Source: Saccharothrix sp. ALI-22-I
Lineage (GTDB): Bacteria; Actinomycetota; Actinomycetes; Mycobacteriales; Pseudonocardiaceae
Direction: 5' to 3'
Assembly: GCF_001984175.1 (NCBI RefSeq)
Contig: NZ_MTQP01000067.1
Span: 372,001-436,000, forward strand
Length of the DNA stretch: 64,000 bases
Within the stretch, counting starts at the first letter, position 1. Each line of letters opens with the position of its first letter. Of the stretch, positions 1 to 64,000 are shown in pieces. The notes beneath the pieces are model-generated. The model searched no databases and was not told where the DNA came from. It worked only from the letters and a program-made list of their open reading frames with translations. The position numbers and the translations under genes were made by a program.

Positions 1-1274
1 ATCTGATCTCGACGCCGGTGCCCATCGTGTTGCACACGTTGGACGACACGCCGTCGGACGCTGAACGGCAGCGGGCGGATTACGAAGTCCGGTTGAGCAG
101 GCTTCCCGCATTTTTCGGGGCATTGGCACAACGGCACCGCGACGGGATTCGGGCCGGGCGGTTGCCGGTGGCGCGGTTGGTCCGGGCGGCTATCGCCCAA
201 CTCGACGGGAAAGCGGAGCTGCCCGGAGTGCGCGAGTACCGGGACGCGTTGGCGGCCGACGTGCTGCCGCACGGACGTGAGGACGACCGGGCCGGTGTGT
301 GTTGGCTGCCTGACGGCGAGCAGCTGTACGCCTCGGCGGCTCGCCGGCACACCACCACCGGCCGGACGGCCGACGAGCTGCACCGGATGGGCCTCGAAGT
401 GCTGGACGGCCTCGCCGCCGAGTACGCGACGCTCGGCAAGGAAGTGTTCGGGACGTCGGACGTCAGCGAGGTGTTCACCCGGCTCCAGAACGGTCCGCGG
501 TGGCGGGACGGTGCGGAGATGGTCGCCGCCGCCCGCGCGATCGTGCGCAAGGCCGAAGCCGCCGCGCCGCAGTGGTTCCGGCAGGTGCCCGAGGAGAAGT
601 GCGTGGTGCGCACCTATCCGGACGGCACACCGGCCGCGACGCCTCCCTCGTACCTGATGGGCGCGGTGGACGGGTCGCGGCCGGGCACCTACTCCGTCAA
701 CCCGGCGCAGTTGTCCGGGAAGCACAACGCGGAAGCCTTGGCCTTTCACGAGGCTGTGCCCGGTCACCACTTCGACGGCGCGACCCGCATGGCGCGCACG
801 GATCTGTCGGTGTGGCGGCGCACCGCCGGCGTGAGCGCTTTCGCCGAGGGCTGGGCGCTGTACGCGGAACGCCTGGCCGACGAGATGGGCCTGTACTCCG
901 ACAGCCTGGCCCGGTTGGGGATGCTCACGTTCGACTCGATGCGGGCCGGGCGGCTGGTGGTGGACACCGGGTTGCACGCGTTCGGCTGGAGCCGTGCGCG
1001 GGCGGTGGAGTTCCTGCTCGCCAACACGCCGATGGCACCGGATCTCGTCGAGTCCGAAGTGGACCGTTACCTGGCCAATCCGGGGCAGGCGTTGGCGTAC
1101 ATGGTCGGGCGGCTGGAGATCCAGCGGCTGCGCCGGGACGCCGAGACGCGCCTGGGTGACGCGTTCGACGTCCGCGATTTCCACGAGGTCGTGCTGTCCG
1201 AGGCCCGTGTTCCGCTGTCCACGCTGGCCGACCTGGTGGAGGAGTGGATTCAGTCGCTGATCCGCCGCCGGTAG
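1..1274 (+). CDS. DUF885 family metallopeptidase-like protein (5' end outside window)
   Basis: The frame is open to the first base of the window (in-frame codons run from position 3), so the N-terminus is missing; the GTG at 18 is an internal codon, not a start. About 420 residues are visible, while DUF885 proteins usually have 550-600. The signature HEAVPGHH lies at visible residues 244-251, followed by an EGWALYAERL segment. Together these give the HExxxH plus distal Glu arrangement expected of the zinc site in this M3-like family. The reaction and substrate are unknown for most members; peptide hydrolysis is a family-level inference. Its last 25 bases overlap the convergent ABC permease gene. 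Confidence 0.85.
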   Translation, partial: LISTPVPIVLHTLDDTPSDAERQRADYEVRLSRLPAFFGALAQRHRDGIRAGRLPVARLVRAAIAQLDGKAELPGVREYRDALAADVLPHGREDDRAGVCWLPDGEQLYASAARRHTTTGRTADELHRMGLEVLDGLAAEYATLGKEVFGTSDVSEVFTRLQNGPRWRDGAEMVAAARAIVRKAEAAAPQWFRQVPEEKCVVRTYPDGTPAATPPSYLMGAVDGSRPGTYSVNPAQLSGKHNAEALAFHEAVPGHHFDGATRMARTDLSVWRRTAGVSAFAEGWALYAERLADEMGLYSDSLARLGMLTFDSMRAGRLVVDTGLHAFGWSRARAVEFLLANTPMAPDLVESEVDRYLANPGQALAYMVGRLEIQRLRRDAETRLGDAFDVRDFHEVVLSEARVPLSTLADLVEEWIQSLIRRR

Positions 1275-2008
1275 AGGGCGGTGGCCAGGACGAAGGACGC
1301 GATGAGCAGTCCGACCGACCAGGCCAGCGCGATCCAGCCCTGGTCGCCGATGGGCGTGCCGGTGAGCAGGCCGCGCACGGTCTCGATGACGGGGGTGATC
1401 GGCTGGTGTTGGCTGATGCCCCGGAGGAACGACGGCATGGTCTCCGTCGGCACGAAAGCGCTGCTCAAGTACGGCAGGAACAGCATGAAGAAGCTCAACG
1501 CGCTGGCCGACTCGACCGACTTCGCGATCGAGCCGAGGCCCGCCGCCAGCCACGACATCGCCAGCACGTAGAGCAGGAGCAGCCCCACCGCGGCGACCCA
1601 CTCCACCAGCGAGGCCGACGGGCAGAAGCCCATGGCGATCGCCGCGCCGATGACGACCGTGGTGGACAGGGCGTTGCGGGCGACGCTGGCCGTCACGTGG
1701 CCGGTCAGCACGGCGAAGCTGCGGATCGGCATGGAGCGCAAGCGGTCGATCATGCCCTTTTGCATGTCGTCCGCGACGGACATCGCGGTGGACGCGGCGC
1801 CGTAGCCCACGCACAGTAGGATGATGCCGGGCACCACGTAGTTGATGTACGCGGTGCCGGTGTTGATCGCGCCGCCGAAGACGTAGACGAACAGGGCCAT
1901 CATCAGCAGTGGCAGGACGATGGACATGATCAACGTGTCGACGTTGCGCCTGCCCAGCCGGATGCTGCGACCGATCATGGTCATCGAGTCGCTGATCGCG
2001 TAACTCAT
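1250..2008 (-). CDS. ABC-2 type transporter permease, DrrB-like
   Basis: A 252-residue membrane protein with six predicted hydrophobic segments and the ABC-2 membrane fold of the daunorubicin-resistance (DrrB) type. It is the membrane half of an exporter whose ATPase is encoded immediately upstream: the ATPase stop and this start overlap by four bases (ATGA at 2005-2008), implying translational coupling. Family knowledge suggests efflux of a hydrophobic drug or lipid; the substrate cannot be read from sequence. Its 3' end runs 25 bases into the convergent DUF885 gene. Confidence 0.9.
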   Translation of the reverse strand: MSYAISDSMTMIGRSIRLGRRNVDTLIMSIVLPLLMMALFVYVFGGAINTGTAYINYVVPGIILLCVGYGAASTAMSVADDMQKGMIDRLRSMPIRSFAVLTGHVTASVARNALSTTVVIGAAIAMGFCPSASLVEWVAAVGLLLLYVLAMSWLAAGLGSIAKSVESASALSFFMLFLPYLSSAFVPTETMPSFLRGISQHQPITPVIETVRGLLTGTPIGDQGWIALAWSVGLLIASFVLATALYRRRISD

Positions 2009-2928
2009 GCGGGCACTCCTTCACGGGTGGTCAGGGCGAGGAAGACGTCGTCGAGGGTCGGGCGGTGCGAGGAGACCTGAGCGGGGACCACGGCGGCGGC
2101 GCGCAGGTCGTCCAGCACGGAGTGCAGGTGGGCGGCGGTGCCGTCGGACGGGACGCTGAGCACGAGCCGTTCCTGGTCGGCGAAGCCGCCGAGCAGGCCG
2201 GCCGCGGCGCCGAGGGCGGCGGCGGAGGTGAAGCGGAGGTCCAGGCGGTCGCCGCCGACGCGGGCCTTGAGGTCGTCCGCGGTGCCGTAGGCGGCCACTT
2301 TCCCCTGGTCCAGCACCATGATCCGGTCCGCGAGGCGGTCCGCCTCCTCCAGGTACTGGGTGGTGAGGAAGATCGTGGTGCCGGTGCGGACCAGGTCGCG
2401 GATGGCGTCCCACATCGTCGTGCGGCTGGCCGGGTCGAGGCCGGTGGTCGGCTCGTCCAGGAAGATCACCTTCGGTGCGGCGACGAGGCTCATCGCCAGG
2501 TCCAGCCTGCGGCGCATACCACCGGAGTAGGTCTTGACCCGGCGGTCGGCTGCGTCGACCAGGTCGAACCGCTCCAGCAGTTCGGCGGCACGGGCTTTCG
2601 CCCCCGGCCGGCCCAGGTGCATCAGCCGGCCGGCCATGACCACGTTCTCACGACCGGTCTGCTCGTCGTCCACGGCGGCGTACTGGCCGGTCAGGCTGAT
2701 CACCCCGCGCACCTTGGCCGGTTCGCGCACCACGTCGAACCCGGCCACCCGCAGCTCGCCGGCGTCCGGCCGGGTCAGCGTGGACAGGATGCGGATCGTG
2801 GTCGTCTTGCCCGCGCCGTTGGGACCGAGCAACGCGAAGACCGACCCCTCGGCGACCTCCAGGTCTATCCCGTCCAGCACCGTGGTCGAGCCGTACGCCT
2901 TGCGCAGGCCGGTCGCCTCAACGATCAC
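2005..2928 (-). CDS. ABC transporter ATP-binding protein, DrrA-like
   Basis: A 307-residue ATPase. Walker A (GPNGAGKTT) sits at residues 35-43, followed by a YSGGMRRRLDLA signature and Walker B with D-loop (VIFLDEPTTGLD). The C-terminal extension of about 80 residues after the nucleotide-binding domain matches DrrA-type exporters. It pairs with the permease at 1250-2008 through a four-base overlap. A TetR gene is divergently transcribed from 3031, and the 102-bp gap between them carries an inverted repeat, so the pair is probably TetR-repressed and induced by its substrate. Confidence 0.93.
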   Translation of the reverse strand: MIVEATGLRKAYGSTTVLDGIDLEVAEGSVFALLGPNGAGKTTTIRILSTLTRPDAGELRVAGFDVVREPAKVRGVISLTGQYAAVDDEQTGRENVVMAGRLMHLGRPGAKARAAELLERFDLVDAADRRVKTYSGGMRRRLDLAMSLVAAPKVIFLDEPTTGLDPASRTTMWDAIRDLVRTGTTIFLTTQYLEEADRLADRIMVLDQGKVAAYGTADDLKARVGGDRLDLRFTSAAALGAAAGLLGGFADQERLVLSVPSDGTAAHLHSVLDDLRAAAVVPAQVSSHRPTLDDVFLALTTREGVPA

Positions 2929-2945
2929 GACTTCCCCCTTGTGTG

Positions 2946-2980
2946 TATTCGATACGCTAAAGAGCGTAGCTCATACGCAG
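2946..2980. promoter_or_regulatory. Putative TetR operator between divergent exporter and regulator
   Basis: The gap contains a perfect inverted repeat TACGCT-AAAG-AGCGTA at 2953-2968. It is flanked by further near-symmetric elements: GTAT and ATAC around 2947-2954, and CATACGC at 2972-2978. The position between divergent genes is typical of a shared TetR operator. Binding by the neighbouring regulator is inferred. Confidence 0.5.
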
Positions 2981-3030
2981 TTTCCGGCGGAAGCCCTAGA
3001 CTGGACGACGGTGGTGACGAGAGGGCGAAG

Positions 3031-3777
3031 ATGACCGACGAGTACGGCCTGCCGGACGACATTGCCCTGCTCTGGGGCCTGCGCGAGATGCCGCGACGTG
3101 GCCGGAAACCGTCGTTGACGATCACCGACATCACCCGGGCCGCGATCGAGATCGCCGACGCCGAAGGACTCGGGGCGGTGTCGATGGCACGGGTCGCGCA
3201 GCAGCTCGGCAACTCCACGATGGCGCTCTACCGGCACGTGAAGAGCAAGGACGAACTGCTCGCGCTGATGAGCGAGGCGGCGTTGGAGATGCCGCCGGAG
3301 ATCCCCGCGGACACCGACTGGCGGACCGGGCTCACGTTGTGGACCAACAGCGTGCGCAAGACGCTGAGCAGGCACCCGTGGTACGCGCACATCCCGCTGA
3401 ACGGACCGCCGGCCGGGCCGCGCAACCTGGCGTGGCTCGACTCCGCGTTGGGGACGCTGGCCGACACACCGCTCGACGAGGGCGACAAGATCCGCATCGT
3501 CATGGGGCTGATCACGTTCGTGCACGGTGACCTGCGGTTCAGCGTGCAGGTGATGGAGGGGTTCCAGGAGAACCCGGAGGCGTTCGGGCGTTCGTACTCG
3601 CAGGCGTTGAAGGTGGTGGTCGACCCGCGGAAGATGCCGGCCCTGGGTCGGCTGGTGGCGGCTGGGGTGTTCGACTACGACAACCTGTACGACGAGCAGT
3701 TCGTGGAGGACGACTTCGCGTTCAGCCTGAACTTCTACCTGGACGGCGTGGCCGCCCACATGGCCCGCAAGGGCTGA
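3031..3777 (+). CDS. TetR/AcrR family transcriptional regulator
   Basis: 248 residues starting at ATG 3031. The frame is open further upstream, but that part overlaps the divergent ATPase gene and its composition is non-coding. A TetR N-terminal helix-turn-helix covers residues 30-75 (TITDITRAAIEIADAEG, then NSTMALYRHVKSKDEL), followed by an all-helical ligand domain of the TetR_C type. It is divergent from the DrrAB-like exporter, so control of that exporter is the simplest role. The stop codon at 3775-3777 abuts the stop of the convergent GGDEF gene with no spacer. Confidence 0.9.
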   Translation: MTDEYGLPDDIALLWGLREMPRRGRKPSLTITDITRAAIEIADAEGLGAVSMARVAQQLGNSTMALYRHVKSKDELLALMSEAALEMPPEIPADTDWRTGLTLWTNSVRKTLSRHPWYAHIPLNGPPAGPRNLAWLDSALGTLADTPLDEGDKIRIVMGLITFVHGDLRFSVQVMEGFQENPEAFGRSYSQALKVVVDPRKMPALGRLVAAGVFDYDNLYDEQFVEDDFAFSLNFYLDGVAAHMARKG

Positions 3778-5895
3778 TCACCCGGTTATGGGGAACTCTC
3801 CGGCCGGCGTGACGGGGCCGAAGAAAGCGCCCGTGCCGGCCACGGCCCACGCGGCGCGCCACCACTCGGCCTGCTCGGCCGTCTCCACCCCGTCCACCAG
3901 CACGTGCGCGCCCGTGCGCCGGACCAGCGAGACCAGGTCCGCCAGGTACTCCGCCTCGCCCCGGGCCTGCCGCTCGACCAACCGCCGGGCCACCCACACC
4001 GACTTGATCGGCAGCTCCGAGGCCATGGCCAGGTCGTCCGGGCCCAGGCCGAAGTCGTCCAACGACGTCCCGACGCCCAGTTCGGCCAACACGGTCAGGT
4101 TGTCCACGGCGTCCGACTCCGCCAGCACGCCCACCGGCATCCCCACCGTGAGCCGCGACGCGTCCAGCCCGGTGTCGTCCAACGCCCGACGCACCCGGCG
4201 GACCAGATCGCCGTCGCACGACTGGTGCCTGGTCAACCCCACGTACAGCGGCGCGGTGAAGCGGGCGCTCTGGCTCCACCAGCCCACCTGGCCGCACACC
4301 GTCGCCAGCTGCCACTCCCCCAACGACAGGATCAGGCCCGTCCGCTCGGCCAACTCCACGCACGCGGAGTGGTCCAGTGAGTCCTCGCCGCGGTCCCAGT
4401 GCAGCCGAGCCGCCACGCCGACCAGCGCACCACCGGCCAGCTCCCCCACCGGCTGGTAGCGCACGCCGATCTCCCCGTGCTCCCACGCCCCGGGCATGGC
4501 CACGGCAAGGGTCTCCGCCCGCCGTTCGGCCTCGTCCTGCCCAGGGTGGAACAGCTCCCACTGCCCCCGACGACCCGACTTCGCGCGCCGCAACGCCTGT
4601 TCCGCCGCGCGCATCACGTTCGCCGGTTCCCAGTCCGACGGCGGCCGGCGCACCACGCCCACGCTGACCGACACGGCCAGCCCGTGATCGTCGAGGTACA
4701 CCGGCTCCGACAGCTCCCGGTTGATCTCGGCGACGGTGCTGCCGACGTCCGGCGTGGTGGCCGTGTTCTCCACCAGGATGGCGAACTCGTCACCGTCGAA
4801 CCGGGCGATCATCGCCTTCTCCCGCGCCATCACGGCCCGCAGCCGCTGCGCCACGTGCACGAGCAGCCGTTCACCGGTCTTGCGGCCGAGGCTGTTGCAC
4901 ACCATGCCGAACGCGTCGATGTCCAGGTGGAACAGCGAAATCCCGCGCACCGGATCGGCCCGCCGCAGCGCGCTCTCCAGGTACGTGGTGAAGTACTGCC
5001 GGTTCGGCAGCCCGGTCGCCACGTCGTGCAGCGCCTGCCGGTTCAGCTCGGACTGCAACAGCATCAGCTCGGTGCCGTCCTCGATCACGGCGACGAAATG
5101 ACCCGACTGCTCGTCCGCGCCGCGCAGCAAGGACACCGTCAACGAGATCCGCGCGACGTCCCCGTCCTTGCGCAGCAACCGCTGCGGCTGCCGGATCCGC
5201 TCCTGCCCGCCGTCGACCAGCGCCCGCATCGCCTCGCCGAGGATCTTGACCGAGTCCGGGTGCACGAGTTCGAGCAGGGAGAACCCGGTCAGCTCCTCCG
5301 TCGTGTACCCGAGGATCTCGCCGATCGCCGCGTTGGCCCGCACGATCCGCGCGGCCAGGTCGACCACCAGGATTCCGCTGGCCGACGACGTCGCGACCTC
5401 CTCGAACCGCGCCTCGCTCTCCTTCAGGTTCCACTGCGCGTCGCGGACCGCCTTGAGCAGCGACAGCTGCATGGACTCCTGCTGCTCGAACACCGCGCGC
5501 CTGCTCGCCGCCAGGAAGCCGGCCGACAGCGCGCCGAGCGTCGACACGATCCGCTGCGCGTAGCGCTCGACGGGCTGGAACTCGGGCAGCGCGAGCAGGC
5601 CCTTGCCGAGCACTTCGAGGGTGACGCGCAGGCCGTCCTCACCGACGTAGCCGAGCGCGACGAGGCGTTGACCGAGCTGCTCGATCGACCGATTCGAGGC
5701 GGACTCGGCGGACGACTCGGCGTGCACCGCGCGGCACAGCTCATCGAGCTGTTCGCCCATTTCGCGGTCGAGTTCGTCCCTGGTCAGCGGGACGACTACA
5801 GCTCCGCTGAGCAGGTACGACCACTTCCGCGCGAGGAGTTCCCGGCCACGTTCAGGTGGTGGTGTGGCCTCTGGTCTACGACTTGGGGTCGGCAT
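3778..5895 (-). CDS. PAS-GGDEF-EAL protein with degenerate active-site motifs
   Basis: 705 residues, cytoplasmic, no membrane segments. An N-terminal helical region (1-160) is followed by a PAS domain (161-275), a GGDEF domain (285-450) and an EAL domain (465-695). The signature is DGDEF (367-371) rather than GGDEF. The EAL position reads VAARL (494-498), the usual DDFGTG loop is DDFGLG (613-618), and the EGVET element is DGVET (668-672). The loss of the EAL glutamate argues that phosphodiesterase activity is absent; the cyclase site is possibly weak. It may act as a PAS-gated c-di-GMP sensor or regulator. It lies upstream of nothing on the same strand; the DUF574 methyltransferase is 116 bp upstream in the same orientation and may be co-transcribed. 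Confidence 0.88.
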   Translation of the reverse strand: MPTPSRRPEATPPPERGRELLARKWSYLLSGAVVVPLTRDELDREMGEQLDELCRAVHAESSAESASNRSIEQLGQRLVALGYVGEDGLRVTLEVLGKGLLALPEFQPVERYAQRIVSTLGALSAGFLAASRRAVFEQQESMQLSLLKAVRDAQWNLKESEARFEEVATSSASGILVVDLAARIVRANAAIGEILGYTTEELTGFSLLELVHPDSVKILGEAMRALVDGGQERIRQPQRLLRKDGDVARISLTVSLLRGADEQSGHFVAVIEDGTELMLLQSELNRQALHDVATGLPNRQYFTTYLESALRRADPVRGISLFHLDIDAFGMVCNSLGRKTGERLLVHVAQRLRAVMAREKAMIARFDGDEFAILVENTATTPDVGSTVAEINRELSEPVYLDDHGLAVSVSVGVVRRPPSDWEPANVMRAAEQALRRAKSGRRGQWELFHPGQDEAERRAETLAVAMPGAWEHGEIGVRYQPVGELAGGALVGVAARLHWDRGEDSLDHSACVELAERTGLILSLGEWQLATVCGQVGWWSQSARFTAPLYVGLTRHQSCDGDLVRRVRRALDDTGLDASRLTVGMPVGVLAESDAVDNLTVLAELGVGTSLDDFGLGPDDLAMASELPIKSVWVARRLVERQARGEAEYLADLVSLVRRTGAHVLVDGVETAEQAEWWRAAWAVAGTGAFFGPVTPAGEFPITG

Positions 5896-6011
5896 TCCCG
5901 TTGCCCTGCTGTGGTATTGAGGATTCGCGGCAGTTTACCCACCCCCCGCTGGTCAACACTCGACCGGAAGTGTGAATCCCGAACACCTCCGGTGACTTTC
6001 CGTCAGACAAT

Positions 6012-6827
6012 TCACGGTTTTCGTCCGACACCCGCGTAGACCAGCATGTTCATCCCCGGCTCGGCGGCGATGTCGGCGGGTCCGGTCGGCCGCCACTCAC
6101 CGCAGCCGACCAGCCCCGGCTCGACGAGTTCGTAACCCTCGAACAATCCCATCACCTCGGCGTGTGAACGCAAGTTCACCTGGTCGGGGCTCTTGCTCCG
6201 CTTGATCACGTCGGTCGCCTCGGCCAGGTTCTCGCCCTGGTGGTCCGCGGTGACGTGGGTGATCGCCAGGAAGCTGCCGGACGGCAACGCGTCCCGGTAC
6301 CGGCCCAACAGGCCGCGCGGGTCGGACGAGTCGGGCACCCAGTGCAGCATCAGCAGCATGAGCAACCCGATCGGTTGATCGAAGTCGAGCAGCCGACGCG
6401 CTTCGTCGCTGCCCAGGATGGCCTCCGGCTCGCGCATGTCGGCCTGCACGACGGCCGCGTTGTCGTTCCCGACCAGCATCAACTCGCTGTGCGCGACGGC
6501 GACGGGGTCGCGGTCGACGTACAGGACGCGGCACTCCGGCGCCTCCGCCTGGGCGACCTCGTGCACGTTGCCGACGGTCGGGATACCGGAGCCGACGTCG
6601 AGGAACTGCCGCACGCCCTGGTCCACCATGTACCGCACGACGCGGGCGAGGAACGCCCGGTTGACCCTGGCTGCGTTGCGCAAGCCGGGCATGGCGGCCT
6701 CGATCTGCTCGCCCACCGCGCGGTCGACCGCGAAGTTGTGCCCGCCGCCCAGCATGTAGTCGTAGGTCCGGGCCATGCTCGGCACGGAAATGTCCACGCC
6801 GGATGGAATCCATTCGCTTTGCGTCAT
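6012..6827 (-). CDS. DUF574 SAM-dependent methyltransferase
   Basis: 271 residues. The N-terminal hallmark ARTYDYMLGGGHNFAVDR identifies the actinobacterial S-adenosyl-methionine methyltransferase family PF04672. A Rossmann core follows, with QFLDVGSGIPT as the SAM-binding loop. The substrate is unknown for most family members. It may be co-transcribed with the downstream PAS-GGDEF-EAL gene. A divergent P450 gene starts 169 bp away, so both promoters lie in 6828-6996. Confidence 0.9.
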   Translation of the reverse strand: MTQSEWIPSGVDISVPSMARTYDYMLGGGHNFAVDRAVGEQIEAAMPGLRNAARVNRAFLARVVRYMVDQGVRQFLDVGSGIPTVGNVHEVAQAEAPECRVLYVDRDPVAVAHSELMLVGNDNAAVVQADMREPEAILGSDEARRLLDFDQPIGLLMLLMLHWVPDSSDPRGLLGRYRDALPSGSFLAITHVTADHQGENLAEATDVIKRSKSPDQVNLRSHAEVMGLFEGYELVEPGLVGCGEWRPTGPADIAAEPGMNMLVYAGVGRKP

Positions 6828-6996
6828 ATCTGCGGATACCTCTTCACGTCGCGGGCCGACAACAGTACCGGGTGGGCGGGACCAACGTTCATTGAGCCGT
6901 CAGTGTGACACCAACCCACCCGAACGGACACTGTCAACCTCCACCGAACGGGTCCTATTGTGAGCCGTCCCTTTCGACGGCCTAAGAGGAGCGGAC

Positions 6997-8307
6997 ATGG
7001 CTGTCCCGGTGGCCCCCGGCCGCCTGCCATTCCTCGGCCACACCGTGGAGATGGTCCGCCGACGACATGAGTTCACCTCGTCACTGCGTGATCACGGTGA
7101 TGTGGTAAAAGTCGATCTGGGACCGATGACGACATATTTTGTGAACAGTCCTCGACTTGTGCACCAAGTGCTGGTCACGGACGGCGCGCGTTTCCGCAAA
7201 GGTGCGATGTTCGACAAGTTCCAGCCGTATCTGGGCAACGGTCTACTGCTCTCCAACGGCCCGTTCCACCTGCGGCAGCGGCGGATGATCCAGCCCGCGT
7301 TCCACCGCGACCGCATCGCCCGCTACGCCGAGACCATGGCGCGCGCCGCCACCGCGTTGACCTCGTCGTGGACGCCCGGCGAGGTGCGGGTGGTCGAGGA
7401 CGACATGCAGGGCCTGGCCGTCACGATCGTCGGCGAGGCGCTGTTCTCCACCGAGTTGGGGCGGCGGGCGATCGCCGAGGTGCGGCGGTCCATCTTCGTG
7501 GTGATCAAGCAGGGCATGGTCCGCGCGTTATCGCCGTCGTTCGTGGAGAAGCTGCCGCTGCCCGGCAACCGCGAGTTCGACCGGGCCATCGCGCGGATGC
7601 GCGCGATCGTGCTGGAGGTCATCGCGAGCAGGCGGGCCGACGGCGCGAGTGACCACGGCGACCTGCTGTCGACGCTGTTATCGGCGCAGGACGACTCCGG
7701 TGACGGCATGACCGACCAGCAGACCTACGACGAGGTGCTGACCCTGCTCACCGCGGGCATCGAGACCACCGCGCTGGCCCTGGCCTGGGTGTTCCACGAG
7801 ATCGCCGAACACCCGGACGTCGAGGAACGGCTTGTCGCCGAGATCGACGAGGTGGTGGGCGGCCGTCCGGTCACCTTCGCCGACGTGCCGCGGCTGACGT
7901 ACACGGCGGCCGTGGCCAACGAGGTGCTGCGGATGTACCCGATATGGATCCTGATGCGCCGCACCACCGCGCCGGTCGACCTCGACGGCGTGGAGTTACC
8001 CGCGGGCGCCGAGGTGATCGTGAGCCCGCACGCGCTGCACCACGACCCGACGTCCTTCCCCGAGCCGCACCGGTTCGACCCGGACCGGTGGGCCCGCGCC
8101 GATGTGCCGCGCGGCGCGTTCATCCCGTTCGGGGCGGGCGGGCGGCAGTGCATGGGCAACGTGTTCGCCCAGACCGAGATCGTGATCACCCTCGCCACCG
8201 TGCTCGCGAGGTGGCGCTTGGTCCCGGTGCCCGGCAAGCCCGTGCGCACCAAGTTCACGTCCGCCGCCTATCCCAGCGGTCTGCTGATGACGGCGGTTCC
8301 CCGTTGA
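6997..8307 (+). CDS. Cytochrome P450
   Basis: 436 residues, start ATG 6997 with an AGAGGAG ribosome site 6-7 bases upstream. The oxygen-activating I-helix motif AGIETT is at 253-258, the K-helix EVLR at 309-312 and the heme loop FGAGGRQCMG at 378-387, with Cys385 as thiolate ligand. No membrane anchor is present, as usual for bacterial P450s. The sequence resembles pentalenene-oxygenase-type P450s by eye. No ferredoxin or terpene synthase gene lies nearby, so electron partner and substrate are open. Confidence 0.93.
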   Translation: MAVPVAPGRLPFLGHTVEMVRRRHEFTSSLRDHGDVVKVDLGPMTTYFVNSPRLVHQVLVTDGARFRKGAMFDKFQPYLGNGLLLSNGPFHLRQRRMIQPAFHRDRIARYAETMARAATALTSSWTPGEVRVVEDDMQGLAVTIVGEALFSTELGRRAIAEVRRSIFVVIKQGMVRALSPSFVEKLPLPGNREFDRAIARMRAIVLEVIASRRADGASDHGDLLSTLLSAQDDSGDGMTDQQTYDEVLTLLTAGIETTALALAWVFHEIAEHPDVEERLVAEIDEVVGGRPVTFADVPRLTYTAAVANEVLRMYPIWILMRRTTAPVDLDGVELPAGAEVIVSPHALHHDPTSFPEPHRFDPDRWARADVPRGAFIPFGAGGRQCMGNVFAQTEIVITLATVLARWRLVPVPGKPVRTKFTSAAYPSGLLMTAVPR

Positions 8308-8352
8308 CCCGGCGAGGTCGCGTCGGTCGTTCGCGAGCGGCCGACTTCGGGG

Positions 8353-8390
8353 CGGCCGAGCCCGCCGTCCGCGGAGCAGCGGCAATCAAA
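8353..8390 (+). repeat. Dispersed 38-bp hairpin repeat, copy 1
   Basis: One of four copies of an element with core CCGTCTGCGGAGCAGCGG, here with CCGTCCGCGG in the left arm. The other copies are at 27930-27963, 46682-46718 and 48860-48899. The core can fold as GCCG-CTGC / GCAG-CGGC around a GGA loop. Unlike the other copies, this one sits in the leader of the downstream lipase gene, about 20 bases before its start. Upstream, bases 8314-8340 resemble sequence flanking the 46.7-kb copy. Confidence 0.75.
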
Positions 8391-8409
8391 CACAGGAGGT
8401 CGTTCAGTC

Positions 8410-9423
8410 GTGCGTTGGTCGCGTTCCCGGTTGTCCACGGTCACGAAGTCACTCGCGGTCGCGCTGCTCGCCGCGGGCCTGGTGCCTGCGCCCGCGAGCG
8501 CCGCGCCCGTCACGTGTGAGCAACTCGACGTGCCGGTGACGGTGTTCGGCACGCCGCAGTCGATGCACGGGACGCTGTGCACACCGTCGGGCGCCTCCAC
8601 CGTGCAGGTGTTGATACCCGGCGGCACGTACAACAGCTCGTACTGGGACATCTCCTACGCGCCGGAGAGCCGGTCGTACCGGCAGGCGATGAACAAGGCC
8701 GGTATCGCCACGCTCGCCGTGGACCGGCTCGGCACCGGCCGCAGCTCCCGGCCGTTGAGCGCGCTCGTGACCGCGTCCACCCAGGCCCACGCGGTGCACC
8801 AGGTGATCCGCAAGATCCGGCCCCGGTTCGAGAAGGTGATCGTGGGCGGCCACTCGATCGGGTCGGCCATGGCGTTGATCGAGGCCGGGCTGAACCAGGA
8901 CGTGGACGGCGTGCTGGTCACCGGGTTCACCCACCGGATGAACCTGGTGACCGTGGTGCCCGTGTTGGCGGGCATGGTCCCGGCGGCGCTCGACCCGCAG
9001 CTGCGCGGGTACGCGTTGGACCTGGGCTACCTGACCACCGCCGCCGGCACCCGCTACGGCGCTTTCCACACGCCCGGCCCTCAGGTGCCGCAGGCGATCG
9101 GGTTGGACGAGGCCACCAAAGACGTGTTCGCGACGTCGGAGGCGGTGGACACGATCACGTTGAACAACGTGGTCATCCCGTTCACCCGACTGGTCGACGT
9201 GCCGGTGATGATCGCGGTGGGTAACGACACCCACTTCTGCGGGCAGCCGCTGGGCAGTGACTGCACGTCGGCGGAGGCGTTGCGGGCCTCGGAGGCGCCG
9301 TTCTTCTCCGACGCGGCGCGGCTGCACACGTACGTGCTCGACGGCTACGGGCACTCGATCAACTACGCGCCCAACGCGCCCGACTACCACCGTGCCGTGG
9401 TGGAGTGGGCGCGCGGGATCTGA
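8410..9423 (+). CDS. Secreted alpha/beta hydrolase (lipase/esterase-like)
   Basis: 337 residues, GTG start with an ACAGGAGG ribosome site. A signal peptide with cleavage after PASA (about residue 31) directs Sec export. The nucleophile elbow GHSIG places the catalytic Ser at 149. The acid is probably the Asp in VGNDTHF and the base the His in YGHSIN near the C-terminus. The mature protein has Cys pairs (VTCEQ/TLCTP and HFCG/SDCTS) that could form disulfides. It is an extracellular hydrolase of unknown ester or amide substrate. It is convergent with the MarR gene, and a large repeat array lies between the two. Confidence 0.88.
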   Translation: MRWSRSRLSTVTKSLAVALLAAGLVPAPASAAPVTCEQLDVPVTVFGTPQSMHGTLCTPSGASTVQVLIPGGTYNSSYWDISYAPESRSYRQAMNKAGIATLAVDRLGTGRSSRPLSALVTASTQAHAVHQVIRKIRPRFEKVIVGGHSIGSAMALIEAGLNQDVDGVLVTGFTHRMNLVTVVPVLAGMVPAALDPQLRGYALDLGYLTTAAGTRYGAFHTPGPQVPQAIGLDEATKDVFATSEAVDTITLNNVVIPFTRLVDVPVMIAVGNDTHFCGQPLGSDCTSAEALRASEAPFFSDAARLHTYVLDGYGHSINYAPNAPDYHRAVVEWARGI

Positions 9424-9469
9424 GTTACCTCGCCGAGTAGGAGTAGGCAGCGGCGCGTTCACCACTCCC

Positions 9470-9700
9470 CCGCGTGTCCAACACTCAGAACGCGCGTGTC
9501 CAACCTTCAGGTCACGCGTGTCCAACACTCAGAACATCCGAGTTGAACGCTCAGAACGGCGAACTTCACGCCTGAGTGTTCAACTCGGGTGTTCTGAGTG
9601 TTGGACACGCGCGTTCCGAACGTAGGACACGCGCGTTCTGAGTGTTGGACACGCGCGTTCTGAGTGTTGGACACGCGCGTTCTGGGGGTAGGACACGCGG
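9470..9700. repeat. Array of ~22-bp repeats in two opposed blocks
   Basis: About ten units of a 22-bp element related to CGTGTCCAACACTCAGAACG. Units from 9471 to 9560 run in one orientation and units from 9571 to 9700 in the other, so the array is a large imperfect inverted repeat. Some units carry the variant GAGTTGAACGCTCAGAACG. The array fills the gap between two convergent genes. Related units occur at 34783-34850 and 55170-55351. A bidirectional terminator or protein-binding array is possible. Confidence 0.9.
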
Positions 9701-9740
9701 GGCTGGGCGGGAGTGCCTGCGTGTGGTCGTGGCGGCGGGC

Positions 9741-10232
9741 TTACTCGTCGCCCAATGACTCCAGCAGTTGCTTGAGGGTGTTGGCCAACGCCGCCCGTTC
9801 CTGTTCGCTCAACGTGCCGAGCAGGCCGTTCTCCGTGGCGAGGTGGTCGGGCAGGGCGCGGTCGATCAGGTCGCGACCGGCGTCGGTGAGTGAGACGACC
9901 ACGCCTCGGCCGTCGCGCTCGTTCGGGGTCCGGACGACGAGCCCGCGTGCTTCGAGCCGGTCGAGTCGTTGCGTGACCGCACCCGAGGTGACCATCGAGG
10001 CGCGCATCAGCTCGGTCGGGGTCAGCCGATGGGGCGGGGCGCTGCGGCGCAGGGTGGCCAGGACGTCGAACGAGGCGTTGTCCAGGTCGTGCCGGGCGAA
10101 GGTCTTGCCCAGTTCGCCGTCCACCAGGCGGGCCAGGCGCTTGAGCCTGCCGATCACCGCCATCGGGGAGACGTCGAGGTCTGGGCGCTGCGCGTGCCAC
10201 TGACCGAGGACCAGGTCGACGTGATCTGCCAC
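9741..10232 (-). CDS. MarR family transcriptional regulator
   Basis: 163 residues with a winged helix-turn-helix. The recognition region is LTPTELMRASMVTSGAVTQRLDRLEARGLV and the wing is RTPNERDGRGVVVSLT. It is divergent from an EamA transporter. Three AGCTTAG/CTTAG-type elements lie in the shared control region. Repression of itself and the transporter, relieved by a small ligand, is inferred. Confidence 0.92.
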   Translation of the reverse strand: MADHVDLVLGQWHAQRPDLDVSPMAVIGRLKRLARLVDGELGKTFARHDLDNASFDVLATLRRSAPPHRLTPTELMRASMVTSGAVTQRLDRLEARGLVVRTPNERDGRGVVVSLTDAGRDLIDRALPDHLATENGLLGTLSEQERAALANTLKQLLESLGDE

Positions 10233-10237
10233 CGAAC

Positions 10238-10305
10238 TAGCTTAGCGGTGAGGTAAGTCACGTCCAGGATAGCTTAGCGGTGAGCTACTTTGTCTTAGTG
10301 CTAAG
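10238..10305. promoter_or_regulatory. Three MarR-type operator elements
   Basis: The 15-mer TAGCTTAGCGGTGAG occurs twice, at 10238-10252 and 10270-10284, 32 bp apart (about three helical turns). A perfect palindrome CTTAG-TG-CTAAG lies at 10294-10305. The second 15-mer also closes as TAGCT...AGCTA. All sit between the divergent MarR and EamA genes and the last covers the likely transporter start. Assignment to the MarR protein is inferred from position. Confidence 0.65.
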
Positions 10306-11272
10306 CAAATGGGTGACCGCGTTCGCCCCCGCTGTGTGGGGCACGACCTACTTCGTCACCACCGAGTACCTGCCGCCCGACCGGCCCCTGCTGGCCAGCG
10401 TGCTGCGGGCGTTGCCGGCCGGGTTGTTGCTGGTCGCGGTCACGCGGCAGTTGCCGCGCGGCGACTGGTGGTGGCGGTCGCTGGTGCTCGGCGCGCTCAA
10501 CATCGGGGTCTTCCTCCCGCTGCTGTTCCTCGCCGCGTACCGGCTGCCGGGTGGTGTCGCGGCGACGGTCGGCGCGGTGCAGCCGTTGGTGGTCGCCGGG
10601 CTGGCCGCGCTGCTGCTCGGGCAGCGGATGACGACGCGCACGGCGCTCGCCGCGATCGCGGGCGTGGTCGGTGTCGCGCTGCTGGTGCTGAGGGCGGACG
10701 CACGGCTTGACGCGGTCGGCGTGGCCGCGGCGCTCGGTGGCGCGGTGGCGATGGCGGCCGGGGTCGTGCTGAGCAAGCGCTGGACCTCCCCCGCGCCGCT
10801 GTTGGCCCTCACCGGGTGGCAGCTCGTGGCGGGCGGTGTGGTGCTGCTGCCGGTGACGTTGCTGGTCGAAGGCCTGCCGCCCGCGCTCACCGCGACGAAC
10901 GTCGGCGGCTTGGCCTACCTCGGCACCATCGGCGGCGCGCTGGCCTACGCCCTGTGGTTCCGCGGCATCCGCGTGCTGCCCGCCACCCAGGTCACGTTCC
11001 TGGGCCTGCTCAGCCCGGTCGTCGCCACGCTCGTCGGGTGGCTCGTGCTCGACCAGGGGTTGAGCGCATTGCAGGTGCTCGGCGCGGTCGTGGTGCTGGG
11101 AGCACTCGTCGCGGCCCAGAAAACTCAGCAGCAGAAGGGGGAAGCCATGCGGATCACCGTGTTCGGAGCCTTCGGTAGCGTCGGCCGGCGGGTGGTCGAG
11201 GAGGCACGGCCACCCTCGTCACGCCCAAGGGGCACACGGTCGAGGAAGCGCCGGACTTCCCGGCCGAGTTGA
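10298..11272 (+). CDS. EamA family drug/metabolite transporter, C-terminally fused to a gene remnant
   Basis: Ten hydrophobic helices in two EamA repeats (KWVTAFAPAVWGTTYFVTTE... and ...YLGTIGGALAYALWFRGI) mark a DMT-superfamily exporter of the YdcZ/RhaT type. I prefer GTG 10298 because the earlier in-frame GTG at 10280 lies inside the second operator repeat. The transporter proper ends near 11145. With no stop codon, the frame continues through the first 20 codons of a decayed NAD(P)-binding gene and out of frame to 11272, adding about 40 non-native residues. Control by the divergent MarR is likely. Confidence 0.85.
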   Translation: MLSKWVTAFAPAVWGTTYFVTTEYLPPDRPLLASVLRALPAGLLLVAVTRQLPRGDWWWRSLVLGALNIGVFLPLLFLAAYRLPGGVAATVGAVQPLVVAGLAALLLGQRMTTRTALAAIAGVVGVALLVLRADARLDAVGVAAALGGAVAMAAGVVLSKRWTSPAPLLALTGWQLVAGGVVLLPVTLLVEGLPPALTATNVGGLAYLGTIGGALAYALWFRGIRVLPATQVTFLGLLSPVVATLVGWLVLDQGLSALQVLGAVVVLGALVAAQKTQQQKGEAMRITVFGAFGSVGRRVVEEARPPSSRPRGTRSRKRRTSRPS

Positions 11273-11512
11273 AGCCGATCGCCCGGGCGTGCGCGGAGCA
11301 GTTGGCGGTGTGCCGGGCGGATCGCGTCGCCGACTGGACCTACCTCAGCCCGCCGGCGGTGCTGGAGCCCGGCGAGCGGACCGGGGGTGTTCCGGCTCGG
11401 CGGCGACGCGCAGGTGGGCTCGGCGATCTCGGTGGAGGACCTGGCGGTGGCGTTGCTGGGCGAGGCCGAGACGCCGAAGCACCAGCGCACCCGGTTCACC
11501 GTCGGCTATTGA
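11147..11512 (+). pseudogene. Remnant of an NAD(P)H-binding (NmrA/atypical SDR) oxidoreductase
   Basis: The piece begins at ATG 11147 after a GGGGGAAG ribosome site with the dinucleotide-binding start MRITVFGAFGSVGRRVVEEA. It then jumps, with a frame change, to the family's C-terminal part LVTPKGHTVEEAPDFP and DWTYLSPPAVLEPGERTG. A second shift at a run of five G (11383-11387) leads to VEDLAVALLGEAETPKHQRT and stop 11510-11512. Intact relatives have about 210 residues, so roughly 90-110 central residues are deleted. Its position behind an EamA gene suggests a former MarR-EamA-oxidoreductase operon. Confidence 0.8.
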
Positions 11513-11517
11513 GTGCC

Positions 11518-11595
11518 GGCAGGCGTTGCTTCGCAGAGGTCCCCGCCCAGGGGATCCCCCGTTTTTGATCCTGCCGGCCGGCACCGACAATCTCG
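11518..11595. repeat. Dispersed GGTCCCC-hairpin repeat, copy 1 (terminator-like)
   Basis: The segment contains GAGGTCCCC-GCCCAG-GGGATCCCCC, an imperfect GC hairpin, followed by GTTTTTGATCCTGC and CCGACAAT. The same order of elements, inverted, is present at 34874-34945. It lies between the end of the NmrA-like remnant and the convergent GH3 gene. Use as a transcription terminator is plausible; the T run follows the + strand hairpin. Confidence 0.6.
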
Positions 11596-11679
11596 GGTCG
11601 TCGAGCCGCATCTGTGGACAACTGCGGCTGTGGTGGTGACGAACAGGGGGCGGGCCCGGATCAGGCCCGCCCCCACGTG

Positions 11680-14307
11680 CTAGCCCAGTTCGGCGCAGGT
11701 CTTGGCGTCCGGATCGGCTGCTGCCTTCGGGACCCAGCGCACGTTCGCGAACGACGCCTGGAACGCGCCCTCGGTGTAGACCAGGAACGGGGTGTTGACG
11801 TTCTCCAGGTCCAGCCCGCCGTTGCCGAAGCAGGAGATCGGGATCTTCACCGTCGACTTCACGCCGGTCGGCAACCCGCTGAACACCCCGGTCGCGTTGA
11901 CCTCGGCCAAGCACGGGTACACGCAGTGCGCGCTCACGACCGTCCGCGCGGCCGGTGCCTGGTGCACGATCACGTCGAAGACCAGGGCCGCGTTGGCGTT
12001 GAGGTAACCGCGCAGGTCGCTGCCGCCCGCCGGGTCCTGGAGGTAGAGCTGGCCCGGCCCGGTGCCGGTCCAGGTCGTCTTCATCGCGTCACCCTGGACG
12101 TTCACGTCCGCGGGCACGACGTTGATCGAGCTGTGCGCGGCCTCGCCGTCCGGACCGATTTCGGTGCCGCCCCAGTTGTCCGGTGAGCCGATGAGGCTGC
12201 GGTACGGCGCGACGTCCGTGCGGTTGTGGATCTCCAGGTCCTCGGTGGCGGTGCCACCGCCACCGTTGCCCGAGCAGCCGAACTCGGGTGAGGTCTCGTC
12301 GAGTCGGCCGACGTTGCCGGTCTCCCAGCTGCGCAGACCGTAGCCCGGCTTGAAGAGCGGGTCGCCGCCCGCGTTCACCGGGGTCTGGCAGGCGCTGCGC
12401 GGCCACGAGAACGACAGCTTGCCGGTGAAGCCGGGGTAGGTGTGCCGGCCGCGGACCAGCAGGTCGGCCACGCCGGCGCCCTCGGTGCCGGGCAGCCACG
12501 CCGCCACGAACGCGTCCGAGCGGTTGAGCTCCTTGTTGACGTGCAGCGGACGGCCGGACACGTACACCGTGACGACCGGCGCGCCCTTGCCGCTGACCTT
12601 GTCCAGCACGGCCAGGTCGTTCGGGTACAGCTTCGCGGCCTCCAGCGAGCGCTTGCCGATATCGCCGACGCCCTCCGCGTACGGGGTCTCGCCGATCACC
12701 GCGATCACCGCGTCGAACCCGGCCGGGTCGACGTCACCGGTCTCGCTGAACACCACGTTGTCCGCACCGAGCGCCTCGTGCAGCCCGCCGAGGATGGTCT
12801 GGCCGGTCGGGAAGTCGGCGTTGGTGTTGCCGGTGCCCTGCCAGCTCAACGTCCAACCGCCGGTCTGGTTCTGCATGCTGTCCGCGCTCTTGCCGACGAC
12901 CAGCACCTTCGACCGCGGCTTGAGCGGCAGCACCCGGTTGTTGTTCTTGAGCAGCACCTGCGACTCGCGCACCGCCTCACGGGCCAGCCTGCGCGCCTCC
13001 AACGCCTCCGCCGAACCGGCGTGCGCACGCGATGACGGCTTCACGCCGTCCAGCACGCCCGAGCGGAGCTTGACGCGCAGGATGCGGGTGACCGCGTCGT
13101 CGATGCGGGCCATCGGGATCTGGCCGCCCTCGACCTGGGCGATCGTGTTGGCGATGAACGCCTTCCAGTCGTTGGGCACCATCACCACGTCGATGCCCGC
13201 GTTGATCGCCTGCGGGCAGCTCGCGTTGGTGCAGCCGGCGACCTGGCCGATGCCGTTCCAGTCCGACACCACCAGGCCGTCGAAGCCCATCTTGCCCTTG
13301 AGGATGTCGTTGACCGCGAGTTTGCTGCCGTGCAGCTTGCCCTCGTTGATGCCGAGGTCGGAGTTGGTCCAGCTGTTGAACGACACCATCACGGTCTGCG
13401 CGCCCGCGGCGAGAGCGCCGTAGTAGCCCTGGCCGTGCACGTTGATCATCTCGGCTTCGGAGGCCGGGTTGACGCCCTGGTCCTTGCCGCCGATCGTGCC
13501 GCCGTCACCGATGAAGTGCTTGGCGGTGGCCAGCACGCCGACGCGCCGCTTGCTGTCGCCCTGAAGACCCCGGACGGCCTCGTAGCCGTAGGCGCGGGTG
13601 ATCCGCGGGTCCTCGGAGAAGCCCTCGTACGTGCGGCCCCACCGGTCGTCCAGCGGCACGGCCAGCGTCGGCGCGAACGCCCAGTCCTGGCCGGTGGCGC
13701 GGATCTGCTCGGCGGTCGCCTCGCCGATGTCCCGGATCAGGCACGGGTCGTGCGCCGCGCCGAGGCCGATGTTGTGCGGGAAGACGGTCGCGCCGTAGAC
13801 GTTGTTGTTGCCGTGCACGGCGTCGATGCCCCAGATCGCGGGCACCTTCGTGCGGCTGGCCTTGGACGCGTCGTAGTACGCGTCGGCCAGGGCCAGCCAC
13901 GCCTCGGGTGCGGCGTGCTTGTCGCGGTTCGGCCACGAGCCGCCGCCGTTGAGCACCGAGCCGATGCCGTAGTCGCGCACCTCGTCCGGGGTGATCGCGC
14001 CGATCTCCGGCTGTGTCATCTGGCCGACCTTCTCGGCCAACGTCATACCGGCGAGGATGTTGCGGATTCGCCGCTCGTCGGCCGGGTTGGACTTGACCCG
14101 GCTGTCGACCTTGGGCCACTCGGCCAGTTCCGGGAGGTTCTTCTCGATCCGGGCGCAGCCGTGTTCGGTGCGCGGTTCGCCGATGACCGGCTGGGGCGAG
14201 GTCGAGTCCGGGGAGGCGCCGGCTGCGGCGGCTCCGGTGATGAGACCGGCGGCGAGCACCGCGGCCAGCGCGGCGCTCAGGTGTCTGCGGGACATCGTGC
14301 GGGACAT
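11680..14307 (-). CDS. Secreted glycoside hydrolase family 3 beta-glucosidase/glucan exohydrolase
   Basis: 875 residues with a signal peptide ending near AAAAGA (about residue 30). The GH3 barrel (about 65-390) contains KHFIGDGGT and the nucleophile segment VVSDWNGIG with Asp349. The GH3 C-terminal sandwich (about 420-640) follows, and then a C-terminal beta-rich domain of about 200 residues resembling the ExoP/CelD-type galactose-binding-like module. It would release glucose from cello- or beta-glucan oligosaccharides outside the cell. Three LacI/CebR-type palindromes lie between it and the divergent GH43 gene, so cellobiose-type induction is likely. Confidence 0.92.
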   Translation of the reverse strand: MSRTMSRRHLSAALAAVLAAGLITGAAAAGASPDSTSPQPVIGEPRTEHGCARIEKNLPELAEWPKVDSRVKSNPADERRIRNILAGMTLAEKVGQMTQPEIGAITPDEVRDYGIGSVLNGGGSWPNRDKHAAPEAWLALADAYYDASKASRTKVPAIWGIDAVHGNNNVYGATVFPHNIGLGAAHDPCLIRDIGEATAEQIRATGQDWAFAPTLAVPLDDRWGRTYEGFSEDPRITRAYGYEAVRGLQGDSKRRVGVLATAKHFIGDGGTIGGKDQGVNPASEAEMINVHGQGYYGALAAGAQTVMVSFNSWTNSDLGINEGKLHGSKLAVNDILKGKMGFDGLVVSDWNGIGQVAGCTNASCPQAINAGIDVVMVPNDWKAFIANTIAQVEGGQIPMARIDDAVTRILRVKLRSGVLDGVKPSSRAHAGSAEALEARRLAREAVRESQVLLKNNNRVLPLKPRSKVLVVGKSADSMQNQTGGWTLSWQGTGNTNADFPTGQTILGGLHEALGADNVVFSETGDVDPAGFDAVIAVIGETPYAEGVGDIGKRSLEAAKLYPNDLAVLDKVSGKGAPVVTVYVSGRPLHVNKELNRSDAFVAAWLPGTEGAGVADLLVRGRHTYPGFTGKLSFSWPRSACQTPVNAGGDPLFKPGYGLRSWETGNVGRLDETSPEFGCSGNGGGGTATEDLEIHNRTDVAPYRSLIGSPDNWGGTEIGPDGEAAHSSINVVPADVNVQGDAMKTTWTGTGPGQLYLQDPAGGSDLRGYLNANAALVFDVIVHQAPAARTVVSAHCVYPCLAEVNATGVFSGLPTGVKSTVKIPISCFGNGGLDLENVNTPFLVYTEGAFQASFANVRWVPKAAADPDAKTCAELG

Positions 14308-14387
14308 CGGCGTTCCGTTCGTCTGCAGGGCGACGGCTCTGTCGCGCCCGATCCTCGTTACCGGGCCGGGTCGTGGTCAAGAGTCCG

Positions 14388-14401
14388 TGAGAGCGCTTCC
14401 A
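14388..14401. promoter_or_regulatory. CebR/LacI-type operator 1 upstream of GH3
   Basis: TGAGAGCGCTTCCA matches the 14-bp cellobiose-repressor palindrome TGGGAGCGCTCCCA at 12 of 14 positions. It lies about 85 bp upstream of the GH3 start. Confidence 0.6.
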
Positions 14402-14443
14402 TGAACGCCCTGTTCAGAGGCGTGAATCCCGGAAGATCCTTTT

Positions 14444-14459
14444 TGGAAAGCGCTTGCCA
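14444..14459. promoter_or_regulatory. LacI-type operator 2 in GH3/GH43 control region
   Basis: TGGAAAGCGCTTGCCA has the central AAGCGCTT symmetry typical of LacI-family sites. It is placed between the two divergent hydrolase genes. Confidence 0.6.
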
Positions 14460-14488
14460 GAGCGGAAACATGTGCGTTACGGTCCGGC

Positions 14489-14502
14489 TGGGAGCGTTCC
14501 CA
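14489..14502. promoter_or_regulatory. CebR-type operator 3 upstream of GH43
   Basis: TGGGAGCGTTCCCA differs from the CebR consensus at one central base. It lies 27 bp before the GH43 start codon, overlapping the expected promoter or transcript start. Confidence 0.7.
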
Positions 14503-14528
14503 GAATCGTGTTCGCAAGGAGGCGAAGC

Positions 14529-15485
14529 ATGAATCTGCGGTATTTCCTGAAGGCGCTCGTGGTCGCGTTGCTGCTGACGACATCGTTAACCGGCGAGGCG
14601 ATGGCCTACCCGTACCCCGGTGTGGTGACGGGGGACATCAGCGTGCACGACCCGTCGTTCGTCAAGACGCCGGGCGGCACATACCTGGTAGCGCACACCG
14701 GGGACAACATCGCGCTGAAGACCTCGACCGACCGGACCGCGTTCCGCAACGCGGGCCAGGCGTTCCCCGGCGGCGCGCCGTGGACGACCACGTACACCGG
14801 CGGCAGCCGCAACCTGTGGGCACCGCACCTGTCGTACCTGAACGGCCGGTACTACATGTACTACTCGGCCTCGACGTTCGGCTCCAACCGGTCGGCGATC
14901 TTCCTGGCCACCAGCACGACCGGCGCGTCCGGCTCGTGGACGAACCAGGGTCTGGTCGTCGAGTCGCGGACGTCGGACGACTTCAACGCCATCGACCCGG
15001 ACCTGTCCGTGGACGACCAGGGCCGGTGGTGGCTGAGCTTCGGGTCGTTCTGGTCCGGGATCAAGATGGTGCAGATCAGCCCGAGCACCGGCAAGCGCGC
15101 GGACAGCACCATCCGGTCCATCGCCGGGCGGGGCGGCGGCGCGATCGAGGCGCCGACGATCGTCAAGCGCGGCTCGTACTACTACCTGTTCGTGTCGTTC
15201 GACCTGTGCTGCCGGGGTGCGTCGAGCACGTACCGGGTGGTGGTGGGTCGGTCGAGCAGCATCACCGGGCCGTACGTGGACCGGAGCGGGCGGGCGATGA
15301 CGTCGGGTGGCGGCACGGAGGTGCTGGCCGGTCAGGGCAGCGTCCACGGGCCCGGTCACCAGGACGTGTTCACCGACACGGACAGCGACGTCATGGCCTA
15401 CCACTACTACACCGACAGCGGGGCTTCGCGGCTCGGCGTCAACTGGCTGGCCTACGACTCGGCCGGCTGGCCTTACCTGCACTGA
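14529..15485 (+). CDS. Secreted GH43 arabinan endo-1,5-alpha-L-arabinanase-like enzyme
   Basis: 318 residues, ATG preceded by an AAGGAGG ribosome site. A signal peptide ends at AMA (about residue 27). The five-blade propeller residues are visible: general base Asp in VHDPSF, pKa modulator Asp in AIDPDL, and general acid Glu in AIEAPT. Length and motifs fit single-domain arabinanases of GH43. It would cut arabinan side chains of pectin outside the cell. It is divergent from GH3 behind shared LacI-type operators and followed by a hairpin terminator. Confidence 0.92.
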   Translation: MNLRYFLKALVVALLLTTSLTGEAMAYPYPGVVTGDISVHDPSFVKTPGGTYLVAHTGDNIALKTSTDRTAFRNAGQAFPGGAPWTTTYTGGSRNLWAPHLSYLNGRYYMYYSASTFGSNRSAIFLATSTTGASGSWTNQGLVVESRTSDDFNAIDPDLSVDDQGRWWLSFGSFWSGIKMVQISPSTGKRADSTIRSIAGRGGGAIEAPTIVKRGSYYYLFVSFDLCCRGASSTYRVVVGRSSSITGPYVDRSGRAMTSGGGTEVLAGQGSVHGPGHQDVFTDTDSDVMAYHYYTDSGASRLGVNWLAYDSAGWPYLH

Positions 15486-15491
15486 CCGGGT

Positions 15492-15519
15492 TGGGGGCAC
15501 AACCCCTGTCGTGCCCCCA
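15492..15519 (+). terminator. Hairpin after GH43
   Basis: A 9-bp perfect stem TGGGGGCAC / GTGCCCCCA (15492-15500, 15511-15519) with a 10-base loop starts 7 bases after the GH43 stop. No T run follows, as is common in actinomycetes. Confidence 0.65.
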
Positions 15520-15754
15520 GCCGTTCCGGCCGTTCCCGTGGCGCACGGCGGGCGTTCACGGGTTCGAGGGGGCCGTCGCCAGCGTGACGGACTTGGTGAG
15601 AGCGCTCTCGTCGGGTCTTTCGGAGGGTCTCAACGGTGAGATCAGCCTGCTGGCGGCGGCCGCTCAGGGTGCGGCGACTTGGGGTGCGGCGGCGCTTGGG
15701 GGTGCGCGCTTACGGTGGGGGCAACACTTCCTCGACCGGCGGGCACAACGGGAT
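15520..15754 (+). other. Leader region of the ECF sigma operon
   Basis: About 235 bp without a convincing gene. It holds a perfect 12-bp palindrome GAGAGCGCTCTC at 15598-15609 that resembles the LacI-type sites near GH3 and the LPMO. It also holds G-rich sequence (15670-15735) before the sigma-factor start. The palindrome may place the sigma operon under the same sugar-responsive control, which would be unusual. Confidence 0.4.
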
Positions 15755-16351
15755 ATGACGACCGATGACCCTGACGACCGCACCCTGTGGTCACAGGCCG
15801 CGGCAGGGAGTGGACCCGCGTTCGGCGTGCTGTTCGACCGGCACGCCAAGGCGGTCTACAACCACTGCTTCCGGCTGACCGCGTCGTGGGCCGCGGCCGA
15901 GGACCACCTGCAGAACACGTTCCTGGTGGCCTGGCGCAAGCGGGACCGGCTGCGGCTGGAACACGACTCGGCCCTGCCGTGGCTGCTGGCCGTGGCCACG
16001 AACGTGGTGCGCAGCGACCGGCGCACGGTGGCGAGGCGATTGCGGCTGTTCCGCAAGGCGCCGGTGGAGACCTCGGTCCCCGACCACGCCGATCAAGTGG
16101 CCGAACGGGTCGACGACCAGCGGCGGATGGCACAGCTGCTGGCCGCCGTGGCGGAACTGCCGCGCAACGAGCGGGAAGCGCTCGCGCTGTGCGTGTGGTC
16201 CGGCGTGTCCTACGCGGACGCCGCCGGCGTACTCGGCATCGCCGAGGTGAGCGTCCGGGCCAGGGTCAGCAAGGCGAAAGCCCGGCTGACCCGCAGGTTC
16301 GGCGCGACACCGGTCGTCGCCGTCCCCGCGATCACCCTGGAGGACCGATGA
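15755..16351 (+). CDS. ECF-type RNA polymerase sigma factor (sigma-70 family)
   Basis: 198 residues from ATG 15755; the open frame extends upstream but through GC-rich leader and over GH43. Region 2 (FGVLFDRHAKAVYNHCFRLT, then AEDHLQNTFLVAWRK) occupies residues 15-85. Region 4 (LPRNEREALALCVWSGVSY, then GIAEVSVRARVSKAKARL) is at about 125-180. Start and stop overlap the next gene by four bases (ATGA at 16348-16351), so the downstream membrane protein is the likely regulator or partner. Confidence 0.92.
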   Translation: MTTDDPDDRTLWSQAAAGSGPAFGVLFDRHAKAVYNHCFRLTASWAAAEDHLQNTFLVAWRKRDRLRLEHDSALPWLLAVATNVVRSDRRTVARRLRLFRKAPVETSVPDHADQVAERVDDQRRMAQLLAAVAELPRNEREALALCVWSGVSYADAAGVLGIAEVSVRARVSKAKARLTRRFGATPVVAVPAITLEDR

Positions 16352-17238
16352 ACACCACACTCCCCCCGGCCCGCGACCTGCCGCCGCACCGTCACCACGA
16401 GATCCGCGCCAGGCTCGAACGCGAGGTGGCCGGCGGCCGTCGTTCCATCCGGTTCGCACCGCTGATCACCGCCGGGGTCGCGGTGGCGGCCGCGATCGCC
16501 CTGGTCACCGTTGTTGTCGCGCCGTGGCAGCAGCCCGGCGGCGTGGGGCCTGCCGCGTCCGGCAGCGCGGTGCACCCGACCACGGTGCGCCTGCCTCCGC
16601 CGTCACCTGCGGAAAAGCCGGTCATCCCGAACCTGTCCCCGGAGCGGATCGCCCAGATCGAAGAGGGGTGCCCTAAGAGCGCCGGCGTTCCCGGCAAGGC
16701 CGTGCTGCACCAATACCTCACCGACGCCGCCGGGACCTTCGGGTTGCTCTACACCGGTGACACCGCGTTGGGCTGCACGATCGACATTCCGACCATGCCG
16801 TACAACGCGGGGTTCAGCTCGGGTTTCGACGTCGAGTGGCTGCCCGGCGAAGCGTCCGTGGACCACGTCGGTGCGAAGCCCGGCGGCGACGTGGACAAGG
16901 CCGAGTACGCGGGCCTGGCGGGTTACGACATGGCATACGGTCGCGTGTCGGCGAAGGTGGCCAAGGTGACCTACACGTTGCACGGGCAGACGGCGGAGGC
17001 GACGGTCGCCAACGGCACCTTCGTGGCCCGCATCATCCACCCGTCGAACTGGGAGATCCCCGACAACTTCGAGGCGGGCGAGATCCAGGCGTACGACGCG
17101 CAGGGCAACCTGATCAGCTCGGCGGCCGACAGGTACGGGCCCTGCTACGTCAGGCCGGGGGACTACAAGATCGTCGTGGGGGACAAGACCTCGGACCCGA
17201 AGACCTGCTGGCCGGCGGTGTCCTGGCGGAACAAGTGA
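16348..17238 (+). CDS. Single-pass membrane protein coupled to ECF sigma factor (possible anti-sigma factor)
   Basis: 296 residues. A short basic cytoplasmic N-terminus (1-37, with RHHEIRARLEREV) is followed by one transmembrane helix (about 40-62) and a Pro/Ser-rich stretch. The extracytoplasmic domain of about 210 residues has four Cys. The start overlaps the sigma-factor stop. Anti-sigma function is inferred only from coupling and topology: the cytoplasmic segment is much shorter than a usual anti-sigma domain and no zinc HxxxCxxC motif is present. The outer domain is not recognised. Confidence 0.8.
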   Translation: MNTTLPPARDLPPHRHHEIRARLEREVAGGRRSIRFAPLITAGVAVAAAIALVTVVVAPWQQPGGVGPAASGSAVHPTTVRLPPPSPAEKPVIPNLSPERIAQIEEGCPKSAGVPGKAVLHQYLTDAAGTFGLLYTGDTALGCTIDIPTMPYNAGFSSGFDVEWLPGEASVDHVGAKPGGDVDKAEYAGLAGYDMAYGRVSAKVAKVTYTLHGQTAEATVANGTFVARIIHPSNWEIPDNFEAGEIQAYDAQGNLISSAADRYGPCYVRPGDYKIVVGDKTSDPKTCWPAVSWRNK

Positions 17239-17250
17239 CCTCGTCGGAAC

Positions 17251-17283
17251 GGGGTGTGTCCCTTCATGTCGGGGACACACCCC
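17251..17283. terminator. Bidirectional terminator hairpin
   Basis: A perfect 12-bp stem GGGGTGTGTCCC / GGGACACACCCC (17251-17262, 17272-17283) encloses a 9-base loop. The Lrp gene's stop codon (17264-17266) falls in the loop. It separates two convergent genes. Confidence 0.8.
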
Positions 17284-17710
17284 GGTACCGCAGGGTCTGG
17301 CTGTAGACGATGTTCGTGGTCGTGCTGCCGAAGCCGGTGAGGTCGTTGACCACCTGCTCCAGGTGCGTCATGGACGTAGCGGCGACTTTGAGCGTGTAGC
17401 AGTCGTCGCCGGTGGTGCGCAGGCACTCCAGGATCTCGGGGCGTTCGGCGAGGAGCGCGTGCAGCGGGTCGTGCCGGTTGCCGGGGTACTTCAGGCGGAC
17501 GACGGCGAGCACGGCGTAGCCGACCTTGTCCAGGTCCACCTCGGCCCGGTAGCCGGTGATGATCCCGGCGGACTCCAGCCTGCGGACGCGTTCGGTGGTC
17601 GCCGACGCGCTGAGGTTGACCCGGCGGCCCAGCTCGGTGAGCGCGATCCGGCCGTCCCGTTGCAGCTCGCCGAGGATGGCCCAGTCGGTCGGATCGAGGT
17701 TCCCGGTCAT
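17264..17710 (-). CDS. Lrp/AsnC family transcriptional regulator
   Basis: 148 residues. The N-terminal helix-turn-helix (LDPTDWAILGELQRDGRI, then ELGRRVNLSASATTERVRRLE) covers residues 5-55 and the C-terminal RAM/AsnC ligand domain about 70-140. It is divergent from an LLM oxidoreductase and nucleoside deaminase pair. A 17-bp palindrome lies 13 bp before its start. Amino-acid-responsive control of the divergent pair is inferred. Confidence 0.9.
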   Translation of the reverse strand: MTGNLDPTDWAILGELQRDGRIALTELGRRVNLSASATTERVRRLESAGIITGYRAEVDLDKVGYAVLAVVRLKYPGNRHDPLHALLAERPEILECLRTTGDDCYTLKVAATSMTHLEQVVNDLTGFGSTTTNIVYSQTLRYRGVSPT

Positions 17711-17722
17711 CGGGGCAGAGTA

Positions 17723-17739
17723 CCGTGGAATTCACGGTG
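17723..17739. promoter_or_regulatory. Putative Lrp/AsnC operator
   Basis: Perfect palindromic arms ACCGTG-GAATT-CACGGT in the gap between the divergent Lrp and LLM genes. The AT-rich centre and arm length are typical of AsnC-type sites. Confidence 0.6.
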
Positions 17740-17803
17740 AGTCGGGCGCTGTGCCGGGATGAGTCTCTTCAGGATCGGGCGACCAGTACCTAACCTTGGT
17801 CCG

Positions 17804-18637
17804 GTGGAAATCGGTGTGAACGTCCCGAATTTCGGTCCCGGCACCTCGCCGGACGTGCTGCGGCGCTGGGCGCTGACGGTCGAGGGGCTTGGGTTCGACC
17901 TGTTGATGGTGTCCGACCACGTGGCCGTGACGCCGGACGTGGCGAGCCAGTACCCGGCGCCGTTCTACGAGCCGTTCAGCGTGCTGTCGTGGTTGGCCGG
18001 GGTGACGTCGCGGGTTCGGCTCGGTACGACCGTGCTGGTGCTGCCGTACCGGCACCCGTTGCTGGTGGCGCGGATGGCGGCGAACCTGAACGAGCTGTCC
18101 GGTGGGCGGTTCGTGCTGGGGGTCGGGGTCGGATGGGCGCGGCAGGAGTACTCGGCGTTGGGGGTGCGGTTCGCGGACCGGGGTCGGTTGACCGATGAGG
18201 GGCTGCGGGCGGTGCGGGCGGCGTGGCGGGATGAAGAGGACTACCGGGGCGGGCGGATTCCGATCTGGGTGGGTGGGCACTCGGATGCGGCGTTGCGGCG
18301 GGCGGTGCGGTTGGGAGATGCGTGGCACAGCTTGCGCCTTACGCCTGTGGGGTTCCGGGAAGGGTTGCGGCGGTTGGAGGTTGTCGCGGAGGAGGAAGGG
18401 AAACCTTTGCCTGCGTTGACTCCTCGGATTCTCTTGAACATCACGCCTGATGAGGTGGGGCCGGACCGGCGGTTGGGTGAGGGCACGGTGTCGCAGGTCG
18501 TGGGTGATCTGGCGGAGTTGCGCTCGCTGGGCGCGGAGGCGGTGGTGCTGGACCCGTTCGTCGGCGATCCGCAGGAGACGGTCAATCCCGAGGTGGCGTG
18601 GCAGGCGTTGGCGACCGTGCGGAAGGAGTTCCGATGA
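17804..18637 (+). CDS. LLM class (probable F420-dependent) oxidoreductase
   Basis: About 277 residues from GTG 17804 (MEIGVNVPNFGPG). An earlier in-frame start at 17759 would add 15 residues unlike the family. The luciferase-like barrel is evident from VSDHVAV, RVRLGTTVLVLPYRHPLL and GGRFVLGVGVGW. The last is the TIM-barrel segment shared with F420-dependent dehydrogenases. The last codons overlap the deaminase start (ATGA 18634-18637). Substrate unknown. Confidence 0.85.
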   Translation: MEIGVNVPNFGPGTSPDVLRRWALTVEGLGFDLLMVSDHVAVTPDVASQYPAPFYEPFSVLSWLAGVTSRVRLGTTVLVLPYRHPLLVARMAANLNELSGGRFVLGVGVGWARQEYSALGVRFADRGRLTDEGLRAVRAAWRDEEDYRGGRIPIWVGGHSDAALRRAVRLGDAWHSLRLTPVGFREGLRRLEVVAEEEGKPLPALTPRILLNITPDEVGPDRRLGEGTVSQVVGDLAELRSLGAEAVVLDPFVGDPQETVNPEVAWQALATVRKEFR

Positions 18638-19083
18638 GTTCACAGATGAGTTCGCAGAGTTCGCCGATGAGTTTGCAGAGCTTGCGCAGGGCGATCGAGC
18701 TGGCGGCGGAGGCTCGGGCGGGCGGGAACCCGCCGTTCGGATCGTTGCTGGTGGGGTCGGATGGCGCGGTGTTGGCGGAGGAGCGCAACACGAGCGTGAC
18801 GGACGATGACATCACCGCGCATCCGGAGTTGAAGTTGGCGCGGTGGGCGGCGCGGTCGTTGTCCCCGGAGGTGGCGGCCGGGACGACGATGTTCACCAGT
18901 TGCCAGCCGTGCGGGATGTGCGTGGGGGCGATCGAGCGGTCGGGGTTGGGGCGGGTGGTGTTCGCGCTGTCCACCGAGCAGTTGAACGCGTTGAAGCCGG
19001 GTGGCGGTTTCGCGGCTGTGCCGCAGGAGGGGCCGGCGCTGCTGGAGGAGGCTCGCGTTCCGGTCGTGGGGTACTACCGGTAG
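18634..19083 (+). CDS. Nucleoside deaminase (cytidine/deoxycytidylate deaminase family)
   Basis: 149 residues. The zinc site is HPE (in ITAHPELKL, replacing the more usual HAE) with PCGMC later (SCQPCGMCVGA), giving one His and two Cys ligands and the Glu proton shuttle. The start overlaps the LLM stop, so the two are co-translated. The N-terminus contains several closely spaced Met/Ser codons (MSSQMSSQSSPMSLQ), making the exact start uncertain. The guanine or cytosine deaminase subclass cannot be set from sequence alone. Confidence 0.85.
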   Translation: MSSQMSSQSSPMSLQSLRRAIELAAEARAGGNPPFGSLLVGSDGAVLAEERNTSVTDDDITAHPELKLARWAARSLSPEVAAGTTMFTSCQPCGMCVGAIERSGLGRVVFALSTEQLNALKPGGGFAAVPQEGPALLEEARVPVVGYYR

Positions 19084-19171
19084 CCGGTGTTCGCGTTGGT
19101 GCTGGTGGGGGTGTGGGGTGGGGCCGTTTGGAGCTGGCGGGACGGCGAAATAGCTTCGTTCGCTTATGGGG

Positions 19172-19220
19172 TTCACAGATTGTGCCCGGTTCGCTACCTT
19201 GGGGTCTGGGAGCGCTCCCA
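19172..19220 (+). promoter_or_regulatory. LPMO promoter with perfect CebR-type operator
   Basis: A -35 TTCACA (19172-19177) and -10 TACCTT (19195-19200) are separated by 17 bp. The perfect 14-bp palindrome TGGGAGCGCTCCCA (19207-19220) starts at the expected transcript start. This sequence is identical to the cellobiose repressor (CebR) consensus known from Streptomyces. Confidence 0.8.
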
Positions 19221-19259
19221 GTCAGTACTCCGTAATCCTCAACGTGGAGGACAAAACAC

Positions 19260-19931
19260 ATGACCTTCAGTCGCGGTCTCCGAACGGTGTTCGGCGTCTT
19301 CAGCTCGGTCTTGGCGGTTCTCGCTGCCAGCGTCGTGGTCCTGGTGAGCGCAACGGGTACCGCGAGCGCACACGGCTCGGTCACCGACCCGCCGTCGCGC
19401 AACTACGGCTGTCACCAACGCTGGGGCAGCGACCACCTGAACCCGAACATGCACCTGACCGACCCGATGTGCGCACAGGCCTGGAAGGCCGACCCGAACG
19501 CGATGTGGAACTGGAACGGCCTGTACCGCAACGGTGTCGGCGGCAACCACCAGGGCGCTCTGCCGAACGGCCAGCTGTGCAGCGGTGGCCTGGCCGAGGG
19601 TGGTCGTTACCGGGCGCTCGACGCGGTCGGCGCGTGGAACACGGCCACCAAGCCGCGCCAGTTCACCCTCACCATCACCGACCAGGCGAGGCACGGTGCG
19701 GACTACCTCCGCATCTACATCACCCGGCAGGGCGTGAACACGGCGACGTCGCCGCTGAACTGGAGCGACCTGGAGCTGGTCACCACGACCGGGCGTTACC
19801 CCACCACGGGGCTCTACCAGGCTCAGGTCAACGCGGGCAGCCGGACCGGTCGCCACGTGGTGTTCACGATCTGGCAGGCCAGCCACATGGATCAGGCGTA
19901 CTACCTGTGCAGTGACGTGAACTTCCAGTAG
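19260..19931 (+). CDS. Secreted AA10 lytic polysaccharide monooxygenase
   Basis: 223 residues, ATG with a GTGGAGG ribosome site. Cleavage after TASA puts His38 at the mature N-terminus (HGSVTDPPSRNYGC). This His and His145 (in ARHGADYL) form the copper histidine brace. Motifs AMWNWNGLYR, GQLCSGG and TIWQASHMDQAYYLCSDV match the cellulose-active C1/C4 AA10 clade of streptomycetes rather than the chitin-only group. No carbohydrate-binding module is attached. The perfect CebR operator supports a cellulose role. It is followed by a strong hairpin terminator. Confidence 0.93.
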   Translation: MTFSRGLRTVFGVFSSVLAVLAASVVVLVSATGTASAHGSVTDPPSRNYGCHQRWGSDHLNPNMHLTDPMCAQAWKADPNAMWNWNGLYRNGVGGNHQGALPNGQLCSGGLAEGGRYRALDAVGAWNTATKPRQFTLTITDQARHGADYLRIYITRQGVNTATSPLNWSDLELVTTTGRYPTTGLYQAQVNAGSRTGRHVVFTIWQASHMDQAYYLCSDVNFQ

Positions 19932-19974
19932 TGACGGGGTTCTGAGTCCTCAGTGGACTGTTCGGCTCAAGTCC

Positions 19975-20022
19975 GGCTCGATTTGACATGGGACCCTTAC
20001 GGGTGCCATGTCAAATCGAGCC
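19975..20022. terminator. Long bidirectional terminator hairpin
   Basis: A perfect 17-bp stem (19975-19991 with 20006-20022) is extended inside by ACCC/GGGT around a TTAC loop. It lies between the convergent LPMO and ROK kinase genes. Confidence 0.85.
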
Positions 20023-20067
20023 TCGTCGGCCGGTGGCGGATCCGTTGTGGCCGGTGGGGTGGTGGAC

Positions 20068-21024
20068 TCAGATTCCCACGGGTAGGGACGGGATTCGTTC
20101 GTTTGCCAGCAGTGCTGCGGCGCCGATGAGGCCTGAGTCGACGCCCAGTGTTGCCGGGCATACCTCGACTCGGCGCATGAAGTCCAGGCCAGCGTAGTCC
20201 GCTAGCGGCTGGGTGATGGCGGGTTCCAGTAGGTCCCAGGCTTGGGCTACGCCGCCGCCGATGACGACGCGGTCGATTTCGCACAGGGCGGCGGCTACGG
20301 TGATCACTTGGGCCACTGCTGCGCCGGAACGTCGGAACGCTGCCTGTGCGGTTGGGTCGCCGGCCCGTGCTGCGGCGGCCAGGGCGACGCCGTCCGCTGT
20401 GCCGCCTAGTGGTTGCCAGCCTTGTTCCAACGCCCAGCGCACCATCGATGGGCCGCTGGCGATGGCTTCGGAGCAGCCGTTCGCGCCGCAGCCGCACAGT
20501 GGGCCGGACGGGTCGACCACGAAGTGGCCGACGTGGCCCGCGTTGCCGGTGGTACCGAAGTGGGGTTGGCCGTCGAAGACGAAACCGCCGCCGATGCCGG
20601 TGGAGACGACCATGCCGAGCAGGCACTGGCTGCCCTGGCCGTTGCCGTGGTGGTATTCGGCCAGGGCCATGCAGAGCGCGTCGCCGCCTAGCCGGACTGG
20701 GAGGCCTGGCAGCACGTCGCGGACGTGAGTGGTGATCGGGAAGTCGCGCCAGCCGGGGATGTTGACGGGACTGATCGTGCCTTCGCGCAAGTCCATCGGG
20801 GCGGCCGAGGCGATGCCTGCGCCGAGGATGGTGCGGTCTGCGGTGAGGCTGAGGAGTTCGTCCAGCACGCCCGCCAGGCCGCGCCAGACGGCTTCGGCGT
20901 CACCGGCCGGTGTCGGTGTGGTGCGGCGGGCCAGGACGGTGCCGTCTGACTCGACCAACGCTGCGGCGAGTTTGGTGCCGCCGATGTCGATCGCGACCGC
21001 GATCGGGTCGAGTGCTTGGCCCAT
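20068..21024 (-). CDS. ROK family sugar kinase
   Basis: 318 residues. Phosphate loop DIGGTK at 14-19, glycine-rich STGIGGGF, and the ROK zinc motif CGCGANGCSE with the preceding NAGHVGH are all present. No N-terminal helix-turn-helix, so it is a kinase and not a repressor. It would phosphorylate a hexose (glucose, mannose or similar) released by the neighbouring intracellular glycosidases. Its upstream sequence, ACTTAGTTAAGCGGTTAAG (about 21028-21046), resembles ROK-repressor-type AT-rich half-sites. Confidence 0.9.
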   Translation of the reverse strand: MGQALDPIAVAIDIGGTKLAAALVESDGTVLARRTTPTPAGDAEAVWRGLAGVLDELLSLTADRTILGAGIASAAPMDLREGTISPVNIPGWRDFPITTHVRDVLPGLPVRLGGDALCMALAEYHHGNGQGSQCLLGMVVSTGIGGGFVFDGQPHFGTTGNAGHVGHFVVDPSGPLCGCGANGCSEAIASGPSMVRWALEQGWQPLGGTADGVALAAAARAGDPTAQAAFRRSGAAVAQVITVAAALCEIDRVVIGGGVAQAWDLLEPAITQPLADYAGLDFMRRVEVCPATLGVDSGLIGAAALLANERIPSLPVGI

Positions 21025-21165
21025 GGGACTTAGTTAAGCGGTTAAGCAAAGTTCCGTCAAGCGTTGCGTCTCCAGGGTCCACTTGAGACGTATTGGACCG
21101 TGAAGTGGTTGACTCCCTGTGGATTGAGGATGACCGGTAGTCGTTACGAGCGGTGGCGAGCGGTG

Positions 21166-21290
21166 TTACCTCGCGGTAAGCGAGTACGCCGATCGGCGGG
21201 TTGGGCGCTCCGCCGTCACCGTGAGCACGTTGTTCTGCACCTCCACTGTGGATCGCGCCGGCGAAGTCGCGTACCACCGCCATGAGCGAG
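21166..21290 (-). pseudogene. Remnant of an Hsp20 small heat-shock protein gene
   Basis: The minus strand encodes VEVQNNVLTVTAERPTRRS, a recognisable alpha-crystallin-domain strand with the NVLTV-AERP signature, ending at a TAA (21166-21168). The upstream DFAGA piece, which would be the preceding DLPGV segment, is in a different frame. Only about 35 of the usual 140-150 residues survive. It lies in the 323-bp gap between the ROK kinase and the aldo-keto reductase. The rest of that gap holds the kinase promoter region and a hairpin. Confidence 0.5.
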
Positions 21291-21291
21291 G

Positions 21292-21326
21292 CCCGCCTGG
21301 GCGGTGCGGATCAACGCCCAGGCGGG
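21292..21326 (-). terminator. Terminator hairpin after aldo-keto reductase
   Basis: Perfect 12-bp stem CCCGCCTGGGCG / CGCCCAGGCGGG with an 11-base loop, ending 21 bp before the reductase stop codon on the minus strand. Confidence 0.75.
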
Positions 21327-21347
21327 GGTTCAACGGGGCTGTGGACG

Positions 21348-22328
21348 TCAGAGGTACTGCTCGATCTCCGCCAGCTCCGCTACCTCGAACGACAGGTTCG
21401 CCGTCGCGGCCACGTTGTCGTCCAGCTGCTTCACGCTGGACGCGCCGATCAGAGCGGACGTCACGTTGCGGAGCACCCAGGCGATCGCCAGCTGCGCCAG
21501 CGTCTGGCCGCGTCGCTTGGCGATGTCGTTCAGCGCCTTGACTTTCGCCAGCTTCTCCTCGGTGAGGTTGGACGACGAGAGGAACGGGGAGGCGCCTGCC
21601 GCACGCGATCCCTCGGGGACGCCGTTGAGGTAACGGTCGGTCAGCACGCCCTGGGCCAACGGCGAGAACGCGATGCTGCCGGCACCGACCTCGGTCAGCG
21701 CGTCGAGGAGGCCGTCCTCGATCCAGCGGTTGAACATCGAGTACGACGGCTGGTGGATGAGCAGCGGCGTGCCCAGGTCGCGCAGCACTCGGGCGGCTTC
21801 CAGGGTCTGCGAGGCCGAGTAGTTCGAGATGCCTACGTACAGCGCCTTGCCCTGCCGCACGATCGCGTCCAGTGCGCCCATCGTCTCCTCGATGGGAGTT
21901 TCCGGGTCGGGCCGGTGGTGGTAGAAGATGTCGACGTAGTCCAGACCGAGCCGGGTCAGCGACTGGTCCAGTGAGCTGACCAGGTACTTCCGCGAACCCC
22001 ACTCGCCGTACGGGCCGTTCCACATGTGGTAGCCGGCCTTGGTGGACACGAGGATCTCGTCCCGGTACGGCTGGAGGTCCTGGGCGAACAGCTTGCCGAA
22101 GTTCTCCTCGGCGCTACCGGGCGGCGGACCGTAGTTGTTGGCCAGGTCGAAGTGCGTCACGCCGAGGTCGAAGGCGCGGCGCACGATCGCGCGTTGGCCG
22201 TCCAGGTGCTTGTCGTGGCCGAAGTTGTGCCACAGGCCCAGGGACACGGCGGGCAGCTTGAGCCCGCTGCGGCCGGACCTGCGGTAGGGCATGGCTTCGT
22301 ACCGCGACTCGGCGGCTTGGTGGGTCAT
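21348..22328 (-). CDS. Aldo/keto reductase, YghZ-like
   Basis: 326 residues. The catalytic tetrad of aldo-keto reductases is visible: Asp in FDLANNYG, Tyr in NNYG, Lys in VSTKAGY, His in IFYHHR. The opening (PYRRSGRSGLKLPAVSLGLWHNFG) and MWNGPYGEWGSRK insert are typical of the YghZ/AKR14 group (L-glyceraldehyde 3-phosphate reductase in E. coli). Last gene of a three-gene minus-strand operon with the LacI-like protein and beta-mannosidase, joined by four-base overlaps. A role in reducing a sugar-derived aldehyde is inferred. Confidence 0.9.
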   Translation of the reverse strand: MTHQAAESRYEAMPYRRSGRSGLKLPAVSLGLWHNFGHDKHLDGQRAIVRRAFDLGVTHFDLANNYGPPPGSAEENFGKLFAQDLQPYRDEILVSTKAGYHMWNGPYGEWGSRKYLVSSLDQSLTRLGLDYVDIFYHHRPDPETPIEETMGALDAIVRQGKALYVGISNYSASQTLEAARVLRDLGTPLLIHQPSYSMFNRWIEDGLLDALTEVGAGSIAFSPLAQGVLTDRYLNGVPEGSRAAGASPFLSSSNLTEEKLAKVKALNDIAKRRGQTLAQLAIAWVLRNVTSALIGASSVKQLDDNVAATANLSFEVAELAEIEQYL

Positions 22329-23167
22329 GTCGGTCCTTTATCGGTGCTTTCCCGCGGGATGAGCGTGGGCTTGGGCGACCAGCGCTCGGCGACCTCGCGG
22401 CCGTCGATGAGTTCCAGCACGGACTCGGCGACCGTGACGCCGAACTGGTGGACGTCCACGCTCATCGTGGTGAGCGCGGGGGACGTGAGCCGGCACAGGG
22501 ACGAGTCGTCCCACGCCACCAGGCTGAGCCGGTCGGGCACGGCGAAGCCCAGTTCCTTGGCGACACTCAGGCCCGCGACGGCCATCACGTCGTTGTCGTA
22601 GAGGATCGCGGTGGGCGGCTCGGGGGCGTTGAGCAGCACGGTGGTGAGCTTCGCCCCTGACTCCTCGGAGTAGTCGCCCTCCAGCACGGTCGGCTCGATG
22701 CCCGCTTGCGCGCAGCCTTCGAGCAGGGCCGCGGTGCGGGCCCTGGTGTGCAGCAACGTGTCCGGGCCGCTGACCCGGGCGATGCGGCGGTGGCCGAGGT
22801 CGAGCAGGTACGCGAGGGCTTCGCGGACCGGGCCCGCGTCGTCCGTGCGGACGGCGGGCACGGCGATCTCGTCCGGCTCGCCGACGTACAGCGCGGGCAG
22901 GCCCATCTCCCGCAGCACCGCCGGGCGGTGGTCGTCCACGGTGCGGTTCACCACCACCACCGCGTCGACCAGACCGCCCGCCGCCCACCTGCGGTAGGCG
23001 GCGATCTCGGCGTCCTCGGTGGCCACGATGTGCAGCAGCACGGAACGGTCGCCTTCGGCCAGCCGTTCCTCGATGCCCGCGATGAACTCCATGAAGAACG
23101 GCTCCGCGCCCAGCAACCGCGCGGGGCGGGCCAGGACGAGGCCGACGGAGCCGGGGACGGAAGTCAC
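22325..23167 (-). CDS. LacI/GalR-type sugar-sensor protein lacking the DNA-binding domain
   Basis: 280 residues that align over their whole length with the effector-binding half of LacI/GalR regulators: GSVGLVLARP, a LGHRRIARVSGP segment, YDNDVMAVAGL, SLVAWDDSSLCRLTSPALTTM. The N-terminal 55-60 residue helix-turn-helix and hinge are missing. The start overlaps the beta-mannosidase stop by four bases, and no helix-turn-helix can be read in any upstream frame. There is no signal peptide, so it is cytoplasmic. It could be a truncated repressor or a dedicated soluble sensor acting through a partner. Confidence 0.85.
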   Translation of the reverse strand: MTSVPGSVGLVLARPARLLGAEPFFMEFIAGIEERLAEGDRSVLLHIVATEDAEIAAYRRWAAGGLVDAVVVVNRTVDDHRPAVLREMGLPALYVGEPDEIAVPAVRTDDAGPVREALAYLLDLGHRRIARVSGPDTLLHTRARTAALLEGCAQAGIEPTVLEGDYSEESGAKLTTVLLNAPEPPTAILYDNDVMAVAGLSVAKELGFAVPDRLSLVAWDDSSLCRLTSPALTTMSVDVHQFGVTVAESVLELIDGREVAERWSPKPTLIPRESTDKGPT

Positions 23168-25611
23168 GTCCGCACCGCGCAGAGGCTGTTGGCCGATCGC
23201 AGCACCAGCGGTCCGGTGAGGACGGACGGGTCGGCCAGCGTGGTCGCGGTCCGGACCAGGAACGAGTGCGACTGGCCGGCGGCGAGGGTGACCAGGGTGT
23301 CGTCGGCCACGGCGTCCTCGGCGACGCGGTCGGCCAGCACGGCGACGTCACGGGAGAAGGAGGACGCGGTGACGTCCACCCGGTAGCCGTCGGCGAGCCG
23401 CGTCACCTCGGCGGTGAGCGGCGCGGGGTCGTAGCTGAGCTCCAGGTCCTCCCGGAACAGGTGCGCGGTGCGCGCGTCGGCGGTGCTCACCACCAGGACC
23501 TCCACCTTCGGGTCGCCCGGCGTGACCAGTTCCGCCGCCAATTCCAGCTGCGCGACCGACCGCGCCGGCACGTCGAGGCGGAGTTTAACCGCCGCGAGCA
23601 CGTCACCCGCGAACGTCTGCCGCTCCAGTGACACGTCACCGGTCCAGGTCTCGTCGGTGTCGTTGACGGCGAACAGCGCGTCCACGCCGTCGCGCGGCTG
23701 GACGGTGAGCAGGCGTGGCGCGAAGGCGTGCTTGAGCGCGTAGTACAGCGGCTTCGGGCGCTCGTCGCCGTCGATCGCGGCCCACGACGTGACCGGCCAG
23801 CAGTCGTTGAGCTGCCAGACCAGCGCGCCGGCCGTGCGGGGCCAGTGCGAGCGGAAGTGCTCGACGCCGAACGCGACCGCGCGGGCCTGGTTGAGCTGGG
23901 TCGCCCAGTGCCAGTCCTCGAAGGCCTCCGGGGCGGGCAGGTGCGGCGCCAGGCCGCGGTCCAGCTTGCCGTTGCCGTCCTCGGCTTTCTGGTGCAGCAG
24001 GAATGCGGGCGAGGTCGGGGTCATCGGCTCGTCGTGCACCCACTTGGTCAGCGTCGCCCAGGTCGGCGGGCCCTGGAAGCCGAACTCCGAGCAGAACCGC
24101 GGGGTGAAGTCGCGGTAGTGGGTGTAGTCGATCCGGTTCCAGACCTCCCACTCGTGGCGGGTGCCGTGGGTGTCCACGTTCGGGTGCAGGTCGCTGTCGG
24201 GGCTGTACGGGCTGCCCGGCGCGTAGTGCCTGGTCGGGTCCAGTTCGGTGACGATCTTGGGCAGCAGCTCGGTGTAGTAGCCCAGACCCCAGGTGCGACC
24301 CTGGAGCTGTTCCGGCCAACCCCAGTCGGCGAAGCCCCACAGGTTCTCGTTGTTGCCGTTCCACAGCGCCAGGGAGGCGTGCGAGGTCAGCCGGGCGACG
24401 TTCTCGCGGGCCTCGGCCTCGACCTCCTCCCACAGCGGCGACTCCTCGGCGTACGCGGCACAGGCGAACAGGAAGTCCTGCCACACCAGCACGCCGCGCT
24501 CGTCGCAGACGTCGTAGAAGTCCTCGGTCTCGTAGATGCCACCACCCCAGATGCGAAGCATGTTCATGTTTGCGTCCACGGCCTGCTCGACCCGGCGGAC
24601 CAGCCGGTCACGGGTGATGCGGGTGAGGAAGTGGTCGTCCGGGATCCAGTTCGCGCCCTTGGCGAACACCGGCTTGCCGTTCACGACGAAGGTGAACGGG
24701 GCGCCGACCTCGTCGGGCGTCGTGTCGACGGTGATTGTGCGGAAGCCGATGCGACGCATACTCCGGTCGACGTAATCGTCGCCGGACTGGAGGATGACGT
24801 GCAGGTCGTAGAGAGGGTGATCGCCGTAACCCACGGGCCACCAGAGGTCGACGTCCGGCACCTCGACGGTCACCACAGCGGTGTCGCCGTCGACCTGGAC
24901 GCGCTGTTCGACGCCGCCGACACCGGCGATCACGGTGAGGTCGGTGCTTTGGGCACGGTCGACCTCGACGTGCACTTCGACCCGGCCCATGCCGTTCTCG
25001 TCCACCGTGACCAGCGGTCGGACCTGGCTCAGTCGCGCCTCGGCCCAGCGTTCCAGGCGGACGGGCTTCCAGATGCCGGCGGTCTGCAGGTCGGGACCCC
25101 AGTCCCAGCCGAACGAGCAGGCCATCTTGCGGAGGGCGTTCATCGGGTGCGGGTAGGCGCGGTCGCGCCAGCCCAGCACCTCCTCCTGCTCCTCTGCGTA
25201 GGCGAGGGCGGAGCGGAACGTGACGACGAGGTCGTTAGCGCCGTCCTTCAGGTGCGCGCGCACGTCGAAGCGGTAGGAGCGGAACATGTTGGCGGTGCTG
25301 CCGAGCAGCTTGCCGTTCAGCTCGACCGTGGCGACGGTGTCGAGGCCGTCGAACGCCAGCTCCACCTTCTCGCCCGGTTTGGCGGCCTCGGCCTCGAAGG
25401 TGAGGGCGTAACGCCAGTCGGCGCGGTGCATCCAGGCCAGCTCGGCTTCGTTCGTGTCGAGGTACGGCTCCGGGATGAGGCCTGCCGCGAGCAGGTCGAG
25501 GTGAGTGCTGCCGGGGACCTCGGCGGGCACCTCGCGGCCGGCGACGGTCTCGGGGATCGGCCCGGCCACCGCGCTCATTCGCCACCCGTTGTGCAAGGTC
25601 GTGCGGATCAT
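23164..25611 (-). CDS. GH2 beta-mannosidase
   Basis: 815 residues from ATG 25611, chosen over an upstream ATG at 25698 because AAGGGGAA precedes it and the family begins at MIRTTLHNGW. The jelly-roll (1-200), Ig-like (about 205-310) and barrel domains follow. The acid/base Glu422 lies in WNGNNENLWG and the nucleophile Glu509 in FCSEFGFQG. LHNGW and the RKMACSFGWDWGP segment are beta-mannosidase markers. No signal peptide: it would release mannose from imported manno-oligosaccharides in the cytoplasm. First gene of an operon with the LacI-like protein and aldo-keto reductase. Confidence 0.93.
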   Translation of the reverse strand: MIRTTLHNGWRMSAVAGPIPETVAGREVPAEVPGSTHLDLLAAGLIPEPYLDTNEAELAWMHRADWRYALTFEAEAAKPGEKVELAFDGLDTVATVELNGKLLGSTANMFRSYRFDVRAHLKDGANDLVVTFRSALAYAEEQEEVLGWRDRAYPHPMNALRKMACSFGWDWGPDLQTAGIWKPVRLERWAEARLSQVRPLVTVDENGMGRVEVHVEVDRAQSTDLTVIAGVGGVEQRVQVDGDTAVVTVEVPDVDLWWPVGYGDHPLYDLHVILQSGDDYVDRSMRRIGFRTITVDTTPDEVGAPFTFVVNGKPVFAKGANWIPDDHFLTRITRDRLVRRVEQAVDANMNMLRIWGGGIYETEDFYDVCDERGVLVWQDFLFACAAYAEESPLWEEVEAEARENVARLTSHASLALWNGNNENLWGFADWGWPEQLQGRTWGLGYYTELLPKIVTELDPTRHYAPGSPYSPDSDLHPNVDTHGTRHEWEVWNRIDYTHYRDFTPRFCSEFGFQGPPTWATLTKWVHDEPMTPTSPAFLLHQKAEDGNGKLDRGLAPHLPAPEAFEDWHWATQLNQARAVAFGVEHFRSHWPRTAGALVWQLNDCWPVTSWAAIDGDERPKPLYYALKHAFAPRLLTVQPRDGVDALFAVNDTDETWTGDVSLERQTFAGDVLAAVKLRLDVPARSVAQLELAAELVTPGDPKVEVLVVSTADARTAHLFREDLELSYDPAPLTAEVTRLADGYRVDVTASSFSRDVAVLADRVAEDAVADDTLVTLAAGQSHSFLVRTATTLADPSVLTGPLVLRSANSLCAVRT

Positions 25612-25729
25612 CGTTCCCCTTTTCCGGCGGCGCGGTGGGTTCAGCAGTATGAACTTCAAGGTATGGCGATTCTTACGCCAGCAACTAAAGTAAGTCAACG
25701 AGGTTCATCACCAGAGAGGAAGACCACAA
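25612..25729. promoter_or_regulatory. Divergent promoter region of beta-mannosidase and alpha-galactosidase
   Basis: 118 bp, locally AT-rich (25655-25710). It contains AACTAAAGTAAGTCAACGAGG (two adjacent blocks, 25682-25702), whose AAGTCAAC core recurs near 33410, upstream of the ABC binding-protein gene. This suggests one regulator, plausibly the ROK repressor at 33.5 kb, for both promoters. Confidence 0.4.
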
Positions 25730-27865
25730 GTGGCAGACGTGACGCACCTGCGGGCGGCAGGTGTAAGCCTGGTGCTGGACTTCTCCGGGAGCACACTCCC
25801 CCGAGTCCGCTATTGGGGCGCTGAGCTGGGCGAACTCGATCCGGGGGAACTGGACGCGGTGCTGTTGGCGCAAGCCCCGCACCCCATCGGCTTCTCGGTG
25901 GACGGCGCGGTCGACGTGGCCGTGCTGCCGGAGCAGTCGGCCGGCTGGCTCGGCACGCCCGGGATCATCGGCAATCGGGGCGGACGGGACTTCTCGACCG
26001 CGTTCCGCGTCGTGTCGGTCGACGGCCCGGTGGCGGGCCGATCGGTGGTGCACGCGGTGGACGAGGTCGCCGGGCTCGGGCTGGAACTGGTCATCGAGCT
26101 GACCCCGTCCGGGCTGGTGCGGCAGCGCGCCGTGCTGTCCAACACCGGTTCGTCGGAGTTCGCCGTGGACGCGGTGAACCTGACCCTGCCGGTGCCGGGG
26201 CAGGCGGTGGAGATCCTGGACTTCACCGGGCGGTGGACGCGTGAGCGCAGCCCGCTGCGCACCCGGTGGACGCAGGGCCTGCGCGTGCGGGAGAACCGGA
26301 CCGGGCGGACCGGCTACGACTCCGCGTACCTGTTCGCGGCGGGCACCGCCGGGTTCGACAACCGGTCGGGCGAGATCTGGGCAGTGCACACGGCCTGGTC
26401 GGGCAACCACCGGACGTTCGCCGAGAAGACCTACCACTCGGTGTCACTGCTCGGGTCCGGCGAGTTGCTGCTGTCCGGTGAGGTGGTCCTGGCGCCCGGC
26501 GAGTCCTATACGTCACCGTGGCAGTACGCCTCCTACGGGCACGGGCTGGACGAGGTGTCCGGTCGGTTCCACCGGTACATGAGGTCGCGCCCGTCGCACC
26601 CGAAGTCACCGCGCCCGGTCGTGGTGAACACCTGGGAGGCGGTGTACTTCGACCACGACCTGGGCCGGCTGAAGGCCCTGGCGGACGCCGCCGCCCTGGT
26701 CGGCGCCGAGCGGTTCGTGCTGGACGACGGCTGGTTCGGGTCGCGGCGGGACGACAGCCGAGGTCTCGGCGACTGGTACGTGTCGGACGAGGTGTGGCCG
26801 GACGGTCTCAAGCCGCTGACCGACCACGTGACCGGGCTGGGGATGCAGTTCGGCATCTGGGTCGAGCCGGAGATGGTCAACCCGGACTCGGACCTGGCGC
26901 GGGCGCACCCGGACTGGATCATGGCGGCGGGCGACCGGCTGCCCGGTCCGGCGCGTCGCCAGCAGGTGCTGGACCTGGCCCGGCCGGAGGCGTTCGAGTA
27001 CATCCTGGAGCGGCTGGACGACCTGCTGTCCACGTACCCGGTGTCGTACCTGAAGTGGGACCACAACCGGGACCTGGTGGACGCCGGGCACCGGCCGACC
27101 GGGCGGGCAGGGGTGCGCGGTCAGACGTTGGCCACCTACCGGCTGCTGGACGAGCTGCGGCGGCGTCACCCGACGGTGGAGATCGAGTCGTGCTCGTCCG
27201 GCGGCGCGCGGGTGGACCTGGAGATCCTGGAGCGCACCGACCGGGTGTGGGTGTCGGACTGCATCGACGCGCTGGAGCGGCAGTCGATGCAGCGGTGGAC
27301 CAACGCGCTGATCCCGTTGGAGCTGATGGGGACGCACGTCGGCTCGGGAACGTCACACACCACGCACCGGCAGCACCCGATCGACTTCCGGGCCGGGACG
27401 GCGCTGTTCGGGCACTTCGGCATCGAGTGGGACCTGACCAAGGCTTCCGAGGAAGATCTCCAGCGGCTGACGTCGTGGGTGGCTCTGTACAAGGAGTTGC
27501 GGCCCCTGCTGCACACCGGCGTGTCCGTGCACGGCGATCACGCCGATCCGGCGATCGAGGTGCACGGCGTGGTGGCGGAGGACGGCTCGGACGGCGTGTT
27601 CGCCATCGTCGCCCTGGCCACGTCCGAGTTCTACCCACCGGGCGCGGTCCGCCTGCCGGGCCTGTCCCCCGACCGTTCGTACCACGTGCGGCCGCTGGCT
27701 CCCGGTGACGTCCCGGACGGCAACGCGGACAACTGGGGCGTACGCCTGCCTTGGTGGACGCCGGAGGGCGTGACGCTGCCCGGTCGTGTGCTGGAGAACG
27801 CCGGTGTGCAGGCCCCTGTCCAGTACCCGGAGCGGTTGGTGCTCGTGCGCGCAACGGCCGTCTAG
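25730..27865 (+). CDS. GH36 alpha-galactosidase
   Basis: 711 residues, GTG start with a GAGAGGA ribosome site. N-terminal beta-sandwich, then the catalytic barrel with VLDDGWFGSRRDD, GIWVEPEMVNPDSD, the nucleophile Asp444 in YLKWDHNR and the acid/base Asp510 in VSDCIDALER. Length and motifs fit the tetrameric cytoplasmic GH36 group. No signal peptide. It would remove alpha-galactosyl branches from imported galactomanno-oligosaccharides or raffinose-type sugars. It is divergent from the beta-mannosidase operon. Confidence 0.94.
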   Translation: MADVTHLRAAGVSLVLDFSGSTLPRVRYWGAELGELDPGELDAVLLAQAPHPIGFSVDGAVDVAVLPEQSAGWLGTPGIIGNRGGRDFSTAFRVVSVDGPVAGRSVVHAVDEVAGLGLELVIELTPSGLVRQRAVLSNTGSSEFAVDAVNLTLPVPGQAVEILDFTGRWTRERSPLRTRWTQGLRVRENRTGRTGYDSAYLFAAGTAGFDNRSGEIWAVHTAWSGNHRTFAEKTYHSVSLLGSGELLLSGEVVLAPGESYTSPWQYASYGHGLDEVSGRFHRYMRSRPSHPKSPRPVVVNTWEAVYFDHDLGRLKALADAAALVGAERFVLDDGWFGSRRDDSRGLGDWYVSDEVWPDGLKPLTDHVTGLGMQFGIWVEPEMVNPDSDLARAHPDWIMAAGDRLPGPARRQQVLDLARPEAFEYILERLDDLLSTYPVSYLKWDHNRDLVDAGHRPTGRAGVRGQTLATYRLLDELRRRHPTVEIESCSSGGARVDLEILERTDRVWVSDCIDALERQSMQRWTNALIPLELMGTHVGSGTSHTTHRQHPIDFRAGTALFGHFGIEWDLTKASEEDLQRLTSWVALYKELRPLLHTGVSVHGDHADPAIEVHGVVAEDGSDGVFAIVALATSEFYPPGAVRLPGLSPDRSYHVRPLAPGDVPDGNADNWGVRLPWWTPEGVTLPGRVLENAGVQAPVQYPERLVLVRATAV

Positions 27866-27877
27866 AGGTATTCCTGA

Positions 27878-27914
27878 ACGAGTGCCGCACGCCTTTTCGG
27901 CGTGCGGCACTCGT
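27878..27914. terminator. Bidirectional terminator hairpin
   Basis: Perfect 16-bp stem (27878-27893 with 27899-27914) and a TTTTC loop, followed by GTTTAT. It lies between the convergent alpha-galactosidase and ABC ATPase genes. Confidence 0.9.
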
Positions 27915-27929
27915 GTTTATCCCCCGATT

Positions 27930-27963
27930 GAGCCGCGCAGGCGGTGGAGCAGCGGCAATTAGA
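27930..27963 (+). repeat. Dispersed 38-bp hairpin repeat, copy 2
   Basis: GAGCCGCGCAGGCGGTGGAG followed by CAGCGGCAATTAGAC: the right half is identical to the other copies, the left half diverged. The repeat's TTA (27959-27961) supplies the stop codon of the minus-strand ATPase gene. Confidence 0.6.
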
Positions 27964-28795
27964 CCCAGTCGTACGCGGCGGCGGCTCCGGCCTTCTCGAC
28001 GTCGGCCGGGTCGATGTCCACGGCCCGGCCGCGCGCTTCGGGGTTCGGCGCGGCGGAGGCCAGGATGCGGGTGTACGGGTGCTGCGGGTTGAGGATCACG
28101 TCGTCGGCCGGTCCCCGCTCGACCACGCGCCCCTTGTAGAGCACGAGGATGTCGTCGGAGAAGTGCCGGGCGGTGGCCAGGTCGTGCGTGATGTAGAGGA
28201 CGGCCAGGTTCTCCTCGCGTTGCAGGCGCGCCATCAGGTTGAGCACGCCCAACCGGATCGACACGTCCAGCATGGACACCGGCTCGTCCGCCACCACGAC
28301 CTTCGCGCCCGGCGCCAACGCCCGCGCGATGGCCACGCGCTGCCGCTGACCGCCGGACAGCTCGTGCGGCCGACGTCCGGCGATGTCACGGCCGGGCAGC
28401 GAGACGCGTTCCAGCAGCTGCACGACGTCGTTCCAGCCGTGCGGCTTACCGTGCAGTTTCAACGGCCGGGCCAGGTGGTGCTCGATGGTGTGGAACGGGT
28501 TCAGCGAGGCGAACGGGTCCTGGAAGACCATCTGCACGTTGTCCCGGTACCGCCGGTCCGCCACGCGCTGCCCGTCCGGCCCGGTCACCGTGATGGCGCC
28601 GCTGCTCGGCTTCTCCAACCGGGCGATCATCCGGGCGATGGTGGACTTGCCCGAGCCGGACTCGCCGACCAGCGCGACCGTGCGGCCGGGGGTGAGGGTG
28701 AACGACACGTTGTCCACCGCCCGCAGCTTCACCCGCCGCAGGCCGACCCGGACGTGGAAGTCCTTGACCAGTTCGCTCGCTTCCAACGTGGTCAT
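27959..28795 (-). CDS. Oligosaccharide/oligopeptide ABC transporter ATP-binding protein (DppF/OppF type)
   Basis: 278 residues from ATG 28795, which overlaps the previous stop by four bases. Walker A GESGSGKST, signature LSGGQRQRVAIARAL and Walker B VVVADEPVSMLD are intact, followed by the short QHPYTRILASA tail of the Opp/Dpp family. It powers import together with the ATPase half of the upstream fusion protein. Context with glycosidases suggests sugar oligomers rather than peptides. Confidence 0.92.
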   Translation of the reverse strand: MTTLEASELVKDFHVRVGLRRVKLRAVDNVSFTLTPGRTVALVGESGSGKSTIARMIARLEKPSSGAITVTGPDGQRVADRRYRDNVQMVFQDPFASLNPFHTIEHHLARPLKLHGKPHGWNDVVQLLERVSLPGRDIAGRRPHELSGGQRQRVAIARALAPGAKVVVADEPVSMLDVSIRLGVLNLMARLQREENLAVLYITHDLATARHFSDDILVLYKGRVVERGPADDVILNPQHPYTRILASAAPNPEARGRAVDIDPADVEKAGAAAAYDWV

Positions 28796-30618
28796 CGGAC
28801 GCCTCCGAACGCGGTGGGCTCGCCGGACCGGTCGACCGGCGTCATCTGCTCGCCGGAGCGGACGAACGCGCCGCGTTCGCCGGTCAGGCTGGGGAACGAG
28901 TCGAGCAATTGGCGGGTGTAGGGGTGCGCGGGCTGCTCGTACATGTCCTGCGCGGTCGCGTACTCGACGACCTCGCCTTCCTTCATCACCGCGATGCGGT
29001 CGGCGAGTTCGAGCAGCAGCGGCAGGTCGTGGGTGATGAACAGGACGGCGAAGCCGATCTCGTCGCGCAGCCGCAGGATCTCCCGCAGGATGCCGCGCTG
29101 CACGACCACGTCCAGCGCGGTGGTCGGCTCGTCCATGATCATCACCTGCGGGTCGAGCAGCAGCGCCATCGCGATCATCACGCGCTGCCGCATACCGCCG
29201 GACAACTCGTGCGGGAACGAGCTGAGCCGCCGCACGTCCACGCCGACCAGCTTGAGCACTTCCTCGCACTTGGCCTTGCGCTGCGCCTTGGTCATCTCCG
29301 GCCGGTGCGTGGTGAGCACGTCGTCCAGCTGCGCCCGGACCGTGATGACCGGGTTCAACGCGTTCATCGCGCCCTGGAACACCATGGACAGCTTCGACCA
29401 GCGGAACGCCCGCAGCTCGCCGGGCGTCAGCGCCAGGACGTCGATGTCACCGCCCTCGCGGTCGTGGAACGTCACCGAGCCGGTGGTCACCTCGGCCGGC
29501 GGCCGGTGCAGGCGGTTGATCGCGTAGGCGAGCGTCGTCTTGCCGCAGCCGGACTCACCGGCCAGCCCCAGGATCTCGCCTCGCCGCAACGTGATCGACA
29601 CGTCCTTGACCGCGTGCACCGGCGTCTCCACCTGGTAGACGACGGACAGGTTGTTCACGGTCAGCACCACATCGTCGTCCGTCCGCGAAACGGGCTCGGC
29701 CACCTTCGAGACCTCCGCCTTGCGGCGACGGGGGATGTCGCGCAGCTTGGGGTTGATGATCTCGTCGATGCTGAAGTTCACCAACGCCAGACCGCAGCCG
29801 AACAGGGCGATGATCAGGCCCGGCGGCACGAACCACCACCACGCCTCGCGTTGCAGCGCGAAGCTGTTCTGCGCGTAGTAGAGCATCGTGCCGAGCGTGG
29901 ACGAGTTGGACGCGCCCAGGCCGAGGAACGACAGGCCCGCCTCGCTCAGGATCGCGTAGATCACCGAGAACACGAACTGCGAGGCCAGCAGCGGCAGCAG
30001 GTTCGGCAGGATCTCGACCGTGATGACCCGCCACGGCTTCTCGCCGGACACCCTGGCGGCGGCCACGTAGTCCCGGTTGCGCAGCGACAACGTCTGCGCG
30101 CGCAACACCCGTGCCGACGCGGCCCAGCCGGTGATCGCCAGCACCACCGCGATCGTCCACATGCCGCGCTGGTCGGCGGGCACGAACGCGGAGATGACGA
30201 TCACCAGCGGCAGGCCGGGGATCACCAGCATGACGTTGGAGAACAGGTTGAAGCCCTCGTCCACGTACCCGCCGATGTAGGCGCCGACGATGCCGAACAG
30301 CGCGGACAGCACCGTCGCCATCACGCCGACCATCAGGCCGATGTAGAGCGACCCCCTGGTCGCGTGAGCGAGCTGGGCCACGACGTCCTGGCCGGTCCAC
30401 GTCGTGCCCAGCCAGAAGTCACCGCTCGGCGGCGTCAGGCTGATATCGCGGATCGTGTTCGGGTCGCCGACCAGGAGCGGGCCGATCACGCCGATGAACG
30501 TGATCAGCCCGACCAGGGCCAGGCCGACGCCGAGCTTCGGCGACCAGCGCGGCAGCATGGACCGCCACCCGGCCCGGCCGCGCGGAGGCTCGACGGTGAC
30601 AGCACTGAGATTCGTCAC
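28792..30618 (-). CDS. ABC transporter permease-ATPase fusion (DppC-DppD type)
   Basis: 608 residues from GTG 30618 with an AGAAGGAG ribosome site; longer upstream reading is out-of-frame DNA of the next gene. Residues 1-285 form a DppC-like permease with about six helices and the EAA loop (RNRDYVAAARVSGEKPWRVI). Residues about 305-600 form a DppD ATPase with Walker A GESGCGKTT, signature LSGGMRQRVMIAMAL and Walker B MIMDEPTTALD. Such fusions are known in actinobacterial family-5 importers. It is translationally coupled to the second ATPase. Confidence 0.92.
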   Translation of the reverse strand: MTNLSAVTVEPPRGRAGWRSMLPRWSPKLGVGLALVGLITFIGVIGPLLVGDPNTIRDISLTPPSGDFWLGTTWTGQDVVAQLAHATRGSLYIGLMVGVMATVLSALFGIVGAYIGGYVDEGFNLFSNVMLVIPGLPLVIVISAFVPADQRGMWTIAVVLAITGWAASARVLRAQTLSLRNRDYVAAARVSGEKPWRVITVEILPNLLPLLASQFVFSVIYAILSEAGLSFLGLGASNSSTLGTMLYYAQNSFALQREAWWWFVPPGLIIALFGCGLALVNFSIDEIINPKLRDIPRRRKAEVSKVAEPVSRTDDDVVLTVNNLSVVYQVETPVHAVKDVSITLRRGEILGLAGESGCGKTTLAYAINRLHRPPAEVTTGSVTFHDREGGDIDVLALTPGELRAFRWSKLSMVFQGAMNALNPVITVRAQLDDVLTTHRPEMTKAQRKAKCEEVLKLVGVDVRRLSSFPHELSGGMRQRVMIAMALLLDPQVMIMDEPTTALDVVVQRGILREILRLRDEIGFAVLFITHDLPLLLELADRIAVMKEGEVVEYATAQDMYEQPAHPYTRQLLDSFPSLTGERGAFVRSGEQMTPVDRSGEPTAFGGVR

Positions 30619-30635
30619 GGTGTCCGTTCTCCTTC

Positions 30636-31625
30636 TCAGCCGCTGACGCGGGTGCGCGGGTCGATGACGGCGTACAGCAGGTCGACCACGAGGTTCGCGC
30701 CGAGCACGGCGACCGTGATCACGAGGAAGACGCCCTGCATGAGTGCGTAGTCGTTGTTCTGCACCGCTTGCAGGAGCTTGGACCCGATACCCGGGTAGGA
30801 GAACACCTGCTCGGTGATGACGGCGCCGGACACCACGAACCCGAGGGAGATCGCGAAACCGGCCACCGACGGCAGCACCGCGTTGCGGGCCGCGTACTTG
30901 ATCATGATCCGGGAGTCGCGCAGCCCCTTGGCCTGCGCGGTCAGCACGTAGTCCTCGGAGGTCGCGGACACCATCATGTTGCGCATACCCAGCAGCCAGC
31001 CGCCGACCGACGAGATCACGATGGTCAACGCGGGCAGCGTGCCGTAGTAGATCGCCGAGCCGATGAACTCGCCGTTCCAGCCGGGCGAGAGCAGGATGTC
31101 GTAGCCGCCCTGGAGCGGGAACCAGCCCCACGCCGAGGACAGCACCGCGACCAGGAGCAGGGCCAGCCAGAAGTACGGCACGGCGGACAGCACGGTGGTG
31201 GCGGGCACCAGGCTGTCCAGCCAGGTGCCGCGCCGCCAACCGACGAACGTGCCGAGGATGATGCCGAAGGCGAACGACAGGAACGTCGCGATGCCCACGA
31301 GCATCAGCGTCCACGGCAAAGCGCCCGCGATGACCTCGGACACCGGCGCCGGGAACGCGCTCACCGAGATGCCGAGATCACCGCGGAACATGTTACCCAG
31401 GTAGGAGATGTACTGCTGGAAGAGCGACTCGCTGCTGTTCGTGCCGAGCATCAGCTCGTACGCTCGGCGGGCCGACGGGTCCACGGTTCCGCCGCGTTGC
31501 GCGAGCTTCGCCATGAGGATGTCCACCGGGTTGCCCGGCATGAGCCTCGGGATGAAGAAGTTCAGCGTCAGCGCCGCCCAGAGGGCGACCAGGTAGAACC
31601 CGAACTTGCGGGCGTAGTACCTCAT
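30636..31625 (-). CDS. ABC transporter permease (DppB type)
   Basis: 329 residues with six helices, the N-terminal FFIPRLMPGNPVD segment typical of DppB/OppB, and an EAA loop (YVLTAQAKGLRDSRIMIKYAARNA). It forms the membrane channel with the permease half of the fusion encoded 17 bp downstream. Part of the four-gene importer operon read from 33342 to 27959. Confidence 0.93.
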   Translation of the reverse strand: MRYYARKFGFYLVALWAALTLNFFIPRLMPGNPVDILMAKLAQRGGTVDPSARRAYELMLGTNSSESLFQQYISYLGNMFRGDLGISVSAFPAPVSEVIAGALPWTLMLVGIATFLSFAFGIILGTFVGWRRGTWLDSLVPATTVLSAVPYFWLALLLVAVLSSAWGWFPLQGGYDILLSPGWNGEFIGSAIYYGTLPALTIVISSVGGWLLGMRNMMVSATSEDYVLTAQAKGLRDSRIMIKYAARNAVLPSVAGFAISLGFVVSGAVITEQVFSYPGIGSKLLQAVQNNDYALMQGVFLVITVAVLGANLVVDLLYAVIDPRTRVSG

Positions 31626-31653
31626 CGGTCCGCCTATCGCCTCACTCAGTCGA

Positions 31654-33342
31654 TCACTGGCCGGCCGGCTTGAGCTTCATGATGATCTCGGAAGCGTCCG
31701 GACGCCCCCAGAGGGCCGGGAACGCGTACAGGTCTTCCTTCGTGGGCCAGCCGGTGAACTTCTTCGCGTTGTACTCGCTGGTCGTGCCACCGGTCAGGAT
31801 CGGGATGTACGGGATCGACTCCTCGATCTTCGTCTGGATGGTGTCCAGGTACGGCTGCCGGGCGGCGTCGTCCTCCGGGTCGATGCCCTTCAGCGCGGCG
31901 AGCGCGGCGTCGACGTCCGGGTTGGAGAAGCGGGCGAAGTTCGGCTGCGCGGTCTCGCCGACCTTGGCCGTGTTCGAGGTGCTGAAGAAGTAGGACGCGT
32001 TGTAGAACGGGTCGGGCGCCGGGCCCTGGTAGATCGAGTCGATCAACAGCTCGTAGTTGCCGCGACCACGCGCGTCGGACCACTCGTTCCAGGAGAGCTG
32101 CTGGGCGGTGATCTTGATGCCCACCTGCTGGAGCTGCTGGGTCATCGTGTCCACGGCGGTGATGTAGTCGGTCCAGCCGGCCACGACCTTCAGCGTCAGG
32201 GCCAGCGGCTTGCCGTCCTTCTGGTAGATGCCGTCACCGCCCTTGGTGTAGCCGGCGGCCTCCAGCGCCTGCGTGGCCTTGGCCGTGTCCGGCTGCATCG
32301 GCGCGGTCTTCTCCTTGAGCTTGCCGGAGATCTGGTCCTTGTCGCGCTCCAGGAGCGCCGCGCCGGGGGAGATCTCGCTCGCGGTGTTCTCGAACGCCAG
32401 CGCGTTGAGCTGCGTGCGGTTCATGCCGTAGTAGATGGCCTTGCGGACGGCCACGTCGGTCTGCGGGCCCTGGCAGCCCAGAGCGGCGTTCGAGCAGGTG
32501 AACAGGGCGACCTGGTTCATCGGGATGGTGACGGCCTTGTAGCCCGGGTAGTTCTTCTCGACGTTCTTGATGTCCGGGACCGGGCCCGTCTGCCAGTCGA
32601 TCTGGCCGGCCTTCAGCGCGTCGACGGTCGCCTGGTTGCCCGACATCGAGATGTAGCGGACCTTCTTGACGGCGGGCTCACCGCCCCAGTAGCCGGGGTT
32701 CGCCTTGAGCGTGAACGCCTGGGCCTTGAACTCCTCCAGCATGAACGGGCCGGTGCCGACCGGCTCCTTGACGGGTTCGGTCGCCGGGGTGCCGAAGTCC
32801 TTCCACTTGTGCTCGGGGACGATGTAGATCCTGCCGAGCACCTGCGGACCGTCCATGTAGGACGGTTCAGCGAACTTGACCGTCACGTGGGTGTCGTCGA
32901 CCGCGGTCGCCGTGCCCTTGTAGCCCGTGCCGTTGATGGCCTGGTTCTTGGTGATCATGTCGAGGGTGAAGGCGACGTCCTGCGCGGTGAACTTCTCGCC
33001 GTCGGCCCACTTCACGTCGTCCCGCAGCTCGATGTCGAGCTGGGTGCCGTCGGCGTTCCACTTGAACGTCTTGCCCAGCCGCGGCCTGGGCTCGACGTCG
33101 CGGATGTTGTTGAAGAAGAACAGCGGCTCGAAGATCGTCCCGGCGCCCTCCAGCGAGGTGGGGGAGAACGGGTTGAAGTTGATCTGGAAGTCGCCGGCCG
33201 GGCCGGGCAGGACCAGGGTGGCCTTGTTCGCGTCGCTCTGCGCGCTGGATCCACCACACGCTGTCGCCAGCATGGCGACCGCGGCCAGTCCGGCCGCCGC
33301 CGTGCGCGTCCGTGAGAAGCGCCTTGCCTTCAGGAACATCAT
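31654..33342 (-). CDS. ABC transporter solute-binding lipoprotein, family 5
   Basis: 562 residues. A lipoprotein signal with lipobox LATAC puts the lipidated Cys at residue 29. The body is an SBP family 5 (DppA/OppA-like) fold; the DGEKFTAQDVAFTLDMI segment and an FTLKANPGYWGG motif are diagnostic. Members of this family bind either peptides or beta-linked gluco- and manno-oligosaccharides. The neighbouring beta-mannosidase and alpha-galactosidase favour the latter here. First gene of the importer operon, divergent from the ROK repressor. Confidence 0.92.
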   Translation of the reverse strand: MMFLKARRFSRTRTAAAGLAAVAMLATACGGSSAQSDANKATLVLPGPAGDFQINFNPFSPTSLEGAGTIFEPLFFFNNIRDVEPRPRLGKTFKWNADGTQLDIELRDDVKWADGEKFTAQDVAFTLDMITKNQAINGTGYKGTATAVDDTHVTVKFAEPSYMDGPQVLGRIYIVPEHKWKDFGTPATEPVKEPVGTGPFMLEEFKAQAFTLKANPGYWGGEPAVKKVRYISMSGNQATVDALKAGQIDWQTGPVPDIKNVEKNYPGYKAVTIPMNQVALFTCSNAALGCQGPQTDVAVRKAIYYGMNRTQLNALAFENTASEISPGAALLERDKDQISGKLKEKTAPMQPDTAKATQALEAAGYTKGGDGIYQKDGKPLALTLKVVAGWTDYITAVDTMTQQLQQVGIKITAQQLSWNEWSDARGRGNYELLIDSIYQGPAPDPFYNASYFFSTSNTAKVGETAQPNFARFSNPDVDAALAALKGIDPEDDAARQPYLDTIQTKIEESIPYIPILTGGTTSEYNAKKFTGWPTKEDLYAFPALWGRPDASEIIMKLKPAGQ

Positions 33343-33487
33343 TGATTCCTCTCGTGGCCCGAGACCGGCCGCGGTCCCGCGTTGAGGTGGATTGTTAAGT
33401 CATCAAAGAAACGAAGTCAACACCTCGGCGTCATCTGCCGGCCAAGTTGCTACGCTTTGTCCGACGAACGAACTAAGACGAACGCGG
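33343..33487. promoter_or_regulatory. Divergent control region of importer operon and ROK repressor
   Basis: 145 bp containing an AT-rich block near 33392-33420 with two AAGTCA elements (GTTAAGTCATC and GAAGTCAACACC). The second shares AAGTCAAC with the beta-mannosidase/alpha-galactosidase promoter region. ROK repressors bind AT-rich repeats of this kind, so this is the likeliest operator. Confidence 0.45.
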
Positions 33488-34768
33488 GTGACCCACGTGA
33501 GCGGACCGGCGCGAGCGACGCAACACGCGAGCAGCAAGTCCGCCGTGCTCGACGTGATCCGCGCGGCGGGCACCATCAGCCGGGTCGGCCTGATCAACGC
33601 CACCGGCTTCACCGGCGCCACCATCTCGACCGTCGTGCGCAAGCTCATCGACGAGGGTCTGGTCGTGGAGACCGGGCGCGCGGAATCGACCGGTGGCAAG
33701 CGGAGAGTGCTGCTCCAGCTCAACCACTCCTCCCGCTACGCCGTGGGCGTGCACCTGGACCACGCGGGCATCACGTACGTGCTGACCAATCTCGGCGGGT
33801 CCGTGGTGGCCCGCATTTCCAGGGCCGGCGCGGGCACGGCCGAACCGCAGACCGTGGTCGGGCGGATGGCGGCCGAGGTGAAGGGCCTGATCGACAGCGT
33901 CGGCATCGACCACAAGCGCGTTTTGGGGCTCGGCCTGGTCTCCCCCGGACCCCTCAGCACGAGCACCGGCATGGGCCTGACCCCACCGGCCATGCGCAAG
34001 TGGGAGGACTTCCCGCTCAACCAGGCGTTGGAACAGGCGACGAGCCTGCCTGTGGTGCTGGACAACGACGCCACGGCGGCGGCGCTGGGCGAGCACTGGT
34101 CGGGCGGGATCGGCGGCACGGCCATCTCGGCGGCGTTGTACATGGGCACGGGCATCGGCGCCGGCCTGATCATCAACGGCATCACGTACCGCGGTGGCAG
34201 CGGGAACGCCGGGGAGATCGGGCACATCTGCGTGGACGCCAACGGCCCCGAGTGCTGGTGCGGGGCGCGCGGGTGCGTGGAGGTGTTGGCCGGTCCGGCT
34301 GCGGTGGTCGCGGCGGCCCGCGCGGACGCGGCGCTGGCCGGGTCGGCGGGCTTGACCGGACGGTCCCGATCCGTGTCGTCGGACTTCGCGGCGGTGAGCC
34401 GGGCGGCACGGCGCGGCGAGCCTTCGGCGTTGGCGATCCTGGAGCGTTCGGCGCGGTACATCGCGGTCGCGGCGCGGACGTTGGCGAACATCATGGACCT
34501 GGAGGTCCTGGTCTTGACCGGCCCCAGCTTCGCGATCGCAGGCTGGGTGTACCTGCCGGTGGTCCGCGACGAACTGGACCGCACGTTCTTCTCCCGTGCG
34601 GCGCACAACGTCGACGTACGCCTGTCCCGCTCCGCCGCCACCGCGTCCGCGATCGGCGGCGCGGCCCTCGTCCTGCAATCCGAACTCGTACCACTGCACG
34701 AGGGCCTCAGGCTCCCCGACAACCTCGCCGACTCCGAACCGGCCGCTCTTCCGGCCTCCGGTGCGTGA
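33488..34768 (+). CDS. ROK family transcriptional repressor
   Basis: 426 residues from GTG 33488 (GTG 33497 is an alternative). An N-terminal winged helix (SAVLDVIRAAGTISRVGLINATGFTGATISTVVRKLIDEGLV) precedes a ROK sugar-binding domain with the DNDATAAALGE segment and zinc motif CWCGARGCVE. It is divergent from the oligosaccharide importer, so it probably represses import (and perhaps the glycosidase genes) until a sugar or sugar phosphate binds. Followed by repeats that separate it from a convergent exporter gene. Confidence 0.92.
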   Translation: MTHVSGPARATQHASSKSAVLDVIRAAGTISRVGLINATGFTGATISTVVRKLIDEGLVVETGRAESTGGKRRVLLQLNHSSRYAVGVHLDHAGITYVLTNLGGSVVARISRAGAGTAEPQTVVGRMAAEVKGLIDSVGIDHKRVLGLGLVSPGPLSTSTGMGLTPPAMRKWEDFPLNQALEQATSLPVVLDNDATAAALGEHWSGGIGGTAISAALYMGTGIGAGLIINGITYRGGSGNAGEIGHICVDANGPECWCGARGCVEVLAGPAAVVAAARADAALAGSAGLTGRSRSVSSDFAAVSRAARRGEPSALAILERSARYIAVAARTLANIMDLEVLVLTGPSFAIAGWVYLPVVRDELDRTFFSRAAHNVDVRLSRSAATASAIGGAALVLQSELVPLHEGLRLPDNLADSEPAALPASGA

Positions 34769-34782
34769 GCGTGGGACTCACT

Positions 34783-34850
34783 GTGTCCTGAGCGTTGAAC
34801 TCGCGGGACCTGAACGTCCGACTCGCGGGACCTGAACGTTCGACTCGCGG
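34783..34850. repeat. ~22-bp repeat array, second site
   Basis: About three tandem 22-bp units of the form CTGAACGTTCGACTCGCGG(GAC), related to the arrays at 9470-9700 and 55170-55351. They occupy the gap between the convergent ROK and MFS genes. Confidence 0.85.
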
Positions 34851-34873
34851 TGCACCCGCGCGGAGTTCGGCGG

Positions 34874-34951
34874 AATTGTCGGACCCCGCCTGCAGAATGA
34901 AGACAGGGGTCCCCGGGCGGGGACCCCTGCGAAACGCTCGTCGGTTGCTTG
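34874..34951. repeat. Dispersed GGTCCCC-hairpin repeat, copy 2, with perfect terminator stem
   Basis: Inverted copy of the element at 11518-11595. Its core is a perfect 10-bp stem AGGGGTCCCC / GGGGACCCCT (34905-34914, 34919-34928) with a GGGC loop. It is flanked by ATTGTCGG and GAAACGC, as in the other copy. It lies between convergent genes and may end both transcripts. Confidence 0.7.
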
Positions 34952-34965
34952 AGTTCCGCCTGCCA

Positions 34966-36414
34966 CTAGGCGTGGTGGCTGGGCGCGCGGCGGGAACGTA
35001 GCCGGTGGCCCAGGGCCACGGCCAGGCCGAAGGCCACGAGGAGAGCGGCGACGGCGAAGGTGCGGTGGGTTCCGCGAGCCACTTCGGCTGACGCGGCCGC
35101 GGTGATGTCACTCGTGCCGGCGGCGAAGGCGAAGACCGCGCCCATGACCGATGCGCCGGTCATGAGGCCCAGGTTCCGGGAGAGGTTCAGCATGCCCGAC
35201 ACGAGGCCGCGCTGCTGTGCGGGGACGTCCTTCATGACTGCGGTGTTGTTGGCGGCCTGGAACAGCGCGTAGCTCGCCGTGACGACAACCAGGGGCAGGA
35301 CGTATCCGATGACGCCGGCCGCCGTGGGCATCAAGGCGAGCACCACAGCTCCGCCGATGATGCCGACCAGCCCGACGACCACCATCGCCCCGGCTCCGAA
35401 GCGGTCGGTGGCGCGGCCTGCCGGGACGCCGATGAGGGCGGACACCGCGGGGCCTGCCGACATCACCAGGCCGACGAGGGCCGGGTCGAGGTCGAGGGCC
35501 AGAGCCAGGTGGAAGGGGCCCACGACGAGAGTGGCCATCATGACGGTCGAGACCAGGGCACTCGTCGTCAGGCCGGCAGCCAGGACGGGGTCGCGGAACA
35601 TCGAGAGGGTGACCAGCGGGGACGAGACCCGGCGCTCGGTGATGACGAACAGGACGAAGCCTGCCGCCGAGGCGATGAGCAATCCGATGGCAAGCGGGCC
35701 GAACGAGTTGCCCTCGATCGTCATGGCCAGCGCGTAGGCGCCCAGGGTGATCGCCAGCAACGCCATGCCCACGGTGTCGAACCGCCTGCGCGCGGAAGTC
35801 GCCGGTGCGGAGTCGGGCAGCACCCGGAATGTGAGCACGAGCGCGAGAAGGCCGAGCGGCACGGCGGCGAGGAAGATCGCACGCCAGCCGAAGACCGCGA
35901 TCAGGGCTCCGCCGAGGGAGGGTCCCAGCGCCGTACCGACTGCCGACATCGTGCCGAGCAGTCCCATGACCCTGCCGGTGCGGTCCGCCGGCACCGTCTC
36001 GCCGACGAAAGCCATGGTCAGCGCCATCATGCACGCGGCACCGACACCTTGCAGCGCCCGGCCGGCGATCAGGAGGGGGAGGTTGGGGGCGAGACCGCAC
36101 AGCAACGTCGCGAGGGTGAACACGGCGATGCCGCCCAGCAGAAGGCGACGCCGGCCGGCCAGGTCGCCGAGTCGGCCCACCCCGATGATCAGCGTCGTGA
36201 TCGCCAGGAGGTAGGCGATCACCACCCACTGAACCTCGTTGAAGGCGGCGTCGAAGGCCACCGCCATGGCGGGTAGGCCGATGTTGGCGATGCTGATGCT
36301 CAGCGAAGGCAGCAGCACGGATAGCGACAGTGCGGTGAGCGCCCAAGCCAGTGGTGGACGGCGCGCAGGCGGTGCCTGGTCGGGCTCGGTGCCCGGAGGA
36401 GTTGCTGGTCTCAT
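34966..36414 (-). CDS. MFS drug exporter, DHA2 (EmrB/QacA) type
   Basis: 482 residues from ATG 36414; a GTG 12 bases upstream is an alternative. Fourteen hydrophobic segments, motif A GVGRLGDLAGRRR after helix 2, and motif C-like GPSLGGALIAVFGWRAIFL after helix 5 place it in the 14-helix multidrug family. The long open frame further upstream runs antisense to the LysR gene and is not coding. Divergent LysR suggests inducible efflux. Confidence 0.9.
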   Translation of the reverse strand: MRPATPPGTEPDQAPPARRPPLAWALTALSLSVLLPSLSISIANIGLPAMAVAFDAAFNEVQWVVIAYLLAITTLIIGVGRLGDLAGRRRLLLGGIAVFTLATLLCGLAPNLPLLIAGRALQGVGAACMMALTMAFVGETVPADRTGRVMGLLGTMSAVGTALGPSLGGALIAVFGWRAIFLAAVPLGLLALVLTFRVLPDSAPATSARRRFDTVGMALLAITLGAYALAMTIEGNSFGPLAIGLLIASAAGFVLFVITERRVSSPLVTLSMFRDPVLAAGLTTSALVSTVMMATLVVGPFHLALALDLDPALVGLVMSAGPAVSALIGVPAGRATDRFGAGAMVVVGLVGIIGGAVVLALMPTAAGVIGYVLPLVVVTASYALFQAANNTAVMKDVPAQQRGLVSGMLNLSRNLGLMTGASVMGAVFAFAAGTSDITAAASAEVARGTHRTFAVAALLVAFGLAVALGHRLRSRRAPSHHA

Positions 36415-36443
36415 GAGGATGGCCACTTCTTGGAGTCGACGCC

Positions 36444-36470
36444 GGTCGTGACGAACGGTCGTCAACGAAC
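36444..36470. promoter_or_regulatory. Tandem 13/14-bp repeat upstream of the MFS gene
   Basis: GGTCGTGACGAAC (36444-36456) is followed directly by GGTCGTCAACGAAC (36457-36470) in the gap between divergent MFS and LysR genes. This is a candidate LysR recognition site. Confidence 0.5.
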
Positions 36471-36565
36471 GTAGGTCTCGTTCGGATCTGGCGGAACGCG
36501 CAAAGATCGCAACCCACTTGTGCACGAAACGCCATGTCCCGGCGGATCCGTGACATCGTGGGCGG

Positions 36566-37468
36566 ATGGCCCGCCCCGATCTGAACTTGCTGGTCACGCT
36601 GGACGTCCTGCTCCAAGAGGGCAGCGTGACGCGGGCCGGGGAACGGCTTGCGCTCAGTCCGTCCGCGATGAGTCGCGCGCTCGCGCGGTTGCGTCGCGCC
36701 ACGGGTGACCCGCTGCTGGTGCGGGCCGGCCGGGGCTTGGTGCCCACGCCCCACGCCTTGGCGTTGCGCGACCGGGTGCGCGGCCTGGTCCAGGAGGCCG
36801 AAGAGGTGTTGCGGCCGGCCGAAGAACTGGACCTGGCGACGCTGGCGAGGACGTTCGCGTTGCGCAGCAGCGACGGGTTCGTGGAGCGGTTCGGCCCCGC
36901 GTTGGTGGCCGAGGTCGGCAAAGAGGCGCCTGGCGTGCGACTGCGGTTCCTGCAGAAGACCAGGAAGGACACCGCTCGCTTGCGAGATGGCGTTGTCGAC
37001 CTGGAGACGGGCGTCATCGAGCACGCCCTGGCGCCGGACGTGGTGAGCCGGCCCCTGTTCACCGACCGGTTCATCGGGGTAGTGCGGAACGAACACCCGC
37101 TGAGCGCGGGGAAGGTGACGACAGCCCGGTACGCCTCCGCGCGGCACGTGCACGTCTCACGGCGAGGTCTGACGGAGGGGCTGGTGGATGAGGCCCTTCA
37201 CCCGACGGGCCGTCACCGGGAGGTGGTGACGGTCGTCGACGGCTTCAGCGCCGCGTTGGCGCTGGCGAACGCTTCGGACCTCGTTGCCACGGTTCCGGAG
37301 CGTCACACCGCGAACCTGCGGCAGGGGATGTGCTCGTTCGAGTTGCCCTTCCGCGCACCGGAGGTGACGGTGTCGCTGCTGTGGCACGTCCGGCTCGACG
37401 CGGACCCGGCGCACCGGTGGCTGCGCGACCGCGTGCTCGATGCGTGCCGCTTCGACGAACCGCGTTGA
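36566..37468 (+). CDS. LysR family transcriptional regulator
   Basis: 300 residues. The N-terminal winged helix (LNLLVTLDVLLQEGSVTRAGERLALSPSAMSRALARLR) covers residues 5-65 and the LysR substrate-binding domain about 95-295. It is divergent from the MFS exporter, which it most likely activates. The effector is unknown. Confidence 0.92.
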   Translation: MARPDLNLLVTLDVLLQEGSVTRAGERLALSPSAMSRALARLRRATGDPLLVRAGRGLVPTPHALALRDRVRGLVQEAEEVLRPAEELDLATLARTFALRSSDGFVERFGPALVAEVGKEAPGVRLRFLQKTRKDTARLRDGVVDLETGVIEHALAPDVVSRPLFTDRFIGVVRNEHPLSAGKVTTARYASARHVHVSRRGLTEGLVDEALHPTGRHREVVTVVDGFSAALALANASDLVATVPERHTANLRQGMCSFELPFRAPEVTVSLLWHVRLDADPAHRWLRDRVLDACRFDEPR

Positions 37469-37486
37469 CGGCTCGGCACGTGGAGA

Positions 37487-38128
37487 TCAGCGGGTGGTGG
37501 AGCGGGCGGCCCAGAGGAGGCCGCGTTCTACGAAGGTGCGGACGGGTGGGAGGGCCAGGTCGGCTGGGTGGTGGCCGATCGTGCAGGCGAAGACGCGGCC
37601 GGTGCCCCATCGGCGGGTCCAGACCGCCGGGACGGTCAGCTGTGCTTGCCAGGGTGGGGTGGCGGCGAAGGTTGTGGTCGCGTGGACGTCGTTGAGGTCG
37701 TCCGTCAGGACCCAGTACTGCTCGGTGCGCAGTGAGAAGCCGGAAAGGCCGTCCACTACGGGGTGGGTGGAGGTGATCTCCACCCGGTGGTCCACGAAAT
37801 CACCTGGGTGGGCGACGAACTGGCCGCCGACCAACTGCATGTAGCCGCGGGAGTGGCGGAACGAGTCGACCAGGCCGCCGTGCCACCCGGCCAACCCCGT
37901 CCCGGACCGCACCGCCGATTCCAGGCACGCGAACTGGTCGTCGGTCAGCACGCCGTCGCTCCAGCACTGCAGGATCAGGTCGTACGCGCCCACGCCGGCG
38001 TCGTAGACGTCCAGCGAGTCCGACACGTCGACCGAGAACCCCGCGCCGCGCAGGAACGGCAGGAACGCGTCGGTGGCCTCCACCGGCGAGTGCCCGGCCC
38101 AGCCACCACGAACCACGAGTGCCTTCAC
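37487..38128 (-). CDS. ThuA-like domain protein
   Basis: 213 residues spanning a single class-I glutamine-amidotransferase-like ThuA domain (KALVVRGGWAGHSP, GTGLAGWHGG, GRVFACTIGHHP). The family is linked to trehalose and other sugar-ether utilisation, but enzymatic function is not established. It is convergent with LysR and has no clear operon partner now. The decayed monooxygenase next to it lies on the same strand upstream. Confidence 0.85.
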   Translation of the reverse strand: MKALVVRGGWAGHSPVEATDAFLPFLRGAGFSVDVSDSLDVYDAGVGAYDLILQCWSDGVLTDDQFACLESAVRSGTGLAGWHGGLVDSFRHSRGYMQLVGGQFVAHPGDFVDHRVEITSTHPVVDGLSGFSLRTEQYWVLTDDLNDVHATTTFAATPPWQAQLTVPAVWTRRWGTGRVFACTIGHHPADLALPPVRTFVERGLLWAARSTTR

Positions 38129-38164
38129 AGATCAGCACCCTAGGCGACCGGGCCGGGCCGGCGC

Positions 38165-38389
38165 TCAGGTCCGAACGCCCACGCCCAGGTGATCGCGCAA
38201 CGTCGGCCCGGTGTAGTCCGCCCGGAACACCCCGCGCTCCTGCAACAACGGCACCACCCGGTCGGCGAACGCGTCCAGCCCGGCGGGCGTCACGTGCGGG
38301 ACGAGGATCGTCCCCGCCAGCCCGAGCCGCGACGTCACCGCTGCCAACATCGCCAGCACCGAGCCCGCGAAGTGCCGCGCCGACCAGTT
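38165..38389 (-). pseudogene. Remnant of an LLM-class flavin monooxygenase
   Basis: About 75 codons before an in-frame stop. LAMLAAVTSRLGLAGT resembles the N-terminal ALAAVTSRIGLV segment, and AGLDAFADRVVPLLQERGVF...LRDHLGV resembles the C-terminal tail of NtaA/SnaA-type monooxygenases (about 400-450 residues when intact). The two ends are joined directly, implying a large in-frame internal deletion. It is unlikely to be functional. Confidence 0.6.
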
Positions 38390-38491
38390 CTAACAGACCG
38401 CCGGCCTCTTGCCGGGTGGGCGACGGGCACCATGGATGCTTGGTGGCGCGCAACACGTGCTTGGTGAAGCCACTTGGGGTAGCCGAGGTTG

Positions 38492-40246
38492 GTGCAAACG
38501 TTCCTACCGTGTCCTACATTTGGCCGTAGCGCCGCTGCCCTCGACACGCAGCGGCTCGGTAAGCAGCGCGTCGAGACGCTGCAAATCCTGCGCGCCCTGG
38601 TGTGGCCCGAGTACGGCTGGAAGCGGCACCCGGCGGTCCTCATGTGGCGCGGCTTCACGCCCGCTCTTGTCGCCTACGGCGTGGCCATGTGCGACGAGTG
38701 GCGAAGCCGTGGCCATCGGGACGGGATGCGTGCCGTGCTGCTCGAATACACGGGTGGCCGGCATCCGACGTGGTCGTGGTGCCTCGCCGAAGGCCTGCTG
38801 CCGCCGTGGCTGGGCGACGACGCCCTGCACCGCAGCCACCAGTCCGCTCTCCTGCGCAAGGACTCCGCGTTCTACCGCCCGCTGTTCCCGGACGTCCCGG
38901 ACGACCTGGACTACGTCTGGCCGCCGCCGGTGTTCCCGATGGACGTCCCCGACACCCGCGGCCTGATCGCGTGCCGGCTCGACCGCCCGCCCCTGCCCGA
39001 CGAGCACTACCCGCTGCTGCTGGGACCGCTCGACCACCGCTCCGGCCCGTCGTCCGCCCGCGTGCCCAGCGAGGCCGACCTGGACGCCATGCTCACCGAG
39101 GCGATCGACCCGAGAAAGGTCCGGTTCTTCCGCCGCGGTCAGCCCTTACCCGCTCCGACCAGCCGTTTCACCCTCGAACTCGACTTCTCGGAAAAACTTC
39201 GGCGGACGTGCCGATCCGGCAGGAGTCCCGTTCGTCGGGTCGGTAAGACCACCGAAGAGGGACCCGCCGAACCACGCCGAACCACGCCGAACCACGCCGA
39301 ACCACGCCGAACCACGCCGGATCTGAAGCACTTTCGACGGCGCACTTCCACCCGGAGGTGCGCCGTTGGCGTGTTCAGGGGGTACGGACGTGGGCACCCT
39401 CCGGGCATGGTGGAGCCCAAGGTGAAGTACCCAGGTCTGACCGACGACGTCCGACCCACTCCAGACCACGGCGAGGCGACTTACCGCGGCACAGGACGGC
39501 TCGTCGACAAGAAAGCCGTCATCACCGGCGGCGATTCCGGTATCGGCCGCGCGGTAGCCCTCGCGTTCGCCCGTGAGGGCGCGGACGTGCTCATCTCCTA
39601 CCTCGAAGCGGAGGAGAAGGACGCCCGCGACACCGCGCGCCTGATCGAGGACGCGGGCCGCACCGCCGTCGTCGTCCCCGGTGACCTGGTGGAAGAGTCC
39701 CAGTGCACCGCGGTCGTGGCACGGGCCGTGGAGGCGTTCGGCGGGATCGACATCCTGGTCAGCAACGCCGCCTACCAGATGGCCGCGCCGAACGGCCTGC
39801 TCGACATCACCGACGAGCAGTTCGACCGCGTGCTGAAGACGAACGTCTACGCGATGTTCTGGCTGTGCCGGGCGGCCGTGCCGCACATGGCGCCCGGCTC
39901 CTCGATCATCACCACGTCGTCCATCCAGGCGTTCCAGCCGTCACCGCAGCTGCTCGACTACGCCACCACCAAGGCCGCGATCGTGAACTTCACCAAGGGC
40001 CTGGCGCAGAACCTGGCCGACCGGCGCATCCGGGTGAACTCGGTCGCGCCCGGCCCGGTGTGGACGCCGCTCATCCCGGCCACCATGCCGGCGGACTCGG
40101 TCGAGGGCTTCGGCGAGCAGGCGCCGCTGGGGCGTGCCGCCCAGCCCGCCGAGCTGGCGCCGCTCTACGTCTTCCTGGCCTCGTCCGACTCCAGCTACAT
40201 CACCGGCGAGGTCATCGGCGTGACCGGAGGCTCACCGATCACGTGA
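38492..40246 (+). CDS. Read-through frame: MSMEG_6728-family protein continuing into an SDR
   Basis: 584 residues without a stop. Residues 1 to about 200 (MQTFLPCPTFGRSAAALD, KQRVETLQILRALVWPEYGW, HRSHQSALLRKD) match the MSMEG_6728 family, related to pyrimidine-dimer glycosylase-like proteins. Residues about 306-584 are an SDR with its own candidate start at 39407. The linker is intergenic in character: it contains an ECF42-like promoter (39209-39236), five 10-bp tandem repeats (39267-39316) and a hairpin (39337-39366). I think these are two genes whose upstream member lost its stop codon, but a fusion product cannot be excluded. Confidence 0.6.
   Translation: MQTFLPCPTFGRSAAALDTQRLGKQRVETLQILRALVWPEYGWKRHPAVLMWRGFTPALVAYGVAMCDEWRSRGHRDGMRAVLLEYTGGRHPTWSWCLAEGLLPPWLGDDALHRSHQSALLRKDSAFYRPLFPDVPDDLDYVWPPPVFPMDVPDTRGLIACRLDRPPLPDEHYPLLLGPLDHRSGPSSARVPSEADLDAMLTEAIDPRKVRFFRRGQPLPAPTSRFTLELDFSEKLRRTCRSGRSPVRRVGKTTEEGPAEPRRTTPNHAEPRRTTPDLKHFRRRTSTRRCAVGVFRGYGRGHPPGMVEPKVKYPGLTDDVRPTPDHGEATYRGTGRLVDKKAVITGGDSGIGRAVALAFAREGADVLISYLEAEEKDARDTARLIEDAGRTAVVVPGDLVEESQCTAVVARAVEAFGGIDILVSNAAYQMAAPNGLLDITDEQFDRVLKTNVYAMFWLCRAAVPHMAPGSSIITTSSIQAFQPSPQLLDYATTKAAIVNFTKGLAQNLADRRIRVNSVAPGPVWTPLIPATMPADSVEGFGEQAPLGRAAQPAELAPLYVFLASSDSSYITGEVIGVTGGSPIT
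39209..39236 (+). promoter_or_regulatory. Orphan ECF42-like promoter
   Basis: TGCCGA - 18 bp - CGTC, one base off the TGTCGA/CGTC pair found upstream of the DGPF gene. The surrounding GGAAAAA...CGATCC...CCCGTTCGTCG context is also shared with that leader (40281-40325). It may drive the SDR or be left from a lost DGPF gene. Confidence 0.55.
39267..39316. repeat. Five tandem copies of a 10-bp unit
   Basis: CCGAACCACG repeated five times without interruption, then CCGG. The unit length is not a multiple of three, so copy-number change would shift the surrounding read-through frame. Confidence 0.9.
39337..39366. terminator. Hairpin within the read-through linker
   Basis: Stem ACGGCGCAC / GTGCGCCGT (39337-39345, 39358-39366) with an inner TCC/GGA pair. 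It resembles an intergenic terminator just ahead of the SDR start, arguing against a true coding linker. Confidence 0.6.
39407..40246 (+). CDS. SDR family oxidoreductase (YghA/YhdF-like)
   Basis: 279 residues from ATG 39407 (MVEPKVKYPGLTDD). The cofactor loop is TGGDSGIGRAV, the NNAG element is SNAAYQM, and the catalytic Ser-Tyr-Lys are SSIQAF, LLDYATTKAA. The PGPVWTPL and GEVIGVTGG segments complete the classical SDR fold. The N-terminal 45-residue extension is typical of stress-related glucose/alcohol dehydrogenase-like SDRs. The ribosome site is weak. The frame is continuous with the upstream MSMEG_6728-like gene. Confidence 0.88.
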   Translation: MVEPKVKYPGLTDDVRPTPDHGEATYRGTGRLVDKKAVITGGDSGIGRAVALAFAREGADVLISYLEAEEKDARDTARLIEDAGRTAVVVPGDLVEESQCTAVVARAVEAFGGIDILVSNAAYQMAAPNGLLDITDEQFDRVLKTNVYAMFWLCRAAVPHMAPGSSIITTSSIQAFQPSPQLLDYATTKAAIVNFTKGLAQNLADRRIRVNSVAPGPVWTPLIPATMPADSVEGFGEQAPLGRAAQPAELAPLYVFLASSDSSYITGEVIGVTGGSPIT

Positions 40247-40297
40247 AACCGCTGGTCAGCGCCCCGCGAAAAAATCTTGGAAAAATCTCGGCCCGCG

Positions 40298-40325
40298 TGT
40301 CGATCCCAGCCGCTCCCCGTTCGTC
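40298..40325 (+). promoter_or_regulatory. ECF42-type promoter of the DGPF gene
   Basis: TGTCGA (40298-40303), 18 bp, CGTC (40322-40325), giving a leader of about 50 bases before the ATG at 40381. TGTCGA and CGTC are the -35 and -10 elements described for ECF42 sigma factors in Streptomyces, and an ECF42 gene follows. Confidence 0.8.
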
Positions 40326-40380
40326 GCGTCAGCAGAGGCCAGGATGGACCGGCCGGACGAATCGACAGGGAGAAAGCACA

Positions 40381-40827
40381 ATGCGTTTCATGGTGATCGT
40401 GAAGGCCGACGAGGACACCGAGGCCGGGGTCCAGCCGAGCGAGGAGATGCTCAACGCGATGGCCGCCTTCAACGAGGAGCTGGTCAAGGCGGGCGTGATG
40501 CTGGCCGGCGAGGGCCTGCACCCCAGCTCCAAGGGCGCGCGGGTCTACTTCTCCGGTGACAAGCGGACCGTGGTCGACGGCCCGTTCGCCGAGACCAAGG
40601 AGCTGATCGCGGGTTTCTGGCTGCTGGAGGTCAAGTCGCTGGAAGAGGCGATCGAATGGGTCAAGCGGGCGCCGAACCCGACCGGCGAGGAGTCCCAGAT
40701 CGAGATCCGGCAGGTCTTCACCGAGGACGACTTCGTCAACGCCTCGGAGGAGCTGAAGGCGCGCGAGCGCGAGCTGCGCGCGGAGTTCGACGCCCGCGCC
40801 AAGGCGGAGCTGAACCAGAACGGCTGA
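40381..40827 (+). CDS. DGPF-domain (YCII-related) protein
   Basis: 148 residues with an AGGGAG ribosome site. The YCII-like alpha/beta fold carries the family motif VDGPFAETKE, and a charged C-terminal extension follows (ELKARERELRAEFDARAKAE), likely helical. DGPF proteins are consistently encoded next to ECF42 sigma factors, which transcribe them; their biochemical role is unknown. The ECF42 gene begins 65 bp downstream. Confidence 0.92.
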   Translation: MRFMVIVKADEDTEAGVQPSEEMLNAMAAFNEELVKAGVMLAGEGLHPSSKGARVYFSGDKRTVVDGPFAETKELIAGFWLLEVKSLEEAIEWVKRAPNPTGEESQIEIRQVFTEDDFVNASEELKARERELRAEFDARAKAELNQNG

Positions 40828-40864
40828 ACCGGCGGGGCCGCTCGTCCCCTCGTCTTGCCGACGT

Positions 40865-40909
40865 GCATCGGTAGCTGATCTGATCCCAGGTCGTGGTGGC
40901 TACCGATGC
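40865..40909 (+). promoter_or_regulatory. Hairpin enclosing the ECF42 start codon
   Basis: A perfect 11-bp inverted repeat GCATCGGTAGC / GCTACCGATGC (40865-40875, 40899-40909) has a 23-base loop containing the presumed ribosome site (CCCAGG) and the GTG starts at 40893/40896. It could expose or hide the start signal and so tune sigma-factor translation. Confidence 0.6.
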
Positions 40910-42275
40910 GCGTCGTGCGGTCGAAGCGGTGTGGCGGATCGAGTCCGCCCGCCTGATCGCCGGGCTGGCGCGAATGGTGCGGGACGTCGGCCTGGCCGAG
41001 GAACTGGCCCAGGACGCGATGGTCAGCGCCCTGGAGCAGTGGCCGGAGCACGGCATCCCGCGCAACCCCGGCGCGTGGCTGATGACGGCCGCGAAGAACC
41101 GGGCCGTCGACATCATCCGGCGCAAGCAGAACTACCAGCGCAAGCTGGAGCAGATCGGCCGGGACACCGAGTACGACCACGCACCGGACGCCGAGTCCAA
41201 GGTCGGGGAGATCGACGACGACCTGCTGCGGCTGGTGTTCACCGCGTGCCACCCGGTGCTGTCCACCGAGGCGCAGGTGGCGTTGACCCTGCGGATGCTG
41301 GGCGGCCTGACCACCGACGAGATCGCCCGCGCGTTCCTGGTGCCGGAGTCGACCGTGGCGCAGCGGATCGTGCGGGCGAAGAAGACGCTGGCCAAGGCCG
41401 GTGTCCCGTTCGAGGTCCCGGCGGAGGACGAGCGGGACGCCCGGCTGGCGTCCGTGCTCGGCGTGATCTACCTGATCTTCAACGAGGGCTACTCGGCCAC
41501 CGCGGGCGACGACTGGATGCGCCCGGCGCTGTGCGAGGACGCGCTGCGGCTGGCCCGCGTGCTGGCCGGCCTGATGCCGCGCGAACCCGAGGTGCACGGG
41601 CTGGTGGCGTTGCTGGAGATCCAGGCGTCCCGGGCCAAGGCCCGAACCGGCCCGGACGGCGAACCCGTGCTGCTGCTGGAGCAGAACCGGGCCCGCTGGG
41701 ACCAGATGCTGATCCGCCGCGGCCTGGCCGCGTTGGCGAAGGCGGAGTCGTTGCGCGGCGCGGGTGGCCCGTACGCGCTGCAGGCGGCCATCGCCACGTG
41801 CCACGCGCGGGCACGCGTGCCGGAGGACACCGACTGGACCCGGATCGCCGGCCTCTACGAGGCGTTGTCGCTGGTCGCGCCGTCACCGATCATCGACCTG
41901 AACCACGCGGTGGCGATCGGGATGGCGTTCGGCCCGGCGGTCGGGCTGGAACTGGTGGACGAACTGGTGGACGAGCCCGCGTTGAAGGACTACCACCTGC
42001 TGCCGAGCGTGCGCGGTGACCTGCTGGCCAAGCTCGGCAGGCACGCCGAGGCCAAGGTCGAATTCGAGCGCGCGGCCGCGCTCACCCGCAACGCGCGGGA
42101 ACGCAAGCTCCTCCTAGACCGCGCTGCGTTGAATTGCGCCGCCTCCGGCGTCGCGGGCGAGGTCGCCTGGAAGTCGACCTCGCGTGGTGGTTCAGGTGGG
42201 CTCGCCGGGCGTGTGGCGGGTGAGGCGGATGCGTACGGCGGTGGCGGCGCAGAGGATGACGGCGACACCGCCTAG
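40893..42275 (+). CDS. ECF42 family RNA polymerase sigma factor
   Basis: 460 residues. Region 2 (RIESARLIAGLARMVRDVGLAEELAQDA, LMTAAKNRAVDIIRR) and region 4 (LRMLGGLTTDEIARAFLVPESTVAQRIVRAKKTL) are followed by a long helical TPR-like C-terminal domain (about 190-420), the ECF42 hallmark; no anti-sigma gene is present. The domain should end near 42120. The last roughly 45 residues are Gly/Ala-rich and antisense to the convergent EamA gene, suggesting loss of the original stop. It partners with the DGPF gene upstream. Confidence 0.92.
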   Translation: MVATDARRAVEAVWRIESARLIAGLARMVRDVGLAEELAQDAMVSALEQWPEHGIPRNPGAWLMTAAKNRAVDIIRRKQNYQRKLEQIGRDTEYDHAPDAESKVGEIDDDLLRLVFTACHPVLSTEAQVALTLRMLGGLTTDEIARAFLVPESTVAQRIVRAKKTLAKAGVPFEVPAEDERDARLASVLGVIYLIFNEGYSATAGDDWMRPALCEDALRLARVLAGLMPREPEVHGLVALLEIQASRAKARTGPDGEPVLLLEQNRARWDQMLIRRGLAALAKAESLRGAGGPYALQAAIATCHARARVPEDTDWTRIAGLYEALSLVAPSPIIDLNHAVAIGMAFGPAVGLELVDELVDEPALKDYHLLPSVRGDLLAKLGRHAEAKVEFERAAALTRNARERKLLLDRAALNCAASGVAGEVAWKSTSRGGSGGLAGRVAGEADAYGGGGAEDDGDTA

Positions 42276-43130
42276 GACGGTCGGCCAGGTCAGTGCCTCG
42301 TGCAGCAGTAGCGCCGCCCACGTGATGGTCAGGACGGGCTGAACCAACTGCACCTGGCTGACCTGTGCCATCGGGCCGATGGCCAGACCTCGGTACCAGG
42401 CGAAGAAGCCCAGGAACATGCTCACCACCGCGAGGTAGGCGAACGCCGCCCACTGGACCGGTGTCCCCGACGGGGTCCGCTCGATCGTCGAGACGACCAC
42501 CAGTGCGATCATCAGCGGCGCGGCCAGCACGAGCGCCCAGGACACCGTCTGCCAGGAGCCGAGTTCGCGGGAGAGCAGCCCGCCCTCGGCATAGCCGATC
42601 GCGGCGGCGGCGACCGCACCGAACAACAGCAGGTCCGACCAGTGCAGCCGGCCGAACCCGCCGCCCTGCAAAGACGCGAACACGAGGGCGGCGAGCGCAC
42701 CGATCCCCGCCGTGATCCAGAACGACGGCGGTGGACGTTCCTTGCCCCGGATGACGGCCATGACGGCGGTTGCGGCCGGAAGCAGCGCGATCACCACGGC
42801 ACCGTGACCGGCCGAGGCGGTGGTGAGCGCATACGAGGTCAGCAGCGGGAAGCCGATCACGACACCGCCGGCGACGACGGCCAGCCGTGCCCATTGGCGG
42901 CCCGTGGGCAGCCGCTGCCCGGTCAGGACGAGCGCGGCGGCCGCGAGTAGCGCCGCGATGACGGCGCGCCCCGAGCCGATGAACAGCGGGGAGAAGCTGC
43001 CGACGGCGACGCGGGTGAAGGGGACGGTGAACGAGAACGCCGCCACGCCCAGCAGTCCCCACCAGAGGCCGGCGCGCGATGGCGATAACGTTGCCGTCGT
43101 ATCCAGAGTAGCGCTACTGTTCCCTGACAT
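42192..43130 (-). CDS. EamA family transporter
   Basis: 312 residues with ten hydrophobic helices in two EamA repeats (FSFTVPFTRVAVGSFSPLFIGSGRA; FLGFFAWYRGLAIGPMAQVSQVQLVQPVLTI). A probable amino-acid or metabolite exporter. The start ATG (reading from 43130) overlaps the divergent MocR start by two bases, so one or both mRNAs must be leaderless or the true start differs. No better start lies inside the frame before helix 1. Control by the divergent MocR regulator is likely. Confidence 0.88.
   Translation of the reverse strand: MSGNSSATLDTTATLSPSRAGLWWGLLGVAAFSFTVPFTRVAVGSFSPLFIGSGRAVIAALLAAAALVLTGQRLPTGRQWARLAVVAGGVVIGFPLLTSYALTTASAGHGAVVIALLPAATAVMAVIRGKERPPPSFWITAGIGALAALVFASLQGGGFGRLHWSDLLLFGAVAAAAIGYAEGGLLSRELGSWQTVSWALVLAAPLMIALVVVSTIERTPSGTPVQWAAFAYLAVVSMFLGFFAWYRGLAIGPMAQVSQVQLVQPVLTITWAALLLHEALTWPTVLGGVAVILCAATAVRIRLTRHTPGEPT
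43107..43118. promoter_or_regulatory. Palindrome between divergent EamA and MocR genes
   Basis: Perfect 12-bp palindrome AGTAGCGCTACT, 10 bp before the MocR ATG and inside the EamA coding start. With TTGCCG (43091-43096) and TACTGT (43115-43120) as plausible -35/-10 boxes, it would overlap the MocR promoter and suit autoregulation. Confidence 0.5.
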
Positions 43131-44571
43131 GACCGACGATAGCACTGCGCGTATCGTGGCAGGTCTGCGCGCATGGATCGCGCAGGCACCGCCGGGCGCG
43201 CAGGTGCCGTCCAATCGGGCCCTGGTGGCCGAGTACGGAGCGAGCCCGGTCACGGTCCAGAAGGCGATGCGCGCGCTCGGCGCGCAAGGGCTCATCGAGA
43301 GCCGCCCCGGAGTGGGCACGTTCGTCCGCGCCGTGCGGACCGCCCGCCCGCTCGACTACGGCTGGCAGACCGGCGCCCTGCGCTCCCCCCAAGCCCGCAT
43401 CCCGGCACTGTCCACGCCGATGCGCAGCGCCTCGCCCGACGCGATCGGCCTGCACGCCGGCTACCCGGACCGCGCACTCCTCCCCGAACGGCTGGTGCGC
43501 GCCGCGCTCGCACGCGCCGCCCGCAGCGACGCGACACTGGCCCGATCCGACGCCGCCGGACTGCCGGAGCTGCGAGCCTGGTTCGCCAACGAGCTCGCCG
43601 AGGCCACCCCCGTCGGCGTCACCCCGCCGGCAGCGCGGGACGTCGTGGTCCTGCCCGGCAGCCAGAGCGGCCTGAGCTCGATCTTCCGCGCCCTGGTGGG
43701 CTTCGGGCACCCGTTGCTCATGGAATCGCCGAGCTACTGGGGCGCCATCCTCGCCGCCGCGCAAGCCGGCGTGCACGTCGTCCCCGTGCCCTCTGGACCG
43801 AGCGGCCCGGACCCGGACGAACTCGCGCGTGCGTTCGAGGAGACCGGTGCACGCGTGTTCTACGCGCAGCCGAACTACGCCAACCCCACCGGCGCCCAGT
43901 GGTCACCCCAGCGGGCGGAGCAGGTCCTCGACGTCATCCGCGCGCACGCTGCCTTCCTCGTGGAGGACGACTGGGCCCACGACTTCGGGATCGACACCAC
44001 CGCACGGCCCCTCGCGGCGCACGACGACGCGGGCCACGTCGTCTACCTGCGCTCGCTCACCAAGAGCGTGTCCCCGTCCGTCCGCGTCGCCGCCGTCATC
44101 GCCCGCGGCCCCGCCCGCGACCGCATCCTCGCCGATCGCGGGGCCGAGTCGATGTACGTCAGCGGCCTGCTGCAAGCCGCGGCGCTCGACGTCGTCACCC
44201 AGCCCGGGTGGCGCACCCACCTGCGCGACCTGCGCCACCAGTTGCGAGCCCGACGCGACCTGCTCGTCGACAACCTGGCCGAGCACGTCCCGCAAGCCCA
44301 CCTCGACCACGTGCCCCACGGCGGCCTGCACCTGTGGGCACGACTACCCGACGCCACCGACCTGGACCGACTCGCCCGCGACTGCGAAGCCGAGGGAGTG
44401 CTGATCGCCCCCGGCACCGAGTGGTTCCCCGCCGAACCTTCCGGCCCCTTCATCCGGCTCAACTACTCCGGCCCGAACCCCGACCGGTTCCCCGACGGCG
44501 CCCGCATCATCGGACGTGCGCTCGCCCGTTCCGCGGATCAACGAGCCGACGCACGACCGACGAACCGCTAG
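43129..44571 (+). CDS. MocR/PdxR-like regulator (GntR helix-turn-helix with aminotransferase domain)
   Basis: 480 residues. An N-terminal GntR winged helix (TARIVAGLRAWIAQAPPGAQVPSNRALVAEYGASPVTVQKAMR) is joined to a fold-type I aminotransferase domain, with the PLP lysine at 312 in SLTKSVSPSVR. MocR proteins use PLP or a PLP adduct as effector and usually control a divergent neighbour, here the EamA exporter. The ATG may be leaderless. Confidence 0.92.
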   Translation: MTDDSTARIVAGLRAWIAQAPPGAQVPSNRALVAEYGASPVTVQKAMRALGAQGLIESRPGVGTFVRAVRTARPLDYGWQTGALRSPQARIPALSTPMRSASPDAIGLHAGYPDRALLPERLVRAALARAARSDATLARSDAAGLPELRAWFANELAEATPVGVTPPAARDVVVLPGSQSGLSSIFRALVGFGHPLLMESPSYWGAILAAAQAGVHVVPVPSGPSGPDPDELARAFEETGARVFYAQPNYANPTGAQWSPQRAEQVLDVIRAHAAFLVEDDWAHDFGIDTTARPLAAHDDAGHVVYLRSLTKSVSPSVRVAAVIARGPARDRILADRGAESMYVSGLLQAAALDVVTQPGWRTHLRDLRHQLRARRDLLVDNLAEHVPQAHLDHVPHGGLHLWARLPDATDLDRLARDCEAEGVLIAPGTEWFPAEPSGPFIRLNYSGPNPDRFPDGARIIGRALARSADQRADARPTNR

Positions 44572-44694
44572 TGTCCGCGCGGAGCCGAGCCGTGAGGCCG
44601 AGCCGTGAGCTCGAACCGGATCAACTCGTTGAACAGTGGTTTCACCGGCAGCCGCGGCCGCGTCCTGCTCACCATCCCCGACTGACGCACGGGC

Positions 44695-45150
44695 TCATCC
44701 GGCCTCGGCGACGGCCTTGACGTGCTCGTTGCGGGCGCTGATCAGCCGGGGCATGTACCGGTTGAGCACGGCGAACTCGGCCACGACCCCGAGCGGACCC
44801 AGCGGGGCGGCGAAGTCCACCACGTCCCGCATCAGCGTGCCGCCGTGCCCGTCCGGCTCGAAGTGGTGGGCGTGGTGCCAGCGCCTGAACGGTCCGCGCA
44901 CCTGTTCGTCGACGAAGTGCCGCGGTGGGTCGAACGCGCTGATCCGGGAGGTCATCCGCCAGCGCAGGCCGAAGTGCGTGGCCTGCCAGGTGACGGTGTC
45001 GCCGGGCCGGAGACGGCCGGAGGTCACGCCGCCGACGGCCCGCTCGGCGGCGTCGGCCATGGAGGCGGTGTGCACCTCGACGTCCAGTGAGACGTCGAAG
45101 ACCCGCTGCGGGGGCGCGGCGATGGCGGTGACGACCTCGAAGCGCGTCAT
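44695..45150 (-). CDS. SRPBCC family protein (polyketide cyclase/dehydrase-like)
   Basis: 151 residues forming one START-like hot-dog/helix-grip domain (FEVVTAIAAPPQRVFDVSLDVEVH, RHFVDEQVRGPFRRWHHAHHFEPDGHGGTLMRDVVDF). It binds a hydrophobic ligand by family analogy; no enzymatic residue can be assigned. Stands alone. The 123 bp between it and the MocR gene contain a doubled GCCGAGCCGTGAG but no gene. Confidence 0.88.
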   Translation of the reverse strand: MTRFEVVTAIAAPPQRVFDVSLDVEVHTASMADAAERAVGGVTSGRLRPGDTVTWQATHFGLRWRMTSRISAFDPPRHFVDEQVRGPFRRWHHAHHFEPDGHGGTLMRDVVDFAAPLGPLGVVAEFAVLNRYMPRLISARNEHVKAVAEAG

Positions 45151-45236
45151 CGGACGACCCTACGGCCGAAATCGGCTCGGCAGTCGGACATCGCCCGCGT
45201 ACCGTCCGCGGCGGACGTTGGTCGAGGAGGCATCCG

Positions 45237-45605
45237 GTGCGCAGGACTCCGCAGGAGAAGAAGCGGTTGAGCTACGCCAAGGACCGCCGCAACGTGTACG
45301 GGGAGAACGACAAGAGCTCCCGCAAGAACATCCCTCGCGGCAGGCAGCGCGCCCACCGGGCCAATCGGCGCGGCGCCGACCAGGCCCTGCGCGCGGCGCT
45401 CGGGCCGGCGGACGAGGCGGTCGCCGACCGAGCCGAGCAGGTCGTCCGGACCCGGCGGCCGGCGGTGTTCCGGAAGGCCCCCGACGCGCCGTTGGGTGAG
45501 GTCGTGGCAGGCCGGTTGCGGCGGCGTGTGCGGTTGGGCATGGACCAGGCAGAGCGATCGGAGGCCCGCGTGGAGCGAGTGCACCGCCATTGGCCCACGC
45601 CGTGA
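45237..45605 (+). CDS. Conserved actinobacterial hypothetical protein, highly basic
   Basis: 122 residues, GTG start with a GAGGAGG ribosome site. The conserved opening RRTPQEKKRLSYAKDRRN-YGENDKSSRKNIPR and the RRADQALRAAL and DAPLGEVVAGRLRRR segments recur in actinobacterial hypothetical proteins, as far as I recall. It is rich in Arg and Lys, soluble, without membrane segments. Nucleic-acid binding is possible but only a guess from charge. Confidence 0.75.
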   Translation: MRRTPQEKKRLSYAKDRRNVYGENDKSSRKNIPRGRQRAHRANRRGADQALRAALGPADEAVADRAEQVVRTRRPAVFRKAPDAPLGEVVAGRLRRRVRLGMDQAERSEARVERVHRHWPTP

Positions 45606-45621
45606 CCGCCGGACGGCGTGG

Positions 45622-45994
45622 CTACGCCCCTGTCAGCCTGGCCAGCGCGGCCGTCGGCTCGGCCAGGTCCCAGCCCTTGGCCTCGACCCAGCGGTTGTCG
45701 TAGTAGGTGTCGGCGTACGGCACGCCCGAGTCGCCCAGCAGCATCACCACCGCTCCCGCCTCACCGCGCTCACGCACCCCCGCACCCGTACTTGAGGCTG
45801 CCGGTGGGTCGGAGCGACTCGTCCTTGACGAACAGCCCGACGGAATCGTCCCCCGGCAGTGGGAAGCGCCGCAGGGGTGTCGGCTGCTCCTCCGCACGGG
45901 TCGTGACCAGGGCTTCTATCGCGGCACGCGCCCAGCTAGACGGCACCCCGGACCCCCATTCCGTCACGGATGCGATGCTAGACAACCTGCGCAT
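45622..45994 (-). pseudogene. Remnant of a PLP-dependent cysteine synthase-like gene
   Basis: Two ends of a cysteine-synthase family protein survive. The N-terminal part from ATG 45994 (WARAAIEALVTTRAEEQPTP, LRRFPLP, VKDESLRPTGSLK, including the PLP-lysine motif) runs into a stop near 45770. The C-terminal part (GAVVMLLGDSGVPYADTYYDNRWVEAKGWDL) is in another frame down to 45622. About two thirds of the protein is missing between them. It is not functional. Confidence 0.75.
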
Positions 45995-46051
45995 GATCAC
46001 TTGCTCACGAATTGCGAGCGAGGGCAGTCTCGGAAGGGTAGGAATTCGACC

Positions 46052-46684
46052 ATGAACGAACCCGCCCACCTGGCCGCGACCAGAACGTCCTACGACACCG
46101 TCGCTGAAACCTTCGCCCAGCGCGAGGACTTCGGACTGGGCCACCGGCCGTTGGAACGCAGCCTGCTCATCGCCTTCGCCGAGCTGGTCGCGCCCGGAAA
46201 GCCGGTCGCCGACATCGGGTGCGGCCCGGGCAAGGTCACCCAGTACCTGCACGAACTCGGCCTGGACGCGTTCGGCGTCGACCTGTCGCCGCGGATGATC
46301 GAGATCGCCCGCCAGGCCTTCCCCCACCTGCGGTTCGACGTCGGGTCGATGACCGCGCTGGACATCCCCGACGGCGAACTGGGCGGCATCGTCGCCTGGT
46401 GGTCGATCTTCCACACGCCACCCGCCGAACTGCCGGGCGTGTTCGCCGAGTTCCACCGGACCCTCGCACCGGGCGGCCAACTCCTGGTCGGCTTCCACGT
46501 CGGCGACGACCACCTGCGCCCGCTCCAGTCCTACGGCCTCCCCGTGACCTACGACGCCTACCTGCTCCCACCCGACCGCGTGGTCGAGTGGCTGGCCGAC
46601 GCCGGACTCGTCGTCACCGCCCGGATGCTGTGGGACGGGAAGCAACCCCAAGCGTGCCTGCTGGCGAACAAAGACGGTGCTTAA
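46052..46684 (+). CDS. Class I SAM-dependent methyltransferase
   Basis: 210 residues. SAM loop VADIGCGPGKVTQYL with the following acidic GVDLSPRMIEIA, and motif II-III regions typical of Methyltransf_25/11. The substrate is unknown. The stop TAA (46682-46684) is provided by a dispersed hairpin repeat that begins at the end of the gene. Confidence 0.9.
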   Translation: MNEPAHLAATRTSYDTVAETFAQREDFGLGHRPLERSLLIAFAELVAPGKPVADIGCGPGKVTQYLHELGLDAFGVDLSPRMIEIARQAFPHLRFDVGSMTALDIPDGELGGIVAWWSIFHTPPAELPGVFAEFHRTLAPGGQLLVGFHVGDDHLRPLQSYGLPVTYDAYLLPPDRVVEWLADAGLVVTARMLWDGKQPQACLLANKDGA

Positions 46685-46718
46685 TTGCCGCTGCTCCGCA
46701 GACGGCGGGCTCGGTCGC
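46682..46718 (-). repeat. Dispersed 38-bp hairpin repeat, copy 3 (inverted)
   Basis: Reverse complement of the element, reading TTAATTGCCGCTGCTCCGCA then GACGGCGGGCTCGGTCGCC. Nearly identical to the 48.86-kb copy. It starts at the methyltransferase stop codon. Confidence 0.85.
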
Positions 46719-46734
46719 CTGGCTGTGATCGACT

Positions 46735-46834
46735 CGACGCTCCGCGTCGGGGCAGACCGCTCGCGCCTCATTTCCGACGATCGAAAAGCGTGATCGCCGG
46801 AAATGAGTCACGAACGATCGACGCGACTTCGCGT
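46735..46834. terminator. Cluster of hairpins downstream of the methyltransferase
   Basis: Three stems in 100 bp: CGACGC-TCC-GCGTCG (46735-46749); CTCATTTCCG / CGGAAATGAG (46767-46776, 46798-46807) with a further CGATC/GATCG inside; and ACGCGA-CT-TCGCGT (46821-46834). Probable termination region; part of it matches the flank of the 8.35-kb repeat. Confidence 0.7.
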
Positions 46835-46957
46835 GGTGGACGCCCGGCCGATCAGCTCGACCACGTCGTGGCGTTCCGCCGTGCGGACCCCAACCTCACC
46901 GAGCGGGAAGCCGCCCTGCTGATCGAGGCCGGCTACCTGGTGCGCGCCAACGTTTGA
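46835..46957 (+). other. Short open frame, probable gene fragment before the MFS gene
   Basis: About 40 codons (GRPADQLDHVVAFRRADPNL, TEREAALLIEAGYLVRANV) with coding-like third-position GC, ending at TGA 46955-46957. No proper start or ribosome site. It may be the tail of a lost regulator; I do not recognise the family. Confidence 0.35.
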
Positions 46958-46981
46958 GAAGGTGGTCATGGGGGTGGCCGC

Positions 46982-48205
46982 ATGAGCGATCGCACGATCA
47001 AACTGCTGAACCAGCGGGATTTCGTCCGCTTCTGGACCGCCGACACGGTGTCGTTGGCCGGCACGCACGTCACCACGTTGGCGCTGAAGACGGTAGCGGT
47101 GCTGACGCTCGGCGCGTCGGCCACCGCGGCGGGCATGCTGGAAGCGGCACGTTGGCTGCCGTACATGCTGTTCGGTCTGGTCGCGGGCGTCGTGGTGGAC
47201 CGCCGCCGCAAGCTGCCGATACTCGTCGGCACCGACTTCGCCCGAGCCGCCGTGCTGGCCCTCATCCCGCTGATGGCCTTCACCGGCACGCTCACCATGC
47301 CGCTGCTGACCGTCCTGGTGGTGGTCTTCGGGACGTTGTCCCTGTTCTACGACGCGGCACACCAGTCGTTCCTGCCCCTGCTCGTGCCCACGGCGCAGCT
47401 CACCGACGCCAACGCCCGGCTGGAGCAGACCCGGTCGGCCGCGCAGGGCTTCGGGCCGCTCGTCGGCGGCGCGCTCGTCAAGGCGATCGGCGGACCGCTC
47501 GCGTTCCTCGTCGACGCCTTCTCGTACCTGGTCTCCGGCTTGGTGCTGGCTACCCTGCGCACCGCGGAACCGCCGGTCGAGGCCCCGAAGCGCGACTTGC
47601 GCGCCGAGGTGCGGGAAGGGCTCCGGTGGGTCTACCACCACGAGGTGCTCAAGCCGCTCGCCATCGCCTCGCACGCCTGGTTCCTGTTCACGTCGATGGT
47701 CACCATCGTCTACACCATGCTCGTGCTGGACGAACTGGGCTTCGACGCGTTCCAGTTCGGCGTGACGTTCGCCGTCGGCGGGTTCGGCGGGTTGCTCGGC
47801 GCGTCGCTGTCCGGCCCGGCGGGGCGACGGTTCGGCGTGGGCCCGGTGATCGTGACCGCCCGCTGGCTGACCCCGGTGGCCTACGCGCTGGTCCCGTTGG
47901 CCACGTCGAGCGCGACCGGGTTCGCCCTGCTGTGCGCGGCGCAGTTCCTGTTCTTCCTGTCGATCGGCCTGGACGGCGCGGTGGAGATGGGCTACCGGCA
48001 GACCATCACGCCCGCCCGGCTCCAGGGCCGGATGAACGCCACCACGCGGTCGGTCAACCGGAGCATGATCGTGATCGGCGCGCTGGTGGGCGGCACGCTG
48101 GCCGACTGGCTGGGCAACCGGCCCGCGCTGTGGATCGCGGTGGTCGGCCTGATCGGTCAGGCGGTCGGGATCGCGTTCTCCGCCGTCCGCCACGCCCGCC
48201 TATAG
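46982..48205 (+). CDS. MFS transporter (MefA/EntS-like, MFS_3)
   Basis: 407 residues, twelve hydrophobic segments; RDFVRFWTADTVSLAGTHVTTLAL opening and DAAHQSFLPLLVPTAQLTDANARLEQTRSAAQGFGPLVGGAL are hallmarks of the macrolide/siderophore exporter subgroup. Likely effluxes a drug or small metabolite. A GNAT acetyltransferase follows 10 bp later, probably in the same operon. Confidence 0.9.
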   Translation: MSDRTIKLLNQRDFVRFWTADTVSLAGTHVTTLALKTVAVLTLGASATAAGMLEAARWLPYMLFGLVAGVVVDRRRKLPILVGTDFARAAVLALIPLMAFTGTLTMPLLTVLVVVFGTLSLFYDAAHQSFLPLLVPTAQLTDANARLEQTRSAAQGFGPLVGGALVKAIGGPLAFLVDAFSYLVSGLVLATLRTAEPPVEAPKRDLRAEVREGLRWVYHHEVLKPLAIASHAWFLFTSMVTIVYTMLVLDELGFDAFQFGVTFAVGGFGGLLGASLSGPAGRRFGVGPVIVTARWLTPVAYALVPLATSSATGFALLCAAQFLFFLSIGLDGAVEMGYRQTITPARLQGRMNATTRSVNRSMIVIGALVGGTLADWLGNRPALWIAVVGLIGQAVGIAFSAVRHARL

Positions 48206-48215
48206 CCTCGGCACG

Positions 48216-48722
48216 GTGGAGCTGCGCACCGCCAAAGCCGCTGACCTCGACCGGATCGCCGCACTGGACGACTCGTTCACCACCGACACCGTGTTCGAAG
48301 TCGTGGTGGAGCCCGAGGGATTCGCTCTCCGCCCCACCCCGGTCGACCCGCCGCTGCACAAGGTCTTCCCACCGGACGACGACCCGGACGGCACGGTGTT
48401 CGTCGCCGCCGACGGTCCACGCGTGCACGGGTTCGTCGTGGTGGACTTGGAGGACTGGCACCGGCGGCTGGTGATCCAGCAGGTCACCGTCGCACCGAGC
48501 CACCGGGGGCGCGGTATCGGCCGGGCGCTGGTGGACCACGCCTGCGCGCACGGCCGCGCGCACGGCGCGCTGACCGCATGGCTGGAGACGTCGACCGTGA
48601 ACGTCCCCGCCGTGCGCGCCTACCAGCGGATGGGGTTCGCCTTGTGCGGCCTGGACACCACGTTCTACCGGGGCACACCGACCGAAGGCGAGACCGCCCT
48701 GTTCTTCGCCCGCGCCCTCTAG
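48216..48722 (+). CDS. GNAT family N-acetyltransferase
   Basis: 168 residues. The acetyl-CoA loop VTVAPSHRGRGIGRALVDHA and the C-terminal VPAVRAYQRMGFALCGLDTTFY fit GNAT enzymes. It sits 10 bp behind an MFS exporter, an arrangement compatible with antibiotic acetylation plus efflux, though the substrate is unknown. Confidence 0.88.
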   Translation: MELRTAKAADLDRIAALDDSFTTDTVFEVVVEPEGFALRPTPVDPPLHKVFPPDDDPDGTVFVAADGPRVHGFVVVDLEDWHRRLVIQQVTVAPSHRGRGIGRALVDHACAHGRAHGALTAWLETSTVNVPAVRAYQRMGFALCGLDTTFYRGTPTEGETALFFARAL

Positions 48723-48859
48723 CAGTACGTGGCCGCCGGCAGGTTCCCCGCCAGGTACGCCACCTGGGCCCGCGAGCGCTACCCGAAGCCCTGACGCAGC
48801 ACCTCGGCCACGAGATCACGCCACCCAGGCGACCAACCTCGCGAGGTCGCGACTTCCCC
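48723..48859 (+). other. Intergenic segment with a short gene tail
   Basis: After the GNAT stop, one frame reads QYVAAGRFPARYATWARERYPKP and stops at 48794. This looks like the C-terminal tail of a TetR-type regulator or similar, without a start. The rest shows nothing beyond a GCGAGGTCGCG palindromic patch that recurs near the 8.3-kb repeat. Confidence 0.3.
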
Positions 48860-48899
48860 GGCGACCGAGCCGCCGTCTGCGGAGCAGCGGCAATTAGAC
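48860..48899 (+). repeat. Dispersed 38-bp hairpin repeat, copy 4
   Basis: GGCGACCGAGCCGCCGTCTG then CGGAGCAGCGGCAATTAGAC, ending one base before the stop codon (48900-48902) of the minus-strand LuxR gene. Confidence 0.85.
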
Positions 48900-51566
48900 T
48901 CAGCCCGACGCGCCCAGGTGTCGGACGGCCTCACGCGCGATGTCCGTGCGCGACCGGACCCCGAGTTTCGCCAGCACGTGTGACACGTGGGTGGCCACGG
49001 TGCGGCCGGACAGGAACAGGCGTTCCCCGATCTGGCGGTTCGACAGGCCGGTCACCACCAACTCGGTGACCTTCAGCTCCATCGGCGTCAGGCTCTCCCA
49101 CCCGTGCGTGGCCCGCCGGTGCTTGGCGTGCGGGCCGCGGCGGATGCCGTGCACGCGCAACCGGGCCAGCAACTTGGTCGAGTCCCACTCCGCGCCCAAC
49201 TCCGCGTGCGCGTCCACCGCGTGGCTCAACGCCGCCCGCGCCGACGACCGGTCGCCCGACGACGCGAACAGCTCCGCCGCCGCGGACAACGCCTTGGCCC
49301 GGAACAGCGGACGCCCCGCCACCCGGTACTCCTCGGCCGCGTGCAGCAGCCCCACTGGATCGGCCGACACCAGCGCCCGGCAGTAGGCCGCGGACGCCCG
49401 CCGGTGCGGCACGTCCAGCTCCGCTGCCAACGCCTCGGCGTGGGCAACCGCGGCGGACGCGTCCTCACCCAGCTCCACGGCCAGCCGCACGAAGTCCGGC
49501 AGCAGGTCCTCCACCGAGTCCCACCCGGTCAGCACCGACCACGCCTCGCGCACCCGCCCGCCCTGCTCCAGCTCCAGGCTCACGGCCAGCGCCAACGGCC
49601 CGATCACGTGCCCTTCCAGCCCGGTCCCGGCCACATCGAGGTGCCGTCGCGCACCTTCCGCGTCGCCCCGGTGCAGGTGGATCAACGCCGCCACGCCGTG
49701 GTCGCACCGCGACACCATCGGGTGCTTCAGGTCGTCGGCCAGCAGGTCCACATCGACCAACGCCTCGTCCCACCGACCGGCGTCCAGCAGCAACTGCCCC
49801 AACGCGCTCTGCGCCTGCGCCAGCCGCACCAGGTTGCCGACCTGGTCGGCGGCGTGCCGGACCACCTGCGCGGACGCGATGGCCTCCGCGCCCCGGTCCA
49901 GCTCGCCCAGCGTCACGGCCTGGTTGATCTGGAGCAGCAGCCGCAGATCGGACGTGGCCGGCTCACCCATCGCCACCGCCAACGCCCGGTCGAACAGCGG
50001 CAACGCCTCCGCCATCCGGCCGCGCGCCATGGCCACGATCGTGCGCACGTGCAGGGCCCAGCTCGTGGCCCACCGGTCGCCGTCCACCAGCGCCGCCTGG
50101 GCGAGCCGTTCGGCGGCGTCCAGCTCACCGATGTCCCAGTGCGCGCGGGCGGCCACCACGAGCAGCCGCGCCCGGCCCGAGGACGTCAGGCCCGGCGCGG
50201 CGAGCGCGCGCTCCACCTCCACCAACGTCTCCGCCGAACGCCCGGTCATGCTGCGGCACTGAGCCAACGTCCAGTGCAGGTCCACGAGCGTCCCGTGCTC
50301 CAGACCGGCCAGCGCGACGGCCTCGGCGCCGTGGTGGTCGCCCAGCCGGAACCGCGCCTCGGCCAGGTGCGCCAACAGCACACCGCGCCGCGACCCGGCG
50401 TTCGGCGCGGCCACGACCCGGCCGAACAGGTCCACGGCGGCCTCGGGAGCGTGCGCGATGAGCATCGAGCCGTGCGCGACGAGCCAGTCCGCCACCCAGT
50501 CGGGCATCCGGTCGTCGGCGGCGAGCAGCTGGCGGGTCACCCGGTCCACGCCCGCGTCCGTGTCGACCAGCGCGCGGGCCGCCTCGACGTGCCACGCACC
50601 CCGCGCGGCCTCGGGCACCTCGTCGTACAGAGCCGTGCGCACCAACGGGTGCCGGAACGACAGGCCGGCCGTGCCGTCCACCAGCACGCCCGCCACCGTC
50701 GCCTCCTGCAACGCGGGCAGCAGCTCCACCACCCGCGTCCCGAGCACGGCGGCCAGGTCCGCCACCGGGAAGTCCACGCCGAGCAGCGCGGCGGCGACGA
50801 GCACCCGCCGCACGTCCGCGCCGAGGAACCCGATCCGGTCCGCGATCGCGGCGGACAACGACGGCGGCACGCCGGAGTCGATCAGCCGGGCGGCGCCGGT
50901 GGCGTCCACCTCGATCGCGCCGCCGCGTAACAGTGCCTCGACCAGTTCGACCAGGTAGAGGGGGTTGCCGCCGGCGTCCTCGGCCAGCCGCGCCAACGCC
51001 TCGTCCGGGGTGCCGCCGGCCAGCTGACCGGCCAGCTCGACCACGTCGGCCGGCGCGAGGCGCGGCAGCGGCAACCGGGTCACGCCCTTGCGCAACGCGG
51101 CCAGGTCGTCCCGGCGCGGCAACGGCCGCAGCACGCCGATCAGCAGCAGCGGCAGTTGCGGCACGAGCCCGGCCAGCCGCCGCCACACCGCGACGCTCGC
51201 CTCGTCCGCCCATTGCAGGTCGTCCAGCAGCAGCACCATGGGGCCGATCGCGCACAGGTCGTCCACGCGGGCCAGCAGGCGTTCGGCGGTGACCGCGGAG
51301 CTCTCCGACCGGGCCACGGCGAGCGCGTCTAGCAGCGGTAACAGCGGGAGGGGACGGCCCAGCTCGTCGCCCGCGCCCCGGCACACCCGGAAGCCGCGGG
51401 CCGCCGCCGCGTCGCACGCCGCGCGGACCAGCGCGGTCTTGCCGATGCCCGGCTCACCCTCCACGAGCAGCGCGGTGCCCCGCCCCTGGGACAGGTCGTC
51501 CACCAGCGCCAGGAGGCGGCCAAGCTCTCGCTCGCGGCCCGCGAGACGCAGTGTGACGGCGCGCAC
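48900..51566 (-). CDS. LuxR-family ATP-binding regulator (LAL type)
   Basis: 888 residues from GTG 51566. An N-terminal AAA/STAND ATPase has Walker A GEPGIGKT (37-44) and Walker B VLLLDDLQWAD. A long TPR-like helical middle follows, and then a C-terminal LuxR helix-turn-helix (LTPMELKVTELVVTGLSNRQIGERLFLSGRTVATHVSHVLAKLG, about 820-875). LAL proteins commonly activate secondary-metabolite or sugar operons. No cluster target is adjacent; the nearest upstream gene is a tiny hydrophobic peptide on the other strand. Confidence 0.93.
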   Translation of the reverse strand: MRAVTLRLAGRERELGRLLALVDDLSQGRGTALLVEGEPGIGKTALVRAACDAAAARGFRVCRGAGDELGRPLPLLPLLDALAVARSESSAVTAERLLARVDDLCAIGPMVLLLDDLQWADEASVAVWRRLAGLVPQLPLLLIGVLRPLPRRDDLAALRKGVTRLPLPRLAPADVVELAGQLAGGTPDEALARLAEDAGGNPLYLVELVEALLRGGAIEVDATGAARLIDSGVPPSLSAAIADRIGFLGADVRRVLVAAALLGVDFPVADLAAVLGTRVVELLPALQEATVAGVLVDGTAGLSFRHPLVRTALYDEVPEAARGAWHVEAARALVDTDAGVDRVTRQLLAADDRMPDWVADWLVAHGSMLIAHAPEAAVDLFGRVVAAPNAGSRRGVLLAHLAEARFRLGDHHGAEAVALAGLEHGTLVDLHWTLAQCRSMTGRSAETLVEVERALAAPGLTSSGRARLLVVAARAHWDIGELDAAERLAQAALVDGDRWATSWALHVRTIVAMARGRMAEALPLFDRALAVAMGEPATSDLRLLLQINQAVTLGELDRGAEAIASAQVVRHAADQVGNLVRLAQAQSALGQLLLDAGRWDEALVDVDLLADDLKHPMVSRCDHGVAALIHLHRGDAEGARRHLDVAGTGLEGHVIGPLALAVSLELEQGGRVREAWSVLTGWDSVEDLLPDFVRLAVELGEDASAAVAHAEALAAELDVPHRRASAAYCRALVSADPVGLLHAAEEYRVAGRPLFRAKALSAAAELFASSGDRSSARAALSHAVDAHAELGAEWDSTKLLARLRVHGIRRGPHAKHRRATHGWESLTPMELKVTELVVTGLSNRQIGERLFLSGRTVATHVSHVLAKLGVRSRTDIAREAVRHLGASG

Positions 51567-51590
51567 ACATCCAGAATACGGCGCTAACGC

Positions 51591-51629
51591 CAGGTTAACA
51601 AGATGTTACATTATTTCCCAATTAACCTG
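51591..51629. promoter_or_regulatory. AT-rich inverted repeat upstream of the LAL gene
   Basis: CAGGTTAA (51591-51598) and TTAACCTG (51622-51629) form an 8-bp inverted repeat with a 23-bp AT-rich centre, the lowest-GC patch in this part of the window. It lies 25 bp before the LAL start and is a candidate operator/promoter. Confidence 0.5.
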
Positions 51630-51736
51630 ATCTTCGCACAGCTTAGCCCTTTGTTCACGCCGATTCCGCTCCGCGTCCCTCCGACTGCTGCAACGGTAAT
51701 CGCCGGAATTCTCCGACCCCGACGACTGGAGAACGC

Positions 51737-51838
51737 ATGCGAATCGGACGAGTGCTCATCGCCGCCCTGCTGGTCACCGTCTTCACCACCGCCGCAACCC
51801 TGTCCACCAGCCCGTTCGGCGGAATGCCCTACAACTGA
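51737..51838 (+). CDS. Small hydrophobic peptide, 33 residues
   Basis: ATG 51737 is preceded by TGGAG with five bases of spacing. The product begins with a basic MRIGR, then a hydrophobic stretch (VLIAALLVTVFTTAA), and ends TLSTSPFGGMPYN. It looks like a signal peptide with a short exported tail. I recognise no family. Its place opposite the LAL regulator and followed by a 15-bp direct repeat makes an exported signalling or leader peptide possible. Confidence 0.45.
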   Translation: MRIGRVLIAALLVTVFTTAATLSTSPFGGMPYN

Positions 51839-51841
51839 CCA

Positions 51842-51876
51842 GCGATATTCCAACCCGTTTGGCGATATTCCAACCC
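51842..51876. repeat. Direct repeat of a 15-mer
   Basis: GCGATATTCCAACCC occurs at 51842-51856 and 51862-51876, 20 bp apart (two helical turns), right after the small-peptide stop. This spacing suits a dimeric regulator on one face of the helix. Confidence 0.75.
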
Positions 51877-51997
51877 AAGTGGTGTGAATAGCGACGAATA
51901 GGGGTCGTCCGGACAACGGAGTCCGACGCTCCCGTCCGTCCGACGAACATTCGTCCTTCTTCCGCAACAGTCCCGACCGGCACTAGGCTGCACAACC

Positions 51998-52519
51998 GTG
52001 GCCCCAGCCCCGACCCGAGGCGCCGCACGCGTGGTGCGCTGCGGTGCGGTCGGGCTGTCCACCGGCCTGCTGGCCGTGCTCGCGCACGCGGGCAGCGGCG
52101 GTCACCTCCCCTCCCTCCCGCACGTGCTGGGGTTCGCGCTGGCCATCGCGTGGACGTGCGCGCCGCTGACCGACCGGCAACTCGGGTTCGCCGACCTCTT
52201 CGGCCTGGTCGGCGTGGTACAGGTGGCCGCACACGTGTTCCTCACGCTGCTGTCCCGTGAGCCGGGCGAGATGCTGCCCGCGCCTTCGGCACTGCTGGCC
52301 CACCTGGCGGCCACGGCGATCGTCGTCGCGGCCCTGGCGGGCTTCGAACAGGCCGTGTTCCGGCTGGCCGCCGTCCTGGCGTCGGTGCTGCCACGCCGGA
52401 TCGGCCCGCCGCCCGCGTTCGCGCCGCTGCGCATCCCGATCGCCGCGCACCCCCAGCACCCGCTGTCCGAGGTGCTGCGCCGCCGCACGCTGCCCCGCCG
52501 CGGCCCGCCCCACTCCTAG
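51998..52519 (+). CDS. Four-helix membrane protein of unknown function
   Basis: 173 residues, GTG start. Four predicted transmembrane helices (about 14-33, 42-54, 65-88, 100-125) and a polar cytoplasmic tail rich in Arg and Pro. No family recognised with confidence. It is followed after 74 bp by a PepSY-domain membrane protein in the same direction. The intergenic hairpin links their translation, so a joint role (metal or haem-related?) is possible but unproven. Confidence 0.7.
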   Translation: MAPAPTRGAARVVRCGAVGLSTGLLAVLAHAGSGGHLPSLPHVLGFALAIAWTCAPLTDRQLGFADLFGLVGVVQVAAHVFLTLLSREPGEMLPAPSALLAHLAATAIVVAALAGFEQAVFRLAAVLASVLPRRIGPPPAFAPLRIPIAAHPQHPLSEVLRRRTLPRRGPPHS

Positions 52520-52586
52520 GTATCCGCACCTCCCCACCACCGGTCCCGCTCGCGGGGACCGGTGGCATCTGCCCATACCTAGGAGT
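52512..52586 (+). promoter_or_regulatory. Nested hairpin joining two genes and masking a ribosome site
   Basis: Outer 12-bp stem ACTCCTAGGTAT / ATACCTAGGAGT (52512-52523, 52575-52586) and inner 11-bp stem CCACCGGTCCC / GGGACCGGTGG (52537-52547, 52555-52565). The 5' arm contains the upstream gene's stop TAG (52517-52519) and the 3' arm contains the AGGAG ribosome site of the PepSY gene. Ribosomes ending the first gene would melt the outer stem. Confidence 0.8.
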
Positions 52587-52593
52587 TCTCGCC

Positions 52594-53859
52594 ATGACAG
52601 AGTCCTGGCGCGGCCTCGTGCTGCGCTTCCACTTCTACGCGGGCGTGCTCGTCGGCCCGTTCGTGCTGATCGCCGCCCTGACCGGCGTGCTCTACGCCGC
52701 GACTCCGCAACTGGAGTCGTGGGTCTACTCCGACCAGCTCCGCGTGCCGGTGTCCACGTCGTCGGTGCCGCTGGCCGACCAGGTCGAGGCCGCCGTGGCG
52801 ACCCGACCCGGTGACGAGCTGGTGGCCGTCCGCCCGGCGCCCGAGCCCGGCGCGACGACCCGCGTGCTGTTCGCCAGTGACGGCGACGCGCGGCCGACGG
52901 TGTTCGTGAACCCGGCCGACGGCACCGTGGTCGGCGACCTGATGACCTACGGCACCAGCGGCGTGCTGCCGCTGCGCACCACGATCGACCAGATCCACCG
53001 CAACCTGCTGCTCGGCGAACCCGGCCGGCTCTACAGCGAGCTGGCCGCGTCCTGGCTGTGGGTGGTCGCGCTGGGCGGCGTGTTCCTGTGGTTCAGCCGC
53101 CGTCGCACCCAGCGGACCAAGCCCGCGACCAAGCGGCACGCCGTGCTCGGCCTGTGGGTGCTGGTCGGCGCGCTGTTCCTGTCCGCGACCGGGTTGACCT
53201 GGTCCGCCTACGCCGGCGAGAACGTCTCCGACCTGCGCAAAGCGCTCGACTGGACCACGCCGTCACTCGGCGCGGGCGACGGCCACGCCGGGCACGGCAG
53301 CGGCACGACCGCGCCCGCGTCACCGGACGACGTGGATGCCGTGCTGGCGACCGCTCGGTCGGCGGGCATCGACGGGGACAAGGTCGAGATCAGCCTCCCC
53401 GCGTCCGCCGACGCGCCGTGGACGGTGACCGAGGTCGGACGCGGGTGGCCGTCGCAGGTGGACGCGGTGGCGGTCATGGGCGGTGACGTGGTGGACCAGG
53501 TGCGGTTCGCCGACTACCCGTTGGCCGCGAAGCTCACCCGGTGGGGCATCGACGCGCACATGGGCATCCTGTTCGGCTGGCCGAACCAGCTGCTCCTGCT
53601 GGCCATCGGGCTCGGCCTGGTGACGCTGGTGGTCCTGGGCTACCGGGTGTGGTGGCTGCGCCGGCCGACCCGCGGCTTCGGCCGTCCGGTGCCGCGCGGC
53701 CAGTGGCGGAAGGTGCCCCGCGGGCAGTTGATCGCCGTGCTGGTGGTGGCCGTGGGCGTGGGCTGGTTCGTACCGCTGTTCGGCCTGAGCCTGCTGGCGT
53801 TCCTGCTGGTCGACGCCGCGCTGAGCACGCGCCGCAAACAGGTCCCCGAGCCGGTCTGA
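52594..53859 (+). CDS. PepSY domain-containing membrane protein
   Basis: 421 residues. PepSY_TM organisation: an initial helix (FHFYAGVLVGPFVLIAALTGVLYAATP), an extracytoplasmic domain, a central pair of helices (ASWLWVVALGGVFLWF; KRHAVLGLWVLVGALFLSATGLTW), a second PepSY region, and C-terminal helices around HMGILFGWPNQLLLLAIGLGLV. Family members are associated with iron-siderophore reduction or envelope peptidase control; which applies is unknown. The His/Gly stretch GDGHAGHGSG could bind metal. It carries an AGGAG ribosome site held in a hairpin. Confidence 0.88.
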   Translation: MTESWRGLVLRFHFYAGVLVGPFVLIAALTGVLYAATPQLESWVYSDQLRVPVSTSSVPLADQVEAAVATRPGDELVAVRPAPEPGATTRVLFASDGDARPTVFVNPADGTVVGDLMTYGTSGVLPLRTTIDQIHRNLLLGEPGRLYSELAASWLWVVALGGVFLWFSRRRTQRTKPATKRHAVLGLWVLVGALFLSATGLTWSAYAGENVSDLRKALDWTTPSLGAGDGHAGHGSGTTAPASPDDVDAVLATARSAGIDGDKVEISLPASADAPWTVTEVGRGWPSQVDAVAVMGGDVVDQVRFADYPLAAKLTRWGIDAHMGILFGWPNQLLLLAIGLGLVTLVVLGYRVWWLRRPTRGFGRPVPRGQWRKVPRGQLIAVLVVAVGVGWFVPLFGLSLLAFLLVDAALSTRRKQVPEPV

Positions 53860-53970
53860 CGGCACCGGTTTAACCGTGTGACGGCCGAGCCGGAGGCGGG
53901 TTAGCCTGGGCCTATGCGCTTTGGTTGACACCCTCTACCGCCCCCGGCTCGGCCGCTGGCCCGTCTCGCG

Positions 53971-55107
53971 GTGGGCTGGTCCGTGCTGTCCGACACCGTG
54001 CCGATCTACCAGTTGTACGCGCTGCTGTTCGTGGCCACGGGGTTGTCGGACGCCGAGGTCTCGGCGCTGTTCGCGATCTGGTCGACGGTCGCGATCGTGG
54101 CCGAGGTGCCGTTCGGGGCGTTCGCGGACCGGTTCTCGCGGAAGTGGTCGGTCGTCGGGTCGGGTGTGTGCCAGGCGGCCGGGTACGCGGTGTGGACCGC
54201 CTTACCCGGCTTCACCGGTTTCGCGGTGGGGTTCGTGCTGTGGGGCGTGGGCGGCGCGATGTCGTCGGGCGCGCTGGAAGCCCTGCTGCACGACGGCCTG
54301 GTGGCGGCGGGCGCCCCGGAGCACTTCGGCCGGGTCCTCGGCCGCGTCACGGCCAGTGGCCTGCTGGCGCAGATCCCGGCCGCCCTCCTGGCCACGGTGC
54401 TGTTCGCGACCGGCGGTTTCGCGCTCGTCGGCTGGGTGAGCGTGGCGGCCTGCCTGACCGCGGCCCTGGTGGCGACCCGGCTGCCGGAGACGCCGCGGCC
54501 GGAACCGGAGAGCTACCTGGCCACGTTGCGGTCCGGTTGGTCGGAGACCGTGCGGGTGCGTGACGTCCGGCTGGCGGTGCTGGTGGTGGCGATGTTGGCC
54601 GCCATCGACGCGTTCGAGGAGTACTTCCCGCTGATCGCGGCGGACTGGCGGGTGCCGACGGTGTGGGTGCCGCTGGCGACGTTGGCCATCCCGTTGGCCG
54701 GTGCGGCCGGTGCCGCGTTGGGTGGCACCCGGCTGCCGTTGGGTGTGCTGCTGGGCGGTTCGGCGGTGTTGTTGGGTGCGGCGGGTCTGGTCGGTCACCC
54801 GGCGGGGTTGGCGGTGGTCGCGGTGTTCTACGGCGTGTACCGGCTGGTGCTGGTGACCGCCGAGGCCCGGTTGCAGGAGCGGATCACCGGTGACGCGCGG
54901 GCGACGGTGACGTCGGTGGCGGGGCTGGGCGGCGAGGTGTTCGCCATGGGCGTGTACGTGGCGTGGGTGACGGGTGGTGTGAGCGCGGTGTCGATCGCTG
55001 TTCTCATGGTGGCGTTCTTGCTGCCGCGCGCACTCGGACGAGCCGGGAAACACGGTCGTTCACCTGCCCGACCGGAACCGGACGATGCGGTCGTTTCCCG
55101 ACCGTGA
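53971..55107 (+). CDS. MFS transporter with a disrupted 5' end
   Basis: 378 residues from GTG 53971 (MGWSVLSDTVPIYQLYALLF), with about eleven to twelve helices. The same frame has an ATG at 53914 placed 6 bp behind a good -10 box (TAGCCT), as in a leaderless gene. However, its fifth codon is TGA (53926-53928), after which the frame is open through PPPARPLARLAV into the protein. Either translation restarts at 53971 or the gene has a nonsense mutation. Substrate unknown; EmrD/YxiO-like by eye. Confidence 0.8.
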   Translation: MGWSVLSDTVPIYQLYALLFVATGLSDAEVSALFAIWSTVAIVAEVPFGAFADRFSRKWSVVGSGVCQAAGYAVWTALPGFTGFAVGFVLWGVGGAMSSGALEALLHDGLVAAGAPEHFGRVLGRVTASGLLAQIPAALLATVLFATGGFALVGWVSVAACLTAALVATRLPETPRPEPESYLATLRSGWSETVRVRDVRLAVLVVAMLAAIDAFEEYFPLIAADWRVPTVWVPLATLAIPLAGAAGAALGGTRLPLGVLLGGSAVLLGAAGLVGHPAGLAVVAVFYGVYRLVLVTAEARLQERITGDARATVTSVAGLGGEVFAMGVYVAWVTGGVSAVSIAVLMVAFLLPRALGRAGKHGRSPARPEPDDAVVSRP

Positions 55108-55169
55108 TCTTCATTGACGACACTGGTCCAGACCACATAACTCTTTGCCCTGCAAGGGAAACTGGACCC

Positions 55170-55351
55170 GAGAGTCGAACACTCAGGCCCCCTGGGTTCA
55201 ACGCTCGCGCCGGCCCACCTCCGTCCTGAGCGTTGAATTCGGGGTACCTGAACGTTCGGCTCTCGCGCGTGTCCAACGTTCAGAACGCGCGTGTCCAACG
55301 TTCGGAACGGGTGAGTTGAACGTTCAGAACGGGTGAGTTGAACGCTCGTGC
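55170..55351. repeat. ~22-bp repeat array, third site
   Basis: About seven to eight units of both sub-types (GTGTCCAACGTTCAGAACG and GAGTTGAACGTTCAGAACG) with two degenerate units at the left. It separates the MFS gene from a response-regulator gene on the same strand, so here it is not between convergent genes. Confidence 0.88.
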
Positions 55352-55396
55352 GGTGTGGGCGTTGGTGTCGCAAGGGGACAGTGCGAGGATTCGTGC

Positions 55397-56053
55397 ATGC
55401 GGGTGCTGCTGGTGGAGGACGACGAGCCGATCGCCGAGTCCCTCACGCGAGGTCTGAGCAGGTACGGGTTCGACGTCGAGTGGGTGAAGACCGGGGCCGA
55501 GGCGCTGGCGGCGGAGCCGACCGACATGGTCCTGGTCGATCTCGGCCTGCCCGACATGGACGGCCTGGACGTGTGCCGTGAACTGCGGGCCCGCGGCGAC
55601 GTGCCGATCATCGTGATCAGCGCGCGGGCGGACGAGACCGACCGCGTGGTCGGGCTGGAGATCGGCGCGGACGACTACGTGTCCAAGCCGTTCGGGGTCC
55701 GCGAGGTGATCGCCCGGATGCGCGCGGTGATGCGGCGGGTCCGGCCCGCGGTCGCCCAGCCGGACGCGACGAGGTCGAGCAGGCTGACGATCGACCGACG
55801 CGCCCGCCGGGTGCACGTCGACGGCATCGAGATCACCTTGACGCCGAAGGAGTACGACCTGCTGGCGTTCCTCGCCGAGGCACCGGGCGCGGTGTTCACC
55901 CGCGAGCAGATCATGGAAGCGGTCTGGGACGCCAACTGGTTCGGCCCGACCAAGACCCTCGACGTGCACGTCGGCGCGCTGCGGCGCAAGCTCGGTGACG
56001 CGGCCGCCGTGGAGACCGTGCGCGGGGTCGGGTTCCGGCTGGTGCTGACGTGA
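55397..56053 (+). CDS. OmpR-family response regulator
   Basis: 218 residues. Receiver domain with phospho-acceptor Asp48 (VLVDLGLPDMDG), conserved Lys in VSKPFG, and a C-terminal winged helix (LTPKEYDLLAFLAEAPG, KTLDVHVGALRRKLG). The stop overlaps the GTG start of the histidine kinase, so the pair is one operon. An earlier in-frame start at 55355 overlaps the repeat array and is rejected. Confidence 0.93.
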   Translation: MRVLLVEDDEPIAESLTRGLSRYGFDVEWVKTGAEALAAEPTDMVLVDLGLPDMDGLDVCRELRARGDVPIIVISARADETDRVVGLEIGADDYVSKPFGVREVIARMRAVMRRVRPAVAQPDATRSSRLTIDRRARRVHVDGIEITLTPKEYDLLAFLAEAPGAVFTREQIMEAVWDANWFGPTKTLDVHVGALRRKLGDAAAVETVRGVGFRLVLT

Positions 56054-57408
56054 CCCGCCAGCTCGCCGCGAGTTACGTGCTCCTGGTGTTGGTGGCCATC
56101 GCCGCGTTCACGGTCCCGGTCGCGTTCACGCTCACCGACCAGCTGTACACCGACGAGGAGAACTCCGCGCGCCGGGAGGCGAAGGTGGCCGCGCTGCTCC
56201 TGGCCTCCGACCACGCGCCGTCCCGGCAGGCGCTGGCCCGGCTGGTGGACGCCTACCAGGACCAGACCCTCGGCCGGTTGGACGTCCTGACGGCCGAACG
56301 CACCGCCGTGGACCCGATGCCGCTCCCGGTCGCTGTCGACGATCCGGCGTTCACCGACGCGCTGAACGGCCAGGAGTACTTGGAGTGGCGTCACGCCGAC
56401 GCGTTGCAAGCCGAAGGTCTCGTGCTGGCGGTGCCCGCCAAGGCGCCGGACGGCACGGTCGTCGGCGCGATCCGGATCAGCTACCCGTCCGCGCCGGTGA
56501 TCAACCGGTTGTGGCAAATCTGGGGTTTCCGGGCCGCCTTGGCCGTCACGGTGCTGATCGTGGCGGCAGTGGTCGGCGTCCTGCTGGCCCGCCGGCTCAC
56601 CCGCCCGCTCCGCGAGCTCAACAGCATGGCGGGCCGGCTGCGTGACGGCGACCTCACCGCGCGCGTCGCCGAGACCGGGCCGCCGGAGACCCGGACGCTC
56701 GCCGGCACGCTCAACACCGCGACCGAGACCATCGGCACCCTGGTCGGGTCGCAGCGCGCGTTCATCGGTGACGCCTCCCACCAGCTCCGCACCCCGCTGA
56801 CGGCGCTGCGCCTGTCCCTGGACAACATCGCGGACGGCGTGGAGGACCCGTTCGTGCGCGAGGACGTCGACCACGCCACCGCCGAGGTCGTGCGGATGAG
56901 CAGGCTGGTCAACGGCCTGCTCGCACTCGCGAGGGCCGAGTCCACGGTGGCCACCCCGGAGCCGATGCGCATCGTCGACGTCGTGGCGGACCGGTTCGAC
57001 ACCTGGCGTGCCGCCGCCGACGAACACGGCATCCGGCTCCGGCACGACGCCGCCGACCCGGACCTGCGCGCCCTGGCCGGCCACGGGCACCTGGAGCAGG
57101 TGCTGGACAACGTGCTGTCGAACGCGCTGGGCGTGTCCCCGGACAACGCCACGATCACCGTGGTCAGCAGGCGGAAAGCCGACAAGGCGGTGATCGACGT
57201 GATCGACCAGGGGCCGGGTTTGCCCGCTGCCGACCGGCAGCGGGCCTTCGACCGGTTCTGGCGTGGTCCGGGGCTGACGGGCCGCTCCGGCTCAGGTCTC
57301 GGGCTCTCCATCGTCAAACAGCTGGTGACCGACGACGGCGGCACGGTGAGCCTGCACGAGCCCGAGACGGGCGGGTTGTGCGTCCGCATCGTGCTGCGAG
57401 CTGCCTAG
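56050..57408 (+). CDS. Sensor histidine kinase
   Basis: 452 residues. Two membrane helices (about 7-27 and 155-178) flank an extracellular sensor region. They are followed by HAMP, a HisKA domain with phospho-His244 (DASHQLRTPLTALRL), and an HATPase with N box (LEQVLDNVLSNAL), DQGPGLP and SGLGLSI. It pairs with the upstream response regulator. The signal and targets are unknown. It is convergent with the SgcJ/EcaC-like lipoprotein gene, only two bases apart. Confidence 0.93.
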   Translation: MTRQLAASYVLLVLVAIAAFTVPVAFTLTDQLYTDEENSARREAKVAALLLASDHAPSRQALARLVDAYQDQTLGRLDVLTAERTAVDPMPLPVAVDDPAFTDALNGQEYLEWRHADALQAEGLVLAVPAKAPDGTVVGAIRISYPSAPVINRLWQIWGFRAALAVTVLIVAAVVGVLLARRLTRPLRELNSMAGRLRDGDLTARVAETGPPETRTLAGTLNTATETIGTLVGSQRAFIGDASHQLRTPLTALRLSLDNIADGVEDPFVREDVDHATAEVVRMSRLVNGLLALARAESTVATPEPMRIVDVVADRFDTWRAAADEHGIRLRHDAADPDLRALAGHGHLEQVLDNVLSNALGVSPDNATITVVSRRKADKAVIDVIDQGPGLPAADRQRAFDRFWRGPGLTGRSGSGLGLSIVKQLVTDDGGTVSLHEPETGGLCVRIVLRAA

Positions 57409-57410
57409 AG

Positions 57411-57932
57411 TCAGATCTTCTCGGGCATGGCGGACGAGTGGTGGTTGACGATCAGCCACTTGCCGTTGACCTTCTCGTACACGTAGGCGTAGCGGGCGTC
57501 GACCTTGCTGCCGTCCTTGCCGAGGGTGAACCGGTAGGTACCGGTGTCGATCGCGGAGTTCGACCCGAGCACCTTGACGTGGCGCTCCAGGATCTCGCCC
57601 TGCGGCTTGTTCTCCAGGAAGTGCTCGAAGTAGTCGACGATCTCGGCCCGGTCGGAGCGGACGTTGTTGGACAGCGTGGGCAGCAGCACGGCGTCGGGGG
57701 CGTAGAGGTCGGCGACCTTCTGCGGGTCCAGCGTGGCCAGCGCCTTGTTCCAGTTGTCGAACAGCGTCTCGATCTCCTTGTTGTTCGGCTGAACGACGCT
57801 GACAGCGTTAGGGGCGGAGTTGGCGGCCGGCGTTGACGGCTGGGCGCCGGCACCACCGCACGCGGTCAGCGTGAGAGCCAACGCCCCGGCGGCGGCGACC
57901 GCTCCCAAACGAACACGACCAATGTTACGCAT
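57411..57932 (-). CDS. SgcJ/EcaC family (SnoaL-like) lipoprotein
   Basis: 173 residues from ATG 57932. The ribosome site AGGAG abuts an ATG at 57938, so the second ATG, six bases further on, is the better start. Lipobox LTAC gives lipidated Cys25. The rest is a SnoaL/DUF4440-like cone fold (IETLFDNWNKALATLDPQKVADLYAPDAVLLPTLSN, WLIVNHHSS). Family members in enediyne clusters are of unclear function. The membrane-attached form points to an extracytoplasmic ligand-binding role. Confidence 0.88.
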   Translation of the reverse strand: MRNIGRVRLGAVAAAGALALTLTACGGAGAQPSTPAANSAPNAVSVVQPNNKEIETLFDNWNKALATLDPQKVADLYAPDAVLLPTLSNNVRSDRAEIVDYFEHFLENKPQGEILERHVKVLGSNSAIDTGTYRFTLGKDGSKVDARYAYVYEKVNGKWLIVNHHSSAMPEKI

Positions 57933-58072
57933 TGTCATCTCCTGCGGTTGTTGAACTTGTGTGACACCACTTTCGCGTGACACGCAGAAGCAGCAGCGCA
58001 GGAGAACGACAACGCTAAGTAAGGATTCCTCCAAGAAATCACCGGACCGGCCAACCGAAGGTAAACGACCAG

Positions 58073-58107
58073 GTGAACGGCGTGGCCGAGGCGGCCACGC
58101 CGTTCAC
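58073..58107 (-). terminator. Terminator hairpin after pectate lyase
   Basis: Perfect 15-bp stem GTGAACGGCGTGGCC / GGCCACGCCGTTCAC (58073-58087, 58093-58107) with a 5-base loop, 9 bp from the pectate lyase stop. Confidence 0.85.
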
Positions 58108-58115
58108 GACGAGGA

Positions 58116-59717
58116 TCAGCTCCCGATCTTCCCGACGCCCGCGCCCGCCGTGACGATGGCCTTGACGCTGTTCGGGTCGTCCAGCGTGTAGGCGTAGTAG
58201 TCCCGCGCCTCCTGCACGCTGCCGCTGCAATCCGGCTGGCCCGCTTCATCACCGGCGAACACGTTGTTGCGAGCCACACAACGCCCGCCCGGACCGGCGT
58301 AGCTGTTGCTCACCGGCTCTTCCACGTCCTCGAAGTAGTTGCCCTCCACCAGGCAACCCCCGTCCGCCTGGCACGCCACGCCGACGTCGGTGTTGTGGAA
58401 GTAGTAGTTGTTGTAGAGGTGCACCGGCTCGCCGAACCTGACCCGCGGGTTGCGCTGCGGGGTCTCGTTGAACCAGTTGTGGTGGTAGGTCACCTTCAAC
58501 CGGCCGATGTCCTGGGCGCCGTTGCTGTCGTCGTGGCCCAGCAGCATGTTCTTGGCGTGGTCGTGGGTGTGGTTCCAGGAGACGGTGACGTAGCTGGACC
58601 CGCGCTTGATGTCGATCGCGCCGTCGTAGCCGTTGGACAGGTCGTTGTGGTCGAGCCAGACGTGGTGGGAGAACATCTGCACGTTGATCGCGTCGTCCGC
58701 CCAGTTGCGGAACACCAGGTTGCGGACGATGACGTTGTGCACCGCGTCGGCCGGTGGCGCGGTGATCTCGGAGATCGGCAGGCCGATGTTAAGCCCGCCC
58801 CCGGTGAGGCCGGAGGCGGAACCGATGCCGACGATCGTCTTGTCCGACGTGACGTCGTGCATGGGGCCGGGCAACGCGATCATGCCGCGCACGCAGATGT
58901 TCAACGGCCCGGCCTGCGCGATCGCGGCCAGGAACTCCGCCGCCGTGTCGACCTCGATCGTCGGCCCGCCCGCGCCGCCGGTCGTGCCGTTCTGGCCCCA
59001 GGCGTCGACCGAGGCGAACCCGGTCGGCGTGCCCGTGGTGGGGCAGGTGCCCGGCTGCGGCGGGGTGGTGGTCGTGGTCGTCGTGCTCGTGGTCGGCCCG
59101 CCGGGGCCCGCCACGTCGGTCACCAGCACGTCGTCGAAGGACGCGGCGGCGTAGTAGCTCGCCAGGCCGATCCGACCGCTCGCGAACGTGGTGTCGGTCG
59201 CCGTCACGACCTGGGTGCCGTCGAGGAAGCCGCGCAGCGTGCTGCCGAACACCTCCAGCCGCAACGTGTACCAGGTGCCGACGGTCACCGTGGCCGGCGC
59301 GGACGCCAGGGTGGTGAGCCCGCCACCGGCCCGTTTGCCGAGCACCACCGATCCCGCGTTCGACAGGCCCAGGTAGTAGTAGTTGCCGGTGTTCTGCACC
59401 CGCGCCGTCACGGCGACGTGCCGGTTCGCGCCGTTGAACGCGGTCGGCTTGACCCGCACTTGCGCCGTCTGGCCGGACCAGACCGAGCCCGCCAACGCCC
59501 TGGCGTCGGAACTGGTGCCGGACTGCCGCCAGGCCCGCGACCCGTCGGTGACCACCGACCAGCTACCGCCGCTGGAACTCCAGCCGGTCGAGTTGCCGTC
59601 CTCGAAATCGTCGCCGAACAGCGTGGCGGCCGACGCCGTCGGCACCACCAGAACGGCCACCGCGAAGATGAATCCGCTCGCCACCGCGGCGAGCGAGGCC
59701 AATCTGTGCTTGCTCAA
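58116..59717 (-). CDS. Secreted pectate lyase (PL1) with N-terminal carbohydrate-binding-like domain
   Basis: 533 residues. A signal peptide ends at ASA (about 30). A beta-sandwich domain of about 180 residues (TLFGDDFEDGNSTGWSSSGG, RVKPTAFNGANRHVAVTARV) resembles LamG/family-16-type modules. A Pro/Thr linker (GPTTSTTTTTTTPPQ) leads to a PL1 parallel beta-helix with WLDHNDLSNGYDGAIDIKRGS and the catalytic Arg region NPRVRFGEPVH. It would cleave polygalacturonate outside the cell. Paired TTCAC-N4-GTGAA palindromes lie just upstream. Confidence 0.92.
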   Translation of the reverse strand: MSKHRLASLAAVASGFIFAVAVLVVPTASAATLFGDDFEDGNSTGWSSSGGSWSVVTDGSRAWRQSGTSSDARALAGSVWSGQTAQVRVKPTAFNGANRHVAVTARVQNTGNYYYLGLSNAGSVVLGKRAGGGLTTLASAPATVTVGTWYTLRLEVFGSTLRGFLDGTQVVTATDTTFASGRIGLASYYAAASFDDVLVTDVAGPGGPTTSTTTTTTTPPQPGTCPTTGTPTGFASVDAWGQNGTTGGAGGPTIEVDTAAEFLAAIAQAGPLNICVRGMIALPGPMHDVTSDKTIVGIGSASGLTGGGLNIGLPISEITAPPADAVHNVIVRNLVFRNWADDAINVQMFSHHVWLDHNDLSNGYDGAIDIKRGSSYVTVSWNHTHDHAKNMLLGHDDSNGAQDIGRLKVTYHHNWFNETPQRNPRVRFGEPVHLYNNYYFHNTDVGVACQADGGCLVEGNYFEDVEEPVSNSYAGPGGRCVARNNVFAGDEAGQPDCSGSVQEARDYYAYTLDDPNSVKAIVTAGAGVGKIGS

Positions 59718-59746
59718 TCGAGCCTCCTGTTGCGAATACCCGGAAG

Positions 59747-59778
59747 TTCACGCTGGTGAATGCGTTCACACAGGTGAA
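59747..59778. promoter_or_regulatory. Two tandem palindromic operators upstream of pectate lyase
   Basis: TTCACGCTGGTGAA (59747-59760) and TTCACACAGGTGAA (59765-59778) share perfect TTCAC/GTGAA arms and are 18 bp apart. They lie 30-61 bp upstream of the pectate lyase start. A GntR- or IclR-type regulator of pectin use is likely; none is encoded in the window. Confidence 0.75.
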
Positions 59779-59873
59779 CCCGGTTGCCGACAAACGGAGG
59801 CGGCGGTTGGCGGCACGCTATCGAAATGCGGTCGATTCCTTACCGGCGACGTTAATCACTTGTTTCCACAGCG

Positions 59874-61034
59874 TCAACGCCGCATTGAGGCGCCGACGAG
59901 CACCATGCGCAGCACGCGCTCGGTGGCATCGGTGAGCAGTTCCGCCGCGTTGTCCATCGCCTCGGCCAGCGGCACGGGAGCCGCCAGGATGCCCGCGTAC
60001 GCGTCGATGCCCACGTCGTGGCTGCGCCGGGCACCGCGCCCGATGGTGCCCGCCAGCGCGATCACCGGCTTGCCCTGCCGCTTGGCCCGCCGGGCCACCT
60101 CGGCGGGCACCTTCCCGTGCGGTGTCTGGAAGTCGATCGCACCCTCGGCGGTGATCACCAGGTCGGCGTCGGCCAGCCGGGCGTCGAGGTCGACGTGGTC
60201 CAGCATCACCTCGAAGCGGGGCGTCAGCGTCGCGCCGAGCACGGCGGCCAGGCCCGCGCCGAGCCCACCGGACGCGCCGCCGCCGGGCACGTGCCGCACG
60301 TCCACGCCGAACGTCGAGTGCAGCACGCCCGCCCAGCGGTCCATCGCCGCGGCCAACTGTTCGACCTGTGCCGGGCCGGCTCCCTTCTGCGGTCCGAAAA
60401 CCCTGGCGACGCCGCGGTCGCCACACAGCACGTTGTGCGGGTTGCAGGCCAGCGTGAGCTCGATCTTCTCCAGCCGGGAATCGAGTCCGGACACGTCGAC
60501 GTGGCGCACGTCCACCAGCGCGCTCCCACCGGGGACGAGGTCCTCGCCCCGTTCGTCGAGCAGCCGGACGCCCAACGCCCGCAGAGCGCCCGCGCCGCCG
60601 TCCGAGGTGCCGGAATCACCGCAGCCGACCAGGACCCGCTCGCAACCGGCGTCCAGCGCCGCGCCGATCAACTCGCCGACGCCGTAGGTCGTGGTCGCAC
60701 CCGGGTCGCGGGCGTCCGGCGGCACCAACCGCAGCCCGGCCGCCGCCGCCATCTCCACCACCGCGGTACGCGGGCCGGGACCGCCGAGCACCGCGAAGTG
60801 CGACCGCACCGGGTGGCCGAGCGGTCCACTGACCACCACCGGCACCAACTCACCGTTGGTGGCCGCCGCCAACGCCTTCGCCGAGCCCTCGCCGCCGTCC
60901 ACCAACGGCACCTGGTCGACCACGGCGCCGGGCACGACGCGGCGCACGCCCGCCGCGATGGCCTCGGCCACTTCCTCCGCGTCGAGGCATTCCTTGAACC
61001 CGCTCGGTGCAACGACGAACTTCAGCGGCATCAT
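59874..61034 (-). CDS. Glycerate 2-kinase
   Basis: 386 residues from ATG 61034, preceded by GGAGG with seven bases of spacing. The opening KFVVAPSGFKECLDAEEVAEAIAAGVRR, GGEGSAKAL, GCGDSGTSDGGAGAL and TAEGAIDFQTPHGKVP segments define the class II glycerate kinase family. It phosphorylates D-glycerate with ATP. An SLC13-type carrier encoded upstream on the same strand could supply glycerate or a related acid. It may also link to uronate/pectin catabolism beside the pectate lyase. Confidence 0.93.
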   Translation of the reverse strand: MMPLKFVVAPSGFKECLDAEEVAEAIAAGVRRVVPGAVVDQVPLVDGGEGSAKALAAATNGELVPVVVSGPLGHPVRSHFAVLGGPGPRTAVVEMAAAAGLRLVPPDARDPGATTTYGVGELIGAALDAGCERVLVGCGDSGTSDGGAGALRALGVRLLDERGEDLVPGGSALVDVRHVDVSGLDSRLEKIELTLACNPHNVLCGDRGVARVFGPQKGAGPAQVEQLAAAMDRWAGVLHSTFGVDVRHVPGGGASGGLGAGLAAVLGATLTPRFEVMLDHVDLDARLADADLVITAEGAIDFQTPHGKVPAEVARRAKRQGKPVIALAGTIGRGARRSHDVGIDAYAGILAAPVPLAEAMDNAAELLTDATERVLRMVLVGASMRR

Positions 61035-61161
61035 GACTTTTCCTCCACAGTGGACAATCAGCGGAATGGTCGGCAGGGCCGGGACGTCCGCTGGTACGGT
61101 CGGTGTACTCCCGCCGTGCGCCGGCACCCCAAGCCACGTCACCCGAGTGAGCGACTTGAGT

Positions 61162-61203
61162 GTCAATGGAAGATTTTTGGGAAACTTTCCGCGCACCATT
61201 GAC
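61162..61203. promoter_or_regulatory. Inverted repeat upstream of glycerate kinase
   Basis: GTCAATGG (61162-61169) and CCATTGAC (61196-61203) enclose a T-rich stretch and a small GGAAA-C-TTTCC hairpin, in the 236-bp gap between the carrier and kinase genes. Operator or attenuator; no other feature is seen in this gap. Confidence 0.4.
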
Positions 61204-61270
61204 GTTGCCGGGTTAAGAAGGAGGCGGCGGCGCGGCGGGGACAGGCACCAGGTTCACTCAGCAGGTCCAC

Positions 61271-62959
61271 TCAGCGCAGTGGCAGGCCGAGGTGCGGCCA
61301 GACGACGAGTGCGAACCCGAGCACGAGCGCGGCGTTGAGCGGTGCGAGCAGCGCCGAGAGCTTGAGCAGATCGGACCGGATGTACGTGGCCGTGCCGGGC
61401 ACGGCGGCGAAGATCGCCACCGGCTTGGCCGAGGACGGCATGGTGTGGCAGAACCCGGCAGCCGCGGTCGAGACGAAAGCCACCGCGGCCGGGTTCAGCC
61501 CGAGCGCCGCGGCGAGCGGGATGAGCACCGGGACGAGCACGCTCGACCGCGCGGACCGGGACTGCACCAGCAGGTGCGCCGCCGTGCTGACGCCCACGAC
61601 CGCGGCCAGGAAGACGAGGTCGCCACCGCCGAGACCCGCCATGTTCCCGGTCAGCCAGGCAGCAGCCCCGGAGCCCGTCAACGCCGTGCCGAGGGCCGCG
61701 GTGGCGGCCATGAACAGCAGCAACGACCACGGCACCCCGGCCAGCGCGGGGCCGAGCGCGACGGTGCCCAGCTTCGGCGACGTGATCACCAGCGCGGCGG
61801 CCAGCGCCACCACCGCGGCTGGCACACCGTGCCAGGGCTCGCAGATCCAGGCCGCCGACGCCAGGCCCAGCACGATCAGCGCCCGGCGTTCCGCCGGTTC
61901 GAGGTGACCGGAGCGCGGGGCGTTGGCCAGCCGGCCCAGCCGGTCGGCGTCGACGCGCAGGCGTCGCACCCGGTCGGATCGGCGGGTGAACAGCAGCAGC
62001 ACGACTTCGGCCGCCGCGTGCGATGAGATCACGGCGAGCGGCAGCCCGAGCAGCAGCCACTGGCCGAAACCGATGCCCGCTCCGGTCGCGGTGAGCAGCA
62101 GGTGGCTGGTGATCAGGTGCGCGCCGGCGCCGATCAGGGTCGCGACGGCGGAGAGCAGGATGACCGTGGGGAACAGCAGGGACAGTGCGCGAACCACTCG
62201 CGGCCGGTCGGCCAGTCCTTTGGCCAGTGCGAGGAACACGGGCAGGACCAGCGCGGCGCGTCCCGAGGTGGCCGGCACCGCGAACGCGGTCAGCACGAGG
62301 GCGACCGTGACCAGGTGCGCCAGTTGCCGGACGCTGCGCGCCCTGGCGACCAGACCGACCGCCACCCGCGCGGGCAGGCCTGTCGCGCCGACACCGGCCG
62401 CCAGGACGAACGCGGCGATCAACAGCCAGATCGTGTCACCGCCGAGCGCGCCGAACAGCTCGTCACCACCGAGCACGCCGAGCAGGACCAGCAGCAGCGC
62501 GGCGGAGAGGGCGACGTACGTGTCGTCCAGCCCGGTGAACACCCAGGCGGCGACCGCGACGGCGAACACGAGCAACGTGGCCTTGCCGTCGGCAGGCAAG
62601 CCGGTGCCACCGACGAGGAGGAACAGCGCGACCGCGCCCACACCCAGCACACCGATCACGGCCTTCACCACGGCTCGCTTGCGCCCCGGCACTGCGGTCC
62701 GCCTGCGCCCCGGCCGGCCCGACGCGTTCCGACCCGGCGCATTCCCGCCCGAAGCATTCCGACCCGGCGCGTCCCTGCCCGGCGCGTCCCTACCCGGCGC
62801 GTCCCTACCCGGCGTGGTCAGGTTCGGCGTGTTCAGGTTCGGTGCGGTCCGGTTCGGCGTAGTCCCGGCCTGAGAGGTCCCGGCCTGAGAGGGCTTGATC
62901 GGCACAGTTCTGGCCGACGTCCAGGGTGGCGTCGTGTTCCCGTCTGTCGCGACCTTCAT
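61271..62959 (-). CDS. SLC13/CitT-type anion carrier with a repeat-rich N-terminus
   Basis: 562 residues. Residues about 100-560 contain twelve or so hydrophobic helices with VPATSGRAALVLPVF, PAVVALAAALVI and VLVPVLIPLAAALGLNPAAVAFVSTAAAGFCHTMPSSAKP, the last matching the conserved SLC13/ArsB-like substrate-binding segment. Residues 45-90 are PGRDA/PGRNA pentapeptide repeats preceded by NRTAPNLNTPNLTTP, not normal for the family. The true start may be downstream of the repeats. Likely uptake of a dicarboxylate or glycerate. Confidence 0.85.
   Translation of the reverse strand: MKVATDGNTTPPWTSARTVPIKPSQAGTSQAGTTPNRTAPNLNTPNLTTPGRDAPGRDAPGRDAPGRNASGGNAPGRNASGRPGRRRTAVPGRKRAVVKAVIGVLGVGAVALFLLVGGTGLPADGKATLLVFAVAVAAWVFTGLDDTYVALSAALLLVLLGVLGGDELFGALGGDTIWLLIAAFVLAAGVGATGLPARVAVGLVARARSVRQLAHLVTVALVLTAFAVPATSGRAALVLPVFLALAKGLADRPRVVRALSLLFPTVILLSAVATLIGAGAHLITSHLLLTATGAGIGFGQWLLLGLPLAVISSHAAAEVVLLLFTRRSDRVRRLRVDADRLGRLANAPRSGHLEPAERRALIVLGLASAAWICEPWHGVPAAVVALAAALVITSPKLGTVALGPALAGVPWSLLLFMAATAALGTALTGSGAAAWLTGNMAGLGGGDLVFLAAVVGVSTAAHLLVQSRSARSSVLVPVLIPLAAALGLNPAAVAFVSTAAAGFCHTMPSSAKPVAIFAAVPGTATYIRSDLLKLSALLAPLNAALVLGFALVVWPHLGLPLR
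62713..62893. repeat. 15-bp-based tandem repeats inside the carrier gene
   Basis: CCCGGCGCGTCCCTG-type 15-bp units (62764-62808, nearly identical) grade into diverged CGTTCCGACCCGGCG-type units to the left and TTCGGCGTGTTCAGG-type units to the right. On the minus strand they encode five-residue PGRDA-like repeats. Confidence 0.75.
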
Positions 62960-63059
62960 GACGACCAGCCTGTGGCCGGCGGCTGAACGATCCGTGAGCG
63001 CTTGATGAAACTGCCCTCATGTGTGGACGGGTCGCCCGACCGCAGTGGTCTTGCCGGGA

Positions 63060-63725
63060 TCAGACCCCGAGGCGGTAGCCCATCCCCCGCACCGTCTGGA
63101 TCCGGTCGTTGCCGATCTTGCGGCGCAACGCCCGCACGTACACGTCGACCACGTTCGAACCCGGATCGAAGTCGTAGCCCCAGACGTGCGAGAGCATCTG
63201 CTCCCTGGACAGCACCTGGCCGGGATGCCGCAGGAACAGTTCCAGCAAGGCGAACTCCCTGGCCGTCAGGTCGACGACGGCATCGGGCAGTCGGGCCCGT
63301 CGGGTGCGCAGGTCGAGTGACAGCTCGTCGTGCCGCAGCACGGTCACCTCGGGTGCCCGGTCCGCCGGCCGCAGTCGCAGCCGGACCCTGGCGAGCAGCT
63401 CCTCGAACCGGAACGGCTTGGTCATGTAGTCGTCCGCGCCGCCCTCCAGGCCGGCGACCGTGTCGTGCACCGAGTCCCGGGCGGTCAGGATGACCACCGG
63501 CGTGGCCACCTTGGCCTCGCGCAGGGCGCGCAGCACGGCGAACCCGTCCCGGCCCGGCAACCCGAGGTCCAGCACGACCAGGTCGAAGTCACCGGTCAGC
63601 GCCCAGGCCAGCGCCGTGTCGCCGTCCCCGACCACGCTGGTGGTGAACCCGTTGGCGCGCAGCCCTTTCTCCACGAACGACGCGATGCGCTGCTCGTCCT
63701 CGACGATCAGTATCCGGCCGCTCAT
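63060..63725 (-). CDS. OmpR-family response regulator
   Basis: 221 residues from ATG 63725. Receiver domain with Asp53 (LVVLDLGLPGRDG) and Lys in MTKPFRFEE. The C-terminal winged helix has LTAREFALLELFLRHPGQVLSREQMLSHVWGYDFDPGSNVVDVYVRALRRKIG, resembling CutR/TcrA-type regulators. The start overlaps the stop of the sensor kinase upstream, so they form one operon. Confidence 0.93.
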   Translation of the reverse strand: MSGRILIVEDEQRIASFVEKGLRANGFTTSVVGDGDTALAWALTGDFDLVVLDLGLPGRDGFAVLRALREAKVATPVVILTARDSVHDTVAGLEGGADDYMTKPFRFEELLARVRLRLRPADRAPEVTVLRHDELSLDLRTRRARLPDAVVDLTAREFALLELFLRHPGQVLSREQMLSHVWGYDFDPGSNVVDVYVRALRRKIGNDRIQTVRGMGYRLGV

Positions 63726-64000
63726 CCCACACCACCCTCCACAGCAGACGGTCCGGTCGGCAGTTCGATGCCCACGGTGGTGCCCTTTCCCGGTGAGGAG
63801 AGCACCTTCACCGTGCCCCGGTGCCCTTCGGCGATGGCCTTCACGATCGCCAGCCCCAGCCCGGCGCCGCCCCGGTCGGCGGGCCTGCTCGAACCCCTGG
63901 CGAACCGCTCGAAGATCCGCTCCAGGTCGGCGGGCACGATGCCGTGGCCGTCGTCGCTGATCCACAGGGACACCGCTCCGTCCCCCAACGCCGAACCGAG
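63722..64000 (-). CDS. Sensor histidine kinase, C-terminal part (5' end outside window)
   Basis: The frame is open to the window edge; about 92 residues of the HATPase domain are visible. They include the G1 box DDGHGI, F box RIFERFARG and G2 box GGAGLGLAIVKAIAEGH. It overlaps the downstream response regulator by four bases. The rest of the kinase lies beyond position 64000. Confidence 0.9.
   Translation of the reverse strand, partial: LGSALGDGAVSLWISDDGHGIVPADLERIFERFARGSSRPADRGGAGLGLAIVKAIAEGHRGTVKVLSSPGKGTTVGIELPTGPSAVEGGVG

What the first reader, a model, noticed from the sequence alone, without database searches (positions are those of the whole stretch)
9470..9700. Family of ~22-bp intergenic repeats forming opposed blocks
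About ten units related to CGTGTCCAACACTCAGAACG lie here as two opposed blocks, forming a giant inverted repeat between convergent genes. Related arrays occur at 34783-34850 (also convergent) and 55170-55351. Units appear in two interchangeable sub-types (GTGTCCAAC and GAGTTGAAC) with the shared half (C)TCAGAACG. The spacing equals two helical turns. This may be a lineage-specific terminator, RNA-structure element or nucleoid/protein-binding array rather than a mobile element.
Basis: partly seen in the sequence, partly recalled or inferred. Interest (0 to 1): 0.75.

Follow-up and report, generated by a model that had tools for sequence, protein, structure and literature searches.

The report
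Stop-codon-anchored tandem repeat arrays
This bacterium carries hundreds of short DNA repeats, strung together in strictly ordered arrays that tend to sit right behind the stop codons of genes; they look like a lineage-specific kind of gene-end mark, and their order is kept in some relatives whose repeat letters have changed.

Summary
The window holds 10, 3 and 8 units of a 22-bp repeat at 9472-9698, 34783-34848 and 55170-55354; its genome (probably Saccharothrix) has 657 against 0 for the reversed pattern. In 856 kb, 29 arrays lie at gene 3' ends, 18-19 between convergent and none between divergent genes; a few divergent cases occur elsewhere. The two sub-types are not interchangeable: body units (GTGTCC type) come first and one GAGTT-type unit closes the block (48 of 50), also in two congeners with partly other body consensus and, more weakly, in a genus with a 21-bp period. 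Opposed blocks mostly meet at fixed distances, with extra steps of about 11 bp. Many arrays begin within 20 bp of a stop codon, which is often TAA and rarely TAG. Single-block arrays fold weakly, mirrored units are not specially alike, and 8 of 10 array-bearing genomes tested lack the REP transposase family. I read them as protein-read gene-end (terminator or insulator) arrays that also spread like REP/BIME repeats; the biochemistry is inference. Paper searches found no description.

The parts
9472..9537 (+). array 1, plus block: three body units (GTGTCCAAC type), 22 bp each
   Evidence: profile scores 30-34
9538..9559 (+). array 1, plus block: closing (E) unit GAGTTGAACGCTCAG
9560..9566 (.). 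centre of array 1: 7-bp spacer between the two opposed E units (start-to-start 29)
9567..9588 (-). array 1, minus block: closing (E) unit, decayed (score 10.8)
9589..9698 (-). array 1, minus block: five body units (GTGTCC type)
8431..9423 (+). flanking gene, alpha/beta hydrolase (Abhydrolase_6), stop TGA 48 bp before array 1
9741..10232 (-). flanking gene, MarR regulator, stop TAA 42 bp from array 1
34783..34804 (-). array 2: closing (E) unit GAGTTCAACGCTCAG, 14 bp from the stop of the ROK gene (antisense to it)
34805..34848 (-). array 2: two body units (GAGTCG type)
33545..34768 (+). flanking ROK-family gene; its orthologue in G143 has a decayed 3-unit array, in G088 and G127 none was seen
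34966..37074 (-). flanking MFS gene (start uncertain)
55170..55213 (+). array 3, first block: start-cap unit GAGAGTCGAACACTC and a decayed E unit
55221..55264 (-). array 3, minus block: E unit GAATTCAAC and one body unit
55267..55354 (+). array 3, last block: two body units, E unit GAGTTGAAC, second decayed E unit
53971..55107 (+). MFS gene upstream of array 3
55397..56053 (+). response regulator gene downstream of array 3

Best explanation
These are modular gene-end arrays. Each block is a directional run of 21- or 22-bp sites: [optional start cap]-body(n)-end unit, placed behind a gene, often right behind its stop codon, so that convergent genes often have two opposed blocks between them. 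I think a sequence-specific protein of the host, not yet identified, binds the units in register (one site per two helical turns) and makes a barrier that ends or insulates transcription at the gene's end; the end unit closes the bound row. The arrays are also dispersed repeats that get gained, lost and homogenised, much as REP/BIME repeats do. Shown here: the unit, the order, the preferred distances, the place at gene ends, the stop-codon link, the turnover. Inferred: binding by a protein, and the effect on transcription.
For: Gene-end placement: in 856 kb of the own genome, 29 arrays of 2 or more units (9 lone hits left out) were 18 convergent, 10 same-direction, 0 divergent, 1 overlapping a weak ORF between convergent genes, although 121 of 430 gaps of 60 bp or more are divergent. 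G143: 10 convergent, 7 same-direction, 0 divergent, 2 inside genes, of 19. Nearness to the stop: in same-direction pairs of G143 the array lies 0-7 bp from the upstream stop with 18-455 bp on the far side, 6 of 6; in G000 0-13 bp in 8 of 11. Stop codons within 25 bp of an array: TAA 24 of 74 against 135 of 1826, TAG 3 of 74 against 374 of 1826; in separate loci of the own genome TAA 10 and TAG 2 of 24. Order: T at unit position 6 in the last unit 48/50, 22/23, 15/17 and 9/12 in four genomes, in the other units 5/150, 3/54, 2/37 and 12/40. Distances: 73 junctions of opposed end units that match an exact-core pattern are all 46-48 (68) or 57-58 bp (5) long out of 35-65 allowed, as expected if the helical face matters. 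Against RNA pairing: weak structure in single-block arrays, no mirror effect. Blocks run in the gene's own direction at 67 of 98 stops (two stops of one array are not independent).
Against: No RNA 3' end, binding protein or expression result is in hand. Only 18 of 109 convergent gaps in the stretch carry an array, and three congeners (G021, G059, G110) have only 4-7 matches, so the arrays are not a general or essential terminator. At about a third of stops the block next to the gene runs against it. The first array of the window lies 42-48 bp from the stops; in G000, G088 and G003 some same-direction arrays lie 50-113 bp from the stop. Divergent placements were called for 2 of 25 arrays in other loci of the own genome and 1 of 13 in G003. 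The TAA excess is not seen in G003 (1 of 8). REPs show the same nearness to gene ends, so placement alone does not prove function. The 11-bp step rests on 5 of 73 junctions and on 5 of 30 (at least one counted in both); 3 of those 30 (9, 44 and 56 bp) fit no step.
Confidence: 0.4

Rival explanations
1. A non-autonomous dispersed (selfish or neutral) repeat family, like REP/BIME or BOX, that survives only where it does no harm, which is just behind stop codons; the order of units reflects how copies are made, not a function.
For: Presence or absence at orthologous sites of two congeners: of 16 arrays of G143 tested (17 found), 6 were shared with G088, 5 called as found only in G143 (one of these has a diverged array in G088 on inspection, two are clean and in short gaps, two lie in rearranged gaps), 5 had no syntenic pair. 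Body consensus differs between genomes: CC at positions 6-7 in 125 of 150 non-last units of G000, CG in 34 of 37 of G088; G143 is mixed, 38 CC and 13 CG of 54. Patchy occurrence in the family. REPs also lie within 20 bp of ORF 3' ends and their termini often give the stop codon (PMC3733652, passages).
Against: No transposase family tied to the arrays: Y1_Tnp (PF01797) was found in 2 of 13 genomes, that is in 2 of the 10 array-bearing ones (G000 and G103). No match in phages, plasmids or viral contigs. A 0-7 bp distance from the stop in gaps of up to hundreds of bp, and the depletion of TAG, are more than harmlessness asks for.
Confidence: 0.3
2. An RNA element: the transcribed array loads Rho or another RNA-binding factor on the ribosome-free RNA right behind the stop codon (C-rich leader, then pyrimidine pairs about every 11 nt; the spacing of the pairs is my reading of the consensus, no call).
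For: Arrays often start at the stop codon; the first 12 nt behind 25 stops near arrays (within 40 bp, convergent) have C 0.58, G 0.19 against 0.38, 0.31 behind 128 other convergent stops. Blocks run with the gene at 67 of 98 stops. In 8 of 9 single-block arrays the unit strand folds less stably than its complement (my reading of the table).
Against: The units themselves have about as much G as C. About a third of the blocks next to a stop run against the gene. In opposed arrays the RNA would fold into a long hairpin. The 11-bp steps between opposed blocks are not explained.
Confidence: 0.15
3. A long RNA hairpin or DNA cruciform formed by the opposed blocks ends transcription or protects mRNA 3' ends.
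For: Opposed arrays fold very well: z from -2.9 to -22.8; array 1 has 84-nt arms at 90%.
Against: 9 of 29 arrays in the own genome and all 13 found in G003 have one orientation only; the nine have z from +0.3 to -6.0, six tested in G003 from +0.6 to -2.4. Body units do not match their mirror partners better than other units: 0.798 in 47 pairs against 0.799 in 122 pairs. No T-tract terminator found near array 1.
Confidence: 0.1

Closest known systems
REP / BIME repeats (GTAG- and CGTC-tagged palindromic repeats)
   Same: Dispersed, intergenic, mostly between convergent or same-direction genes, close to ORF 3' ends, termini sometimes giving the stop codon; dimers of units (PMC3733652, passages read).
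   Different: The unit here is not a palindrome and single blocks fold weakly; head-to-tail with a 21/22-bp period; ordered caps; Y1 transposase family absent from 8 of 10 bearers tested.
BOX elements of Streptococcus pneumoniae
   Same: Modular: end modules around a variable number of tandem middle modules (PMC3049150, passages read).
   Different: BOX modules are larger and folded; no link to stop codons in the passages I saw; sequences were not aligned.
TTF-I / Sal-box terminators of mammalian rDNA (recalled, no paper read)
   Same: Tandem directional protein sites just behind the gene that stop the polymerase.
   Different: Eukaryotic, one locus; no protein known here.
Iterons of plasmid origins (recalled)
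   Same: Tandem 17-22-bp direct repeats in helical phase.
   Different: Here chromosome-wide and at gene ends.

Membership tests
REP/BIME | short palindromic unit that forms a hairpin | tested here: not met
   Single-block arrays: z from +0.3 to -6.0 in the own genome (9 arrays, both strands), +0.6 to -2.4 in six arrays of G003; units are head-to-tail
REP/BIME | RAYT (Y1 transposase) in the genome | tested here: not met
   PF01797 in 2 of 13 genomes; absent from 8 of 10 array-bearing ones. The own genome has two such genes; whether they are RAYTs was not examined
REP/BIME | placement at ORF 3' ends, convergent or same-direction gaps | tested here: met
   exceptions
BOX-like modular repeat | fixed end modules around a variable tandem middle | tested here: met
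BOX-like modular repeat | homology to boxA/B/C | not tested
   no alignment made
Intrinsic terminator | GC-rich hairpin followed by a T run | tested here: not met
   0 found at window 9000-10300, array 1 only
CRISPR array | repeats separated by unique spacers | tested here: not met
   units abut, period 22
Described RNA family | match to an Rfam model | tested here: not met
   0 matches at gathering scores in the window
Transposon end or MITE | target duplication and terminal inverted repeats with a partner element | tested here: inconclusive
   no target duplication seen by eye at three sites compared between G143 and G088; no match in plasmids or phages; no search against insertion-sequence libraries
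Roadblock terminator array | bound protein and transcript ends at the array | not testable with these tools
   needs Term-seq and pull-down

The most novel reading that the evidence does not exclude
A new kind of bacterial gene punctuation: a directional, capped row of protein sites starting at the stop codon, read by a dedicated protein that evolves with the unit, so that each lineage has its own letters and period (21 or 22 bp) but the same order.
Probability: 0.2. Interest if true: 0.85.

Novelty: new variant of a known kind. Interest (0 to 1): 0.6.

Why it matters
How high-GC actinobacteria mark the ends of transcripts is, as far as I recall, poorly known. A repeat family with a strict order of units, tied to the stop codon and kept across genera while its letters change, points to a reader that could be pulled down with a single DNA bait. 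If the arrays are only dispersed repeats, they are still an unusual case: a REP-like life style without a palindrome and, in most bearers tested, without the REP transposase family.

Tried and rejected
REP/RAYT membership: rejected. RNA hairpin as the common feature: rejected by single-block arrays and by the mirror test. Base pairing inside one unit (GWGT with RYTC, GTCC with GGAC): considered by eye; position 3 (A or T) faces a nearly constant T and the common body unit breaks the second stem, so I dropped it without a count. Mobile DNA carriers: no match in viral contigs, plasmids, phages. Spread beyond the family: 13 of 196 other genomes of the class had one match each at up to 1 mismatch, the rest none; a diverged consensus would be missed. 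In one search the profiles for G088 and G003 drifted and those tables were not used; they were made again with stricter settings. Lone hits were left out of the array counts: 9, 55 in G143 (where the reversed profile also gave 22 hits against 139). Two predicted divergent cases (of 25) and one in G003 (of 13) were not re-examined; they may be gene-calling errors or real exceptions. Gene calls are from my own ORF scorer, not a standard annotator; counts of convergent arrays vary between 17 and 19 of 29 with its settings. The convergent test used 19 of 29. The order of units was not seen in the few G014 loci and only partly in G148 and G030.

Paper searches aimed at this repeat; searches for comparable systems. 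I saw listings only (10-15 rows of up to 544 papers), and passages of PMC3733652, PMC3049150 and PMC4210621. None that I saw describes it; the library lacks most subscription journals.

Full report
What is there. The window carries three arrays of one 22-bp unit. Array 1 (9472-9698) has four plus and six minus units between an alpha/beta hydrolase gene and a MarR gene that converge; array 2 (34783-34848) has three minus units between convergent ROK and MFS genes; array 3 (55170-55354) has blocks of two plus, two minus and four plus units between an MFS gene and a response-regulator gene that run the same way (families). The whole genome (10.3 Mb, 69 contigs) has 324 plus and 333 minus matches to GWGTYSAACRYTCAGRACG with up to two mismatches; the reversed pattern has none. 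Without any pattern, intergenic DNA of 856 kb of the same contig shows 31 clusters of self-similarity at shift 22 and 0-5 at the other shifts from 15 to 30.

Who has it. Three consecutive units matching the degenerate pattern exactly occur in public contigs of Saccharothrix luteola, S. carnea, S. sp. NRRL B-16348 and an Actinophytocola MAG (6 stretches), so the window is most likely Saccharothrix; that these belong to Pseudonocardiaceae is recalled. In 150 genomes of the family, the own one included, counts are patchy: 657 in the own genome, 356 and 342 in two congeners (G088, G143), 55 in G127, but 4-7 in G021, G059 and G110, like most of the family; 30-120 in four genomes of another genus (g4), 265 in one genome of g31 (G148) whose five listed relatives have 3-12. 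Reading loci of such genomes shows that several have their own consensus and period: 21 bp in G003, G103, G106, G014; 22 bp in G030 and G148. In G003 the pattern-free scan peaks at 21 (11 clusters); G110 has no cluster at 21 or 22. Of 196 other genomes of the class, 13 have one match with up to one mismatch and the rest none. Viral contigs, phages and plasmids have none.

The order of units. In each run of same-strand units, read 5' to 3' on the unit's own strand, body units (GTGTCC-A/T-AC in the own genome) come first and a GAGTT-type unit comes last. By the single test 'T at position 6': last units 48 of 50, 22 of 23, 15 of 17 and 9 of 12 (G000, G143, G088, G003); all other units 5 of 150, 3 of 54, 2 of 37 and 12 of 40; first units 0 of 50, 0 of 23, 1 of 17, 0 of 12 (picking a random unit of the block reached the observed number in 0, 0, 0 and 6 of 5000 trials). 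Loci of G127, G103 and G106, and in part G030 and G148, show the same trend by eye; those of G014 do not. The first unit is often a cap of the type GAGAGTCGAACCCTC with more C at positions 11-13 (0.88 against 0.52 in G000; 0.78/0.39, 1.29/0.86 and 0.75/0.65 in G143, G088, G003). The end units are alike in the three Saccharothrix genomes (GAGTTGAA, GAGTTCAA, GAATTCAA; the first was not among the common ones of G088), while the bodies of G000 and G088 differ: CC at positions 6-7 in 125 of 150 non-last units of G000, CG in 34 of 37 of G088, 38 CC and 13 CG of 54 in G143.

Fixed distances. Inside a block the step is 22 for 143 of 144 same-strand neighbours, 44 for one. Where two end units face each other, 73 junctions in three genomes that match an exact-core pattern have lengths of 46-48 bp (68) or 57-58 bp (5) between the outer ends of the 13-base cores, none of the other lengths from 35 to 65; G127 had no match (my count of the plus-strand rows). 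Without that pattern the plus-to-minus steps of neighbouring units (30, leaving out one inside a gene) are 28-30, 39-40, 49-51 or 72, with three exceptions (9, 44, 56). Where two body units meet back to back, exact-core matches are 22-24 bp long, or 44-46 with one more unit in between, and 31 once; the scans show 22, 24, 31, 35 and 37. Steps of about 11 between end units fit a face of the double helix.

Place. In 856 kb, 29 arrays of at least two units: 18 convergent, 10 same-direction, none divergent, one overlapping a weak ORF between convergent genes; nine lone hits inside genes were left out. A stricter gene set gives 17, 11, 0 and 1. Background gaps of 60 bp or more: 72 convergent, 237 same-direction, 121 divergent. 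Convergent excess P = 3e-8 with 19 of 29; no divergent array by chance P = 7e-5. G143: 10, 7, 0 of 17, with 2 more inside genes. G088: 4, 4, 0, with 2 inside genes and 1 at the edge, of 11. Separate 3-kb loci of the own genome: 12, 11, 2 of 25. G003: 2, 8, 1 and 2 inside genes, of 13. In the 18 convergent gaps that hold arrays, of 109, half have 32 bp or less besides the array.

The stop codon. Of stops with an array within 25 bp (or up to 12 bp overlap), TAA makes 24 of 74 against 135 of 1826 elsewhere (P = 1e-9), TAG 3 of 74 against 374 of 1826 (P = 1e-4). The TAA excess is strong in G000 (15 of 30), weaker in G143 (5 of 24) and G088 (3 of 12) and not seen in G003 (1 of 8). A common join is stop-CC(C)-first unit. 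When the block runs against the gene, the stop is often the TGA inside the end unit itself (distance -9: 1 of 10 antisense joins in G000, 4 of 7 in G143, 2 of 4 in G088; 4 of 9 in separate loci). Blocks run with the gene at 52 of 74 stops, 67 of 98 with the separate loci (P = 0.0004, but the two ends of an array are not independent). Same-direction arrays of G143 lie 0-7 bp from the upstream stop and 18-455 bp from the next start (6 of 6); in G000 8 of 11 lie within 13 bp of the stop and 3 at 50-113; G088 has 0, 0, 3 and 62; G003 3-106. The window's own arrays are looser: 48 and 42, 14 and 117, 62 and 42 bp (array 3's far end is the next start).

Turnover. Between syntenic 400-kb stretches of G143 and G088, 16 arrays of G143 were tested: 6 shared, 5 only there, 5 without a syntenic pair; one of the five 'only there' has a diverged array in G088 on inspection, two lie in rearranged gaps. 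Of 10 arrays of G088 tested: 6 shared, 2 only there (one in a rearranged gap), 2 without a pair. At one site the genes of G088 are 9 bp apart where G143 has an 88-bp array; the stops are TGA without and TAA with the array on both sides; another site shows a remnant of about half a unit in G143, with TGA there and TAA beside the array of G088; a third keeps TGA on both sides in both genomes. The third site is the orthologue of the window's array 2: three decayed units in G143 and none in G088 or G127. At shared arrays many body units follow the genome's own consensus, so copies seem to be exchanged within a genome.

What it is not. Y1_Tnp, the family of RAYTs, is found in 2 of 13 genomes and absent from 8 of the 10 array bearers among them. 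Opposed arrays fold strongly (z -2.9 to -22.8), but nine single-block arrays have z from +0.3 to -6.0 and six of G003 from +0.6 to -2.4. Mirrored body units are no more alike than others: 0.798 (47 pairs) against 0.799 (122 pairs), P = 0.86. No T-run terminator near array 1, no Rfam match in the window.

Reading. The arrays combine the life style of REP/BIME repeats (dispersed, at 3' ends, sometimes giving the stop codon; PMC3733652, passages) with a modular build like BOX elements (PMC3049150, passages), but the unit, the order and the phased distances point to a row of protein sites. I think a protein reads the row and ends or insulates transcription there (0.4 as a whole); the plain dispersed-repeat reading stays close (0.3). 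The paper searches (for this repeat; 50, 51, 63, 64 for comparable systems) listed no description of the family.

Noticed in passing
window 34871-34945: A second dispersed repeat right behind array 2, with a strong hairpin (GGGGTCCCCGGGCGGGGACCCC): 10 matches, itself included, in 856 kb of the own genome, 6 between convergent and 4 between same-direction genes; 2 in G143, 1 in G088, none in G110 or G003 stretches. Possibly a dispersed terminator hairpin.
   Followed up: partly
G143 C1, near 666365 (L141) and one more copy on the other strand: Another repeat holding GATTTTACATGGGG, two copies in 400 kb of G143, in intergenic stretches that differ from G088.
   Followed up: no
G003 C1:67093-67239 (L196): Seven 21-bp units lie inside a predicted gene; a 21-bp period keeps the reading frame, so the repeat may add a 7-residue protein repeat.
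   Followed up: no
window 39265-39319: Perfect 10-bp tandem repeat CGCCGAACCA, 5.5 copies.
   Followed up: no
window 62714-62892: Run of 15-bp tandem repeats of several kinds.
   Followed up: no
G000:C52:16101-16466 and G000:C51:107701-108051: Two Y1_Tnp matches in open frames of 133 and 152 aa in the own genome; none in G088, G143 or G127. Whether arrays lie near them was not checked.
   Followed up: no
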